Positions 1 to 64,000 of a stretch of 64,000 nucleotides of DNA are shown here, one piece after another. How positions within the stretch are numbered: the first letter of the stretch is position 1; each line of letters opens with the position of its first letter. The translations under genes and the position numbers were made by a program. The notes beneath the pieces are model-generated. The model made no database searches. It worked only from the letters and a program-made list of their open reading frames with translations, and was not told the origin of the DNA. The stretch comes from Siphonodentalium dalli (lineage: Eukaryota > Mollusca > Scaphopoda > Gadilida > Siphonodentaliidae): assembly GCA_032622095.1 (NCBI GenBank), contig CP136069.1, positions 64,030,819 to 64,094,818 of the forward strand. Direction: 5' to 3'.

Positions 1-165
1 TAACTTTTCAGGATTTAGTCGGAAATATGGCTTGTTGCCATTCATCGGAAAGCTCTCGGTGAGAGATTTCCGGTGAATGGCAACAAGCCATATTTCCGAC
101 TAAATCCTGAAAAGTTACCCATAATTCTGCTGTGGTTAAGGAGTCGATTATTTAGAGCATTACTG
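1..165. mobile_element. Palindromic MITE, family A, left-truncated by window edge
   Basis: Most of a family A palindrome. The left arm enters already inside the element. The centre lies near 60, and the right arm runs to the terminal ATTACTG, followed by TA. Family A is a near-perfect inverted repeat with arms of about 105 bp and a 3-nt centre, ends CAGTAATGCCC, and no coding capacity. It is recognised by comparison with the full copies at 19151-19362 and 35651-35863. Confidence 0.9.
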
Positions 166-205
166 TAGTTGTCGGTATCACAGAGCAGACGTTGTTAGTT
201 ATGTA

Positions 206-240
206 CAGTAATGCCCTATTAATCGACTGCTTAACCAACG
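206..240 (+). mobile_element. Family A fragment, left end only
   Basis: Starts TA then CAGTAATGCCC and matches the family A left end for about 35 bp, then loses similarity. It lies 40 bp right of another copy, so two elements inserted close together or one was rearranged. Confidence 0.75.
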
Positions 241-726
241 CAAACAACGCATATAGTTACATGAAATGTCATCGCATGCCTTATAGAATTTCACATCCAA
301 TTTGTTGATTTAAGTATGTTTTGGATCATGTAATAAATAAAATCTACAACTCGTCCCCATTTCATAGCGGAATTTACAAAATACATCGAGTATGTTAGGT
401 ATGGACGTCGCCAAAGGCTCAGGCCAGACCTAATTTACTGGACTCGTAGATCCTCTATATAACTGACAACAGAAGCAGGAGACTGTCTCCAGATACACAA
501 TGGGATGAATAGAAGTATATTTGGACATGATATACTTCAAAGGGATTTCAATTAACACCAAGATGGGACTTCTAAAAAGCATGAACTTTCTCATACTGGT
601 GCATACTGGTACATGTATATGAGAGAGAAGTTACTTTTCCCTAGAACCAAAATAGGTCCCTGCACCGCAGCCTTCCCCTCACGCTGATGAGGTGGAATTT
701 CTAGGGTCATGTGACATGTTCTTGTT
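241..726. other. Unannotated AT-rich sequence with one local repeat
   Basis: No gene seen. The only structure is the segment near 472-610, which recurs about 800 bp downstream. Confidence 0.5.
472..610 (+). repeat. Local direct repeat, copy 1
   Basis: Shares GGAGACTGTCTC, GATACACAA, GGATGAATAGAAGTATATTT and following words with 1278-1412 in the same orientation. Diverged duplication of unknown origin. Confidence 0.7.
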
Positions 727-730
727 TTTA

Positions 731-980
731 CCCTTTGATGACTGGAGCTTCCTCAATTTTTGCAAAAACCCTGTGCCAATGCATTTTCTTATATATGCGA
801 GTCGGCCATAGGGAGCCTCACATATATACTAGTAAGAGAATGCATTGGCCTAACAATATTAAACCCTGATCTTGTGAGCCAGTGCATTCTTATATATGCA
901 TAGGGCGCCTCGCATATATAAGAGAATGCACTGGCAAAGGGTCTTTAATGTGCACCAGCACACCTCCAGTCATGACAGGG
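731..980 (+). mobile_element. TTAA-type MITE, family C, decayed ends
   Basis: Contains the two family C hairpins: CCAATGCATTTTCTT pairing with AGAGAATGCATTGG, then CCAGTGCATTC pairing with GAATGCACTGG. The outer parts GACTGGAGCTTCC and CTCCAGTCATGA are also present. The terminal CCCTTT and CAGGGTTA are mutated, so the flanking TTAA is no longer intact. Confidence 0.85.
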
Positions 981-1277
981 TTATTATTAGTTTTGAACAA
1001 TTATGTCTAAAAAGGGAGTAGTGTTGTCAAATTAGTGTTTATTTTTGAGAAAAGTGTTTTGAAGCCTACTTTTTCAGAGGTGGCGTAATATAATGAGAAC
1101 CAACTTTGGACTCTATGTGTAATATATAATACAAAACTTTAAAAAAAAGTTCCCAGACCCCTGGATTTGAAAACTATAAGCTAGTCTCCTGACAGGCGCC
1201 ACATAAGAATTCTCGTCATTATTATCTATCTCGGTCACACTTTCATATCTGTATGCAGTTATTATTTCTAAAATCAG
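981..1277. other. No feature seen
   Basis: AT-rich sequence with short poly-A runs; no open frame or repeat structure supported. Confidence 0.5.
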
Positions 1278-1412
1278 TAGCAGGAGACTGTCTCGAGATA
1301 CACAACGGGATGAATAGAAGTATATTTGTACAGAATATACTTCAAAGACATTTCTATTAGCACTGAGATGCTACTCCTAAAAAGAGCGACATGACGGGAT
1401 GAACTTTTTCAT
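1278..1412 (+). repeat. Local direct repeat, copy 2
   Basis: Second copy of the 472-610 segment, with indels. Confidence 0.7.
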
Positions 1413-1624
1413 ACTTACGCGATCTTTGTGATCAGAAAGGACCATGGGAAGTGTCTGAGGGGGCACTGAAGATCAACGGAGTGACATGACGGCATGCCAG
1501 TTTGTGTAATTATTCATTCTCCGGATTATTCTAGCACATAAAGGGAGATAACTCTGAATCAAAGGATAGGGATGATGGTAAACACGGACGCTTTGTGACG
1601 TTCTAATGGGATAAACCTTCTTTG

Positions 1625-1690
1625 GGGGTAAATCTTATGTCTGAAGATTACCTGTTTGTGTGGGATCATTTGTCCTCGTTTATGGCATCT
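1625..1690 (+). repeat. Short direct repeat pair with 2195-2265
   Basis: Shares ATGTCTGAAGATTAC, TTGTTTGTGT and ATTTGTCC words with 2195-2265. The left flank of a family A copy lies immediately after it. Confidence 0.6.
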
Positions 1691-1691
1691 A

Positions 1692-1884
1692 CAGTAATGC
1701 CCTAAATAATACTTAACCACAGCAGAATTATGGGGAACTTTTCAGGATTTAGTTGGAAACATGGCTTGTTGCCATTCATCGGAAAGCTCTCAGTGAGAGC
1801 TTTCCGGTGAATGGCAACAAGCCATATTTTGACTAAATCCTGAAAAGTTACCCATCATTCTGCTATATTTAAGGAGTCAATTAT
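1692..1884. mobile_element. Family A palindrome, right end missing
   Basis: The left end follows TA. The centre is near 1800 and the right arm stops at GGAGTCAATTAT, where family G sequence begins. The outermost ~20 bp on the right are lost. Confidence 0.9.
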
Positions 1885-1885
1885 G

Positions 1886-1930
1886 GGATTGGGATAACTA
1901 CTCATCAATGATGCTTTATTATAGAAAGGG
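1886..1930 (+). mobile_element. Family G 3' end fragment
   Basis: Carries GGATAACTACTCATCAATGA and ends AGAAAGGG before TTAA, matching the right end of the full family G copy at 49587-49805. The join to the family A copy is at the position where A inserts in G elsewhere. Confidence 0.7.
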
Positions 1931-2301
1931 TTAAAGTTTTACTAAACTTAAAGATAAGGTCTTTTTTACCAAGATAAAACTGTGAAACTTTTATAAAATT
2001 AGATTTTATGACACGTTACAATTACTTTAGTATCTCAGAAACAAACATAGAAGAGTTATGTCATGCACAAATACAACTTTATAAAAGAAGAAATAAACGA
2101 TCTTCAAATGAAAACCACACATGAATCACTGCCAAGAGTGGTCTAAGAACAGTATTAACATTTGTTGTCCTCACATGGACACTTGGTGTGATAAATCTTC
2201 TGTGGTGGTGATCTGATGTCTGAAGATTACTTGTTTGTGTACATGTGTTCATTTGTCCTTGTTTATAGCATTGATCTATCTTTGACTGATTTACTCAAGG
2301 T
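1931..2301. other. Mostly unannotated; repeat at 2195-2265
   Basis: No gene is seen. 2195-2265 is the partner of the repeat at 1625-1690. The rest is AT-rich with no structure recognised. Confidence 0.5.
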
Positions 2302-2553
2302 AAACCTTTCATGAGGTTCATGACAGGAGCTGCGCTGGTGCAGCATTAAAGATCATGTGCCAGTGCATTATCTTATATATGTGAGTCACCCATAGGGAGC
2401 GTCCCATATATAAGAGAATGGTATGGCTGACAATTTCAAGCTATATATAATGTTAGGCCAATGAATTTTCTTATATATGTGAAGCTCCCTATAGGAGACT
2501 CACTTATATAAGAGAATGCATTGGAACAGGTTTTTCGCAAAATTTCAAGGGTT
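2302..2553 (-). mobile_element. TTAA-type MITE, family C, right end lost
   Basis: Reverse-oriented family C with the GGAGCTGCGCTGGTGCAG end on the left, both hairpins, and CAGGTTTTTCGCAAAATTTC on the right. The final GGAAGCTCC and CATGAAAGGG are missing. Confidence 0.85.
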
Positions 2554-2554
2554 A

Positions 2555-3110
2555 TAATACACTCCTGATGGTGAACCTCTATGCCAAATTTCATTCAAAT
2601 CCGATAACGCATGGTTGAGAGCAATATTCACCAAGCCGGACAGACAAATTACAAATATTTCCAGATAATAAAGGAAGCTAACACTAGAAAGAAAAATGAA
2701 AACAATGTCATATAGCTCTATATTGAAAGCACTCCTTATTGTGAACCTCTGTACCAAATTTCATTCAAATCTGATAACGCATGGTTGAGATTGATATTCA
2801 CCAAGCTGGATGGACAAAATACAATTATTTCCAGATAACAAAGGTACGTAGCTAACACTAGAATGAAAAATTAAAACAATATCATATAGCTCTATATTGA
2901 ACCTCCCTACCAAATTTCATTCATATCCGATAAACAATTGCTGAGATATCTACATTGTCGAACAGAAACCAGTATTTCCAGATAATAAAGAAGGATAACT
3001 CTAGAATGGAATGTCACTGGGCCCTCTTTTCAAGCCGTCTCAATGTCGAAACTCGATACCAAATATTATTCAGATCCGATAACCCATAACTGATAAAAAC
3101 CATTTCGAAA
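2555..3110 (+). repeat. Tandem repeat, ~170-bp period, about 3 units
   Basis: The words GTGAACCTCT, CCAAATTTCATTC and ATTTCCAGATAA recur at steps of about 170 and 157 bp (2571, 2741, ~2898). The text resembles the ~174-bp array at 54780-55850, so both come from one diverged repeat superfamily. Confidence 0.8.
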
Positions 3111-3538
3111 CAAAGTCTTTAGTGCATGGGTTAACCAAGAAAAGTAAGTTTTTAGTTCATTTTTTTATTTTCCTTTTATAAGGGACAGCTTGGTATCTAT
3201 CTAAATATCTAAATATACATGTCACTTTAAAATATGCACTGTAAAAACCTGCGTCATGAAAGATTAGCTTTAATGTCACAGGAAATAGTTTGCTTTCCGT
3301 GACCTATCACTTACGCTATTAGTCACGATTTCTCCACAAAATTTCATTCACACTACAAAGTGTAGCATATTGGCTTACATAAAATTATTTAATAACACCT
3401 CATAACATTCATTTCTCAACTTTCATGTTGGTTAACTGGAAAATAGCATGCAAAAATGAACAAACTATTCTAAATAATAAATTCCTATAAGTGGTGACTG
3501 GATGATTGTAAATGTGAACTAATAAGCGTAACAACAAA
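3111..3538. other. No feature seen
   Basis: AT-rich, with no open frame, repeat or motif supported. Confidence 0.5.
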
Positions 3539-3753
3539 CAGTAATGCCCTATTAAATATTCGACTCCTTAACCACAGCAGAATTATGGGTAATTTTTCAC
3601 GATTTAGTCGGAAATATGGCTTGTTGCCATTCATCGAAAGCTCTCAGTGAGAACTTTCCAATGAATGGCAACAAGCCATATTTCCGACTAAATCCTGAAA
3701 AGTTACCCATAATTCTGCTCTGGTTAAGGAGTCGATTATTTAGGGCATTACTG
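3539..3753. mobile_element. Family A palindrome, full length
   Basis: 215 bp, ends CAGTAATGCCC and GGGCATTACTG, near-perfect inverted repeat. The right flank is TA; the left flank is AA, probably a mutated TA. Confidence 0.92.
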
Positions 3754-3779
3754 TAACATTTTATGGACAAGCCTCAAAA

Positions 3780-4477
3780 TATGGTGCTGGAGATTTGCAA
3801 AATGATCGACGTCCCCAGAGGGTGAATGTAGTGATGCTACCCCACACAGCGGGTTAGCATCACCAAATTCATCCTCTGGGGGACCTATTCTGCATGGTTT
3901 TATCTGCCAAGGGAGACCTAGACTCAGATTTAAGTTCCCAGATGGTGATTTGCATGTGCACCCATTGGGCACCTCGATTATGAATTGTTTCATCTGCCAA
4001 TATGGAGAAACAAAATTAAATAAGATAAAGAAACTTTACAAGGAAGAAGCTAAAAACTTGTTAATCTATTTATATATATTTTGGAACTTCTGTCCGTCTG
4101 TGTGTGTGTATTGTATGTGTGATATCGACTTGAAAACTGCTTGACCGATCCGACTCAAATTTGGTATGTAGGCCTACTTTGATCCCGGGAACAATATGGA
4201 CTGGTCCAGTTTCACGTGCAACCATGTCCTTGACCTTGACCTCGCTCATGTACGCTCATATAGGCATGTTTCTGGACCGATCGAACAATAGCCTGGACGA
4301 AGTCAGGCACATCAGCTAGTTTGATAATAAAAATACTTTCCAGAAAAGATGAGGCCTATTAAAGCAGAATGAGGTCCCCAGAAGGAGAATTTAATGATGC
4401 TAGCCCATTCTGTGGGATAGCATCACTAAATTCACCCTATGTGGAGGGACCTCATTCTGCAAATGTCCAGCACCATA
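3780..4477. mobile_element. Family B composite MITE split by a Helitron
   Basis: Both ends carry ATGGTGCTGGA and its complement, followed by TTTGCA and the family B terminal palindrome built on GTCCCCAGAGGGTGAAT. The middle has the family B internal text (CCCATTGGGCACCT, TCTGCCAATATGGAG). Without the nested 4065-4319 insertion it measures about 443 bp, the same as other family B copies. Its outermost inverted repeat differs from the AGTGTGTCTGTC type of the other copies, so it is a distinct subfamily. Confidence 0.85.
4065..4319 (+). mobile_element. Non-autonomous Helitron, 255 bp
   Basis: Starts TC, ends CTAG, and sits exactly between host A (4064) and T (4320). An 18-nt hairpin (4291-4308, stem GCCT/AGGC plus GAC/GTC) lies 7 bp before the CTAG. 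The uninterrupted host word CTTGTTAATTTGATAATA occurs twice near 51530 and 51590, proving the insertion point without target duplication. These are the defining features of Helitron ends. No coding capacity. Confidence 0.88.
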
Positions 4478-4493
4478 GTTATGGCCTGATGGT

Positions 4494-5401
4494 CAAAGGC
4501 GGACTGGCCGATCGGGAGACCGGGAAATTTCCCGATGGGCCGGAGGCTGGAAAAATTCTGATTCCACGTGATTTTCTATCAAGCGAGAATCCGAGGGTTT
4601 TTTTTACGGTTTGGGGGGGGTATATGTGGTTGGGCCGCCCAACCACAACTTGGGCCGCAAATGAAACCGACGTGGGCCGCCACATGTGTTGTTTAACCAG
4701 CCGTGTATCCAATAAGATGGTACTCTTCTCACATAAATTCATGAGGGCAGAGGCGGACTGCATGGCCGATCGGGAGACCGGGAAAATTCCGGACGTGGGC
4801 CGCCACATGTGTGTTTAACCAGCCGAACTGGCTAATCGTAATTTTGACATTAAATGAACTTGTCGGCATCATATAACACCACGTAAACACCCCATTAATC
4901 TCGAGATTTTAACGGTAACTCCCAGCTGTAAATCCCAAAATTTCTTACGCACCCCTCCCCCAATTGAAATTTACAAGAAAATAGGAACGCTTCAGTTGAT
5001 GCCAGTCTAGTTTATCGGATTCGAGATTTTCTTGTATAGTTTTCAAAATGTTCTCACCCCGGGCCGAACAACCATGAACAGCCCGGTGTGTCCTGGTCTC
5101 TTGTCCGTAGCCGTGTGCATTTGTCTGGAGTTAGGCCGCTAGATGTTAGATTTTATGCAATTTTTCAGGTAAAAATATCTGAATGGTCTCATACCGGGAA
5201 TATATAGAACCATGGTTTATGAATATATATGATATTAGACCCGAGGTGCAAATGGAATTATGCAAAAACATGTATTTGGTCTGCATCTGATTCAAGGGGG
5301 GGGGGGGGTGCAAATGGATTTATGCAAAAATATGTACTTGGTCTGATTCTGATTCAAAGGGGGGGGGGGGTGCAGTTGGAATTTTCCAAGGTGGACTGTG
5401 G

Positions 5402-5442
<41 letters not shown>

Positions 5443-5502
5443 ACAGATGGGCCGGTATTATATTAATTTCCCGGGCCGGGTTCTTGGCCCAGTCCGCCTC
5501 TG
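4494..5502. mobile_element. Non-autonomous hAT-type element, 1009 bp
   Basis: Terminal inverted repeats CAAAGGCGGACTGG on the left and the complement of CAGAGGCGGACTGG on the right. They are flanked by a perfect 8-bp target duplication CTGATGGT (4486-4493 and 5503-5510). An 8-bp duplication with CAGRGG-like ends fits the hAT superfamily. The interior is much richer in G and C than its surroundings. A second copy of the left end begins near 4749 and the GTGGGCCGCCACATGTG block occurs at about 4672 and 4796, so part of the left half is duplicated. No transposase is encoded. Confidence 0.88.
5229..5440 (+). repeat. ~63-bp repeat with poly-G runs, then a ~40-nt C run
   Basis: Three units of GGTGCAAATGGAATTATGC-like text separated by G runs of 11-13. 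They end at a run of about 40 C from 5402. Lies inside the hAT element. A related copy with the same GTTGGAAATTCCAAGGTGGA words is at 30005-30130. Confidence 0.75.
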
Positions 5503-5510
5503 CTGATGGT

Positions 5511-6414
5511 GTATCTCTTCCCAGCAAGTTTTATATAGATTCCAGGGTATAAAATAATGACTATGAATAGAGGATACCAGTGTCCAGAAATTGCCAGAAA
5601 AGCTTGTTGTTGTAATTGAGGCCCGGAAGAGATAAACAATTTGAGATTTGGTCAGTTCATTGTTTCAATGATTCCCATCTCATCAATTAAGCGCCGAAAT
5701 CAGTTATAGATATAGACGATATATATAATATATAGATAGTACATCTGAAAAAACAAATTACACCACGAGTGAGATTTTTGGTCTACCATACGAGCCATGG
5801 CGAACTGACCAAATCCCCCCGAAGTGAATGTTTTAAATGACATATATAGTCTCAAGGTCAGTGGCGGATAAGAATAGCATGAATGAATTATTAATAATGA
5901 CACGGTGCCCCAATAATCAATAAAATATCAAAATCTCCCAACAGATGGAGAAAATTATCGCCACTCATGCACAAAGCATCCCTCCCCAGGGACTGTCTGT
6001 CTATAGTTACTTATGTGAGGCTTGAAACTTGTCTGATTGTCAGCGACCTATGGGGTCTATATTAATATTGAGAGTGTATGGTTAACATTCATTTTTTCTA
6101 GTAACTACATGTATATAGCTGGCTCAAGCCTAATTAGAGAATACAGAAATGATTATTTAAAAGTAAGAATTAAAACGCGGATATAATTCTCTGATGTTCT
6201 GTATTTTGAACTATTTTCATTCTGATTCAATGAATTGTAATTATTACATAGCCGGACAATGTGACTTCCAAGAGAATAATTCTCAAATAAATTTTATGTT
6301 GGTTTTTAATAAGTTGATCAGGCAGACATTACAAATCCCATGTCATATTCTTGCAACAGTAAAATTTGTCTACAAAAATCATAAATTGAATACCTATGAT
6401 GCCTATTATTACAA
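5511..6414. other. No gene supported
   Basis: AT-rich sequence right of the hAT insertion. Frames such as the one at 6194-6421 show no domain, start context or neighbour to support them. Confidence 0.5.
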
Positions 6415-7285
6415 TGAATGACTATATACACAAAAAGCACTGTTACATGTGTAAAGTCAACTAGAAAAACACGAAACAACACAATTAAGCTTCCAAAGTT
6501 TTAGTGCTTGTGTAGTTACAAACTAAAAACCAGGTGCTCGGTTGAAAATGAAGGGCCCGCGCGTTTCTATGCAGTCCTCTAATGTGACACCGTGACAGGC
6601 CTTGCACGTATATCCTCTCTGGAGGGGTCCGATAGGCTGAAACGCCAAACTGAATCGCCAATCTGATCTTCCATGGTGACCCATGTTCGGATTTTTTTTT
6701 TAAATTAGAAACTTTTCATGAAAGTATTGAAAGCTCCCAAGAATACATGGCATTAAGAGTATATATAAATTATCCAATTAGAGAAGTTTCCAGTTACAAG
6801 AGCAACAAGCAAAATATATTTTAATGTATTTTTTTTTTGCTTTGCTCTGTTAAAAAAAAATAGGCTTGGAGCCCTGAATATATCTCTTATAATATTGTTT
6901 TGAATTCACCACAGGAAGATAAAATCCGCTAGGTATTCTGTAGTTCAGCAGTTAGAATTAAAATCCAGATATATTCACACAAAATAAATTTTAAATCCCT
7001 CAGAGGACTAATACAGATTATCTCAAAAAGAAAAGCACTGTTGTATGTGTAAAGTGTAAAAATGGTTAAAATGAAATGTAACCATTATGTGACATATAAA
7101 CTAGATGATTAGATAATAGAACGGAATATATGAAAGAATGATTTCAATTTAATAATCACATACATAAGACAGTGCCGTTCTGGCTGCTTTTCTCATTACA
7201 AACATGTTATTTTATACACTAGAATGTAATAGGATGTAAAATAAGTTTTATAAAAATTGGTCTGGAGCCCTGAATACAACTTTAA

Positions 7286-7539
7286 CCCTTTATTTATTAA
7301 ATGAATTCTCCTGCCAAGTTATAAAAGTATACACTGTAATGGTCTATTATTTATCGGAGGGATGTTCAGGTAATAAAAGCAGACAACAAATAATAGAAAG
7401 TGCAGAAGGAAACCTTTTATTGGTGGAAAATGTTCAGATAATAAGTTCAACAAACAAGCTATGGTCGTTTGTTGAACTTATCTTCTGATCATTTCATAAG
7501 AGATAACTACTCATCAAAGAGTATTTAGTATAGAAAGGA
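7286..7539 (+). mobile_element. Family G MITE (TTAA type)
   Basis: TTAA followed by CCCTTTATTTATTAAATG on the left. On the right, GTATTTAGTATAGAAAGGA with a mutated TTGA follows. The body matches 49587-49805. An internal inverted pair GTTCAACAAAC / GTTTGTTGAAC is specific to this copy. Confidence 0.8.
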
Positions 7540-7544
7540 TTGAA

Positions 7545-7732
7545 GGGAGACTAAATCTGGCCATTTATGGGACCATCTCCTTTAATACTCATCATCTATC
7601 ATTCATAGAGCACATGAGTGTATTTTACACTAACCCATCGCTCAAATTCATTCATTTGTTGCATATATTCTGTTGAGTATAAAAGGAGATGGTCCCATAA
7701 ATGGCCGACTTTTAATAGTATACAGTCCCCCT
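7545..7732. mobile_element. Family F inverted-repeat MITE
   Basis: The ends are inverted repeats containing GGCCATTTATGGGACCATCT and its complement. The middle is ATTCATTTGTTGCATATATT. About 190 bp. Related copies are at 21963-22190, 38515-38705, 52383-52475 and 62225-62425. Confidence 0.85.
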
Positions 7733-7990
7733 TTAATAATGTAAGTAATAGTGTATCGAACTCACCAAAATAAGATAAAATCCAGTAAGTATTCTGTAAA
7801 CACAAGTTCAAAGATTAGAATTAAAATCCAGATATATTCGCACACAAAATTAAAAATCCGTGGAACTAATACAGATTATCTCAATAACGACTCACAAAGA
7901 AAGCACTGTTGCATGTGGAAAGTCAACTAGAAACACTCGACAGAACACCAGACTTCCAACGTTTTAATTCTTGCCGTTACAAAGCCCTGA

Positions 7991-8606
7991 ATGCTCTGCA
8001 TTAGCCTTCACACTGCTTTAAACGCGCAGCACAAACAGTAATGAATATATTTCTTTGACAGTAAAATCAATGTTCGTTGACCGACTCTGTTGAACAGAAT
8101 GAGATAGCTTGCTAAATTACTGGCGAAGTGCTGCAAGCACAGAATAAACAGACACCGACTGCAGGGAGCAATGGGACAGCGAGGTCGGTCACAGGCACAG
8201 TCGTGCATGTGATGGTGACATCGAATGGACAACGAACACAAGCCAACGACACAGTTTAATATAATGACTTGTCGAGTAATTCGCTCATCATTGCATTGAA
8301 TATGTAAGGTAACGGCATATCGTTAAAGCCACTGACATTTAAACCAGTGAAGCAGTCCTATAGCAATTACATAGGCAAAGTGACAAGATAATAGCATAAA
8401 CTATAATAGCCAAATTTAAGCTATTGTGTAAGTCTGAAATGCAGAACGATAATGTATAACTACTAGAAAATATTTTAAAGCTCAAGTGTCAAATTTAAAG
8501 TGACACACTTCTTTTATATTTTGGTCATTCATTTTCTAACTTAACTGATAACATTTTCAGATATGAGCAGGTAAGTCAGTCTAAAAATAATCATACAGTA
8601 CAATTA
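7991..8606. other. No feature seen
   Basis: Nothing recognised; slightly higher GC near 8100-8240 without a supported frame. Confidence 0.45.
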
Positions 8607-8737
8607 CAGTAATGCCCTAAGTAATCGACCCCGAGAGCTTTCCGATGAATGGCAACAAGCCATATTTCCGACTAAATCCTGAAAAGTTACCAATAATTCT
8701 GCTGTGGTTAAGGGGTCGATTACTTATGGCATTACTG
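8607..8737. mobile_element. Family A palindrome with left arm deleted
   Basis: Flanked by TA on both sides. The first ~25 bp of the left arm join directly to the centre (GAGAGCTTTCC), and the right arm is complete. The deletion removes one arm up to the axis. Confidence 0.9.
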
Positions 8738-9410
8738 TACATCTCCCCAAACTCCATGCAGCGCCCTCTATGTTATCACTGCGATAGATCACTGCCAGGA
8801 GGATGGTACTTTGCAGACCGATATATCTATTTGTACGTATCGTTGGAACTATATTCAGTCACATATTATCTTATTTTGACCACCAAAAGTTTGAAATAAT
8901 GGTAATTATTTCGGCATTGATAAGAACAATATCAACTGAGCCAAACAAACAATTTTAATCCTAAAATATAAGAACTAAGATCATGTCAGAAAACCTTGTG
9001 GTAGTGGTATCTCAGCGGAGCGATGACAGATAACACTGCCTGGAGTTTGACATCTCCCCTCAAACTCCATGCAGGGTTATCTCCCTTGATGACTCGATAA
9101 GACAGCTGCCAACGGTCACATTTTACCCACATTTTGTGGACTTCTGCGATATTTAATATATAAGCAAACAGATCGAGCCACACGTTGCCCTGATCAAGAA
9201 CACAAATTATCTAACAAAGTTTGTGTAATTTAGTTCATGAAGTTTGGAAAGTCCCACTAGAACCAAAGAGCTATTTCACACAATGTGGTGGTTTGGTTTG
9301 CTGAGTGGTATCCAAAAATCGTCAACAAGACCTACCACTTAAAATCTCCATTCTGTCAAGTGACAGAGTCAGAAAGGAAGTATGACTGGTGCGCTCTTAG
9401 TATATACTCT
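8738..9410. other. No gene; short direct repeat
   Basis: The word pair CATCTCCCC and AACTCCATGCAG occurs at 8741-8762 and about 9050-9074. Otherwise nothing recognised. Confidence 0.45.
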
Positions 9411-9656
9411 CCAAGCCTTGATATAGGGTGTCTGTCATTTGCAGAATGAGGTCCCCAGAGGGTGAATTTAGTGATGCTACCCCGCATAGTGGGCTAGCAT
9501 CACCAAATTCACCCTCTGTGGACCTCATTCTTAGCAGAATGAGGTTCCCAGAGGGTGAATTTGGTGATGCTAGCCCACTATGCGGGGCAGCATCACTAAA
9601 TTCACCCTCTGGGAACCTCATTCTGCAAATGACAGACACACTATTTCAAGGCTTGG
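9411..9656. mobile_element. Family B, internal-deletion form
   Basis: Two ~90-bp terminal palindromes lie back to back with the usual middle absent. The outer inverted repeats are long: CCAAGCCTTGATATAGGGTG on the left and the complement of CCAAGCCTTGAAATAGTGTG on the right. This copy gives the fullest view of the family B outer end. Confidence 0.88.
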
Positions 9657-9783
9657 TACTCTCCTCTGTTCCCCTCTTGGGTGGTACCAGCTGAGGATAT
9701 AATTATATAGGCTAAGTGACAAGATAATAGCATCAGTTATAATCCCGAAATTCAAGCTGCAGAACTATTTTTTTTTAACCACT

Positions 9784-9921
9784 TAAGAAATGGATGTTGA
9801 ATTGCTTGCATTCCATAGAGTTGGTTTGACATTTTGTGTGGAACGCTAATACATAAAAATGTCAGGCCAACTTGCATCCATACTCTATGAAATGCAACAA
9901 AATCAACATCCATTACTTATA
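9784..9921. repeat. Imperfect inverted repeat, ~50-60-bp arms
   Basis: Arm words AATGGATGTTGA, TTGCATTCCATAGAGT and TGACATTTT are matched in reverse by AAAATGTCA, ACTCTATGAAATGCAA and TCAACATCCATT. The loop is about 20 nt. Possible single MITE copy; family unknown. Confidence 0.7.
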
Positions 9922-10154
9922 TTTACACTAACTGAGTCATCTGACAGATTAGAAGAGCATTTAAGCACCCATTTCCAACATTATTCTTGTGACTTGATGC
10001 AAGTTGCGTCTACACAAAAATGGATGCAAGTTGGGGTCAGCGAGTGACATCATGTAACGTAATTTCTACCAACCAACATCCTGCATTCATGTTCCATAAC
10101 GCGAATGCATATGTGAGTGTAAATATTGGAAAAGAATGCTCAAGTGCTCAATTT

Positions 10155-10480
10155 ACAGCTTCCATGACTGGAGCTTCCTGAAATTTTGCAAAAAACCCTG
10201 TAACAATGCATTCTCTTATAAACCCTGTACCAATGCATTCTCTTATAAACCCTGTACCAATGCATTCTCGTATAAACCCGTGCCAATGCATTCTCTTATA
10301 AACCCTGTACCAATGCATTCTCTTATAAACCCTGTACCAATGCATTCTCTTATAAACCCTGTGCCAATGCATTCTCTTATATATGCAAGGCTCCATATGG
10401 GAGACTCACATATATAAGAGAATGCACTGACACAGGGTCTTTAATGCTGCACCATCACTGCTCCATTCATGAATAGGTTA
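10155..10480 (+). mobile_element. Family C MITE expanded by an internal minisatellite
   Basis: Family C outer parts are present: CTTCCATGACTGGAGCTTCC on the left, CATTCATGAATAGGTTAA on the right. The first hairpin is replaced by an array of its own left-arm sequence (10196-10392), leaving one normal hairpin. Confidence 0.85.
10196..10392 (+). repeat. 27-bp tandem repeat, ~7 units, from a family C stem arm
   Basis: Unit CCCTGTACCAATGCATTCTC plus TTATAAA, at 27-bp steps from 10196. One unit is a base shorter and has TCG for TCT. The last unit continues into the ordinary hairpin. Confidence 0.92.
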
Positions 10481-10526
10481 AAGTTACACACTTCATTTAT
10501 CATTCATCCCTTTCCTAAGCTATATA

Positions 10527-10595
10527 CAGTAATGCCCTAATTAATCGACTTAAATTCTGCTGTGTTTAAGGAGTCGATTACTTAGGGCATTACTG
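10527..10595. mobile_element. Family A, 69-bp internal-deletion remnant
   Basis: TA-flanked. The left 24 bp join to the right 45 bp, so the whole centre is deleted. Both ends are intact. Confidence 0.9.
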
Positions 10596-11154
10596 TATGT
10601 GCCTCAAAATATATATAATATGAATATTTTAGTTACTGATGAGAGAAAAAAATCACATATCTATCTTTCCGAAGTTTAGCCAAGATTCTGGAACAACTTC
10701 CAGAAAAAGATATGATTTTAGTCAAAAATAAAGCATTATAGCAGGAAGGCAAAATTGTGCCAATTAAGCAGCATTTTAAGCACTTTGAAGGACTACTGTT
10801 ATATTTCACAATCAGATTGGATATAACTTGCATGCTTTCAAGACAATGTTCCTCTTAATATCCCATTTCTTACCCTTCTATGAAGCAAAAAGCACTTTCT
10901 ACCCCCGCTTTCCTGTTAACAGAATGGGCATAACCAGCTATGGTTCGATGGGTTCGGACAAACCGGACCTGGGAAGGACAATGCTCCCACCATGCACTGT
11001 CTACGTACTTGAAATATACATGGCACTGTATGTTATTAAAATGACAAAAAGAGACAAAACAAGTATCCAAAGTTCAAAACAGTTGGATTTTACTCTTATG
11101 AGAAAAATTGACTATGCCCATGGTTAATAGTGTTTTTCCAGTTGCCTCGAATAG
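10596..11154. other. No gene supported
   Basis: A 99-codon frame at 10828-11127 overlaps an equally open frame on the other strand and shows no domain. Nothing else recognised. Confidence 0.5.
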
Positions 11155-11735
11155 AGTGGAATATTAAAAAATATATTCTTGCTTTATACCAGTCCTTTAT
11201 TCAAGTAAAAAATTATTCCTGGTAATAAACTGGAATAGTGATAAACTGGAATAGTGATAAACTGGAATAGTGATAAACAATGTAAAATCAGTGAAATTTA
11301 CGTATTCTTTATCTAGATCAAACATGATAAAACAAGGATGTAGTGACTTTGCAATAAATTAGAGAAGAATACCCATGAATAATCTGAAATATTTCATTTT
11401 TCAACAAAGTATGAGACTGGAATAAGTATGAATAAACAGGAATTTAGCCTGTTACTTTGTAACACATTAAAACAGAATAACCTTCCTTGAATAATCTGGA
11501 TTATTCCAGATTATTCTAGAATAGTCCTACAATTGCGATATTCTTCCTTATTCCAGTTTTCAAATATTTTACATTGTTCGTGTTTATTCTATTCAAATTT
11601 TATTCCAGTTTATTCATGGTGCCACAGGGTGCCATATACCATTCTAGAATATTCTAGAATATTTTCCTGGAATATTCCATGATATTCTTGAATAATTCAT
11701 GAATATTGTAGAATAATTTCTGGTCCAATAGCAGG
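11155..11735. repeat. AT-rich region with 16-bp triplicate and GAA/TTC blocks
   Basis: TGGAATAGTGATAAAC occurs three times from 11231 to 11278. Complementary words (TTATTCCAGTTT, TTTATTCC) occur near 11520-11620, suggesting a diverged inverted element. At 11642-11678 TTC and GAA blocks alternate at 5-bp spacing, the arrangement of a heat-shock element. Confidence 0.6.
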
Positions 11736-11811
11736 GGCTCCTTATCCAGCACCGCTGATCCCACCTCCCTCACCCACAACCACATCCCTGTCTAGCTGCT
11801 ACAAGAATTAA

Positions 11812-12035
11812 CCCTTTCATGACAGGAGTCACACTGGTGCAGCATTAAAGAACCTGTGCCAGTGCATTCTCATATATGCGATTCTCCCATAGGGAGCCTC
11901 GCATATATAAGGGAATGCACTGGCTTACAAGGTCAAGGTAAATATTGTTAGGCCAATCCATTCTCTTATGTATGCGAGAGAGACTTGCATACATAAGATA
12001 ATGCACTGGCTGGTTTTCGCAAAATTTCAGGAAGC
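11812..12035 (-). mobile_element. Family C MITE, right end truncated
   Basis: TTAA at 11808-11811 then CCCTTTCATGACAGGAG. Both hairpins present. The right side stops after AAATTTCAGGAAGC, where the next tandem array begins. Confidence 0.9.
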
Positions 12036-12039
12036 GACA

Positions 12040-12960
12040 AATACAGTGTATAGTGCTTAGTGAGTTTTTCATACATCATTTACAAAAGAGAGAGAGAGAC
12101 ATAGTGGCACTTTCAGAACATTGTGCAGATCTGAAGAGCAAAATTTTATTTACTATGCACATCACCGACTACATGTATGTCACAAAGGGCCCTTTGCCCC
12201 TCACTACAACTTGTATCGAACATCTGCCTCAAAAAGGATAAGTGCCATGCATAATGCTTAGTGAATTTTTCATATGTACGCCACTACACAAGAGAGAGAT
12301 GGCATAAAGGCACTGTCAGAGACATCATGCTGATCTGAACAGTACAGTTCATTTACTATGCACATTACAAGTCAAGTCCCCCAGCTACACAGAACATCTG
12401 CCTCTGTATGGTAAATGCAGTGTATAGTGCTTAGTGAATGTTTCATATACCATTACATAAATCAGTGCCTATTGGGAAAAGAACCTACTTCGTCATCAAT
12501 CGATGGCTTATGACGACCAAATACACTATGCACCTTACCCGACTAAGTCACCAGGGGGCCCCCTGCTATACGGAACATCTGCATCTATAGAATAAATGCA
12601 ACATATAGTACTTAGTGAATATTTGATACACCTTTACACAAGATAGCGACATCATAATGGCCCTGTCAGAACATTGTGCATATCTGACCAGCACGATTTT
12701 ATTTACTATGCACCTCACCAAATAAGTCACAAATGCGCGCCCTCCCCATCCCCACTATAACGAACATCTGAGCCTGTAAGGATAAATGCACTCACTGTGT
12801 ATAGTGCTTTAAGTGAGTTTTTCATACACCATTACACAAGAGAGAGACATATTGATGGCCCTGTCAGAGCATCATGCAGATCTGAACAACATGATGTTAT
12901 TTTTGCTCCCTAACTCTCTGTAGTACAGTGGTTTCTGACAGGACATGTCATCAGTCACGC
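12040..12960 (+). repeat. Satellite-like array, ~177-199-bp period, 5 units
   Basis: The phrase GTGCTTAGTGAGTTTTTCAT or close variants begins units near 12053, 12251, 12428, 12609 and 12804. Each unit also has ACAAGAGAGAGA, ATTTACTATGCAC and GAACATCTG. The units are well diverged, so the array is old. Confidence 0.88.
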
Positions 12961-13800
12961 ATTGATGTTGACTAATTCCTGTGTTATTCCAATACAAGAT
13001 GAAAGCTGTGCACCCATGCTCCATTCAACATAGGGTAATGACTGTCAGTTGGAAGTTGCAATGATATATAGAGGAAACATACAGATTTTGAGTGAATACA
13101 AGAACAAAAATTTATTTAATCGGTATTGGCTTGTACCTACGAATGAGATAATTCATATATTCAGTCAAAAGCCGTAGGTTTCCTTTTTCTTATGTGCATT
13201 TTTGTTATTTAAATTTACCATTTTTTTCTAAATTTGAACACTTCAGGTCGAGTGAAATATGCGCATGACGACCAGTGAATGAAATCAATGAAGTACTAAT
13301 TATGTTATCAAATACTATATTACCTCATGTAAAATGAGTGATGCATCATCATGCTACCAAAAAAAATTATTTCAAACAAAAGTTCAAGCCTTATTTTTAA
13401 TTCCACTTAATTCCACTTCCATGAGCACGGCCGCACGTTTTCAGTTGAAGAAATCGATCAAAATCACAAACAACCAACCAGCCCCAATTATAGAGGATTG
13501 AGACTAGCCTCCTCGACCAATTAGTAACTCTTTTGTTGAGGTAAACATGTTGTTAAAGTGTAATTAATTCGTGCATAAAGACGATGACTCATGAGGGACT
13601 GCAGCGGCTTAAAGATGAGTTCTCTCTTACATCAATTCCCATCAATAAGATAACAATTCAGGTCAATGACACCAGTTACGAGAAGCACAATCGCCTTCAA
13701 TCAATGCACCAACGCCAACAGCTGATCTCTGTCCACTTATTCAGTCTTACTTCACTTCCCGCCAGAGAAATATAGTTCCCATATTATTAAAGACAATATA
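12961..13800. other. No feature seen
   Basis: Nothing recognised except short poly-T runs; no supported frame. Confidence 0.5.
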
Positions 13801-13973
13801 CAGTAATGCCTGAAGTATATGACTCCTTAACCACAGCAGAATTATGGGAAATTTTTCAGGATTTAATCGTAAATATTGCTTGTTGCCATTCATTGGAAAG
13901 CTCTCACCGAGAGCTTTCTGATGAATGGCAGCAAGCCACATTTCTTAGTGGTCTATTATTTAGGACATAACTG
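13801..13973 (+). mobile_element. Family A, asymmetric subfamily A2
   Basis: The left end reads GCCTGAAGTATATGACTCC while the right reads GGTCTATTATTTAGGACATA, so the two ends do not pair. The same asymmetry is in 30320-30537 and 49191-49404. The right arm has an internal deletion here. Confidence 0.88.
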
Positions 13974-15049
13974 TATGTACATATTTCATTGAATAAAACC
14001 AATAATTCAGTATCCTAACACTGTCTCCATTAAACAAATGTAGCAATGAACTAAGGTTGTCGAAAATAGAGACCTTTCACAAAATCACGATTATGGATAT
14101 GAACAATATCCTGCCAGTATATGGCCAAAAACCGATCTTTACATACAGGTTTTTTTTTATGTGAGACGAAATATATTATTACAAAATGATAAAAATGTAT
14201 GGCCAACCAAGTTAGATACCTTTCTATAGGATTCTGTAGAACTAAATATGAGGGTTGGGACAATTTTTCTTGAGGACCTGTGTCCAAACCAGCCAGGAAT
14301 GTAATAAACACAAAAATCGCTAAGTATAATTTGAGGTCCTAAACCATGAGTAGTTAATTTTAAGTATATCAATTCAATTGGACTTAAACTTATAGTCAAT
14401 CTGCGAAGGTTGAACATAACATGATTTTATTCTGCCTGTGGGCATTACCCACAAGAGAAGGAATTTGATCAGATATGTAGTGTGTGTTCTGTTATGTAGG
14501 ACAGTTTGTAGGATTATATATACCATGACCTAAAATTTGATAATTATCCAACTCTTTTCACTTGCATTTTCATTGAGAATGAATAAATTTTATAGGGTAT
14601 GCACAGCTGACCTTATTGTTAATAAATCATTTCACCCTGACAAAAATTGAAATATGTTATCTCGTTCATTCATAGTATAAACTTGATCTCTTTTATCTTA
14701 AATGTTTTACTTTCATCACCGTAATTCTTGCCCTAGATTTTCTTTTAATAATTGAAGTGCATATAAAATTAAGTCATATTAATTCTTAAGTAATCTCTAA
14801 ATACACTAAATATAATCCTGTATCTGATTTAATCTTGAAGCATAAATACAAATGATGGTTTTAATATATAGTAGTTGGCACTTCCAAAGATAATTTTTGT
14901 CCAAATAAACAGAAATCATACTTAGTTTAATTAAAAACAAATTCATAATTATTTAAGATCCAATCCCCAATTTTAAATAATGTATACTTATATTTTTGCA
15001 GTGTTGTTGCAGTTTACCTCTATTCTTCGTAAGAAGTGATCACTGCAAA
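13974..15049. other. No gene supported
   Basis: Strongly AT-rich; opposing frames at 14051-14417 have no recognisable content. Confidence 0.5.
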
Positions 15050-15300
15050 TGCAGTATTGTTAATGGCAGTGTGATTACATTGTGGTTACAGTGTGGTATC
15101 AGAGTGGTTACAATGTGGGGTTACAGTGTTGTTATAGTGTGGTTACAGCGTGGTTACAGTGTAGTTACATTGTGGTTAAAGTGTGGCTACATAGTGGTTA
15201 CATTGCAGTTACAATGTTGTTACAGTGTGGTTAGAGTGGTTACATTGTGGATACATTGTGGTTACAGTATTGTTACAGTGTTGTTGCATTGTGGTGCCAT
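15050..15300 (+). repeat. Degenerate ~10-bp minisatellite (GTGTGGTTACA)
   Basis: Over twenty variants of TGTGGTTACAG follow each other with indels. A 113-codon frame across it is a by-product. Weaker GTGTTGTTGCAGTG-like pieces recur near 15880-15980 and 16275-16290. Confidence 0.85.
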
Positions 15301-16388
15301 ACATATACACCACAATAACCCTGATCTGGACAATTAAACAAAATATCTTTTGTGTCACTTTAATTATCCATATCTTTATTTCACATTTAAACTGTACCTT
15401 AATACTATCTATCTACCTATCTAACTATACCCTCATGTAGTCCTTTTAAAGTGTGAAAAACCTACTATGCACTATATAGTCATATAGTATTAGTGTAGAG
15501 TCCTACATACCTGCGACAACACGCTTTAATCAGGATTAATTGCCTAAAAATATACCTTCAGATATATACAGCAACATAAGTATAACGATTAGACGTCCTG
15601 GCCGGTCCTCATATCATATGTATCCAGAGATGGTTGGCAATTAACACACTCAGTCCACACTCTTACCATTATATCTTCTATCTTCTTTATTTTCAGTTAT
15701 GTATTAGACCACAATTGTAAATACTCTGTCATCTTGTAAACAAATACTGTAATTTCAACATTGTATCGCGAGAGGGGTCTCCTGTAAGTTTCTGCAACTT
15801 GTACCCAAATCCCTTGTCAATTGAATAATTCACAACAAAATATGTTTAAAAATAGTATTAGAACTTTTCCGGCTGTTATCAGTGTGGTTGCATTATCTTG
15901 CATGGTGTGTCCAGCAATGCCATTGCACCTCTTTCAGTGTTAATGCAGTGTCTTTGTGGTGTAGTTGCAGTGTGGGTCCTCCAGGGTTTAGGCAACAAAG
16001 CTAGCCCACAGTTTAATGTGATTCTGAGATTGTTTACTCCTATTTTATGCAAATGGAGTCAGAGCCTGAGAGGGCTTGAAAATCATCATAAAATGAATGA
16101 ATGGGAAGTGCTAGTTTTTGTTCACAAAACAAGAGACTTTGTGTGAATTGGGAATTTCTAATTCAGAATTTGGGAATAAACTGACTGTTTTTCATGTGGA
16201 ATGGGGTTAATTTTTGTCTTCTATTGTCACCTAAAAAGTTATCTGCAGTATCCCAATCACATTTTTAACTTTGCAGTGTTGTTGCAGTGAATGTAATCAT
16301 GCATAATTACTGTATACACTGAAAACTGTAGCGTACACTGTAATTTGTAAGGGATACATTGATTTGTAAGATTTTTTTTATGTATTTG
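15301..16388. other. No gene supported
   Basis: Nothing beyond the weak minisatellite echoes at 15880-15980 and 16275-16290. Confidence 0.5.
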
Positions 16389-16463
16389 AATAAGTTGAAC
16401 AAGGTTGTTGATTAATAAGTTGAACAAGGTTGTTGATTAATAAGTTGAACAAGGTTGTTGATT
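16389..16463 (+). repeat. 25-bp tandem repeat, 3 identical units
   Basis: AATAAGTTGAACAAGGTTGT plus TGATT repeated three times at 16389, 16414 and 16439. Confidence 0.95.
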
Positions 16464-16653
16464 GAGCTTGGAACTATCTGAACAACCTTAGAAAAAATAT
16501 TTCTTTTTTTCTTAATTCTATTAGCTGCATTTACCAAACCAGATCGAGTCAAGGTAATTTTTCTATGAAAAAGGTTTGAACCCAATTGTGTACCTCATAT
16601 CTCCACATGTGCGAATCCGAAAGTTATACAATCTTAAATATGCATTTTTTCAT

Positions 16654-16982
16654 GAGAGTACTATCAAATTTATAAGAATGTTACCTGTTTGTGTCATTAA
16701 TTATATTGAATAATTTATTGCAGTTACTACAAATGGAGACAACATTCTGAGCATTGAGAAGTTTGAGTGTGATACGGAACCATAGTTAAGTGGATGTGAT
16801 AAACAATGTCAATATGAGCAGAAAAAATAAACATTAAGAATAAGATACAGAAACGGAATGGACATTTGTTAAGAATTATTGGCGAATTTCATGATAATAT
16901 AAGGCGGCATGTAGCTATGTTAAGTACAGTGCATCAGCACTAGTTACAGAGATGCAGATTCCTAGACAAACAATAACTTAAG
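16654..16982 (+). repeat. Dispersed repeat P, copy 1
   Basis: About 330 bp nearly identical, in reverse complement, to 29617-29955. A part also recurs at 18355-18505. Contains ATGGAGACAACATTCT and CGGCATGTAGCTATGTTAAG. No ends or coding capacity recognised; high identity suggests recent movement or duplication. Confidence 0.88.
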
Positions 16983-17070
16983 TTTAACCAATTGTTGAAG
17001 GTGGATGCAATTAATAATGTCAATATATTAAGGCAACAGCAATTTCATAATATAATGTTATTATACAATG

Positions 17071-17183
17071 TTGTGTACAGTTTTTTGTGTATTTCTTGTA
17101 TGAGTCCAGGTTGTGGTGTCGAGTCCAATATGACTTTTCACCACAACCTGGACGAGTCCAAGAAAAACGCATACTGTACACAA
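17071..17183. repeat. Inverted repeat, ~113 bp
   Basis: TTGTGTACAGT and GTCCAGGTTGTGGTG on the left pair with CACCACAACCTGGAC and ACTGTACACAA on the right. The loop contains GAGTCCAATATGACTTTT, a word also found at 17471-17531. Confidence 0.85.
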
Positions 17184-17470
17184 CTTTGTATGATGACATT
17201 TCTATTATCCATCTGTATGTTTATCCAAATTTTGTGAATAAAACTTTGTGGTTATTTAAAAAAAATTGGTATTTGTTGGCACTTGATTCTCTATAAAAGC
17301 CTTACCAGTATTTGATCATCAGAAAGCATGATTTGGAACAGCAAACACGAAAGTGAAAATAAAACTCAATGCGGAAGTGAAATGTCTGCTAAATCCACCA
17401 GAGTATTGCGCGCGCATCACAATTTCACCAATTCATTTTGCAATAGAGCTACTTCGTTACAGTCCCGATA

Positions 17471-17531
17471 AAAAAGTCATATTGGACTCAATTGAGTCCA
17501 GTATGACTTTCGGGAGTCCAATATGACTTTT
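17471..17531. repeat. Palindrome plus third direct copy of a GTCCAATATGAC word
   Basis: AAGTCATATTGGACTCAA pairs with TTGAGTCCAGTATGACTT. A third copy GAGTCCAATATGACTTTT follows. It matches the loop of the inverted repeat 350 bp upstream, so the two probably belong to one rearranged element. Confidence 0.8.
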
Positions 17532-17701
17532 TCACAGATTATCATGTGACGGCTTTTGTTCAATCATAAATAGTGTTAGTTAAGGGATGGAAAATAATCC
17601 GGTTTACGAACCCCTCCTACTACTTTTTCCCCATATTCGGCATATCGTAAAACATTAACTAAAATATGAAGAATGTTATGTAGAAAATAGTCAATGGCAT
17701 T

Positions 17702-18150
17702 CAAGTCTAGAAATAGTGCATTTGAAATTTGCAGAATATTATTATAAAGGTCCCCAGAAGGTGAATTTAGTGATGGAAACCCCGCACAGCAGGCTACCAT
17801 CACCGAATTCACCCTCTGGGGACCTCATTCTGCTTAAGCCTCATCTTCTGGGAACTATCTCTGATTAACATTGTTTTTAGTTACCTTTTTCCTGTCTGTT
17901 CAGTTTCTATATCCCCTAATTTGCAGAAGATCGAATGTATAATCAAGGTGACTAATGGGTGAACATCACCAACTTCAACTGGGTAATTTCAATCTGATTC
18001 TACGTCTCCCATAGCAATTGAGGCCTAAGCAGAATGAGGTTTCCAGAGGATGAATTTGCTGATGCTAGCCCACTGAGCAGGGTAGTATCCCTAAATTCAC
18101 CCTCTGGGGACCTTATTCTGCAAATGTCAGACACACTATTTCCTGTCTTG
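17702..18150. mobile_element. Family B composite MITE, 449 bp
   Basis: The outer inverted repeats are CAAGTCTAGAAATAGTG and the complement of CAAGACAGGAAATAGTG. Each side has a terminal palindrome (17750-17833, 18030-18122). The middle contains the TTTGCAGAAGATCG and ATGGGTGAACATCACC text. Confidence 0.9.
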
Positions 18151-19052
18151 TGGCAGATTCTTTTCTTTTGCTTTCTCCTTCTATTCTATTGGGAAGGAAT
18201 ACCTCAGTTTACTCTTGGGGAAAAAAACATTGTTTTCAGAAATCTTCGTGTACAGTTCACTATTTTTTTTATTATTGTTATTCCCCTCCTGCGACTTAAC
18301 TTTTTTCCCTCCCAAATGTTCATAAACCAGGCTATAATATTGGAGTGGCCTAAAGTGGAAAAACTAAACATTAAGAATAAGATAAAGGATTGGAATGGAC
18401 ATCAAGAATTATTGTCAAACTTCATGATAATATAGGGTGGCATAGCACATAGCTATGTTAAGTGTAGTGCATCAGTGCCTGTTACAGCTCTAGATAAACA
18501 TACCTGGACCACCCCATAAATAGTTTAACCCTATACAAATTGATACCAGCTGATGAGTGATTATCTTATTCCCATTCATTCATTTGTAGGAAGTTTTCGA
18601 AATGTTCAACAAACAAACAGGCCTTACAGGTTCCTGGGTCCCATACTTATTCCCGTTTCCCGGGAGTATGGTTTGTAGGAACCGGGAACTGGGTGTATTG
18701 TTAACACTTATCAGCAATATTTTGACATTTTGTTTGAAGTTCGGGAAGTCGGAACGATGGTTTTATGTTTTCCAACTTGTGTTGTGTTACATTGTATACC
18801 ACAATACAATACCCCAAGGAGGTGAAATATAACATTAATCTAAATTATCATTATTATGATCCCTGTCACACAAACTATAGTCAAATAGCGCATAACCCGT
18901 GTTGTACAACTTGTGCATACATTTCCCCGGGAACGTTCCCGGTTTTGAAGGGGTTTCATTCCCGGTTCCTGTGTCTTCCAATTCCCAGGCATATATTAAT
19001 TAAACTCTAGCCAGAACAGGTGAAAATTGGCAGTTTTAATTTGATTTGGAGT
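18151..19052. other. Unassigned; P fragment and a GC-rich inverted region
   Basis: 18355-18505 is a diverged partial copy of repeat P. 18626-18995 contains TTCCCGGGAGTATGG, GAACCGGGAACTGGG and ATTCCCGGTTCCTGTG in opposing orientation. That suggests a degraded inverted-repeat element, but its ends were not defined. Confidence 0.45.
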
Positions 19053-19394
19053 GATGTTAAAAATGACAGATAAATAAAAGTACAGAATGAGTCCTATTTA
19101 TTGTTAAGTTTGTTGAACTTATTATCTGGACATTTCCAATGGGATAACTACAGTAATGCCCTAAGTTATCGACTCCTTAACCACAGCAGAATTATGGGTA
19201 ACTTTTCAGGATTTAGTCGGAAATATGGCTTGTTGCCATTCATCGGAAAGCTCTCGGGGAGAGCTTTCCGATGAATGGCAACAAGCCATATTTCCGACTA
19301 ATCCTGAAAAGTTACCCATAATTCAGCTGTGGTTAAGGGGTCGATTACTTAGGGCATTACTGTACTTGTCAATGAAGATTTAGTATATAAAGGG
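19053..19394 (+). mobile_element. Family G MITE, left-truncated, split by family A
   Basis: 19053-19150 matches the middle of family G (TGACAGATAAATAAAAGTAC). The family A copy lies between AACTA and TACTTGTCAATGAAG. The rest of G continues to TTAGTATATAAAGGG at 19394. The final TTAA is mutated to ACAA. Confidence 0.82.
19151..19362. mobile_element. Family A palindrome, full length, nested in family G
   Basis: 212 bp with intact ends and TA on both sides. The family G consensus AACTACTCATCAATGAG, seen uninterrupted near 49771, supplies the empty site and shows that TA is the duplicated target. Confidence 0.95.
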
Positions 19395-20810
19395 ACAAAT
19401 ACTAAATCATGAATGATTTAGCACTGCATCTTTTGTCATGATTGACTCATGATTTTGTCGCAATAGCATTCGAATAAGGAAACCCGGTCCAAGACAGATG
19501 GACCGGTTATCTAAATAATGAATCAAAGACGTCACATGTGTTCACAAGGTAAAAAGGAGAGAGATGACAATAATGATTCTGCAAGAATCTACAGTGCGCC
19601 ACAATGAGTTTTTGTTTAAAAATGCATGCATCATCAATAAGGCCATATGCGTGTTGACATAACCGAGCGCAGCAGCCCAAACTCAAATAAGCCCAAGGCT
19701 ATGATTTACACAAATGTCATACAATGTACACGAAATCAGAAATTGAACTTCTTTCACCATCACTGGCCTATGACTGACTTAATTTTGCTATGAACCTTAC
19801 CATCTGAACCACCGAGAAATGGGGGCATAGAACTTGGTCTAGCTAGGATAGATGGATCGGTTTTAACATATTAATTAAATCATAGATATAACATGTGCTC
19901 ACAAGCTAAAAAGGAAAGCAAATTTGCAGCAATTTCAAGGAAACTAAAAACACATATGGTTTGGCACACTGCATATTTTTTTATGATTGACTGGCATGAT
20001 TTTGTCACAATAGCATTCAAAAAATGAAACCCGGTCTAGGACAGATGGTCCGGTTATCTAAATAATGAATCAAAGAATCACATGTGTTCACTGTTCACAG
20101 GTAAAAAGGAGAGAAGGACAATAATGATGCTGCAAGATCTTCAGTGTGACACAATGAGTTTTATAGGCTAAAATTTAGAAATAATAGTTACCAAATTATG
20201 AACACTTCCTCAAGAATATACTAATAGTATAGTATAATGATAGTATGAATGTGATATTATCCACAAAACACTCTTTGTGTGAGCCGAGTGTTTGTTTATA
20301 TACAGCATGTAAATAGTGAGCGATAAGCAAAACACTCAACACAGTGGAGACTTTTTAAGGAGAGCTGATTCGAGGTGACCCACTCAACACAGATAGCTTG
20401 AGAGGCAAGGATTAGCAAACGCAATACTGGAATGTTGTAAACAACTTGGTGGCATTTCTAACTAAAGCTCACTCATTGGGGTCTCCCCAGTGTTGAGTGT
20501 TTTGTTTATCACATATTCTTTATGTACTGTTTGTATACATAACATGTCATTTGTTCACGTAACACAGTACTAACATGATGATAACATGCAATTTTCACGA
20601 TATTTATGATTGCTATAAGACCAAAGTTTGTCTATAATATAATATTCTTTCTGTTTATGGCGGTTTTAATGAATGTGACTATTTTAACAGCAATACACAC
20701 CTCCAACGCTTACCATCTTTAAGGCCATATGCCTATCAGAATCAAGCTCAGCCGCCAAAACGCAAATAATCCCAAGGTTATGTTTTACACAATATTCTAC
20801 TAGATCGACA
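19395..20810 (+). repeat. Direct duplication ~520 bp apart, second copy interrupted
   Basis: 19427-19620 and 19958-20165 share GATGGACCGGTTATCTAAAT, AATGAATCAAAGA and CACAATGAGTTTT words. The next block AAGGCCATATGC at 19641 has its partner at 20723, so about 550 bp (20165-20715) lies inside the second copy. A weaker third copy is near 19850. Confidence 0.75.
20335..20510. repeat. Inverted repeat around CAAAACACTCAACAC
   Basis: CAAAACACTCAACACAGTGG near 20337 is the complement of a word near 20490, with about 120 nt between. It lies in the ~550-bp block that interrupts the local duplication, and the same CACTCAACACAG word occurs again near 20379. Confidence 0.7.
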
Positions 20811-21310
20811 CACGTATGTGATCATATACAATGCACTCCTTCCACTAGAACAGATACACAAGATGTTTATGCCTCAAAAAATAATTTGCCATTACATGTC
20901 AACATTTGTAAAACATTGTTCGAAATCTATAAACCTAGAGGCGACATCAGTAGATAACCAGAATCTATGTTAAACCCTCAGGCGGTTTTCATTAGCTAAA
21001 TCAGAATCCACATTAAACAATGATGACATTTTATTTCAGAATTTAACTAATAAGGTATTTGATATTCTTTGGGATAGTGAGGTGAAAAATGAAGATTGCC
21101 AGGTGATATGAAGAGCTATACATAAGCTGATTATCCTTGCTTATTAATGCGAATTAAAGCCACTACATCCTTGTATTCATTAATGTTTATAGTTTTACCA
21201 CACAGGTTTTTTAGATTGGAGATAGATTGTAGGGTGAAATGGTGGCAACAGTGTATTATTTGTCACATATTGTTATACTTAACATAATGTCAACAAGGTA
21301 AAGAGAGTAC
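20811..21310. other. No feature seen
   Basis: Nothing recognised. Confidence 0.5.
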
Positions 21311-21312
21311 CC

Positions 21313-21550
21313 GTGCGGAAATTTCCTGTAGCAATCCTAAAGGAAACGACGATTCACTATAGGAAAAATATAGGACTGTATTTCCTATATGAATTTTATA
21401 GGATTTTCTCAGAATTCCTAGATGCGTCCTATAGGACAATTGCCATGGATAAGAAACCTATAGGAAATTTTGAGACAACCTACAGGAAAAAATTATCTTA
21501 TAGGAAAGCTATAGGAATTTATGAAAGCTGTAGAAGACTTCACCGATGGT
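21313..21550. repeat. Cluster of TATAGGAAA motifs on both strands
   Basis: CTATAGGAA or its complement occurs roughly ten times in 230 bp at irregular spacing, including the palindrome GTCCTATAGGAC. A 111-codon frame runs across it but is periodic in the motif and not gene-like. Confidence 0.75.
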
Positions 21551-21566
21551 TAATGAAGACATTTAA

Positions 21567-21742
21567 CCCTTTCAATGCCAAGTCCGATTTTTGTATCGAC
21601 CCATATTTCCTTGATCATTTTTCAAATTTATTGATTATTATAATGTGATACATTGATGGATCACATTAATATAATCAATAAATTTGAAAAATGATCAAGG
21701 AAATATGGGTTGATACAAAAATCGGACTTGGCACTGAAAGTG
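21567..21742. mobile_element. Family E palindromic MITE (TTAA type)
   Basis: 176 bp between TTAA (21563-21566) and TTAA (21743-21746). Ends CCCTTTCAATGCCAAGTC and the complement of CACTTTCAGTGCCAAGTC. Arms of about 80 bp around a short centre. Confidence 0.93.
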
Positions 21743-21962
21743 TTAAAGAAAATCAGAGTTCAATAACACTCCACCCACCAACCCCTGGCCCAGCATCCCT
21801 GTCCACATCGGTATATGTGAAGTACTACTTTAATGATAATTGCATGTGCACTGTTAGGGGACAAAACTCATTAAACACAAAATATAAGGTGAAGATATAC
21901 ACTAGATTGCAGGTGTGTTCATATCACTAGTGGATGTATAGCAGAATATTATATTGCATTAA

Positions 21963-22190
21963 GGGGGCACTGTACACTAAATCTGGCCATTTGTGGGACC
22001 ATCTCCTTTTATACTCAACATAATATATGCTACAAACGAATGTATTTGAGCCATAGATTAGTGAAAAATACACTCATGTTATCTACAAATGATGCAAACA
22101 ACATGGTAATTATAATGAAAATGAATTAATGACTCGAGTCAAACTAGTTTTCATTATAATTACCATGTTTTAATTTCATTTACTCATAGC
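21963..22190. mobile_element. Family F inverted-repeat MITE
   Basis: Starts AGGGGGCACTGTACACTAA and carries the family F middle. ATAATTACCATGTT occurs in both orientations around GACTCGAGTC. A hAT-type element abuts its right edge. Confidence 0.8.
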
Positions 22191-22818
22191 CAGGGGAGCG
22201 GGAAACAACCAAGTGCTAGGGGGGCACAACTTCAAGAAAAGGGGACTTTTTAGTCTGAATAATTGGCATAAATGGCAAAACGGTCAAAATATTGATAATC
22301 ATACAGAATGATACAGCATTTTTAACAACTTTCCAGGACCTAGTTCATACTAATTTAATAAGAAGAGAGGTGACTAAAAAGTCCTTCCTATTCAAGCCAT
22401 AAGGAAATAGCATTCTGAGTAAAATGTAAAGTATGTTTCCCTAATTTCGCAGGCTTTGGTGTTTGCATCATTATCTGAGTCCCCGGGCAGTATATCAATG
22501 ATTTAGTATGTAAGGTGGGATATACTGTGACCGACTTGGTTGCAGTCCAATGCGACAAGTGTTGTCTGTCATGTTTGCAGCAGAGATATAATGAGTCTGT
22601 GATGACATTAACTATCTCCATACAATCGTACAGGATCTCGTTGAAGTGTTCTCATACTAATTTAAGGTAACATAATGAATATATTTGTTTCTTAGAACAT
22701 TATAACACTTCTGTTTTTGGTGACATATTAGGTATTCCTTAATACCATTCTATGGAGAATGAAATGGCACTTTTGCTATCCGAGTATACCCGCCCCCACC
22801 CCTGATCCAGTGCCTCTG
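22191..22818. mobile_element. Probable hAT-type element, 628 bp, non-autonomous
   Basis: Left end CAGGGGAGCGGG, right end the complement of CAGAGGCACTGG. The flanks CTCATAGC and ATCATAGT share six central bases, as a decayed 8-bp duplication would. The 77-codon reverse frame inside has no recognisable domain. Less secure than the elements at 4494 and 41270. Confidence 0.6.
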
Positions 22819-23339
22819 ATCATAGTCAATGGTTCAGCTATCTGTCAATGGTTGCATATTCGGGAGGTGAACTATGGACAGATGGGAGAATCACTGAAGT
22901 ATGATTGATTATTTGAATGGATTGAATCCCACCATATGAGCCACAATCATTTTTAATTAAAACAGTCATGTAATTCAGAATCCACACAAAAGCCTTTGCA
23001 ATCACCTGATCATTCTCATTTATCACCAGTGACCTAAAGACACACTGACATCATTCACATCAAGCCCAGGAGATCAAGTAACATTAAGTTCATTTGATAC
23101 CATACAGATGGTCTACCAGTAACATAATGAATGACATTATTAGTCGAAATCTCTTTATTTTTTTCAATGAAAATGACCCAAGATACAAATTGATTCCATT
23201 CAATGATATGCCAACATTGTTCTGCCAAAATGTCCTTTGCAGACTTGCACATGCCCAGGAATAAAGTTATTTGTCTAGAGGGACTTAATTTTGCCTTTAA
23301 TTTTTAACAAATAATGCATAACTTGATATGATGCATGAC
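22819..23339. other. No feature seen
   Basis: Nothing recognised. Confidence 0.5.
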
Positions 23340-23700
23340 AGCCTAATTATAGTTAGCTAACAAGAGCATCACTGGGGAAGGGCAAGATATGCCCATGATA
23401 ATTCCAACAAAGGGCCATAACTGGTGAAAATTTGCAGGCGAAACCAAATTTCGAACTTGACCTGTATATTGGGCTATAGTAAACTCATACCAAATTTCAT
23501 TCCATTTAGTTCAGACTTACTAAATTTATCATCCATAAATGAAAAATGAGTGTAAATTCCAATAAAAAGTGCCATTACTCTTGTGAAAATTAATGTGCAG
23601 AACCGATTCCGAACTTGACCAATATTTTGTGAAACCAAGTTTAATTCCATTCAGTTCAGACCAGAAACAAATTAAAGTGTCAATGACACTGTAGCTCAAC
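23340..23700 (+). repeat. Molluscan-style dispersed repeat
   Basis: Begins TAACAAGAGCATC and has two rounds of GGGCCATAACTGG-like text, CGAACTTGACCTGTAT and ATACCAAATTTCATTCCATT. The same phrases occur at 59068-59480 and 59800-60170. Confidence 0.65.
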
Positions 23701-23769
23701 TTGGAAAGGGAATAATTTCATGTGTTACAGTCAATGGAGGATTAGGAATGTGGAAAGTTGAAAGGCCTA

Positions 23770-24625
23770 GTTATGCAAAGAGTAAAATCCAAGATGGCTG
23801 CTGGCAGCCATGTTATTTTGCCGAATGACCCCAAAAAGACTCATTCCCATTTACATGTCATTGTTAACATCCATCACAAATTTCATGATGTTCGGACCAA
23901 AGATACGACTTATGGCCCGTGCCAAAGGATTTAGTCATGCAATGAGTAAAATCCAAGATGGTTGCTGGCGGACATGTTTTTGGCCGAATGACCCCAAAAT
24001 TACTCGTTCCCATCTACATGTCATTGTTAACATCCATGACAAATTTCATGATGATCGGACCAAAGAGACGACTTGTAGCCCGTGCCAAAGGATTAGTCAT
24101 GCAAAGAGAAAAATCCAAGATGGCTGCTGGCGGACATGTTTTTTGGCCGAACGACCCCATAATGTCTCGTTCCCATCTACATGTCAATATTAACATCCAT
24201 GACAAATTTCATGATGATCAGACGAACAGTACAACCTGTAGCCCATGCTAATGAATTGAATTTTGAAATCCAAGATGGCCACTAGCGGCCATGTTTTTTT
24301 GCCGAATGACCCCAAAATGACCCATTCCCATCTACATGTCAATGTCAACAGCCATGACAAATTTCATAATGATCCGACCAAAGGTACGACCTGTAGCCCG
24401 TGCCAAAGGATTTAGTCATACAAAGAGTAAAATCCAAGATGGCTGCTGGTGGCCATGTTTTTTGGCCGAACGACCCCAAAATAACTAGTTCCCATCTACA
24501 TGTCAATATTAACATCCATGACAAATTTCAAAATGATCAGACCAAAGCTACAACCTGTAGCCCTGCCAAAGGATTTAGTCATGCAAAGAGTAAAATCCAA
24601 GACGGCTGCTGGCGACCATTAGTCG
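23770..24625 (+). repeat. Tandem array, ~163-bp period, 5 units
   Basis: AATCCAAGATGGCTGCTGGC or variants begins units at 23788, 23952, 24114, 24269, 24433 and 24596. Each unit also has GCCGAATGACCCCAAAAT, ACATCCATGACAAATTTCAT and a GTGCCAAAGGATTTAGTCAT tail. Frames of 90-127 codons across it are repeat artefacts. Confidence 0.93.
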
Positions 24626-24734
24626 GTCTCAGAAACACGCTCCGTAGGGAAATGGTGTTCACTTTATATTGAGAATGGTTTCTAGGGTACTTTTCGATGA
24701 GGAATTTCATGGTGCCGGCTGATTTTTGAAAAAA

Positions 24735-25320
24735 GGTGCCCAAGTTAGGGTTTTAGGGGCCTGAACCCCAATTTCAGGTTTCAGCCCTTTTTCCTCAGAT
24801 TTCACACTATAAATAATATTTGTTAATTCAATTCACTTAAATGTAGTAAGCAGACATTAATGCTCATCATATTCCAGCGAATAATTTTTGTAAAATGAAC
24901 CAAAATTAGGGTTTTAGCAGCCTGAACCCCAATTTTGGGGTTCAGCCCTTATTCCCCAGATTGTATGCCTAAAAATATATTTGATTCTCCCCAATAAGTT
25001 TAATTTACTATGCAATAATATTGATATTCTTTGTACCATTTTTTAAGATAGTTTTAAGTTCTAAAATCAGGGTTTCAGGGGCCTGAACCCCAATTTTGGG
25101 TTTCAAACTTTTTGGTCAAATTTGACATTCTAGATAAATAATTTTTCTGTCTCTTTCACTTCAATTTAGTAGTTATTATCATTTCTAGTGTTGGTGCTGA
25201 TAGGATATTGCCCAAATTGTCACAAAATTAGGGTTTATGGGTCTGAACCCCCAATATTGAGGGTCTGAACCCCAATGTTGATGTTCTGCCCTAAAAACCC
25301 TAAATTGTGGGCCAGTTTTC
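24735..25320 (+). repeat. Tandem array, ~160-bp period, with TTAGGG-like cores
   Basis: Four units near 24746, 24905, 25064 and 25227. Each starts with TTAGGGTTTTAGGGGCCTGA or variants, followed by a palindromic CTGAACCCCAATTTTGGGG. The last unit ends in the inverted form CCCTAAAAACCCTAAA. The TTAGGG similarity may be chance. Confidence 0.85.
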
Positions 25321-26050
25321 CAGAATTGGCACTTTCTTCCAACTTATAATCCAAGCTACAGCTTCAAATACAGTTAGTATATCCTGTCCCAATTATTTGA
25401 ACAAATTATATCCATTTAACACCCAAAAATGTATAATAAAGATATAGAAAGCTCATTTTCTTTAAGATATTTGATAAATTGGCTTGTGTAAATCTTCAAT
25501 ATGATAGATAAAACGACTAATCAAGTAATTTCCAATTCAGGAATCTATGTTCCATTATATCTGGTTATTCCTAATTTTTGTTTAGCATTGTTCCGCTTCC
25601 GGTTCCATGTTTTTTGAATTATGGTCAACTTTGAAAAGTTCCAGAAGCACAAAATTTGAATACTGAAAATCAATCTGGAGTTACAAATATGGAAGGTGAG
25701 TAAAATTTTGCATTGAAACAATCAATTGTTATGATAATATATACATTGGGAGTGTTTATTTGATGAAATGAATCCAAACAAAATATTGAGATACAATTTG
25801 AGCTTTTTTCATAGTATGTGCATGTACATCTACAAGGTCAATGTTAGAGAAATATTTTTCACAAATAATTTTGTGACATATCATGATTTAAGCAAATGTT
25901 CATTTTTCTAAACCCTACTCTAACAATTTAAACGGAGAAAATTTTAATTCAAATGACTATGGCTTACTTAACCCTTATCTGTTGAAAAAAGTATGGAAAG
26001 CCATTTCATTAATAATTTAATTAATTTAGTAATATTTAACTCAAGATTAA

Positions 26051-26570
26051 CTCTTTCAAGATGAGAGCTGCGCAGGTGCATTAACCCTTTACCCAACAAA
26101 CCGGCCAAAACCGGCCAAATAAAGCTTCAACAGCCTAAAATATCTTCGGTCTGTCTCAATAGAACCATACACATATGGATATCATTGGAACCGGCTCCTT
26201 GACCTCATTGTGATAGTTACAGTTATGCCCTGTGCCAATGCATTCTCTTATATATGCGAGTCGACCATAGGTCGCCTCGCATATATAAGAGAATGCATTG
26301 GCCTAAAAAAAATCTTTTTTTAACAGTTTTTACCATTTTTTCTTACATTCTTTAACAATTTTATAATTTTTAATGTGTTAAGCCAATGCATTCTCTTATA
26401 TATGCGAGGCGACCTATGGTCGACTCGCATATATAAGAGAATGCATTGGCACAGGGCCGTTCTGTTGGGTAAAGGGTTAAGAACCATGTGCCAGTGCTTT
26501 ATCTTATCGATGTGAATTGCCCATACATTGATTGGCACAGGGTTTTCAGGAAGCTCCAGATATGAAATGG
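26051..26570 (-). mobile_element. Family C MITE split by family D
   Basis: TTAA (26047-26050) then CTCTTTCAAGATGAGAGCTG on the left. CAGGAAGCTCCAGATATGAA and ATGG before TTAA (26571-26574) on the right. Interrupted at its internal GCATTAA by the family D copy at 26085-26476. Only one degraded hairpin remains. Confidence 0.85.
26085..26476 (+). mobile_element. Family D MITE (TTAA type), 392 bp, nested
   Basis: TTAA on both sides. Ends CCCTTTACCCAACA and TGTTGGGTAAAGGG. Has AACCGGCCAAAACCGGCC near the left end and two ~69-nt hairpins. Other family C copies read GCAGCATTAAAGAACC uninterrupted, so TTAA is confirmed as the duplicated target. Confidence 0.95.
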
Positions 26571-26932
26571 TTAAGCAAAATTAATAAAATGTTTCCAACT
26601 CTAATATTCTGAATATTCTTCTAATTTCAGATGCTGATAAGTCACCAGTGGTGGAAGATGAGAGTCGCCAAGATAGTGCAGGTGTTCAAAGCACTAATGA
26701 TTACTTACCGGAACCAAAATTCACAGCGACACATGTTGCTCATGGCAGGGTGATGTGACAGATATGTTTCACTGGTTGTGACCAAAAAAAAACAGTAAGA
26801 GGGCAGGATTTCAGAAGATTACTGACAATGACAAATTTGAAAGTTTTGCCGAACAATGGAAGAGTGTTGTTCATTCATACAATAAAGTTCATGAAATGGT
26901 GAATTGGACAGATCCGAGAGAAATATGGGCTC

Positions 26933-27490
26933 ATAAACAGTGTAAGTCCTCCTTTTTCGAAGAAGCTCACATAAAGTCACAACATAAAATACTATCGCCT
27001 CCACAATCATCTCCGAAAGTTAACCAAATCCAGGACAAACTAAATTCAAATGATTCTGTTTCATCATCCATGGTTTGACGCAGTGCTAGGAGAGTTCTAA
27101 AGCACACATCATCATGGAAGAATGAGGAGAAGAAGAGTTGCATTACTAGTATATGTAATAAGGACATATACACCAAAGGAAGACTAATTCCTGTACAAAC
27201 AATTACAATAACACAGAAAGTTGAAACTACATTGAAAGAATTAGTCTTCCTTTGGTGTATATGTCCTTATTACATATAATGCAACTCTTCTTCTCCTCAT
27301 TCTTCCATGATGATGCATACTTTACAACTCTCCTAGAACTGCGTCGAACCGTGGGTGATGAAACAGAATCATTTGAATTTAGTTTGTCCTGGATTTGGTT
27401 AACTTTCGGAGATGATTGTGGAGGCGATAGTATTTTATGTTGTGACTTTATGTGAGCTTCTTTGAAAAAGAAGGACTTGCACTGTTCATC
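26933..27490. repeat. Foldback: pseudogene exon segment inverted and duplicated
   Basis: Arms 26933-27190 and 27238-27490 are reverse complements with small indels and about a 47-nt loop. The left arm is the 3' part of the broken gene; the right arm is its inverted copy. Both arms therefore show the same 67-69-codon frame running antisense to the original exon. Confidence 0.93.
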
Positions 27491-27530
27491 AAAAGACAGA
27501 CAAGCGGCTAGACAAGCTAATTCTAGTATA

Positions 27531-27644
27531 CAGTAATGCCCTAAGTAATCGACTCCTTAAGCACAGCAGAATTATGGGTAACTTTTCAGGATTTAGTTGG
27601 AATATGGGTTGTTGCCATTCATCGGAAAGCTCTCAGTATTACTG
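27531..27644. mobile_element. Family A with right arm deleted
   Basis: The left arm is complete to the centre (AAAGCTCTCAG) and joins directly to the last bases TATTACTG. TA lies on both sides. The deletion removes one arm from the axis outward. Confidence 0.9.
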
Positions 27645-28257
27645 TAATTATGCCTTTGTACAGGTGTCAGGCAAGGGCAAAGGCGGCTGTAGTCTCCGCC
27701 CTACCATCCCTGTTTGTACAAAGTCAGTTTTAATGTCAATTTCAATTTTATTAAAATATGCTATTGTTGTAACGGAAGGTCTTGAATCCTAGATATGTCT
27801 TTAAGAAGTATAAGAAATCAGTCGATGGTATCACTGATGAGATAGCCAATAGTCCAAATTCATACTGAATGTGCCAGACATGTGTGGACAATAAAAACAT
27901 CATAAAACACAGTAATTTATTCATGGAAATTATAGCCTACTGTGTAAAATCATTCACTTGGGTCATAAACTGTGCTGACTGGTGGTCAGTAAGGTGATTT
28001 GTGGGCGAAAGATAACAACTCATTAAATTTTATTAATTGCTCCTTAGCAATTAAAGCATTCGGTCCAGCTGGGAAGTCTAGTCAGATATTTAAAACTGAG
28101 GAAATTACAACAATGACTTCAAATCATGAAGGCAGGCTTTACAATCAGATGGGGATGAGACCAATCCCCATAAACATTATCCGGAGCATGGGGTATAAAT
28201 GGGAACATAGGGCCCAGCACCAACGCTGGGTCGTCCCGCACTCCTTAACAAGCCAAT
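27645..28257. other. No gene supported
   Basis: An 86-codon frame at 27999-28259 lacks recognisable content. The words ATAGGGCCCAGC and CAACGCTGGG near 28208 recur near 28530 as ATAGGGCCCAGC and CAACGTGGG, bracketing the minisatellite that follows. Confidence 0.45.
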
Positions 28258-28331
28258 GAAGATCAAGGCAAAGATCAAGGCAAAGATCAAGGCAAAGATC
28301 AAAGCAAAGATCAAGGCAAAGATCAAGAAGA
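28258..28331 (+). repeat. 12-bp minisatellite (AAGATCAAGGCA), 6 units
   Basis: Six near-identical units with one G-to-A change in the fourth. Lies in an unusually GC-rich 350-bp block bounded by the repeated ATAGGGCCCAGC word. Confidence 0.9.
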
Positions 28332-28720
28332 CGAAGACAAGAAGCAAGAATCCCTCGACGCTGTCACATCCAGATTCCAAGACCTCTCCACCCGACCCGC
28401 GGCCTGACTGATGAAGATACAATACACAAGAATATTCAAGACAGGACGTAAGGGCAATCTTCGGATGAGCCCATCACCGTCCTTATGCCGCCCTTCGGGC
28501 GGGCACGCAAATCCTTTCACTGCTGCCCATAGGGCCCAGCCCAACGTGGGAGAAAAAAAACCTATGTTGTTCAATAAATTATTGCTCATTCAATACAGTA
28601 TGCTCTTTTTTTAAAGACACCCCCTCCCACAACCAGCAGCATTGACCAAATATTTTTATTTTCAATTTCATGCCTGACACCATATTATTTCAGACCAATA
28701 TAGGTTAAAACTGTTCAATT

Positions 28721-29138
28721 TTAACTCTGAGTTTAGTGTGTCTGTCATTTGCAGAATGAGTTCCCCTGAGGGTGAATTTAGTGACGCTCTCCCGTATTGT
28801 GGGCAAGCATCACTAAATTCACCCTCTGGGGACCTCATTATGCTAAGGCCTCATCTTCTCTTGAAAGTTTCTTTATTATCAAATTTCTATAAAACTTCTA
28901 CACATAGATTCTATTTCTTTTTTTAGTTTAGATTCTCTATATCCCCAAATTTGCAGATGACACATTGCATAATCGATGTTCCCAATTTGGGAACTTCAAT
29001 CTGAGTCTATGTCTCCCTTAGCATATGAGGACATGCAGAAAGAGGTGCTAGCCCACTATGCAGGATAGCCGATAGCGTCACTAAATTCACCCTCTGTGGA
29101 CCTCTTTCTGCAATGACAGGCACACTAAAAACACAGGC
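28721..29138. mobile_element. Family B composite MITE
   Basis: Left end AGTGTGTCTGTCATTTGCAG with a terminal palindrome (28752-28842). The internal text AATTTGCAGATGACACATTG follows, then a right palindrome (29034-29115) and GCAATGACAGGCACACTA. The right palindrome has lost part of its centre. Confidence 0.88.
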
Positions 29139-29262
29139 TTAAAACTGTTCTGATAGTTTGATTTTCCAAATTTGTTTTCTCAGATCAAAGTCGACGTTTT
29201 CCTACTTTCTGGACTAAACTGCCTATCAGTTCGAAATTTTCCAACCATATAGGGGGTGTTAA

Positions 29263-29616
29263 CTCTTCCACGACTGGAGCTTCCTGGAATTTAGCAAAAA
29301 CCCTGTGCAAATGCATTCTCTTACATATGAGAGTCTCCCATAGGGAGCCTCACATATATATGAGAATATGCATTGGCCTAACAGATTTGACCTTGACATT
29401 GTAAGCCAGTGCATTCCCTTATATTTGCAAGTATCCCTATGGGAGCCTTGCATATATATGAGAATACACTGGCTTAATTACACGGTCAAGGTTAGTATTG
29501 TTAGGCCAATGTATTCTCTTATATATGCGAGGCTCCCTATGGGAGACTCTCATATATAAGAGAATGCATTGGCACAGGGTTTTCGCAAATTTTAGGAAGC
29601 TCCTATCATGGAATGG
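29263..29616. mobile_element. Family C variant with three hairpins and two like ends
   Basis: TTAA on both sides (29259-29262, 29617-29620). Both ends are of the same family C type: GACTGGAGCTTCCTGG on the left and the inverse of ATGATAGGAGCTTCC on the right. Three hairpins lie between (near 29308, 29406, 29502). It looks like two family C copies fused in inverted orientation. Confidence 0.88.
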
Positions 29617-29955
29617 TTAAGTTATTATTGTCTAGGAATCTGCATCTCTATAACTAGTGCTGATGCACTGTACTTAACATAGCTACATGCCACCCTATAT
29701 TATCATGAAATTCGCAATAATTCTTAACAAATGTCCATTCGGTTTCTGTATCTTATTCTTAATGTTTATTTTTTCTGCTCATATTGACATTGTTTATCAC
29801 ATCCACTTAACTATGGTTCCGTATACCACTCAAACTTCTCACTGCTAAGAATGTTGTCTCCATTTGTAGTAACTGCAATAAATTATTCAATATAATTAAT
29901 GACACAAATAGGTAACAATCTTATAAATATTATAGTACTCTCAACTCCTCTGGGT
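29617..29955 (-). repeat. Dispersed repeat P, copy 2
   Basis: Reverse complement of 16654-16982 over about 330 bp, with few differences. The left edge coincides with the TTAA at the right end of the three-hairpin family C copy. Confidence 0.9.
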
Positions 29956-30004
29956 TAAGCTGGAATTCCAAAAGTTGGAAACTTGAGGTACCAGTCAGTC
30001 AGTA

Positions 30005-30130
30005 CCAGTTGGAAATTTTCAATACAAAAAGGAGGGGGTGCGAATGGAATTACATGTACCACGACTTTGAAATTCAGTCAGGTTCTGAGGGGGAGAGTTA
30101 CAGTTGGAAATTCCAAGGTGGACACCCCCC
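30005..30130 (+). repeat. Copy of the GGGGGTGCRAATGGAATT repeat
   Basis: Shares GGGGGTGCGAATGGAATTAC and AGTTGGAAATTCCAAGGTGG with the poly-G repeat at 5229-5440, here with shorter G runs and ending in a short C run. Confidence 0.7.
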
Positions 30131-30319
30131 TCCCAGGCCCACACACAGAGACTCTACACTCTATAACCATGTCCCTACACATACCTACTCTTGGGAGCTT
30201 GGTAGATTTAGCATATGTTCATGTCCATTTAAGTGTAAATCCTCAAATGGCTTTACTCTGAGTCTTATGTGTCACTATTTTATAAATTCTAAATTCACAA
30301 CACATTATATTCTCACCTA

Positions 30320-30537
30320 CAGTAATGCCCGAAGGACAGGGGACCCTTTAACCACAGCAGAATTATGGGAATTTTTTCAGCATTTAATTAGTCGGAAATA
30401 TGGCTTGTTGCCATTCATTGGTAAGCTCTCACCGAGATCTTTCCGATGAATGGCAGCAAGCCATATTTCCGACTTAATCCTGAAAATTTTCCCATAATTC
30501 TGCTGTGTTTAGGGGTCGATTATTTAGGACATTACTG
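30320..30537 (+). mobile_element. Family A, asymmetric subfamily A2
   Basis: TA-flanked on the right and CTA on the left. Left GCCCGAAGGACAGGGGACCC, right GGGGTCGATTATTTAGGAC. Full length. Confidence 0.92.
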
Positions 30538-30889
30538 TACCCTTATAAATATGAAAGTAGGTTTAACCTAACTTCTAAATGATCGTACAGCAATCTGATT
30601 CAAGTTTTAAAAAACTCAACAACCATTCCTGTAGAGCACAAACAACATCTGCAGAAAGGTGGAATTCCTGCTGAGATTTCTTCATCTAATGACTCTCATC
30701 ACCAGGAGTGGCAGCATGGAACATGGCAAGCATATGTCCCTAGATTACCTCCCTTTGACGAACCAGATTACCCACCAGCTAATTCCCCTAAAGACCCTGT
30801 AACTTATGTCTACATGTCCAAATGAGCAGAATACTTTTATAAAGCAAAATTACAGAAATGTGTGGAGTGCGAACTACATCAATGAGTAT
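30538..30889. other. No feature seen
   Basis: A proline-containing frame near 30720-30820 is too short to support. Confidence 0.45.
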
Positions 30890-31050
30890 ATATAAGAGAA
30901 TGCATTGGCCAAACAATATTTACTTTGACCTTGTAAGCTAGTGCATTCTCTTATATATGTGAGGCTCTGTATGGGAGATTCACATTAAGAGAATGCACTG
31001 GCACAGTATCTTTTATGCTGCACCAGCATGGCTCCCGTCATATGAAAGGT
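30890..31050 (+). mobile_element. Family C MITE, left half missing
   Basis: Begins inside the right arm of the first hairpin (AAGAGAATGCATTGGCC). The second hairpin and the GGCTCCCGTCATATGAAAGG end before TTTAA are present. Confidence 0.85.
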
Positions 31051-31059
31051 TTAATTCAA

Positions 31060-31530
31060 CTGAATTGTTTTATTATACTTAATTAACTCCATGGTCAAAT
31101 AACTGTGCATCTTTTAATCTCATTAAACTAAATTTTGAACTAAATTTTTGCGGAGTTCCTTGTTCTGGCCTACACCATAAATCTTAACACACAAAACAAG
31201 CAGCATTCATTAGCATGTGAAAACTGTTCTTCTAGGGACCTCCCCCCTGCTGCCTGCTCATCACAGCATCAACACATTTGGTGAATAAAGAATGTGGTTA
31301 CAGGGTAAATTTAAACAACAGGTGGTTTGTGAAGCTGCATGCATAATGTGAAGTGGCAAATTATTTTACATTCTAACTCCGTGGACAAACAATGGTCCAT
31401 CTTTTAGTCCCCCTCAAACAAAAAATCTCAACAAAATATGTGTACGAGTGATCAACACTTCAAATCTGTGAATACAAAAAACTGAGTAAAACGACCTTCA
31501 TTAGCATGCGAATACTGACCTACTAGTTAA
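31060..31530 (+). repeat. Dispersed repeat H, copy 1
   Basis: Contains GGAGTTCCTTGTTCTGGCCT, TTCATTAGCATG, AGGGACCTCCCCCCTGCTGC and CACATTTGGTGAATAAAGAA. The same order of words recurs twice at 34160-34813. Two modules alternate, one with CTTTTAGTCCCCCTCAAAC. Confidence 0.75.
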
Positions 31531-32171
31531 AATTTGATATATTCTGTAATTCTGAATTTAAAGCCATGGAAGCGGTTGGTAATAATATTGAAATGTTATT
31601 GGAATTTCATGTTTGAACTTAGCTAGTAAATGTCAAGTGGGAAAAAGATATCGTACACAAGCATACATCACCTAAAATCATATGTTCTTCTTGAGGTGTC
31701 AAAATTTTATATATTTCGGCATTTGCCAGAATATGTTTGCACAGTGCTACAACTGATGATTTCTTGTGTTTTTATACCATGAAATAAGTGTTAGGTGACT
31801 CGAGTACCACCATTGCTGGTATTTGGCACTGGTAATTAATATATAATTTATTGAATAAATATGCAGCAGCAACTGATTGGCGATTATTTCACATGATCCT
31901 GGTGAACGCAAATTTCATATATTCACTTGAATATTTTTTGTGAATAAAAATAAAACAAACACATTAATATAATATCTCAATAATTCTCATTGTCCCATGC
32001 TATTATGAATGATAGAATGGTTTGGTGAGAGACTTAGTCTTACTCAACAGCATGAGCAATTGCACAAATGTTTTTTATTTTTGGGGGGGGGATTTAAAAA
32101 ACAATTTGTATTTTGCAAAGTTATTGGCGTGTTCATAAACCCACTAATTAAATTGGTGTTGCCCAATTTAA
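31531..32171. other. No feature seen
   Basis: AT-rich, nothing recognised. Confidence 0.5.
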
Positions 32172-32340
32172 CCCTTTCAGTGCCAAGTCTGATTTTTGTA
32201 TCAACCCATATTTCCTTGATCATTTTTCAAATGTATTGATTATAATAATGTGATACATTGATGGAAAGATTATCAATAAATTTGAAAAATGATCAAGGAA
32301 ATATGGGTTGATACAAAAATCGGACTTGGCACTGAAAGGG
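32172..32340. mobile_element. Family E palindromic MITE (TTAA type)
   Basis: 169 bp, TTAA at 32168-32171 and 32341-32344. Ends CCCTTTCAGTGCCAAGTC and its complement. The arms pair almost perfectly. Confidence 0.95.
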
Positions 32341-32416
32341 TTAACAACATAATTTCTATTTTTTTTTTTTATAAATTCCACTAAGAGGTTGCACTACTGA
32401 GTGGTCTTGTTCGCAG

Positions 32417-32999
32417 GGGCACCGCAGCAAATGGGGGCAATGGGTGGGAAGGGCAACTGCACATCTAACCCTCCGCTAAAGGGGACTTCATGTCAATATC
32501 AGGCTCGAAAGAACAATTCATGTGTGACTAAGACTTTGTACAATGCAACCGATATAATCCTAGAATTGGAAGTATTTTGGAACGATATATGGGGACGCTG
32601 ACATCCAATATTTAGGGGCGGGTAAAATTCACAGTCAAACTCAAACTCTAAAACGTCACATCTCTGAGCCGAGAGAAGTAAACACGGCATTTAAAAACAA
32701 AGGGATGCAAATTCAACAAATTTTAAACACACCTGTGCTGACTGGCTTAAAATCTTAGCATCTGAAGAAAACAAACAGAAGACCTGTGGCTTCGAGCTTC
32801 TGTTTGACCTTGGAGGTCATTAACATAAATAACGAGACACCTGTTGTAGGCTGGTCCCCCACTAGATACTATGTATCACTTCATAAGGATTCAGGGCCGC
32901 CCTTTGAAGGAATGCTTAATATTTCAGTCAAATACCTCGGTCTTCAAATAACCTTTAAGCGTGTGAAGACAGAATTCCATCAACTTACTTTGTAAACAG
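32417..32999 (+). other. Candidate exon or transcript segment, weak
   Basis: An acceptor-like CTTGTTCGCAG ends at 32416 and a strong donor ACAG/GTAAGT follows 32999. Between them the sequence is free of repeats and less AT-rich. A 66-codon frame (32401-32601) ends early and has three N-glycosylation-like triplets. A 69-codon frame lies near the donor. No single frame spans the segment, so it might be non-coding, untranslated or chance. Confidence 0.2.
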
Positions 33000-33102
33000 G
33001 TAAGTTGGTTATTGAACTATGAATAACTGAAGGTGTGACCTCCCAAATTTTAATTATATAAACAAAAACACCATTTCTTCAAGCAGGGTGGCACCCACAT
33101 AG

Positions 33103-33804
33103 AGCCCCGTTAATTAGTGTCGGCTATCGGCTGAGCTGAGGCAAATGACTAGGAAAAAAGACATTTTGTCGGCTATATTTTCGATGAGGCAAATTTAGAA
33201 CATGCAAATGTTTTGTGCAAAATTGAAAGAACTTGCTGCAGACATTGTCTTTCTGTCGCAATTAAGATTTTAAGCCAGAGCCAACCAAAGTCTGTCATGA
33301 TAATGGACCAATTAACCCTTCACCCAACAGAACGGCCATGTGCCAATGCATTCTCTTATATATGCGAGTCGACCATAGGTCGCCTCGCATATATAAGAGA
33401 ATGCATTGGCTTAACACATTAAAAATTATAAAATTGTTAAAGAATGTAAGAAAAAATGGTAAAAAAAGATTTTTTTTAGGCCAATGCATTCTCTTATATA
33501 TGCGAGGCGACCTATGGTCGACTCGCATATATAAGAGAATGCATTGGCACAGGGCATAACTGTAACTATCACAATGTGGTCAATGAGCCGGTTCCAATGA
33601 TATCCATATTTGTATGGTTCTATTGAGACAGACCGAAGATATTTTAGGCTGTTGAAGCTTTATTTGGCCGGTTTTGGCCGGTTTGTTGGGTAAAGGGTTA
33701 AGTTCCAATATTAAACTGAAATTACACCTGGTATGTGTAGAGCATGCAACTATGCAGATCAAAGGCTTTTAGCCGAGGACATTTCTCTGGCCCAGGAAAT
33801 GTTT
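33103..33804 (+). mobile_element. Family I element split by family D
   Basis: Starts AGCCCCGTTAATTAGTGTCG and has the family I words GCTGAGCTGAGGCAAA and GAACTTGCTGCAGACATTGT. After the nested family D copy it continues with GTTCCAATATTAAACTGAA and CTCTGGCCCAGG. The right end is replaced by half a family A copy. Confidence 0.75.
33316..33697 (-). mobile_element. Family D MITE (TTAA type), nested in family I
   Basis: TTAA at 33312-33315 and 33698-33701. Reverse orientation, two hairpins. The related family I copy near 35957 reads GGACCAAGTTCAATC without an insert, marking the empty site. Confidence 0.95.
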
Positions 33805-33906
33805 AGCTTTCCGATGAATGGCAACAAGCCATATTTCCGACTAAATCCTGAAAAATTACCCATAATTCTGCTGTGGTTACGGAGTCGATTAATTAGGGCA
33901 TTACTG
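33805..33906. mobile_element. Family A, right arm only
   Basis: Starts at the palindrome axis (AGCTTTCCGATG) and runs to GGGCATTACTG followed by TA. The left arm is absent. Confidence 0.88.
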
Positions 33907-34159
33907 TAAATGCACGACTAATATTGTTACTATTAAATAACAGTTGTATATAGTGCACCACTACTAGTGGAAACGATACATTTATGCTATTTGTGATTAT
34001 ATGTTAAGGGGTAAAAATATTGGTGACTTAATTAGTACCAAATTACATGATGATGCTGATGATGACGGTTCTGGAACCATAACAAAATTATTTATCACAG
34101 ATCATACAGCGCTGCACTGCAATAATTATATACTGAATGGGAATGTTCAACCTGAGCTC
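33907..34159. other. No feature seen
   Basis: Nothing recognised. Confidence 0.45.
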
Positions 34160-34813
34160 CCAGGCAAGTTAAAATTGAGTCAATAAATTCAAAGAAATTT
34201 GTGCAGAGTTCCTCATTCTGGCCTACACAATAAATTTGAACACACAAATCAAGCAGCGTTCATTAGCATGCAAACACTGTCCTTCTAGGGACCTCCCCCT
34301 GCTTCCTGCTCATCACAATGTGGACACATTTGGTGAACAAAGAATGTGTTTGGTAAATTTAAACAAGGCAAGTTAAAATTGAGTTAATAAATTCAACTGA
34401 ATTATTGCATATGTCTCAGCGGTCAAATAGCAGTCCATCTTTTAGTCCCGCTCAAACACAATTCTCAACAAAATATGCACATGACTGATCGACTTCCTCA
34501 TCGAATCTATTAATTCAACCGGATGGTTTCACATACTAACTCCGCCGGACAAACAATGGTCCATCTTTTAGTCCCTCTCAAACAAAATTCTCAACAAAAT
34601 ATGCGTACAGATGATCAAGTTCCTCATACTAGCCAACACAGGTCTATACACTTCAAATCTGTGCATACAAAACATGACCTTCATTAGCATGAGAACACTG
34701 TTCTTCATAGGGACCTCCCCCTGCTTCCTGCTCATCATAATGTCCACACATTTGGTGAATAAAGAATGTGGTTAAGTGGTAAATTTAAACAACAGGCATG
34801 TTTTTTTTAAATT
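34160..34813 (+). repeat. Dispersed repeat H, two further rounds
   Basis: The module with AGGGACCTCCCCCTGCTTCC occurs near 34288 and 34708. The module with CTTTTAGTCCC and CTCAACAAAATATGC occurs near 34438 and 34565. Same order as at 31060-31530, so the array is a partly tandem duplication. Confidence 0.78.
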
Positions 34814-35265
34814 GCCTGATTATAGTGTGCCTGTCATTTGCAGAATGAGGTCCCCCAGAGGATGTATTTGTGACGCTATCCTGCCTAGTGGGCTAGCATC
34901 ACCAAATTCACCCTGTGGGGACCTCATTCTGCATGGCCTCATCTGTTATGGGAGACATAGACTCAGATTGAAGTTCGCAAATTGTGAATATTGTGATGTA
35001 CACCCATTGGGAACCTTGATCATGCAATGTGTCGTCTGCCAATTTGGGGAAAAAGAGAAACTAAACTAAAAAAGAAATAGAATCTATGTGATGAAGTTTC
35101 TATAGAAATTTGATAATAAAGAAAGTTTCCAGAGAAGATGAGGCCTAAGCAGAATGAGGTCCCCAGAGGGTGAATTTAGTGATGCTAGCCCGCTACGCAG
35201 GATAGCATCACTAAATTCACCCTCTTGGGACCTCACTGCAAATGACAGACACCCTATAGTCAGGC
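34814..35265. mobile_element. Family B composite MITE, 452 bp, inside repeat H
   Basis: Ends GCCTGATTATAGTGTGCC and the complement of GCCTGACTATAGGGTGTC. Two terminal palindromes (34841-34933, 35150-35235) and the CCCATTGGGAACCT middle. Repeat H reads AAACAACAGG then TTTGTGAAGCTGCATGC uninterrupted at 31310-31345. CAGGCATG lies on both sides here. Confidence 0.9.
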
Positions 35266-35491
35266 ATGTAGTTTGTGAAGCTGCATGCATTATGAAGTGT
35301 CAATTTGTTTGATTAATGAATCCGTGTAACTTCAATTCAATGATGCTAAAAATCCTTGAGTCAACACATTTCTGTGCCATCATCAGTGACAAATTAGATC
35401 TCATTGCACTAGGTGCACTTATAGAAGCACGTACTTCATTCAAGTTACCTGTACTGCGCTTGTTTCAAGTTTAATATACCATACGTAAATT

Positions 35492-36082
35492 CAGCCCTGT
35501 TAAAATTAACATCGGCTGAGCTAAGGCAAACGCCTAGGCAAAATGAAATTTCATCAGCTATATTTGAGCCGAGGTAAATTTCAGAACCTGCCAATGCTTT
35601 TTTGCAAAATTAAAGAACTTGCTGCAGGCATTGTCTTTGTGTTGTATCTACAGTAATGCCCTAAGTAATCGACTCCTTAACCACAGCAGAATTATGGGTA
35701 ACTTTTCAGGATTTAGTCGGAAATATGGCATGATGCCATTCATCGGAAAGCTCTCACTGAGAGCTTTCCGATGAATGGCAACAAGGCATATTTCCGACTA
35801 AATCCTGAAAAATTACCCATAATTCTGCTGTGGTTAAGGAGTCGATTATTTAAGGCATTACTGTAGTTGTGGAAGTCTGCAGACAGTAAACATTTATTGT
35901 AGAATGCAAAGGACTACAGGTATTTTGATAAATCAGCAATTCTAAGCCAGTCATGATATGGACCAAGTTCAATCATAAACTGAAGTTATATGGGGTATGT
36001 GAGGGACATGCAAATTTCTGGCCTAAGCACTGGCCTAAGCAATTTTTTAGCCCAGGCCAATTTCTGATAATTAACAGGGCTG
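35492..36082 (+). mobile_element. Family I element split by family A
   Basis: Ends CAGCCCTGTTAA and TTAACAGGGCTG, about 376 bp without the family A insert. No convincing target duplication. The ~60 bp before it (from 35430) are also duplicated before the partial copy at 45731, so a larger segment was copied. Confidence 0.75.
35651..35863. mobile_element. Family A palindrome, full length, nested in family I
   Basis: 213 bp, TA on both sides. The paralogous segment near 45887-45900 runs uninterrupted from TTGTCTTTGTGTTTG to GTTGTGGAAGTCTG, giving an empty site. Confidence 0.95.
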
Positions 36083-36196
36083 TGTGATATACCCATGTTA
36101 AAGATTCTCAACAATAATATTCTATAAATGCATTCATGTCTCCACAGCTTCACAGACAATTAAATTCACAGGTGCATGATGATCATGGCTGAAGTA

Positions 36197-36379
36197 CAGT
36201 AATGCCCTAAATAATCGACTCCTTAACCACAGCAGAATTATGGGTAATTTTTCATGATTTAGTAGGAAATATGGCTTGTTGCCATTCATCAGAAAGCTCT
36301 CACATATTTCCGACTAAATCATGAAAAATTACCCACAATTCTGTTGTGGTTAAGGAGTCGATTATTTAGGGCATTACTG
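36197..36379. mobile_element. Family A with centre deleted
   Basis: TA-flanked. The left arm ends at AAAGCTCTCA and joins ACATATTTCCGAC, removing about 30 bp of the inner right arm. Confidence 0.9.
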
Positions 36380-37223
36380 TATATATATTTTCTCTTCAGA
36401 TCAGTCTTTCCAGATCAAAATAAAACAAGAATTAGGACTGTCCCAATCGGACCCCCCCCCCCCCCCCCCCCCACAGCTCAATTGCACTTTGGTATTATTG
36501 CTAGCTGTGTGTTTTTTTCTACACAATGACTTATTGTGCCAATAAAGTTTGTTAAATATTTAATAAACTGGGACATTCTAACCCAGTTTTTTATAACTTT
36601 ATAACCAGCTTTATAGAATTAGTTTTAGAAAAAGAAAACCAGATTATACATATCGAGTCACCCAGCATCCGATTCAGAATGCGTCTCATCCCTTCTGAAT
36701 GCACAGCGACGTCCCGAGAATGGTACGCAGAACACCCTAATTAGGTGGCACATCTATGACACAATTCTAAAGTAAACTCTCAGGACACAATGCCCTATGC
36801 CTCACCGGTCTATGCTACCTATATGGGTGGGAGAAAAGCAAATATATGTGATCCTATATAGAGAGTTTTAAGTTGGCCTGAATAATCATTATACGTACCC
36901 CTCAAGGACGCTTTACACAATTAAGGACAACCCTTCTATAGGTACTCAGGTGGTAAAAATATTTGTTACTATTTAAAGTCAACATCACGCCTATGGTGGT
37001 CTATATACATAGAAAATGTACTCTGTAATTATTATATCATGACTCTTCAGTTACAATCGATTCAGATTTTCCAGGACTAATCCTGATTATAATTTTTTTA
37101 AAGGGTTTCGATCAAAATGACCTACACAAATTTGATTTCGTGTTATTTCAAATTAAGATAATTTTGTCACTTTATATGTGCTTTTATTTTGTTTACTGTG
37201 CAGTTGTCAGTTGTTCTCCTGTA
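36380..37223. other. No gene supported; C run
   Basis: A run of about 22 C begins near 36451. Nothing else recognised. Confidence 0.5.
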
Positions 37224-37435
37224 CAGTAATGCTCTAAGTAATCGACTTCTTAACCACAGCAGAATTATGGGTAATTTTTCAGGATTTAGTCGGAAATATG
37301 GCTTGTTGCTATTCAACGGAAAGCTCTCCCTGAGAGCTTTCGGATGAATGGCAACAAGCCATATTTCCGACTAAATCCTGAAAAATTACCCATAATTCTG
37401 CTGTGGTTATGGAGTCGATTAATTAGGCATTACTG
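37224..37435. mobile_element. Family A palindrome, full length
   Basis: 212 bp, TA on both sides, ends CAGTAATGCTC and GGCATTACTG. Confidence 0.93.
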
Positions 37436-38039
37436 TATGTCAGAACAGAAACAAAATCACAAAGTAACCAGGCAGAATCAACCACATGGCTCTAAGCTTT
37501 TAGTGATGTCTGCTTCAATATCTTTCAGAATAGCCTAGGGCAATAATTATCAATGATATATGCTCAGTCCCTTCCATGAGGAAAACACAGCGAGAGCCCT
37601 TATTTTCTCTCGCAATTCTGAAGACGGGTGTATAAATTGCACCCGTAATATAACGTAAGTTGGGTTTTTCTCAAACAAATTGTCATTGTGGGATAGACCT
37701 ATGTCCAGTTACACTTTCACATGCCTATAATATAACTGAGATGGGAACGGTTCTAAATATACCTTTAACGATTACAGTCACCATAAGCTTTTTGACAAGA
37801 GGGACGAGTGCGAATTTTAGCACCCATGAATTTAAAATTGCGAGTGCATACGGGTGCGAGAGCAATCGCTGCCATATCTCCTGGGAAGGACTGTATGCTA
37901 TTCTTAAATTCTTTGAAAATATCACAGCCAAATATTTAAAAAATTGGTTCTAAAAATAGCAACATTTGTTGTCCAACAGACAAAGTATTCCATCATACAC
38001 AGAAAAGTGTACAGAAAACAGCAGTAGTCTGCTATGATA
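37436..38039. other. Unassigned; possible degraded inverted element at 37588-37880
   Basis: CAGCGAGAGC near 37588 and GCAATCGCTG near 37863, with internal CGCAATTCTG / AAAATTGCGAG and GCACCC / GGGTGC pairs, hint at an old inverted-repeat element. No target duplication. Confidence 0.35.
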
Positions 38040-38310
38040 TACTGAGTCCCCAAAAAACCTCGGAATAATATCCTGTCATTTTCTTAGTTTGTAAGGACTA
38101 GGCTGGGAACATAAAAAATAAATGGAGCAAATTGATTCTGAAGAGAAAGCCCATCATACTTCATTGTAGAGTTATGTCCCTTATGAGTTAATATTCCCAT
38201 CCTAGCCTTGACAACCTCTCATTAAATTCATCTGCAATTCCCAGCTAGCCAGGCCAGAACTAATGGATGTGGACACAATCAATATAATCAATATAATCAA
38301 GTTTAAAAAA
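38040..38310 (+). repeat. Satellite J, isolated partial unit
   Basis: Has CTCGGAATAATATCCTGTC, AGAAAGCCCATCATACTTCA, TAGCCTTGACAACCTCTCAT and CCAGAACTAATGGATG, the same order as units in 40600-43330. Confidence 0.85.
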
Positions 38311-38514
38311 AAATTTATTCAAAGCAGGAGAGCTAGGTGAATTTCAAACCTGGAAATAATTCAAATTTTGGTGCTGGACAAAATGACAGGTACCAATTGA
38401 TTGGTTTGTGCCAGTCATCAATAATTTTGTGACTGTCAAATACATTTTTACAAAGTATTTACTATGAGTTACGGACAATTCAGGTATCTAATAAAATAAA
38501 ACTATTTATTACGA

Positions 38515-38705
38515 CTCGAGTCAGCTGCTCAAGTCATAAACTCATTTTCATTATAATTACCATGTTGTTTGCATTGTACATAGAGCACACAACTGTATTT
38601 TGCACTAATCCATGGCTCAAATTCATTCATTTGTTGGATATTTTCTGTTGAGTATAAAAGGAGATGGTCCCATAAATGGCTGGATTTAGTGTACATGCAG
38701 TCCCC
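38515..38705. mobile_element. Family F inverted-repeat MITE
   Basis: Contains GACTCGAGTC, TATAATTACCATGTTG, TTCATTTGTTGGATATTTTC and GGAGATGGTCCCATAAATGG. It ends CAGTCCCCCTTTA. Confidence 0.82.
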
Positions 38706-39366
38706 CTTTAAAATGAGCCCCTGTGATTGGTAAACACCCACGAAAATTGAACACTGAAAATTAAAAAACAAAAAAGTGTTATGTAACAATGTGGTGAGTA
38801 TTATTCCAAAGTCATATCATTTCGTCTGAATTTTTTATTTGAAGAAAGAACTCAATTGAGCATGTACATGTAGTTTTAAAAACATGCTCTTACAAGGAAC
38901 AAATATATTATCTTACACAATTTATATCAACAAAAAGTATATCAGCAGTTTTTTATTTTAACTGTGCATGGTAGCTACTAGTAAATCGCCACCAGTCATA
39001 ATTAATGAGACACATACAAACATGTATCGGTCATTAGGGCATTTTCGGCTGGTCATTGACCATGACCGGACACTTATTTCCAGACTCAGATGAGTTGGAA
39101 ACTCAAAAGTTGCACCTCTCCTCACATAAGAGGTGCTCTAATAACCATTCCTGGTCTGAAGGTGTTGTCATTGACACTCTCAAATGCGATAATCAATGCC
39201 TTTTCTACTTATGTAAAAGTGTGGTACTGCCCTTACCATGGAGTGGGGTACGAGGTACCGCATGCAAGCACAATCAATCCATCAATATATTACTTATTAA
39301 CAGGATTCATATACTTGGATCGTGTTCAAATTCAAGGACTTTTCAAGGATTCCAAAAGCATTTTAA
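38706..39366. other. Mostly unannotated; satellite J piece at 39190-39310
   Basis: 39190-39310 has CTACTTATGTAAAAGTGTGG and AAGCACAATCAATCCATCAA words of satellite J, out of the order of the main array. The rest shows nothing. Confidence 0.5.
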
Positions 39367-39757
39367 CCCTTTACCCAACAGAACGGCCCTGTGCCAATGC
39401 ATTCTCTTATATATGCAAGTCGACCATAGGTCGCCTCGCATATATAAGAGAATGCATTGGCTTAACACATTAAAAATTAAAAAATTGTTAAAGAATGTAA
39501 GAAAAATGGTAAAAAGTGTTAAAAAAAGATTTTTTTTAGGCCAATGCATTATCTTATATATGCGAGGCGACCTATGGTCGACTCGCATATATAAGAGAAT
39601 GCATTGGCACAGGGCATAACTGTAACTATCACAATGTGGTCAAGGAGCCGGTTCCAATGATATCCATATTTGTATGGTTCTATTGAGACAGACCGAAGAT
39701 ATTTTAGGCTGTTGAAGCTTTATTTGGCCGGTTTTGGCCGGTTTGTTGGGTAAAGGG
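39367..39757 (-). mobile_element. Family D MITE (TTAA type), 391 bp
   Basis: TTAA at 39363-39366 and 39758-39761. Two hairpins. AAACCGGCC inverted near the right end. Almost identical to 33316-33697. A 187-codon frame that runs into it is an artefact. Confidence 0.95.
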
Positions 39758-39954
39758 TTAAAGGACCTCACTCAACAAAACTTATAAATAGATTAGGTTA
39801 ATAATATATCTATAAAGTTATACATTGTAAGTTTTTTTTCATCAAAGACTTTCAATGAATTCATAAAGTGCTCAGATTGTTGAAATTTGTAACTTAAATT
39901 ATACAACAGTGTATGCGTTGCAACTTGCAAGAATTTTTCAATAACAAAAAATGC

Positions 39955-40274
39955 AGTGGGCTAGCATCACCAAATTCACCCTCTGGGAACCTCATTCTGC
40001 TTAGGCTCAAATGCTATGGGAGACGTAGGATCAGATTGAAGTCACATTGATTATGATTTTATCTTCTGCAAATTAAGATAGAGAATCTGAACAGAAGGGA
40101 AAAATTAACTAAAAAGAATGTTAATTTGAGACTACAAATATTTCCCAGAAGATGAGGCCTAATTAGAATGAGGTCCCAAGAGGGTGAATTTGGTTATTCT
40201 AGCCCACTGTGTGGGATAGCATCACTAATTTCACCCTCTGGGGACCGCATTTCTACACACTATATCCAGGCTTG
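39955..40274. mobile_element. Family B, left palindrome truncated
   Basis: Begins at the axis of the left terminal palindrome (GTGGGCTAGCATCACC). The middle, right palindrome and ACACACTATATCCAGGCTTG end are present. Confidence 0.85.
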
Positions 40275-40599
40275 ATTTCTTGACAATTTTCAAGGCCCTC
40301 AATTATAAAATTCAAGAGCAACTCACATAATTTTCAAACTTTTTTCCAATACCCCCCAATTCAATATGGTTGCCATGAAATCAGTTAAGAGTTTATCAAG
40401 CAGTGCAAATACCACAAAACTTCAAGGTTATTCAAGTTCATCAGTTTCCAGGTCTTGAATTGTCATTTGTCAATTTGAAGGGTATTCGAGGTTTTCAGGG
40501 TCCTACGAGAACTAAGAATTTAGTTACATAAACATTGTTATGGATGTGGTTATATTAATACATTAAATGTTTGTAAACACTGTCCACAAACAGTAGCAG
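40275..40599. other. No feature seen
   Basis: Repeated TTCAAG words only; nothing recognised. Confidence 0.45.
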
Positions 40600-43330
40600 T
40601 AAGCAATGACATATGGTCGCCAAAAAATAACTCGGAATAAAATCCTATAGCTTTCTTAGTTCACTCAGACTGAACTGAGTACAGTAAGTAAGAAAATTAA
40701 TGGAAGAAATTGATTTTGAACAAAAAGCCCTTCATACTTTATTGTAGAGTTATATGAGTAAATATTCCTATCCTAGACTTGACGTCTCATTAAATTCATC
40801 CAGAGTTAATGTTCTAGAAAAAAATCTGCAATTCCCGACTGGAACTAATGGATGCAAAGGAAATTATTGTCTACAGAAGAAAGCACAATAAACCCATCAT
40901 ATATAACTTACTAGATGAAACAGGCCATTTGGGAGCCTTTATTCAGCGGCCCTTTTGTGTGCACATTTTGCTCTTTTAATTTTAAACCTTTTGATTTGAA
41001 AAAAAAGAGTTAATTTTAGATCCACTCCTTTCTCAATTAAAAAAAAAATTTAAATTGCCAATTTAACTTTCCATATCTTGAATTGTCATTTGTCCAATTG
41101 AAGGCTATTGCCCCATGGGAACCATGGATCAATTAGTATACCACTTGTGCTGCTAACTTTAAATTTAGTTACATAAACATTGTTGTGGATGTGGTTTTAA
41201 TACATCAAATGTTTATAAACACTGTCCGAAATTGCAGTAGTAAGCGATGATATACATGTATATAGGGTCCAGTGTTCGCGCTGCCACTTGCCAAATTTGC
41301 CAATGGCAAAAATAATTCACATTTGGCAAAAAATATTTTCATTTGGCAAATATTTTGGCAAGTAGCTTTGTAATTCTTCAATAAAGTTGAAACATATCGA
41401 TCAATCAATACCATTCATTTTAGGAAACTATTACAAAAGATTTATATTAGTAGTGTTTTATGTGGTTTTGGAAAAGTTAACACCTCCATTCACATGCAGT
41501 TAATCTGGTAACATTATTATCGATGGTTCGGGGATTGACCGTATTTAGTGATGTTCCCTTCTGATGAAGCAACTCTGCAGCCATTTTATTGTTCGGTGAT
41601 TGGTTTATTGCTGTATGCTAAAACACAATAGAGATGCGAGTATAATTGTTAACTAACTGCATTCCTATCGATATCAAACATCGTTCAAACAGCCAGTGTC
41701 GAAACATAAAACTCAATCAAGGTTGAGGAAATGATATTATCAGGGATAACATTTGGCAAATTCTAATAGAATTTGGCAAAAAATATTTTCATTTGGCAAA
41801 TTATTTGGCAAAAGTAAATTTCGGTCCAGCGCGGACCCTGATAGGGTCCCCACAAAAAAATAACTCGGAATAAAATCCTGTTGTTTTTTTAGTTCACTCA
41901 GACTTAAATGAGTTAGTAAATAATTAATGGATGAAATTGATTCTGAACAGAAAGCCCATCATACTTCAATGTAGAGTTATTTCCCTTATGAGTAAATATT
42001 CCACTCCGAGCCTTGACAACGTCTCATTAAATTCATCTACTGAGTTAAATGTTCTAGAAAAAAATCTGCAATTCCCAGGTCAGTACTAATGGATGTGAAG
42101 GAAATTGTCTACAGAAGCAAGCACAATCAACCATCAATATATAATACTTCCGCAGTAATGACATCATGAGCTGATATTAACACAATAGTAAAAACCTACT
42201 CTACTTACATAAAAGTGTGGTACCTCAGACTCCAAGTAGGCTATAAAACAAACACTGCTGTGCTAATCTTGAATGGCCATGGTGTGCAGACAATATGAGG
42301 TTTCACCAGTAATGTCTTGTCCTGTTTTGCTTGTGTATAATCTCTGGACACATGTGTGTATATTACACAAGCTTCATACATCCCTCCAAAATGTAGTAGA
42401 AACTATCATACTGGGTCCCAAACAAAAAACACTCGGAAAAATGATTCATGTAGTTTTCTTAGTTCATAAGGACTGAACTGACCAAGTAAAAAAAAACAAA
42501 TTGATTCTGAATAGAAAACCCATCGTACTTCATTGTAGAGTTATATTCCTCATGAGTAAATATTCCACTCCAAGCCTTGACAACGTCTCATTAAATTCAT
42601 CCACTGAGTTAACGTTCTAGAAAAAATCTGCAATTCCCCCGGCCGGAACTAATGGATACGAAGGAAATTGTCTACAGAAACAAGTGCACTCAATCCATCA
42701 ATATTTAATACTTCCACAGTAATAACATCATGAGCTAATATTAACACAATAGTAAAAACCTACCTCTACTTATGTAAAAGATTGGTACCCCCAGACTAAA
42801 GTCAGCTAAAATAAAAACTAATGTGCTAATCTTACATGGCCATGGTATGCAGGGGTTATGAGGTTACCCCAGTAATGTCTTGTCCTGTTTTGCTTGTGTA
42901 TAATCTCTGGACACATGTGTGTATATTACACAGGCTTAATACATCTCACCGTACATGTATGTAAACCCTCCAGAATGTAGTAGAAAACAATGAAAAAAAA
43001 CCACTCTGAAAAAGGATTCCTGTAGTTTTCTTAGTTCATAAGTTCTGAACTGAGTAAGTAAAAAAATAATGGAAGAAATTGATCTCTGAATAGAAAGCCC
43101 ATCATCCTTCAATAGAGTTATATCCCTTATGAGTAAATATTCCACTCCCAGCCTTGACAACGTCTCATTAAATTCATCCAGAGTTAACGTTCTATAAAAA
43201 ATCTGCAATTCCCTGGCCGGAACTAATGGATGCGAAGGAAATTGTCTACAGAAGCAAGCACAATCAACCCATCAATATATAATACTTCCGCAGTAATAAC
43301 ATCATGAGCTAATATTAACACAGCTACTAT
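40600..43330 (+). repeat. Satellite J, ~568-bp tandem repeat, about 4 units
   Basis: CTCGGAATAAAATCC or a variant starts units near 40631, 41866, 42433 and 43002. The last two steps are 567 and 569 bp. Each unit has AGAAAGCCCATCATACTTCA, GTAAATATTCC, CTTGACAACGTCTCATTAAA, GGAACTAATGGATG and TGACATCATGAGCTGATATT-like text. A hAT element interrupts the first-second junction. Confidence 0.9.
41270..41840. mobile_element. Non-autonomous hAT-type element, 571 bp
   Basis: Inverted ends CAGTGTTCGCGCTG and the complement of CAGGGTCCGCGCTG, flanked by a perfect 8-bp target duplication ATAGGGTC (41262-41269, 41841-41848). Near both ends the word ATTTGGCAAA is repeated in the same direction, about eight copies, which may be subterminal transposase-binding sites. 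Other satellite J units supply the empty site (GGGTCCC followed by AAAAAA and ACTCGG). No coding capacity. Confidence 0.92.
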
Positions 43331-43832
43331 ATATGTCAGTCGAGAGAGCGTTGCGTGCCTCAAGCACTAAAAATGTAAAATCCTTGTACGATTTGATGAG
43401 TTCCATGTCCTTCAGGGAACGGAAAAAAAATGTTCTAGTTAGAGCGCAAATGAATCTGGGACAAGCTCGTGAATATTTATGACACCAGGGCTTTCTGAAT
43501 TCCTTCTCTTAAATGGTTTCTTTTATGTAACTTTAGAGCGCCACGTGTGCATTGGGATGCATTGCAAACTGTAGTTAAGATGAACACTGTCAACATGTCA
43601 TTCAAGATTACTGATGTTTTTTATGAACAAGTGGAAAAAGGGAATAACTCTTGTCAGAAATTAATGGACCGGACCCGAATTTTATAACCTGGTTTATGAA
43701 CATTTGGGTGGGGAAAAAGTAGATGCAGGAGGGGTCATCATAATATTAAAAAAAAATCATCACCACGCAATCAATTGACGAACAGAGTAACTCTTCATGA
43801 ATTACACGATCATAAAATACTTGTTGATGGTA
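43331..43832. other. No feature seen
   Basis: Nothing recognised. Confidence 0.5.
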
Positions 43833-44065
43833 CAGTAATGTCCTAAATAATCGACTCCTAAATTACAGCAGAATTATGGGAAATTTTTCAGGATTTAGTC
43901 GGAAATATGGCTTGTTGCCATTCATCGGAAAGCTCTCGCTGAGAGCTTTCAGATGAATGGCAACAAGCCATATTTCTGACTAAATCCTGAAAAGTTACCC
44001 ATAATTAATTCTGCTGTGGATAAGAGGTCGATTAATTAGAGCATTACTGTCCTTCGGGCATTACT
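43833..44065. mobile_element. Family A with duplicated right terminus
   Basis: TA-flanked. The right arm ends GCATTACTG and then, after TCCTTCGG, repeats GCATTACTG. An ATTA duplication also lies in the right arm. Confidence 0.92.
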
Positions 44066-44139
44066 GTAGTTGTTTTACAGACTATTATAAAATTTATCGT
44101 ATTTCACATGAACCCACTATAACTCCAAAGGAATTGGGT

Positions 44140-44520
44140 CCCTTTAAAGATGCATAATCCAAACTAACGCTTGCAAATTACTATTTTCTTGGCTTCGGGG
44201 GTAAAAAATATGTTATTCGAGTCGAGGAACCCAACCACCAAAACTCAGAGTGATCAGATATCGATGTTTTTTAATCTATTATTTTTCACCACCATTAATT
44301 TTAGGTGGCCCAGTAAACAGTCGACGAGAAGACTTTCTCTGACCAAATTGAGGATGAAGATGGATAACTCTAAATTCACACAGCTTTTTTATGTCAGATA
44401 TTTGACAAACCGGCAAAATTTTGTTGAACAAAATATTGATAAATAACAGGTTTTGGGCAATTTTATACTATAGCATTATTTTGGGCAATTACTCGATTTT
44501 GTAACTGAAGCGGCATTTAA
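44140..44520 (+). repeat. Dispersed repeat L, copy 1
   Basis: About 380 bp similar to 63277-63660 in the same orientation. Shared words include CTTGGCTTCGGGGGTAAAAA, GTGATCAGATATCGATGTTT, GTGGCCCAGTAAAC and CAATTTTATACTATAG. Neither copy keeps an open frame. Confidence 0.88.
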
Positions 44521-45229
44521 AACATATTTGTTGTTGTTGGAATCTGATGATATGGTGATCATTGAATCGGATTGAGTACCTTTAATGAGAAATGTTTTAT
44601 GTTTTGCTGCACTATTCACACTCATTATTGGATTAATGTTTACAAGACACAACTGCAAGACATGGAATTTTAATAGCTATTTCGCAAGATTTCTGATTCT
44701 AATTCCAGAAAGTCACCCTAATAAACTTGAGGTTCTATTCGGAAGAGAAGATTGCAATTATAAGATTTCTGCCCATCACAGGAAGGCATGCACCATGGAC
44801 ATCACCAACTGAGTCAACGGAGGGGTTAAACACTGAACACAAATACTAGAAAGTTTAGAACCTGATGCTGTTGACTTTAAAAGTTTGTCAGGCTGAAAAG
44901 TCTCATTCGAGATCACTAAATAACGATCCGAATGCAAAATGCCGACTTCCCCCATTACAACATTTGTCCAGGTATGTTGTCATGGGTGCAGAACATTGTC
45001 CGATCGGGCATGGACATTAATGGTTGACCCATGTACACGCCTCGGTGTGTGCATGTTAAAGAACAGTCACCACAGGGTTATAAAGTTACTCGGCCGTGGT
45101 AGCACCTGGACCAGTGCGTCTATAACCGAAAAGTTCCTGCACTGCAATATCTACAGATAGTGAGTTCAGTGAAAGCACCAATGACCAGTTCTAGTATCAG
45201 CACAGTCAATGATAACACAGCCTTGATAA

Positions 45230-45485
45230 CCCATCCATGACTGGAGGTTCCTGATATTTTGCGAAAACCCTGTTCCAATGCATTCTCTTATATATATGCG
45301 AGTCTCCCATAGGGAGCCCCGCATATATAAGAAAATACATTGGCCTAACAATATTTACCTTGACCTTGTAAACCAGTGCATTCTCTTATATATGCGAGGC
45401 TCCCTATGGGAGACTGGCATATATAAGAGAATGCACTGGCACAGGATCTTTAATGCTGCACAGCGCAGCTCCTGTCATGAAAGTG
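45230..45485 (+). mobile_element. Family C MITE
   Basis: Left CCCATCCATGACTGGAGG, two hairpins, right CAGCTCCTGTCATGAAAGTG before TTAA. The left flank is GATA-like, so the left TTAA is mutated. Confidence 0.9.
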
Positions 45486-45617
45486 TTAATCATCTGATTA
45501 CAGTCAGACAAGGTTTTTTTCAAATCAGTTCATCACAAAATGATAATTTATTTTCTGTGTTGCACTATTCTCTCAACTGGATTAATGTTTTCACAAGATA
45601 TGAACTTTTAATACCTA

Positions 45618-45669
45618 CAGTAATGCCCTAAATAATCGACTCCTTAACCACAGGAGAATTATGGGTAAC
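45618..45669. mobile_element. Family A, left end only
   Basis: TA then CAGTAATGCCCTAAATAATC to TATGGGTAAC, where the duplicated family I flank begins. Confidence 0.85.
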
Positions 45670-45945
45670 ATACTCCATTCAAGTTACCTGTACTGCACTT
45701 GTTTCAAGTTTCATATACCATATGTAAATTCAGCCCTGTTAAAATTAACGTCAGCTGAGCTAAGGCAAACACCTAGGCAAAATGAAATTTCATCAGCTAT
45801 ATTTTAGCCGAGGCAAATTTTAGAACCTATACCAATGCTTTTTTGCAAAATTTAAAGAAATCGCTTCAGGCATTGTCTTTGTGTTTGCATTTAGTTGTGG
45901 AAGTCTGAAGACAGTAAACATTTATTGTAGAATGCAAAGGACTAC
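45670..45945 (+). mobile_element. Family I partial copy with duplicated flank
   Basis: 45670-45730 matches 35430-35491. The family I start CAGCCCTGTTAAAATTAACG is at 45731. Similarity runs through GTTGTGGAAGTCTG to about 45945. It lacks the family A insertion of the other copy. Confidence 0.85.
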
Positions 45946-46665
45946 CGCTACATGTATTTCACAAATTTCTTGTTCTCTTTCCAGAAAGTATCGCCAATGA
46001 ACTGGAGTTTCTATTCCAAAAAGAAGATCGCAGTTATAAGATATACCCTCAACAGATAACAATATCATAAATCTGCCCATCACTGGAAGGCTTAATATGT
46101 TCACATGATGCACCATGCACCTTACAAACTGAGATAATGGAGGGGTTAAACACTCAACACGAATGCTAGATAGTTAAAGACCTGATGCAGTTGACTTTCA
46201 TCAACTTTTAATAATCAACTGGATGAAATGATTTAGAGTTCGGTGAATGCACCAACGAGCAATTTTAGTATCTACACAATCAATATCAGCTTCAGTAATC
46301 GGCTGATAGTACATTCAGACAATCAGTAAGAAAAGCTTTATTTTTTTCTCTCATTACAAACGAAGCAGTTTTTATAGGTTACTGGACTGTTCTCTCCTCA
46401 ACTGGATTAATGTTTACACAAGACAGGCACTTTAAATAGCTATTTCACAAGATTTCTCATTATAATTCCAGAAAGTCACCTGAATAAACCTTAGGTTCTA
46501 TTCCAAAGAGAAGATTGGATTTAATAAGATTTTCCCCCTCAACAGATAGCACTAATAGGGAAGATCAATATTTTGAAACTAGGAATGGAAGCTTATTCCG
46601 TATTGTGGACAGAGATAATTTGAAACTGGGAGTGGAAGCTCCATAAAGCAGAGTGCCAATATACA

Positions 46666-46872
46666 GTAATACTCCAAATAATCGACTCCTTAACCACAGC
46701 AGAATTATGGGTAACTTTTCAGGATTTAGACGGAAATATGGCTTGTTGTCATTCATCGGAAAGCTCTCGGTGGGAGCTTTCCAATGAATGGCAACAAGCC
46801 ATATTTCCGACTAAATCCTGAAAAATTACCCATAAATCCGCTGTGATTAGTCGATTATTTAGAGCATTACTG
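46666..46872. mobile_element. Family A palindrome, full length
   Basis: 207 bp, TA on both sides, ends CAGTAATACTC and GAGCATTACTG. The change in the left end is mirrored in the right (CTC / GAG). Confidence 0.92.
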
Positions 46873-46990
46873 TAGGAATGCTATCGAAATAGCGACCACC
46901 GGGGAGGGGGAACTTAGATGGGATTCATTCTAATAACAGACAGGATGTGTCCACTAAAAGCGTAAGTATAAGTAAGTATGACAAAATCAA

Positions 46991-47291
46991 CAAGCCTGGA
47001 TATAGTTTGTCTGACATTTGCAGAACGAAGTCCCCAGAAGGCGAATTTAGTAATGCTATCCCACACACTCTGTGGACCTCATTCTGTTTGTCCTCATCAT
47101 CTGGGAAGTATCTATATCCTCAAATTAACATTGTTTTAGTTGTAGAAGATAAAATACATAATCGAGGTGACTATAATGGTGAACATCGCCAACTTCAACT
47201 GGGGAACTTCAATCTGATCCTAGGTCTCCAAAAGAAGAGGCCTAAGCAGAATGAGGTTGTCAGAGGGTGAATTTGGTGCTGCTAGCCCGCA
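46991..47291. mobile_element. Family B, both palindromes damaged
   Basis: CAAGCCTGGATATAGTTTGTC outer end, shortened left palindrome, the internal text GAACATCGCCAACTTCAACT, and only the start of the right palindrome. Confidence 0.82.
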
Positions 47292-48755
47292 ATGGCTCAG
47301 AAGTTCAACATCACCATTCTATGATCTAATAAGTAGTATATATATAAAACCATTATGGTGAGTAAGAACACCATTAATACAGTCAGTAAATATATTTTAT
47401 ATCTCACAGGGTTAGAGTGAAAGACAACAACTGGAACGCGTTAAATAACTACCTGTTTAGAAAAACACAATTATTTACAGGAAGCCGATACAATAAATGT
47501 AGTAGTAACAAATACAAACATGTGAGTGACAATTTTTTGAGGCACAATAATCGCATATAATTGACACCAATCGAGAATTTATTCCCAAACAAACCAAAAA
47601 CAAACAAAAACAAAAAGGGGAGGGAGGGTTTTCAAAATTAGCGACCAACTTCACCCGTCAATTTATTGGAAAGAAAGTTAACACAACCGCTTCGCGCATC
47701 CCTTCTGACAAAAAATATAGTTCCCTCGATTCTGCTTGGCGAATTATTCCAATTGCAAACTAAATGGCATTACTGCCAAAATTGCTGTACTTTATAATTA
47801 TGTTTTAATTTCGTCTAAGTACTTCGCAACATCAGTGTATAACCTTACTTATCTGAAATGTCATGCGTTATGGTGTAGTGATCTATGCCAGTGAAAGATT
47901 TTGGTGCCAAACATGTTTGCGTTTTACACAATTTTGGTTTAAATTACACATCTGGTTAACCATTTGGGATAAAATACGTCGCTCTTATATGACTATGGTT
48001 TAAATATGCACACTGGTATACATGTATGATAAAAAAGTCACTTCTTAAGGAATCAATTTAAAATGCATAAGTTCAGTTATTTAAATCAGGTCTGGTATGA
48101 TGCCCCCTTAAATACTTGACATAAATAACAATCAAGAACAGCATAGATTGCCCATATCATAAGCAGCCGCAAAGACATAGAATCTACTCACTTTAACTTG
48201 ACCTTTGAAGAACAAACCATACCAGTTCCCGGCCGTGACTATAAACTCGGTGAACACCAGACAATAATACATAAAATTTTCTCCTTGACATAGAAATTAA
48301 GCGCAAGAACTTACTCAACCAACAATTTTAAGACTGAATATGAAAACCAGCTTTGTGCGAAAATTTTTAATTCACACATATTTGATGTCATATCTCAATA
48401 ATAATTGCATTGTGATAAAATATGCAGGTCATGAATCAAAATCAGATAACAGGTTTTCCACCAAGTGTCAAAATGATCATTAAGGCATAAAAAGGCAGCT
48501 GAATTTTTAAAGAGCAATTTCATGAGAGTGACGAGTCTTTAATTATAAACAGAATAATTCATGCAAGTTTATGTTTTGAATTAGAATTGAGTGTAAATTT
48601 GTGTTATGATTATCTGACTAGCCATACAGGTCACGCAATTATCACATTTTAGTATAGATGCTAAAACACGTACTCTTTTGCCTACTGCTTTAATTATCGA
48701 AACAAAAAGAAGTGTAGCCTAGAGGGCGACTTGGTATAGACATATTCTCCCTTAA
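47292..48755. other. No feature seen
   Basis: The longest element-free stretch of the window. AT-rich, no open frame over 60 codons, no repeat found. Confidence 0.55.
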
Positions 48756-49130
48756 CCCTTTACCCAACAAACCGGCCAAAACCGGCCAAATAAAGCTTCA
48801 ACAGCCTAAAATATCTTCGGTCTGTCTCAATAGAACCATACAAATATGGATATTATTGGAACCGGCTCCTTGACCACATTGTGATAGTTACAGTTATGCC
48901 CTGTGCCAATGCATTCTCTTATATATGCGAGTCGACCATAGGTCGCCTCGCATATATAAGAGAATGCATTGGCCTAACACTTTTTACCATTTTTTCTTAC
49001 AATCTTTAACAATTTTATAATTTTTAATGTGTTAAGCCAATGCATTCTCTTATATATGCGAGGCGACCTATGGTCGACTCGCATATATAAGAGAATGCAT
49101 TGGCACAGGGCCCTTCTGTTGGGTAAAGGG
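48756..49130 (+). mobile_element. Family D MITE (TTAA type), 375 bp
   Basis: TTAA at 48752-48755 and 49131-49134. Hairpins at 48905-48973 and 49036-49104, each 69 nt with the outer stem GCCAATGCATTCTCTTATAT. Has AACCGGCCAAAACCGGCC near the left end. Confidence 0.96.
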
Positions 49131-49190
49131 TTAATAAATGTGTCACTTCTCCCTAATTTTGTCCCAGAGAGATGTGACTTCTCTCATATA

Positions 49191-49404
49191 CAGTAATGCC
49201 CGAAGTATATGACCCCTTAACCACAGCAAAATTTATGGTGAATTTTCAGGATTTAGGCGGAAATATGGCTTGTTGCCATTCATCGGAAAGCTCTCGGTGA
49301 GAGCTTTCCGATGAATGGCAGCAAGCCATATTTCTGACTAAATCATGATTTTTTTTTTGATAATTCTGCTGTGGTTTAGGGGTCAATTATTTAGGACATT
49401 ACTG
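49191..49404 (+). mobile_element. Family A, asymmetric subfamily A2
   Basis: TA on both sides. Left GCCCGAAGTATATGACCCC, right GGGGTCAATTATTTAGGAC. Full length with a T run in the right arm. Confidence 0.93.
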
Positions 49405-49586
49405 TACCAGTATGTAGTATATGTTTCAACATTTAGGCAAGAACTTTAAACCTGTATACCAACAGAAACAGACTGTTGATTGTCATGGAGCAAAGTATTC
49501 CAATCTGATAGCATAATATGACCTCATCCTTGAAAGTGCCTGCAAATTTGCAAAATATCTTTTGTTTGGGACAAATGTGCGCTTAA

Positions 49587-49805
49587 CCCTTTCTATACTA
49601 AATGGTTTCTCTTATCCAGTTATAAAAGTACACATTGGAATTGTCTACTAATCAACTGCAGGGGTTTTCAGGAAAAATAAGCAGATGACAGATAACAAAA
49701 GTACAGAAGGTGTCCTATTTAATTGAGGGAAATGTTCAGATAATAAGTTTATGTGATTATTTCCTAAGGCAACTACTCATCAATGAGTATTTAGTATATA
49801 AAGGG
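49587..49805 (+). mobile_element. Family G MITE (TTAA type), full copy, 219 bp
   Basis: TTAA at 49583-49586 and 49806-49809. Ends CCCTTTCTATACTAAATG and ATTTAGTATATAAAGGG are inverted repeats. The middle is not palindromic. Confidence 0.92.
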
Positions 49806-50439
49806 TTAATCCTTGACTTCTGACTAAAATGTGCCCTTTTATGGAAGTTCTGCCCCTTACACTTAGTTTCTTCCAGTGTCCCTGACTAGACAATGAGTCA
49901 AAGACTACTCACCATTAGCCGATTCTCTTGGAGATAGGAATAATCCAATCACGTAACAGGTTATATCTGATAGATGGTATAATAATCCAATCACGTAACA
50001 AGTTACATCTCATAAAACAACCGGAACATCTAATTTCTTCTTGCTGCCCCTCCGTACCCTGAAGCAAAAAAAAACAAACAGAGTTTCACAATTTGCCAGA
50101 AAGCATGTGTTTAGTGGAGAAATAATCTGCAGTTAAAAAATCAATATGGGCAATAGGCAATCCACTTATATGAGATTTTTTTCAATACGGAACAAAAACT
50201 AAATCTGTTATCGTGTGACAGAGCTGAACCGATATAAATCGGAAATTAGCAGAGACCAACGACTGAAAGCATCAATCTCGAGTATCTGGTTTATCTTAAT
50301 GTGTTCATGGGTGCGTTTTCATGATGGCATTGTATGAGAGCGGGGCTATTATATGGGGCATGTTGCGTGAATTACTGAGATATCTGTATAAAAGCAACGG
50401 GTTGTCTCTTGGAGAAAATGTCCTGTTTAGGTCGATTGC
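49806..50439. other. No gene; one short direct repeat
   Basis: AATAATCCAATCACGTAACA occurs twice, near 49947 and 49980. Nothing else recognised. Confidence 0.5.
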
Positions 50440-51360
50440 AGAAAATATTGATTTGTCATTTAATCTTTTTATATGGACAATACATTATTAGAGGAAGGGT
50501 ATTGATTTCGACGATGAACTAATTGTAGACAGACTTCTCCCCTAATAAAAACAGACACAAAGCTTCTACAGAAATTTCTTATAATTTGAAATAATTCACT
50601 GCTAGAAAAATCTCTGTGGGGTTCCAAACCTGTAGTTACATCAACAGCTTATTTTTTTTTTTTTTTATAAAATATGAGGCCCCTCATAAAAAAAAAACTG
50701 ACACAAGTCTAAGATTTCTACAGAAATTGCCATAAATTTTGAAATAATTCACTTTATGAAAATATGTCTAGGGTATCCAGACACCCAGTTGCAACAATAG
50801 CTTATTTTTGGTTATAAATTTAAATTTTAATAACAATTTTGATGGGCTGTGACCTCCTTGAACGGAGACTCAGTTATTTGTAAAATTCAAGAGTCACGGT
50901 ATGATATACATACATAAACTGGACGACAAAGATTTCTACAGGAATTGCCTTGAATTTTGTAATATTTTAATGCTTGAGTATGTTTCTGTGTATATGGTAA
51001 TGTCAATCTCCTGGTTGGGGCACATTTTAATTTGCACAACAATTCATTCCAATGCGATTTACAGTTCTTAAAATTAAATAGGGGTCTGAGTTATAAACTT
51101 AAATTTATATTACTATTTTTAGGACATTATTGATTTCAACAATGGGCTAATTGCAAACAGACATCCCCTGATGGGAACAGACATGAGTCGAAGATTTCTA
51201 CAGGAATTGATTTGAATTTTTAAATAGTTCACTGCTTGAACATGTCTCTGTGAGTTCTGGAAATGTCAACCTCCGGGTTGGGGCACATTTCATTCTGCGC
51301 AACCATTCGCTCCAACATCTGCAAGTTACAGTTCTTAAAGGGAGACCATGTGACTAAAAA
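50440..51360 (+). repeat. Old degenerate direct repeats
   Basis: AGATTTCTACAGGAATTG or variants occur near 50572, 50708, 50929 and 51190. ATTGATTTCGACGATG near 50499 has a partner near 51127. GGTTGGGGCACATTT occurs near 51014 and 51274. Spacing is irregular. Confidence 0.65.
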
Positions 51361-51645
51361 GAATTCAAGACTCCGGGAGATCTATACTCAAGATTTAAGT
51401 TCCCAGATGGTGAAGATGGTGATGTGCACCCATTGGGCACCTTGATTGTGCAACGTGCCATCTGCCAATTTGGGGACAAAGAGAAATTAAACTAAAAAGA
51501 AACTTTATAAAGAAACTAAAAAATCTTGTTAATTTGATAATAAAAATACTTTAGGGTGAATTTAGTGATAGAAACTAAAAAATCTTGTTAATTTGATAAT
51601 AAAAATACTTTAGGGTGAATTTAGTGATGCTAGTCTGCTGAGTGG
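51361..51645 (+). mobile_element. Family B partial copy with a 59-bp duplication
   Basis: The family B middle (CCCATTGGGCACCTTGATTG, CTGCCAATTTGGGG) runs into the start of a terminal palindrome. 59 bp from 51511 are repeated exactly or nearly so from 51570. Gives the empty Helitron site twice. Confidence 0.85.
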
Positions 51646-51689
51646 CATAAAAAAAATATCCTGGTTTCCTCTGCCATTATAGGAACTTG

Positions 51690-52382
51690 AAAGAGTAACT
51701 TAGAAGGTGACATGAAAGATGCTATATATATGACATGAAAGCCGCTATATATGACACGAAAGATGCTATATATATATATATATGACATGAGAGACGCTAT
51801 AAATATATGCCATGAAAGATGCTATATATATTTATGTGACATGAAAGATGCTATATATATATACGTGACATGAAAGATGCAATATATGTGACATGAACGA
51901 TGCTGTATATGTGACATGAAAGATGCTATATATGACAAGAAAGATGCTATAAATATATGACATGAAAGACACTATATATATTTATGTGAAAGACACTATA
52001 TATATGTGACATGAAAGATGCAATATATGTGACATGAAAGACGCTATATATGACACGAAAGATGCTATATATATATATATATGACATGAGAGACGCTATA
52101 AATATATGCCATGAAAGATGCTATATATATTTATGTGACATGAAAGATGCTATATATATATACGTGACATGAAAGATGCAATATATGTGACATGAACGAT
52201 GCTGTATATGTGACATGAAAGATGCTATATATGACATGAAAGACACTATATATATTTATGTGAAAGACACTATATATATGTGACATGAAAGATGCAATAT
52301 ATGTGACATGAAAGACACTATATATATTTATGTGAAAGACACTATATATATGTGACACGAAAGATGCTATATATGTGACATG
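51690..52382 (+). repeat. ATATAT-rich minisatellite with higher-order repeat
   Basis: About 30 units of TGACATGAAAGATGCTATAT with variable TA runs. A block starting TGACACGAAAGATGC at 51752 is repeated almost exactly at 52051, 299 bp on, with one unit lost later. The 85-codon reverse frame is periodic and not a gene. Confidence 0.93.
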
Positions 52383-52475
52383 GCTCATTCATTTGTTGCA
52401 TATATTCTGTTGAGTTTAATAGGAGATGGTCCAATAAATGGTCGGATTTAGTGTATAGTACCCCCTTAAGTTTTT
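52383..52475. mobile_element. Family F, one end only
   Basis: CTCATTCATTTGTTGCATAT to GTATAGTACCCCCTTAA. The other arm is replaced by the minisatellite. Confidence 0.75.
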
Positions 52476-52734
52476 ATTAATGTGTACAGTGTTTGTTTAT
52501 GATAACAGAATATACTTGATAATGAGTAGTTACTTGATTCCCATTGATTTATTTTGTTGATGCTCAACTGATAAGTTCAAAAGCTTAACACTTGTTATTG
52601 AATGCATTTACTGAACATGTAAATAAATCCATTTGATTGTTTTTCTGTCTATTAGCTAATAATAAAATAATAAAAAGTCACATGTCACAGACCGCATGGC
52701 CCCTGTAATGAGGTGGACTTTTGAGACGTTGGCT

Positions 52735-53230
52735 TAAGAACAAAGGGGTCAAATTCAGCAAAAAAATTTACTCCAACTTGACGATGACCTGCATGTTCTC
52801 AAAAGGTGAACCACACACCAAATATCAAGAGATATAATGAAAATTGCTCAAGTTATAATTTAGATAATGCAAATATTATCATTTCTAAGTCGACCAAAAT
52901 CACACAGAAGTGCGTCATAAATCATTTGACAATGACATCATTTGAACTTGCCATGTATTTTCTGATCTGTAAACCATTTACCAAATATCAGTTTTTTTAA
53001 ACATATTGTCCAAGTTATCCAGAAAGCCCAAACATTAATTATTTCTGAGCAGAAAAAGGGACATAACTCTGTCACAACTCACAGGGCCATGACCATTTTA
53101 GAATTTAAAATGCATCTTCTCAAGTAAAAACCACGTACCAAATATCAAGATATTCTGTTAAATATTGCTCAAGTTATATCAACGGGACAACCCAAAAACT
53201 GCAATTTCCACTCAATAAGTTCAAAGTAAA
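52735..53230 (+). repeat. Molluscan-style dispersed repeat, two rounds
   Basis: ACCAAATATCAAGA and TTGCTCAAGTTATA near 52820 and 53140. AAAGGGACATAACTCTGTCA near 53055. Same character as 59068-59480. Confidence 0.6.
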
Positions 53231-53518
53231 ATAAACTCTTTTTCTCCTGCCATCATAATTAGCAATATGGGAAAATTCATACATTAATCAAAGGGGTTAC
53301 TGTGAGCAGTGTACATGAGTTGGTCGTTAAATGGGACCACATGCTGGTGATTACAGGGGATATTATAAAAAAAACAACAGGTTGTCCAAGGAAGAAAACA
53401 TTTCATTTCTATGTCAATTGTGCAAAATATCGATGTGTCACATCAAACCTTAGCATCTTTTAATAGGCACAATATGTTATTTAGACACAATTATTGATTA
53501 AGAAAATTAGTTAATTAA

Positions 53519-53746
53519 CCCTTTCATGAATGGAGCATCCTGAAATTTTGCAAAAACCCTGTGCCAATGCATTCTCTTACATATGTGAGTCTCCCATATA
53601 TAAGAAAATACATTGGCCAAACAATATTTACCTTGATCTTGTAAGCCAGTGCATTCTCTTATATATGCGAGACTCCCTATGGGAGATAATGCACTGGCAC
53701 AGGATTTTTAATGCTGCACCAGTGCAGCTCCGGTCATGAAAGGGTT
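53519..53746 (+). mobile_element. Family C MITE with damaged hairpins
   Basis: TTAA at 53515-53518, CCCTTTCATGAATGGAGC, right CAGCTCCGGTCATGAAAGGG, then TTTTAA. Both hairpins have lost parts of an arm. Confidence 0.9.
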
Positions 53747-54779
53747 TTAAAGACAGATTTCTCATCAGCTACAATTGAAAACAAATATCTGCTTAGCTCT
53801 TTTCCATACTTGCTCATCAATGTTTTCATGTTCGATATATATTAAAATAAACACTCATTCATTCATTCCCATACTGAAATAAAAAAATAAATATTTTTCA
53901 CATTCTTTGTCATTTATGTCAGCTATTCATGTGGACAAAAACATTATTCTCAAACTAAAATCTGCTTGGTAGGGTCTTTATTTCTTCTGGACTTAATATT
54001 CCTTGAAAAGACTCTATATATTAGTCATAGAAATAAAAACAAAAAAATTGAAATAAATAAGACATTTTTTTTCAAACAGTCAATCTTGTATGACGAGCAC
54101 TTGCCAAATTTTCAACTTATATCGACAAGTCAAACTAGACATATATCACATAGGGATATGTGTTTATATCATTCCTCCCAATTATACATGATTTGGAGGT
54201 ACGAACAAGCAACGTTCGTTCAATATTATACATGACTCATAGGTGTCTAATATGACTCATGATTGTCTCGTTCTTATTTTGGCCATTAGCATAGATCAAT
54301 TGGCATCAAATATCCATTTAGAGCAACACATGTTATATCCAGATTTCATAAAATCTAGTTTCTGGTCTTAGGCATAGAGCTTATATATTCCAACAACAAT
54401 TAGAATCATGATTCTCAATTTGATTCTCACAAATATGCAGTACTTTATAATTGATGTTGATTCTGTCAAATGTGTAGATTTAATGCATTATCCATGACAA
54501 TTACAAAGGTCAAGAAATTATCCCCTTAACTGAATTGGTATATTAAATTAAATAGAACAAAATTGTACAAGCAATTTTCTCAATCCTGACTGAATTAGAT
54601 AGAATTACAACTGCTATAACTAATACTAATGTGGCCGTTATTACCAATGAAAACAAGAGGTTACATCAAGGTTGCTGGCATATATATCACACAGTGTCAA
54701 ATTGAAACATAGGCAGGATGGAACCCAATTTTAAAATAAACAGTGGGGAATATCTCTAAAAGGGAAAACACATTTCTCG
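53747..54779. other. No gene supported
   Basis: AT-rich. The 89-codon frame at 53966-54235 has no recognisable content. Confidence 0.5.
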
Positions 54780-55930
54780 CTATCACTTCATTGAAAGCCC
54801 TTGTGATGGTGAAAATCTATAATAAATTTCACTGAAAACCTATATTATAAACCCATTGCTGAAATAACCAGGACAGACACAAAACAAGAGATGGACTGTC
54901 GTCCAGTGCATACCCCCTTGTGGCATACCGCCTTGTGTGGGCATATCTATAAATTATGACTGCTATACTCAGACAGATGGACCCAAAAATCAGCATTTTC
55001 ATATAAACAAAGATGAATAACTATAGAACGAAAAACCAAAACAACAGTTGAATATGCCATTAAATGTCCTCATAGTGGTGAACATCCAAACCAAATTTCA
55101 TTCAGATCCGAGCATTACTGTTCAAGTTATCGCCTGAACAGACATCAGATGGACCAAAAAGCCAACATTTCCATATAAACAAAAAATGAATAATTAAACT
55201 CTATAACGGAAACTCGAACAAAACGATTGAATCCTCTATTGAATGTCCCCATAATAGTGAACATCCATACAAAATTTCATTGAGATCTGAGGACTACTGT
55301 TCAAGTTATGACCTGAACAAACATAGGATGGACCAAAAAGCCAACATTTCCAGATAAACAAAGATGAATAACTCTAGAATGGAAAAACCAAACAAAACAA
55401 TGGAAACCTCTATTGAATGTCCTCATAGTAGTGAACATCCATACCAAATTTCATTGAGATCCGAGCACTACTGTTCAAGTTATGACATGAACAGACACCA
55501 GACAGACCAAAAATCCAACATTTCCAGATAAACAAAGATGTATAACTCTAGAATGGAAAATCCATTCAAAACGATGGAACACTCTATTTAATGTTCTCAC
55601 AGTAGTGAACATCCAAACCAAATTTCATTAAGATCCCAGCACAACTGTAGAAGTTACGACATGAACAGACACCAGAGGGACCAAAAAGCCAACATTTCCA
55701 GATAAACAAACATGAATAACTCTAGAATGGAAAATCCAAATAAAACGATTGAAACGTCTATTTAATTTCCTCATAGTAGTGAACATCCATACCTAATTTC
55801 ATTGAGATCCTGGCACTGCTGTTCAAGTTATGACATGAACAGACATCGGAAAGACGTACAAACGGACGCACGGACGGACAGGTGCAAAAAAAATACCCTC
55901 CCTTTTTTTTTTAAAGGGGGTATAAAAACA
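54780..55930 (+). repeat. Tandem array, ~174-bp period, 5-6 units, with terminal hairpin
   Basis: GTGAACATCC is at steps of 179, 174, 174 and 174 bp (55081 to 55782). Units contain ACCAAATTTCATTGAGATCC, GTTCAAGTTATGAC and CATTTCCAGATAAACAAAG. Before it is AACAAGAGATGGACTG with inverted GCATACCCCC and GGGCATAT. After it is ACGGACGGACAGG and a hairpin ATACCCTCCC / GGGGGTAT. This looks like one long dispersed element with an expanded body. Confidence 0.85.
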
Positions 55931-56150
55931 TTATTTCCAGATAAATAAAATGAAAATGTCAATGACACTGTTTCTAAACTTGGGAAGGATTTAAGTTTAT
56001 GCTGTACAGTCAATAGAATGATAAAGAATAGGGAGAGTCAAAAAGTTCCAGTGAAGGGATATTGTATTGTGACGATGGATTAAAATGTGAAATCTAAGAT
56101 GCCTGCTGGCAGCCATCTTTTTTTTATACTTTCAGAATAATTTGATGGCT

Positions 56151-56868
56151 TTTGTTTGAACATATTTTATTTGACCCTCGTTACATAATACATTTAACAA
56201 AATAGAATATGAAATAAGATATGAGTTAATCAAAAGGGATGGGAGCACAAGTTATTCAACTTAGAATATTGCTCCTCTCCCTTAACAATATTGAAACGCA
56301 AATTATTAATTATATATGGAATTATGTAGGACTCAATATTAGCTTATAATTGGAATGCAGTACCTAAAAACGAGGAGGGTCGAGAATGAGGGTGAGGTAT
56401 AAAGTGAGTAGACAGATATCAAGGATGGGATGTAGGTCCTATGGCGAGCTGAGCCGAGTATTTTGATGGTAATATGGGGAATGTATGAAGATATAGGCTT
56501 ATTTGGATTTTGAAGGTTTTCCGTCAATGAAATCTACCCGATGATGCAATGAAAGTTTGCGTATTGCGAAACAATTTATCATTTAAAGTATTGGATAGGT
56601 TGCTTTGACCAAAGAGGATATCTTCAATCCTATCAACGAAAATTCCATTTAGCCAAAGGCGTTGGATGAATAATAAGCGACTCTCTTCAAATAACGGGCA
56701 CTGGAAGAAAAAATGTGAGGCGTCTTCAATATAAAACCCACATTGACAGTGAGCTGTTATAGAAATATAGTTTTCAAGTTTATCAAAATTTAAATCGCTG
56801 CAGTTATTCCTTAGCTTGGTGTGCACAATGTTCCATTTGCGAGTGCCTGAATTGAAGTATGGCGGCGG
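56151..56868 (-). mobile_element. 5'-truncated non-LTR retrotransposon, 718 bp
   Basis: Flanked by a 10-bp target duplication TTTGATGGCT (56141-56150, 56869-56878). Reading in reverse, it has the end of a reverse-transcriptase frame, about 370 bp of 3' untranslated sequence, and the tail GCTCCCATCCCTTTTG then AAATAAAATATGTTCAAACA. The same tail occurs on the other strand at 58085-58267. The insert sits in an ATCCAAGATGGC-type repeat. Confidence 0.9.
56524..56868 (-). pseudogene. C-terminal fragment of a LINE reverse-transcriptase ORF
   Basis: About 115 codons remain, ending at a stop next to the 3' untranslated part. The visible module is RKWNIVHTKLRNNCSDLNFD, then CQC, EDASHFFFQC and PLFEESR. 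This gives a C-x-C-x8-H-x4-C set typical of the cysteine-histidine tail after the thumb of Jockey/CR1/I-like LINE polymerases. The polymerase core and endonuclease are missing through 5' truncation. The upstream ATG of the open frame lies in the target duplication, so it is not a natural start. Reads clean, so a recent insertion. The clade assignment is tentative. Confidence 0.82.
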
Positions 56869-57400
56869 TTTGATGGCTCCCATCTAGAGGTCACCACAAA
56901 GAACCATATGAAGGTTGGTGATGATCAGATGAGGGATGTGGCATGTAGGGTGTGCCGGAGGATTTAGACATGCAAAGAGTAAAATCCAAGTTGGTTGCTG
57001 GCAGCCATGTTTTTTTTTTATAAAAAATTGTTTTTCAGTAAAATTTTTAAAAATTGTATGGCTCCAATTTAGTTGTCACCCAAAAGATCCATATGTTTGG
57101 TGACGATTGGATGAGGGATTTGTAGGGTTTTCCAAAGAATTTGGTCATGAAAAGAGTCAAATCCAAGATGGCCATCTAGAGGTGATCCTAAACAGTACAT
57201 GCCGCCTGTAAATTCCAAACATTCTCCAAGAAATACGTGCTGCATTTGAAATCCAAGATGGCTGCTGGAGATCATGTTTTTAACAAATTTTGGAAGAGGT
57301 CACCCCGAAGATCCATATGATGTTTGGTGACAAGCGGATGAGGGATATGGACTGTAGGGTGTGCCAAAGGAAATTGTTGATGGATCACGCACGCATGCTA
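56869..57400 (+). repeat. ATCCAAGATGGC-type repeats, several degenerate units
   Basis: Units carry CCATCTAGAGGT, AAGATCCATATGA, GATGAGGGATGTGG, GTGTGCC, AAGAGTAAAATCCAAG and TGGCAGCCATGTTTTT. The same block continues left of the LINE at 56090-56140 and reappears at 60480-61015. Confidence 0.8.
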
Positions 57401-57972
57401 GATGCGAACCCAATTGGCAGACGAAGTCAACTTTAGAAGAGAAAATGTGAACACTGTCATATGGCCCTTTAGCTCTTTTGAAATCACTCCCTATGGAAAA
57501 CCTACATAACAACCTACATGACTTTTAGTGGCTTTTTTTTATTTTTTAAATGCCTTCGAAGGTGACTAAATCTGGCAAACCTGCACAATGGACAGAAAAG
57601 ATATTCAAAGATGTGACAGTCAGACTGTTTGTCTCTCAAGAATGATTACGTCACTTTGTACGAAACAGCAAAAAATTATTATAAAATTGTTTTTTTTTAC
57701 AGTTAATCCTCTTTATCTGTTCGGTTCATGAGCAGTTGTAACACTGCATTTAACAATGCATATTAATGGCGACTTTGTACATGTAAATTCCATGTATTTA
57801 TGATGGTCGGTGTATTATGACCAAGGATTATTAATACAATAGGATAATCAGTCAATATTAATGATGACAGATTAATTAGTGGCTCTTTGTCTCCAGCAAT
57901 GATAAGAGTCGAAATAATATGTATGCTTTGATGACCGAGACTTGTAATTTGTAACATTGCTACTTTGATATA
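57401..57972. other. No gene supported
   Basis: Nothing recognised. Confidence 0.5.
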
Positions 57973-58082
57973 CATTAATGCCCTAAATAATCGACTCCTT
58001 AACCACAGCAGAATCATGGTAATTTTTCAGGATTTAGTCGGAAATATGGCTTGTTGCCATTCATCGGAAAGCTCTTAGTGAG
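57973..58082. mobile_element. Family A, left arm only
   Basis: TA then CATTAATGCCC. The arm is complete to the axis (AAAGCTCTTAGTGAG), where retrotransposon-related sequence takes over. Confidence 0.88.
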
Positions 58083-58084
58083 TA

Positions 58085-58267
58085 CATAGCTATAATGTTA
58101 TAACATATTTCCTTGCTCTTGTCAACGTTTGATTTGTTTATATTCAGCGTTTTGACAATGGGGTGAGGATGTTAGTGTAAGTGAGAGCACTTGTCATCCC
58201 ATCCCTTTTGGCCTTGTAAATGTTTATATTATATTATGCATTGAGCAAATAAAATATGTTTAAACCG
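58085..58267 (+). mobile_element. LINE 3'-end fragment
   Basis: Has GAGAGCACTTGTCATCCCAT, CCCTTTTG and GCAAATAAAATATGTTTAAA, the same order as the reverse-strand LINE tail at 56151-56240. Only the 3' untranslated tail remains. Its start abuts the axis of a family A arm; a target duplication is not clear. Confidence 0.75.
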
Positions 58268-58357
58268 TGTACTGTTATAATGCAAACATGCCTTCAAAAT
58301 GAGTTTGATCAAAATTTTGTTGTTGAAAGTGTTGCCAAGATAGAGATAACATTTTAA

Positions 58358-58612
58358 CCCTTCCATGATAGGAGCTGCGCTGGTGCAGCATTAAAGATCA
58401 TGTGTCAGTGCATTCTCTTACATATTCGAGTCTCCTGTAGGGAGCCTCGCATATATAAGAGCATGCACTGGCTTACAAGGGCAAGGTAAATATTGTTAGG
58501 CCAATGTATTCTCTTATATATGCGAGGTTCCCTATGGGAGACTTGCCTATATAAGAGAATGCATTGGCAAAGGGTTTCCGAAAAATTTCAGGAAGCTCCA
58601 GTCATGGAAGGG
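58358..58612 (-). mobile_element. Family C MITE, 255 bp, intact ends
   Basis: TTAA at 58354-58357 and 58613-58616. CCCTTCCATGATAGGAGC on the left and CTCCAGTCATGGAAGGG on the right. Two hairpins. Confidence 0.95.
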
Positions 58613-59067
58613 TTAAATGTTATGAATTTATAATAAATGAAAAGTTTTCCTAGTCGAGAACATAACATACAAGTTGTCGCCTGGTTTTCACAGAATTTAT
58701 CAGTCAGCCAGCCATGCTCATCCAGGCCTGCAATGATCCCATATCATCAATTCCTTTAACGTCTTTTTCCATTCTGAAATTAAAATATATTTTACAACTC
58801 GATTAATATTAATAAGAGTTACGTTTGTGATGATCACATAAATATTAATCCTTGACAACCTCTCACAGGCTTCTGTCTAAAGATGCACTCAATCGGAAAT
58901 AACTCCCAACAAAAACTCCAAATTCTGTGGTACAGATACCTGGATAAAGAACCTTCAGATCACTATACTACTATAGTACAGTGACCTTATGACACAATGA
59001 ATTAAAGGCTGCCGGCCACATGTCTACCAAATAAGGTGGCTTTATTTGTCAGGTCGCTTTTATAGAA
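58613..59067. other. No feature seen
   Basis: Nothing recognised. Confidence 0.5.
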
Positions 59068-59480
59068 ATGAAACAAGAGCATGCCGTCGGGGCGTGGCAT
59101 AATACGCCCGTTTCTGGAGTAGAGTGGGGCTAGGTTTAATTCATTTGTTTGAAACCTTTGACTTATGACGAAATAATAACAAAAATAAAACACAATAACT
59201 TCAAGTGTGGTATTTTTGACTGAAAAATTCACATACCAAATTTTGTTATCAATCAGAAACCTCAAAATATAAACAAAGGGGCATAACTCAGTCAAAATCA
59301 TGCGGACGAAACCCATATTCGAACTTGATCTGTATTTTGGGGTGATAAACTTTAACATACCAAATTTGGTTCAGTTCACTTGATTCAATCTAAAGTTATC
59401 ATCCGGAAACCAAAAGCGGATGGACGACGGACGATGGACGACGGACAACCCATTTACATAATATGACCGTTTTTTCAAAC
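59068..59480 (+). repeat. Molluscan-style dispersed element with head and tail hairpins
   Basis: Head AACAAGAGCATGCCGTCGGG with inverted GGGCGT / ACGCCC. The body has GGGGCATAACTCAGTC, CGAACTTGATCTGTAT and CATACCAAATTTGG. The tail ACGACGGACGATGGACGACG is followed by GACCGTTTTTTCAAACGGGT. A 118-codon reverse frame over it is an artefact. Confidence 0.7.
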
Positions 59481-59547
59481 GGGTGTATAAAAATTTATTC
59501 TGGAAACAACCATTGAATCAAACTTTGTTTCCAACTGTCTATATTAA

Positions 59548-59799
59548 CCCTTCCATGACTGGACCTTCCTAAAATTTAGCAAAAACCATGTGCCAATGCA
59601 TTCTCTTATATATGCGAGTCTATAGGGAGTCTCGCATATATTAGAGAATGAATTTGCCTAACAATATTTACCTTGACTTTGTAAGCCAGTATATTCTCTT
59701 ATATATGCAAGGCTCTCTATTGGAGACTCACATATATAAGAGAAAGCACTGGCACAAGATCTTTAATGTTTCACCAACGCAGCTTCTGTCATGAAAGGA
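59548..59799 (+). mobile_element. Family C MITE, 252 bp
   Basis: TTAA at 59544-59547 and 59800-59803. CCCTTCCATGACTGGACC on the left, CTTCTGTCATGAAAGGA on the right, two hairpins. Confidence 0.93.
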
Positions 59800-60170
59800 T
59801 TAACAAATTTTATTAGACATCAGAATAATAAAACTGAAGTTATCACCAGGAAACCTAAATAATCAGCAAATTAGAAGTCAACAAGGACAATAACTCCAGT
59901 AAAAATTGGCGGACCGACCCCAATTTGAACTTGACCTGTATTTTCATGTGAGTATTGAGTAAGCCATATACCAAATTTAAAAACAATCAGTTACTATAAC
60001 TGAAGTTATCATTTGGAAACCAAAATAAACGGCAAATTATAGGTCAACAAGGAACATAACTCTGGTAAAAATGGGAAGACCAAACCCAAATTCATTCTTG
60101 ACCTGTATTTTCATGTGGGTAATTACAATTTTAAGAAAATGAGATAACTGATATAGAACTAGAGGTGGGC
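59800..60170 (+). repeat. Two rounds of a ~190-bp repeat
   Basis: GAAGTTATCA, GGAAACC, GTCAACAAGGACAATAACTC and TTGACCTGTATTTTCATGTG occur near 59835-59950 and 60000-60120. Related to 23340-23700 and 59068-59480. Confidence 0.7.
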
Positions 60171-61015
60171 TGTCCCAATGGGATCAAGGATACCCCATGG
60201 CAGCCATCTTCTGCATGTTGTGAACATTTTTAATTCGAAAAAGGGGGATGACTAAAAAAAATTGTCTGATATACCTCATAATCGCAGGTGCACAGGTTCC
60301 CATGGTACTAAATATATGTGCCAAACTTAAAAAAATTGAAATAAAAATACAGGAATACAACCTCGGACAAAATTGAGAAAATGCAAGTAGAAACAGGGGA
60401 CTATAACTCCACAAAAAAGTCGGACAGACCTCATAATCGCAGGTGCACAGGTTCACATAGTATGCACTACCTGTGCCAAGTTTTTAAAAATTATAGGCAT
60501 CGAAAGATGGCGCCAACGAGTTTTTTTGCTTGAAAAAGTGGATCTATTGCTAAAGAATTTTTGGTGGTCATGTTTTTTAAATGAATTTCGGAAAAAAAGG
60601 AGGCTCCCATCTAGAGGTCACCCCGAAGATCCGTATGAAGTTTGGTGAAGATTGGATGAGAAATGTGACCTGTAAGGTGGTGTGCTCAAGGATTTACTCA
60701 CACAAAGAGTAAAATCAAAGATGCCACTTGCAGCCATGTTTTTTAACACAATTCGCCAGCAGCCATGTTTTTAATCAAAAATCGTTTAAATTTGATAGCT
60801 CCCATCTAGAGGTGATCGTAAGCAAGCCTGCAATGATTCTCCAATAAATGTGGGCTGCAGGGCGAAGGATTCACATTTGAAATCAAACATGGTGACCATT
60901 TTTTTTTAACAAATTTCGGGAAAAACGAGAGGTTCAAGGTGCTAAAGGATTTAGTGATGCAAAAGAGTACAATTCAAGATGGCTGCCGGCGGGCGGCAGC
61001 CAGGTTTTTCATCGA
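60171..61015 (+). repeat. ATCCAAGATGGC-type and related repeats
   Basis: CCTCATAATCGCAGGTGCAC occurs near 60275 and 60429. CCCATCTAGAGGT occurs near 60606 and 60808. GCAGCCATGTTTTT occurs near 60733 and 60763. Same superfamily as 56869-57400. Confidence 0.75.
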
Positions 61016-61560
61016 AAATCGTTCTTCAAATCTGGAGGTGATCATAGACTCATATAACGAATATCGTTGAAATCGGTCAAAGTTTGTTTGAGTTATCGCG
61101 CTAACGGTCACAGACAATCAAAATTGCTAAAAAAAATAGACAAAGTCCCATAACCCTCTTATAAAAGATTGGACAAACCTGGTTTTCGAATATTGTTGCA
61201 ACAGACCCATATACCATATATGAATGAAATCAGTTGAAATATGTTTCAGTTATCTCGCTAACAGTCTCAGGCCTGCCCGGACGCCGAGAAGCCTGCCTAC
61301 CGACCTCGCCAAACAATTTTTTCAAAAACTTGACTAAAAAATTGAACGAAATGTAGGATAAATCTCGGACAAAGCTGCGTCTGCAGACGGACAAGCTGAT
61401 TCCTATATACCCCAATAACTTCGGGGGGATTGGAGTATAATCATCCAGAAACCATCTGGAACAAACAGATGACTGCCAGACAGATGCATGGACAGACACC
61501 GGTGAATGGCGGTGATTTCTATAGTCCCCCAAATTTTTTTTTTTTTCGAGGGACAATTAA
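61016..61560 (-). repeat. Dispersed repeat with GGGGGACTATAGAAATCACC end
   Basis: Read in reverse it starts GTCCCTCGAAAAAAAA, then GGGGGACTATAGAAATCACC and TGTCCATGCATCTGTCTGGC. It has the tail-hairpin style of the other molluscan repeats. The 108-codon frame here is not supported. Confidence 0.5.
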
Positions 61561-61626
61561 AGATGCCCTGACATCATAAAACCATCATATGTACATTTTC
61601 GACCACAGAAAATAATTAGATCGAAA

Positions 61627-61818
61627 CCCATGAGCCCATTTATAATTAGATCGGACCCATGACCCCATTTATAATTAGATCGGACCCATGAGCCCATTTA
61701 TAATTAGATCGGACCCATGAGCCCATTTATAATTAGATCGGACCCATGAGCCCATTTATAATTAGATCGGACCCATGAGCCCATTTATAATTAGATCGGA
61801 CCCATGAGCCCATTTATA
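61627..61818 (+). repeat. 29-bp minisatellite, 6.6 units
   Basis: Unit CCCATGAGCCCATTTATAAT plus TAGATCGGA, at 29-bp steps from 61627. Only one base differs (GACC for GAGC in unit 2), so expansion is recent. Confidence 0.96.
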
Positions 61819-62224
61819 TTTGAAGGCCAGATATCAACTTTCAAAAAGGAAGTTTTAAGACATTTTGAATTTTTATCAGCCCAGCAAAAATGTCAATGAT
61901 TGCCTCTTATGTGGAGCGTCCATGTTTCTGTTGCCCAAAAGTGGTAGATACTGGTAATAAAGAGCGTTCTAACTTACGAGCTTTTTTCAATTTATGATAA
62001 TTTTCGACATACATTGTATTTACTTACCTCCCCTACCAACAAACACTATAAAAACTAAGAGTTACTAGCACACTGGATATTGCTAATGAATGAATCTGGT
62101 TGAAGAGAGATAACCCAATCCACAAAACGATCATTTAAATGTACATGAACCTGGTTTGATTACTCTTAGTAAGTGAATATAATTTGCTCTTTCCATGTAT
62201 AATCTCTATGCTTCTCTATGATTC
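61819..62224. other. No feature seen
   Basis: Nothing recognised. Confidence 0.5.
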
Positions 62225-62425
62225 TTGGATATTCCACAAGCTGGTGCAAGTCATAAAATCAATTTTATTATATTTACCATGTTTTTTGCATCGTTCATGC
62301 AGCACATGAGTGTATTTTGCGCTAATCCATGGCTCAAATTCATTTGTTGCATATATTCTGCTGAGCATAAAAGGAGAGGGTCTCATAAATGGTCGGATTT
62401 AGTGTACAGTGCCCCTTTATATACC
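62225..62425. mobile_element. Family F MITE
   Basis: Contains TATTTACCATGTTTTTTGCA, TTCATTTGTTGCATATATTC, AGGAGAGGGTCTCATAAATGG and the end GTGTACAGTGCCCCTTTA. Confidence 0.82.
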
Positions 62426-63276
62426 TCTCATCCTTAGTTGCAATAGCTTGCGGTAATGATTACATGCAATTCAAATTGGTAAAATATTGTTTTACAATAG
62501 TCATATTTAACTATAATAGCTATATACAATTTATAGCTATAAACCGGATTTCCCAGACCTGTTTATTAGTAATATTAGTCATATGACCATCGACGCCATG
62601 CACACATTGCTCTTGTTACATCTTGTACATAATTCTGATTTAAGGGCCTTCTAAACCAGCCCAAACCCAAGGACTTCAGGCCTCGATAAGAAATGACAGT
62701 ATTATGACACTGATTAAGGATCAAATTAATGTTCACATTGAAGTAACAGAATTTTAAAACCACATAGAAACTTGTGTTCAAAGCTATGGTGTCAACATAC
62801 CATGTTCAATGATAAAAATCTTACCCAACTGATTTTTCTTGCAACAGAAGAGAGGTAACTCTATTTTGCTAAAACTGGCTATGATAGGTTAAAGTGATGT
62901 GAAACACTCTGATGGGGAGATCAAATAGAAATGGAGAATAATCTTGCTCAAAGTAGTTATTTTTTACAAATATTATAACCAAATTGACTTTATATCCAAA
63001 GTGAATCATGATGGTGAAATCGTTTTCGTTAGATTATTGCCGATATTTGCTTCCCAAATTGGGAAGTATATATTTACAATTGAGTGTAATTCAGACGATG
63101 TTTTCTATGGAGTGGTACAGTCGATTAGCTTAATATTTTCGGCGATGTTAGTAGAATGCTACATTCCTTCAGTTGGCATATAAGCGCCTGAATAACTAAT
63201 AACTAACTTATCAGTTTCAGTTTCACTCATCCATTCAAGGCCGGCCATTATATGTCTTTAATATTTTCCATGTGAC
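62426..63276. other. No gene supported
   Basis: A 79-codon frame at 62944-63183 has no recognisable domain. Nothing else seen. Confidence 0.5.
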
Positions 63277-63660
63277 ATTAAAGGTACTCAATCCGAATTA
63301 ACACTCGCACATTACTATTTCCTTGGCTTCGGGGGTAAAAAATATTTGATTAGAGTCGAGGAACCCACCCATCAAAGCTAGGAGTGATCAGATATCGATG
63401 TTTTAAATCTATTATTTTGATTTTAAGTGGCCCAGTAAACTGTCGACGAGAAAAACTTATCTGACCAGATAGCGGAAGAAGATTGATAACTCTAAAATCC
63501 AGTGGCTTTTTTGTCAGATATTTGACAACCGGCAAAATTTCGTTGAACAAAACGTTGATAAATAACAGGTTTAGGCAATTTTATACTATAGTTGACTGTG
63601 GTTAGCATTATTTTTGGGCAATTAATCGATTCTGATAACTGAAGTGGAATTTCAATTTCA
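63277..63660 (+). repeat. Dispersed repeat L, copy 2
   Basis: Partner of 44140-44520, same orientation, with scattered indels. Confidence 0.88.
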
Positions 63661-64000
63661 AAATCTGCAGACGACCCAGCGCGAAATCGCACGTGTCTCG
63701 GTGCCCTTCCGGTCACAAATGTCAGGGTCGGCTCCAAACTTAAAATTAAACAGCGACAAAGGTGAGTTAATGCAGAATATAACACACAATGCATACTCCA
63801 CAATGATCACTAGTATCGAATCAGTAGCTTTTATGGAGTATTATGCGATAAGATTTGTTTATTTTACATGTTTACAAAAGTCATTATTTCCAAGTGCATA
63901 TTCCACCAATTTCCACGAGTGATTAACCGCAATTCTGGAAGCTACGCTTGAGTATACTGTTGCTCAATGTTAGATACATACATTTCCTAGCTCCCAAACC
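63661..64000. other. No feature seen
   Basis: Nothing recognised to the window edge; opposing short frames cancel each other. Confidence 0.5.

Follow-up and report, generated by a model that had tools for sequence, protein, structure and literature searches.

Hairpins shared by two TTAA-flanked MITE-like families of Siphonodentalium dalli, and arm copying as a probable source of their paired changes

Two families of short repeated elements, C and D, occur in the 64,000-nt stretch of Siphonodentalium dalli DNA analysed here (the window), and carry hairpins with a common outer stem whose cores differ between the families on both arms, with pairing kept. Such double changes raise the question of whether the folded form is maintained or one arm has been copied onto the other. 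The original prediction offered both options; the few available events favour copying of an arm or a whole hairpin over selection on the fold.

The family D element that carries the two hairpins under study, and the other D copies in the window, are as follows:

48752..49134, forward strand: family D element of 383 bp, counting the TTAA at each end, with termini CCCTTTACCCAACA / TGTTGGGTAAAGGG
48905..48973, forward strand: hairpin 1 of this element, with 27 outer pairs, a T·C mismatch, 5 inner pairs and the loop ATA
49036..49104, reverse strand: hairpin 2 of this element, the reverse complement of hairpin 1; the inverted repeat that the two belong to has 86-nt arms, 98% complementary
26081..26480, forward strand: D copy within a TTAA of the family C copy at 26047-26574
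33312..33701, reverse strand: D copy
39363..39761, reverse strand: D copy

Each hairpin is 69 nt long (48905-48973 and 49036-49104), made up of 33-nt arms and a 3-nt loop, and as single-stranded DNA the two fold with z-scores of -15.6 and -16.0, respectively. A score-threshold scan of the window found 27 such hairpins, 19 in family C and eight in family D; degraded hairpins around 26487-26535 (in a C copy) and a lone arm near 30887 were missed by the scan and are outside every count given here. Allowing up to three mismatches, the outer-arm pattern occurs 54 times, whereas 100 shuffles gave a mean of 0.00. Hairpins of ~69 nt with an outer stem common to both families are thus present as originally described, as are the two inner stems, TCTCCC-ATA-GGGAGC in C and TCGACC-ATA-GGTCGC in D. 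The T·C mismatch in the stem (columns 28/42) is retained in 21 of the 27, in both families.

The four D copies differ by 5-6 substitutions per copy pair over 377-399 compared positions. All four have TTAA at both ends and inverted termini (CCCTTTACCCAACA), their hairpins lie at unequal distances from the two element tips, and in three of the four the hairpin pair is exactly reverse-complementary. The same core change is found on all 16 arms of the eight D hairpins. The nested copy (26081-26480) lies in a TTAA internal to C. When its flanks are joined, they align across the insertion point to the C copy at 58354, which has no such insertion; the host C copy was therefore in place before this D element, which targeted TTAA.

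Family C is represented by 11 degraded copies, including the host of the nested D copy:

728..984, forward strand: C copy, degraded
2300..2556, reverse strand: C copy, degraded
10158..10482, forward strand: C copy with one mixed-arm hairpin (10363-10431) and a 27-bp tandem array (10193-10381)
11808..12042, reverse strand: C copy with the alpha terminus lost and mixed outer arms in the hairpin at 11952-12010
26047-26574: C copy hosting the nested D copy
29259..29620, no strand assigned: C copy with three hairpins, two alpha ends and TTAA at both ends, duplicated in inverted orientation about its middle hairpin (29405-29473)
30880..31054, forward strand: partial C copy
45226..45489, forward strand: C copy made up of alpha end, A/T hairpin, spacer, G/C hairpin and beta end, with TTAA at the beta end only
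53515..53745, forward strand: C copy with an internal deletion in both hairpins
58354..58616, reverse strand: C copy, TTAA at both ends
59544..59803, forward strand: C copy, TTAA at both ends

TTAA is found at both ends of four of these copies, at one end of five and at neither end of two; the better-preserved copies have the terminus CCCTTYCATGAC. The two ends are distinct. The alpha end (CCCTTCCATGACTGGAGCTTCCTGAAATTTTGC...) adjoins a hairpin with CCAATGC/GCATTGG in its outer stem, and the beta end (CCCTTTCATGACAGGAGCTGCGCTGGTGCAGC...) one with CCAGTGC/GCACTGG. The alternation between these stems that was originally noted within C is real, and it is positional: eight of the 19 C hairpins, all beside an alpha end, have A/T on both arms; another eight, beside a beta end or in the middle of the three-hairpin copy, have G/C on both arms; and three are exceptions, with mixed arms (at 10363 and 11952) or one changed arm (at 2359). 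Being positional, it is best read as a single ancestral change inherited by many copies. The array at 10193-10381, with about seven copies of a 27-bp unit made up of CCCTGTG and the outer hairpin arm, looks like slippage at a palindrome; together with the mixed-arm hairpins (10363-10431, 11952-12010) it shows that these palindromes have been rearranged or altered in other ways too.

The two families have a module in common, CCCTGTG - hairpin - spacer - inverted hairpin - CACAGGG. When one copy per family was compared (the D copy at 48752 and the C copy at 45226), this was the only long sequence common to both, and the terminal parts matched only briefly, mainly over the first 6-10 bases. Both families look like short, non-coding, non-autonomous MITEs of piggyBac type, a class that is assigned by ends and target site alone because no transposase was found in the scanned frames. 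The window (36% G+C) has a single closed ATG/GTG/TTG open frame of at least 150 codons, of 187 codons; in the search for a transposase, none of the 10 frames scanned, out of 45 of at least 90 aa, had a Pfam match at the curated cut-off, and no autonomous partner was found in the scanned part of the window. As a side observation, a 213-nt inverted repeat (26933-27145 / 27277-27489, 94% complementary) has open frames overlapping on both strands.

The elements resemble piggyBac MITEs in their TTAA target-site duplications, in inverted termini that start with CCC, commonly CCCTT (CCCTTTACCCAACA in D, CCCTTYCATGAC in C), and in being short and present in several copies without a long open frame; CCCTT is the most conserved piggyBac end motif according to a passage in PMC10813416. 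They differ in having two inverted 69-bp palindromes as an internal module common to two families with differing termini. Kolobok elements, whose KolobokP lineage is richest in bivalves, also use a TTAA target, but have RR..YY termini (excerpt of PMC9587614); the termini here begin with CCC instead of the required 5'-RR and YY-3', and Kolobok membership was rejected. No exact match was found in IMG/VR to the D terminus or to either form (A or G) of the outer arm, nor in GTDB genomes to the two arm forms; neither collection is one of animal genomes. The element's sequence strings were found in no paper in the full text of open-licence PubMed Central, and among the matches listed there for piggyBac MITE hairpins or palindromes and for template switching, taken by their titles and the starts of their abstracts, the element is undescribed. 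The elements add members to a known kind; it is the shared palindrome-pair module that is unusual.

Other repeats are plentiful in the window. Short elements at 32168-32344 and 49583-49809 have TTAACCCTTT at both ends and different internal sequence, so that the window seems to hold several families of piggyBac-type MITEs. Tandem arrays of about five copies each lie at 23768-24619 (163-bp unit) and 54974-55847 (174-bp unit), and a degenerate one, with the unit GACATGAAAGATGCTATATATA, at 51707-52382. A further palindromic family, with long arms around a 3-nt centre and 16 matches, was used as a control; its copies at 46719 and 49246, which were fully read, are flanked by TACAGTAAT-like inverted ends. 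Its matches include, among others:

8-110: control family match
1742-1843: control family match
3597-3698: control family match
13856-13944: control family match
19206-19307: control family match
35706-35808: control family match
37279-37381: control family match
43888-43990: control family match
46719-46821: control family match
49246-49348: control family match

Scored naively over 22 distinct rows, the C and D hairpins covary: the covariation score is 0.105 versus 0.070 in shuffles, and there are 18 two-sided cells versus 6.4, with 0 of 500 shuffles reaching either value. The number of pairs bearing a two-sided change (6 versus 3.8) was reached by 63 of the 500. Fourteen of the 18 two-sided cells fall at just three pairs: pair 5, where the C hairpins differ by position, and the neighbouring pairs 30 and 31, where C and D differ. 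Of the remaining four, three are at CpG pairs 24 and 25 and one is at pair 19. Covariation at these three pairs, fixed by family or by hairpin position, is a matter of two or three inherited events.

Within copies the pattern is one of decay. Changes relative to each subfamily consensus affect 78 of the 817 pair cells scored (a further 47 are gapped): 72 are one-sided (55 broken, 17 G·U) and six two-sided, with pairing restored in four. The pattern named in advance as telling against a maintained fold, unpaired substitutions no fewer than paired ones, is what the copies in the window show. By permutation of C arms, the six double changes observed compare with 4.9 expected (p=0.36), and five of them are at CpG pairs; without CpG pairs the figures are one observed and 2.0 expected. 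Pairs 24 and 25 change at a rate of 0.286 in C copies, versus 0.055 for the remaining outer stem, and double changes there were discounted as covariation evidence because both arms carry CpG. Within copies, then, no excess of paired changes beyond shared descent is seen (6 versus 72, p=0.36). A·C mismatches number 22 and G·U mismatches 17, about equally many, which gives no sign of a wobble-tolerant transcribed strand. The control family in the same window, from which 11 of the 16 matches were used and five half copies dropped, has 36 one-sided and no two-sided changed cells.

The hairpins are also little different from their surroundings in rate of change. With CpG excluded, change rates are 0.069 for hairpins, 0.066 for the spacer, 0.115 for alpha ends and 0.087 for beta ends, based on seven of the 11 C copies (the tandem-array copy at 10158, the partial copy at 30880, the three-hairpin copy and the nested-D host were omitted). 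Hairpins compared with all other C parts (58/845 versus 75/819 changed) give p=0.087, because alpha and beta ends change more. Some pair-breaking variants outside CpG are shared, at columns 62, 58 and 18 in five, three and three hairpins, respectively; this suggests that lineages bearing mismatches probably spread, with recurrent mutation as the alternative.

Between consensus sequences the picture is different. All three differences among the C1, C2 and D consensuses are two-sided, versus six of 78 within copies (Fisher p=0.001); with the adjacent pairs taken as one event, the comparison is two of two versus six of 78 (p=0.009). Pairing has therefore been better kept in source lineages than in dead copies. 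To judge from the shared mismatch variants and the retained T·C mismatch, it does not seem to have been a requirement there.

On balance, the hairpins are probably an internal module of two TTAA MITE families, and their paired changes the product of arm or hairpin copying followed by neutral decay. In a source element, template switching or gap repair at the palindrome would overwrite one arm or a whole hairpin with the sequence of another, giving a few paired lineage changes, and the altered source element would then spread; once inserted, the copies decay with no detectable pairing constraint. A selected RNA product would be unnecessary. The identical core change on all 16 D arms is not what separate compensation in each hairpin predicts. 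That change, TC to GA on one arm and GA to TC on the opposite one, is transversional, and so involves no passage through G·U.

The element at 29259-29620 provides further material. Its halves are inverted copies of each other (121 of 140 aligned columns identical), and the variant 24 C>A is present in both of its outer hairpins but absent from the other 23 hairpins that can be read at that column, although column 24 is a fast-changing CpG column, which weakens this as evidence of copying. In its middle hairpin the loop is inverted relative to the mismatch, the only such case among 22 informative hairpins (five of the 27 were dropped for lack of a readable mismatch or loop, or for a T·T at the mismatch), and two point changes at the mismatch could give an identical appearance. 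A passage in PMC8794818 presents the combination of loop inversion and paired change as the hypothesised strongest support for template switching, and as extremely rare in rRNA data. The case here is like the hairpin evolution by template switching in that excerpt in showing paired changes of several bases, an inverted loop and inverted copies at hairpins, and unlike it in that the excerpt deals with RNA genes, for which selection on pairing is assumed, rather than decaying transposon copies. In the C copy at 728, the segment 775-849 is changed on one arm only at each of the two core positions that distinguish C from D, and is possibly a one-armed intermediate.

The evidence of copying is all in few or single cases, the three-hairpin copy and the inverted loop included, and some observations restrict how copying could have worked. 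Retention of the T·C mismatch in 21 of 27 hairpins means that copying has not covered the entire stem, and that the tract copied at pairs 30-31 must be very short. The control family (36 one-sided changes, no two-sided) indicates that copying is infrequent. The retention of pairing in all three consensus changes counts against copying to the extent that it would also be expected from selection in source elements.

Such selection need not be on RNA. A transposase dimer might bind the palindromes as DNA, keeping them intact in source elements and leaving the copies to decay once they are irrelevant; we regard this as unlikely, although several features are compatible with it. In piggyBac, paired cysteine-rich domains bind 19-bp subterminal palindromes placed asymmetrically to the two tips (excerpt of PMC11707139), and the unequal tip distances of the D hairpins are similar in this respect. 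The module is the only long sequence that the compared C and D copies have in common, the three consensus changes kept pairing, and hairpins are slightly less changed than the remaining C parts (p=0.087). A 69-bp palindrome is, however, much longer than a 19-bp site, and binding to duplex DNA would presumably need a short symmetric core, not 32 matched pairs. Broken-pair variants common to three to five copies, and a hairpin change rate not below that of the spacer, also speak against a bound site.

Copying might also be dispensed with altogether, the three paired differences being independent substitutions on both arms or the result of a different core donor. Just two or three events are available, recurrent mutation yields double changes at CpG pairs, and the one-armed changes at both core positions in 775-849 mean that core sites can change without pairing. 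This reading is nevertheless improbable given the contrast between consensus differences and changes within copies (three of three versus six of 78 two-sided, p=0.001; p=0.009 for two of two) and the identical change in both hairpins of each D copy.

That the hairpins are small-RNA precursors, microRNA-like or siRNA-like, with a selected RNA fold, is very improbable, despite their strong folding, a size near that of microRNA precursors and a covariation score above all 500 shuffles: stem conservation is no higher than the spacer's, there is no excess of G·U or of paired changes within copies, and the hairpin pair would fold into one long duplex. As RNA, the separate hairpins have a predicted free energy of -110.9 kcal/mol versus -158.2 for a single inter-hairpin duplex, and so are 47 kcal/mol less stable; a longer stretch likewise folds into a single stem. 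A microRNA precursor has a terminal loop suited to Drosha/Dicer, and here there is a 3-nt loop with a competing duplex. Animal pre-microRNA hairpins are similar in length (about 70 nt) and in having a long stem, and differ from these, with their 3-nt loop, near-perfect stem and two inverted occurrences. The microRNA-like reading drawn earlier from size and stem is not supported: a comparison of all 64,000 bases with 4227 Rfam families gave no match at the gathering score, and the loop, the competing duplex, the lack of G·U bias and the lack of a paired-change excess within copies led us to reject a microRNA-like precursor. As far as sequence can tell, such a function is unlikely.

Returning to arm copying, a wider version of it can be proposed, which is possible if rather doubtful: that the palindrome-pair module was exchanged between two MITE families, and its four arms rewritten in concert by hairpin copying, without selection on the fold. 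Arm copying would be marked in these elements by two internal features, the T·C mismatch and the orientation of the loop, and the C and D families, collected genome-wide, could test it directly because their decayed copies give a neutral rate. If the proposal is true, concerted copying of arms would generate fully compensatory changes, and fresh inverted duplications as well, with no selection for a fold. The hairpins already illustrate how a high covariation score can be produced by two or three events inherited within a mobile element rather than by a selected RNA fold, and if the proposal holds, covariation tests of RNA structure would have a natural neutral control in transposon palindromes of this kind.
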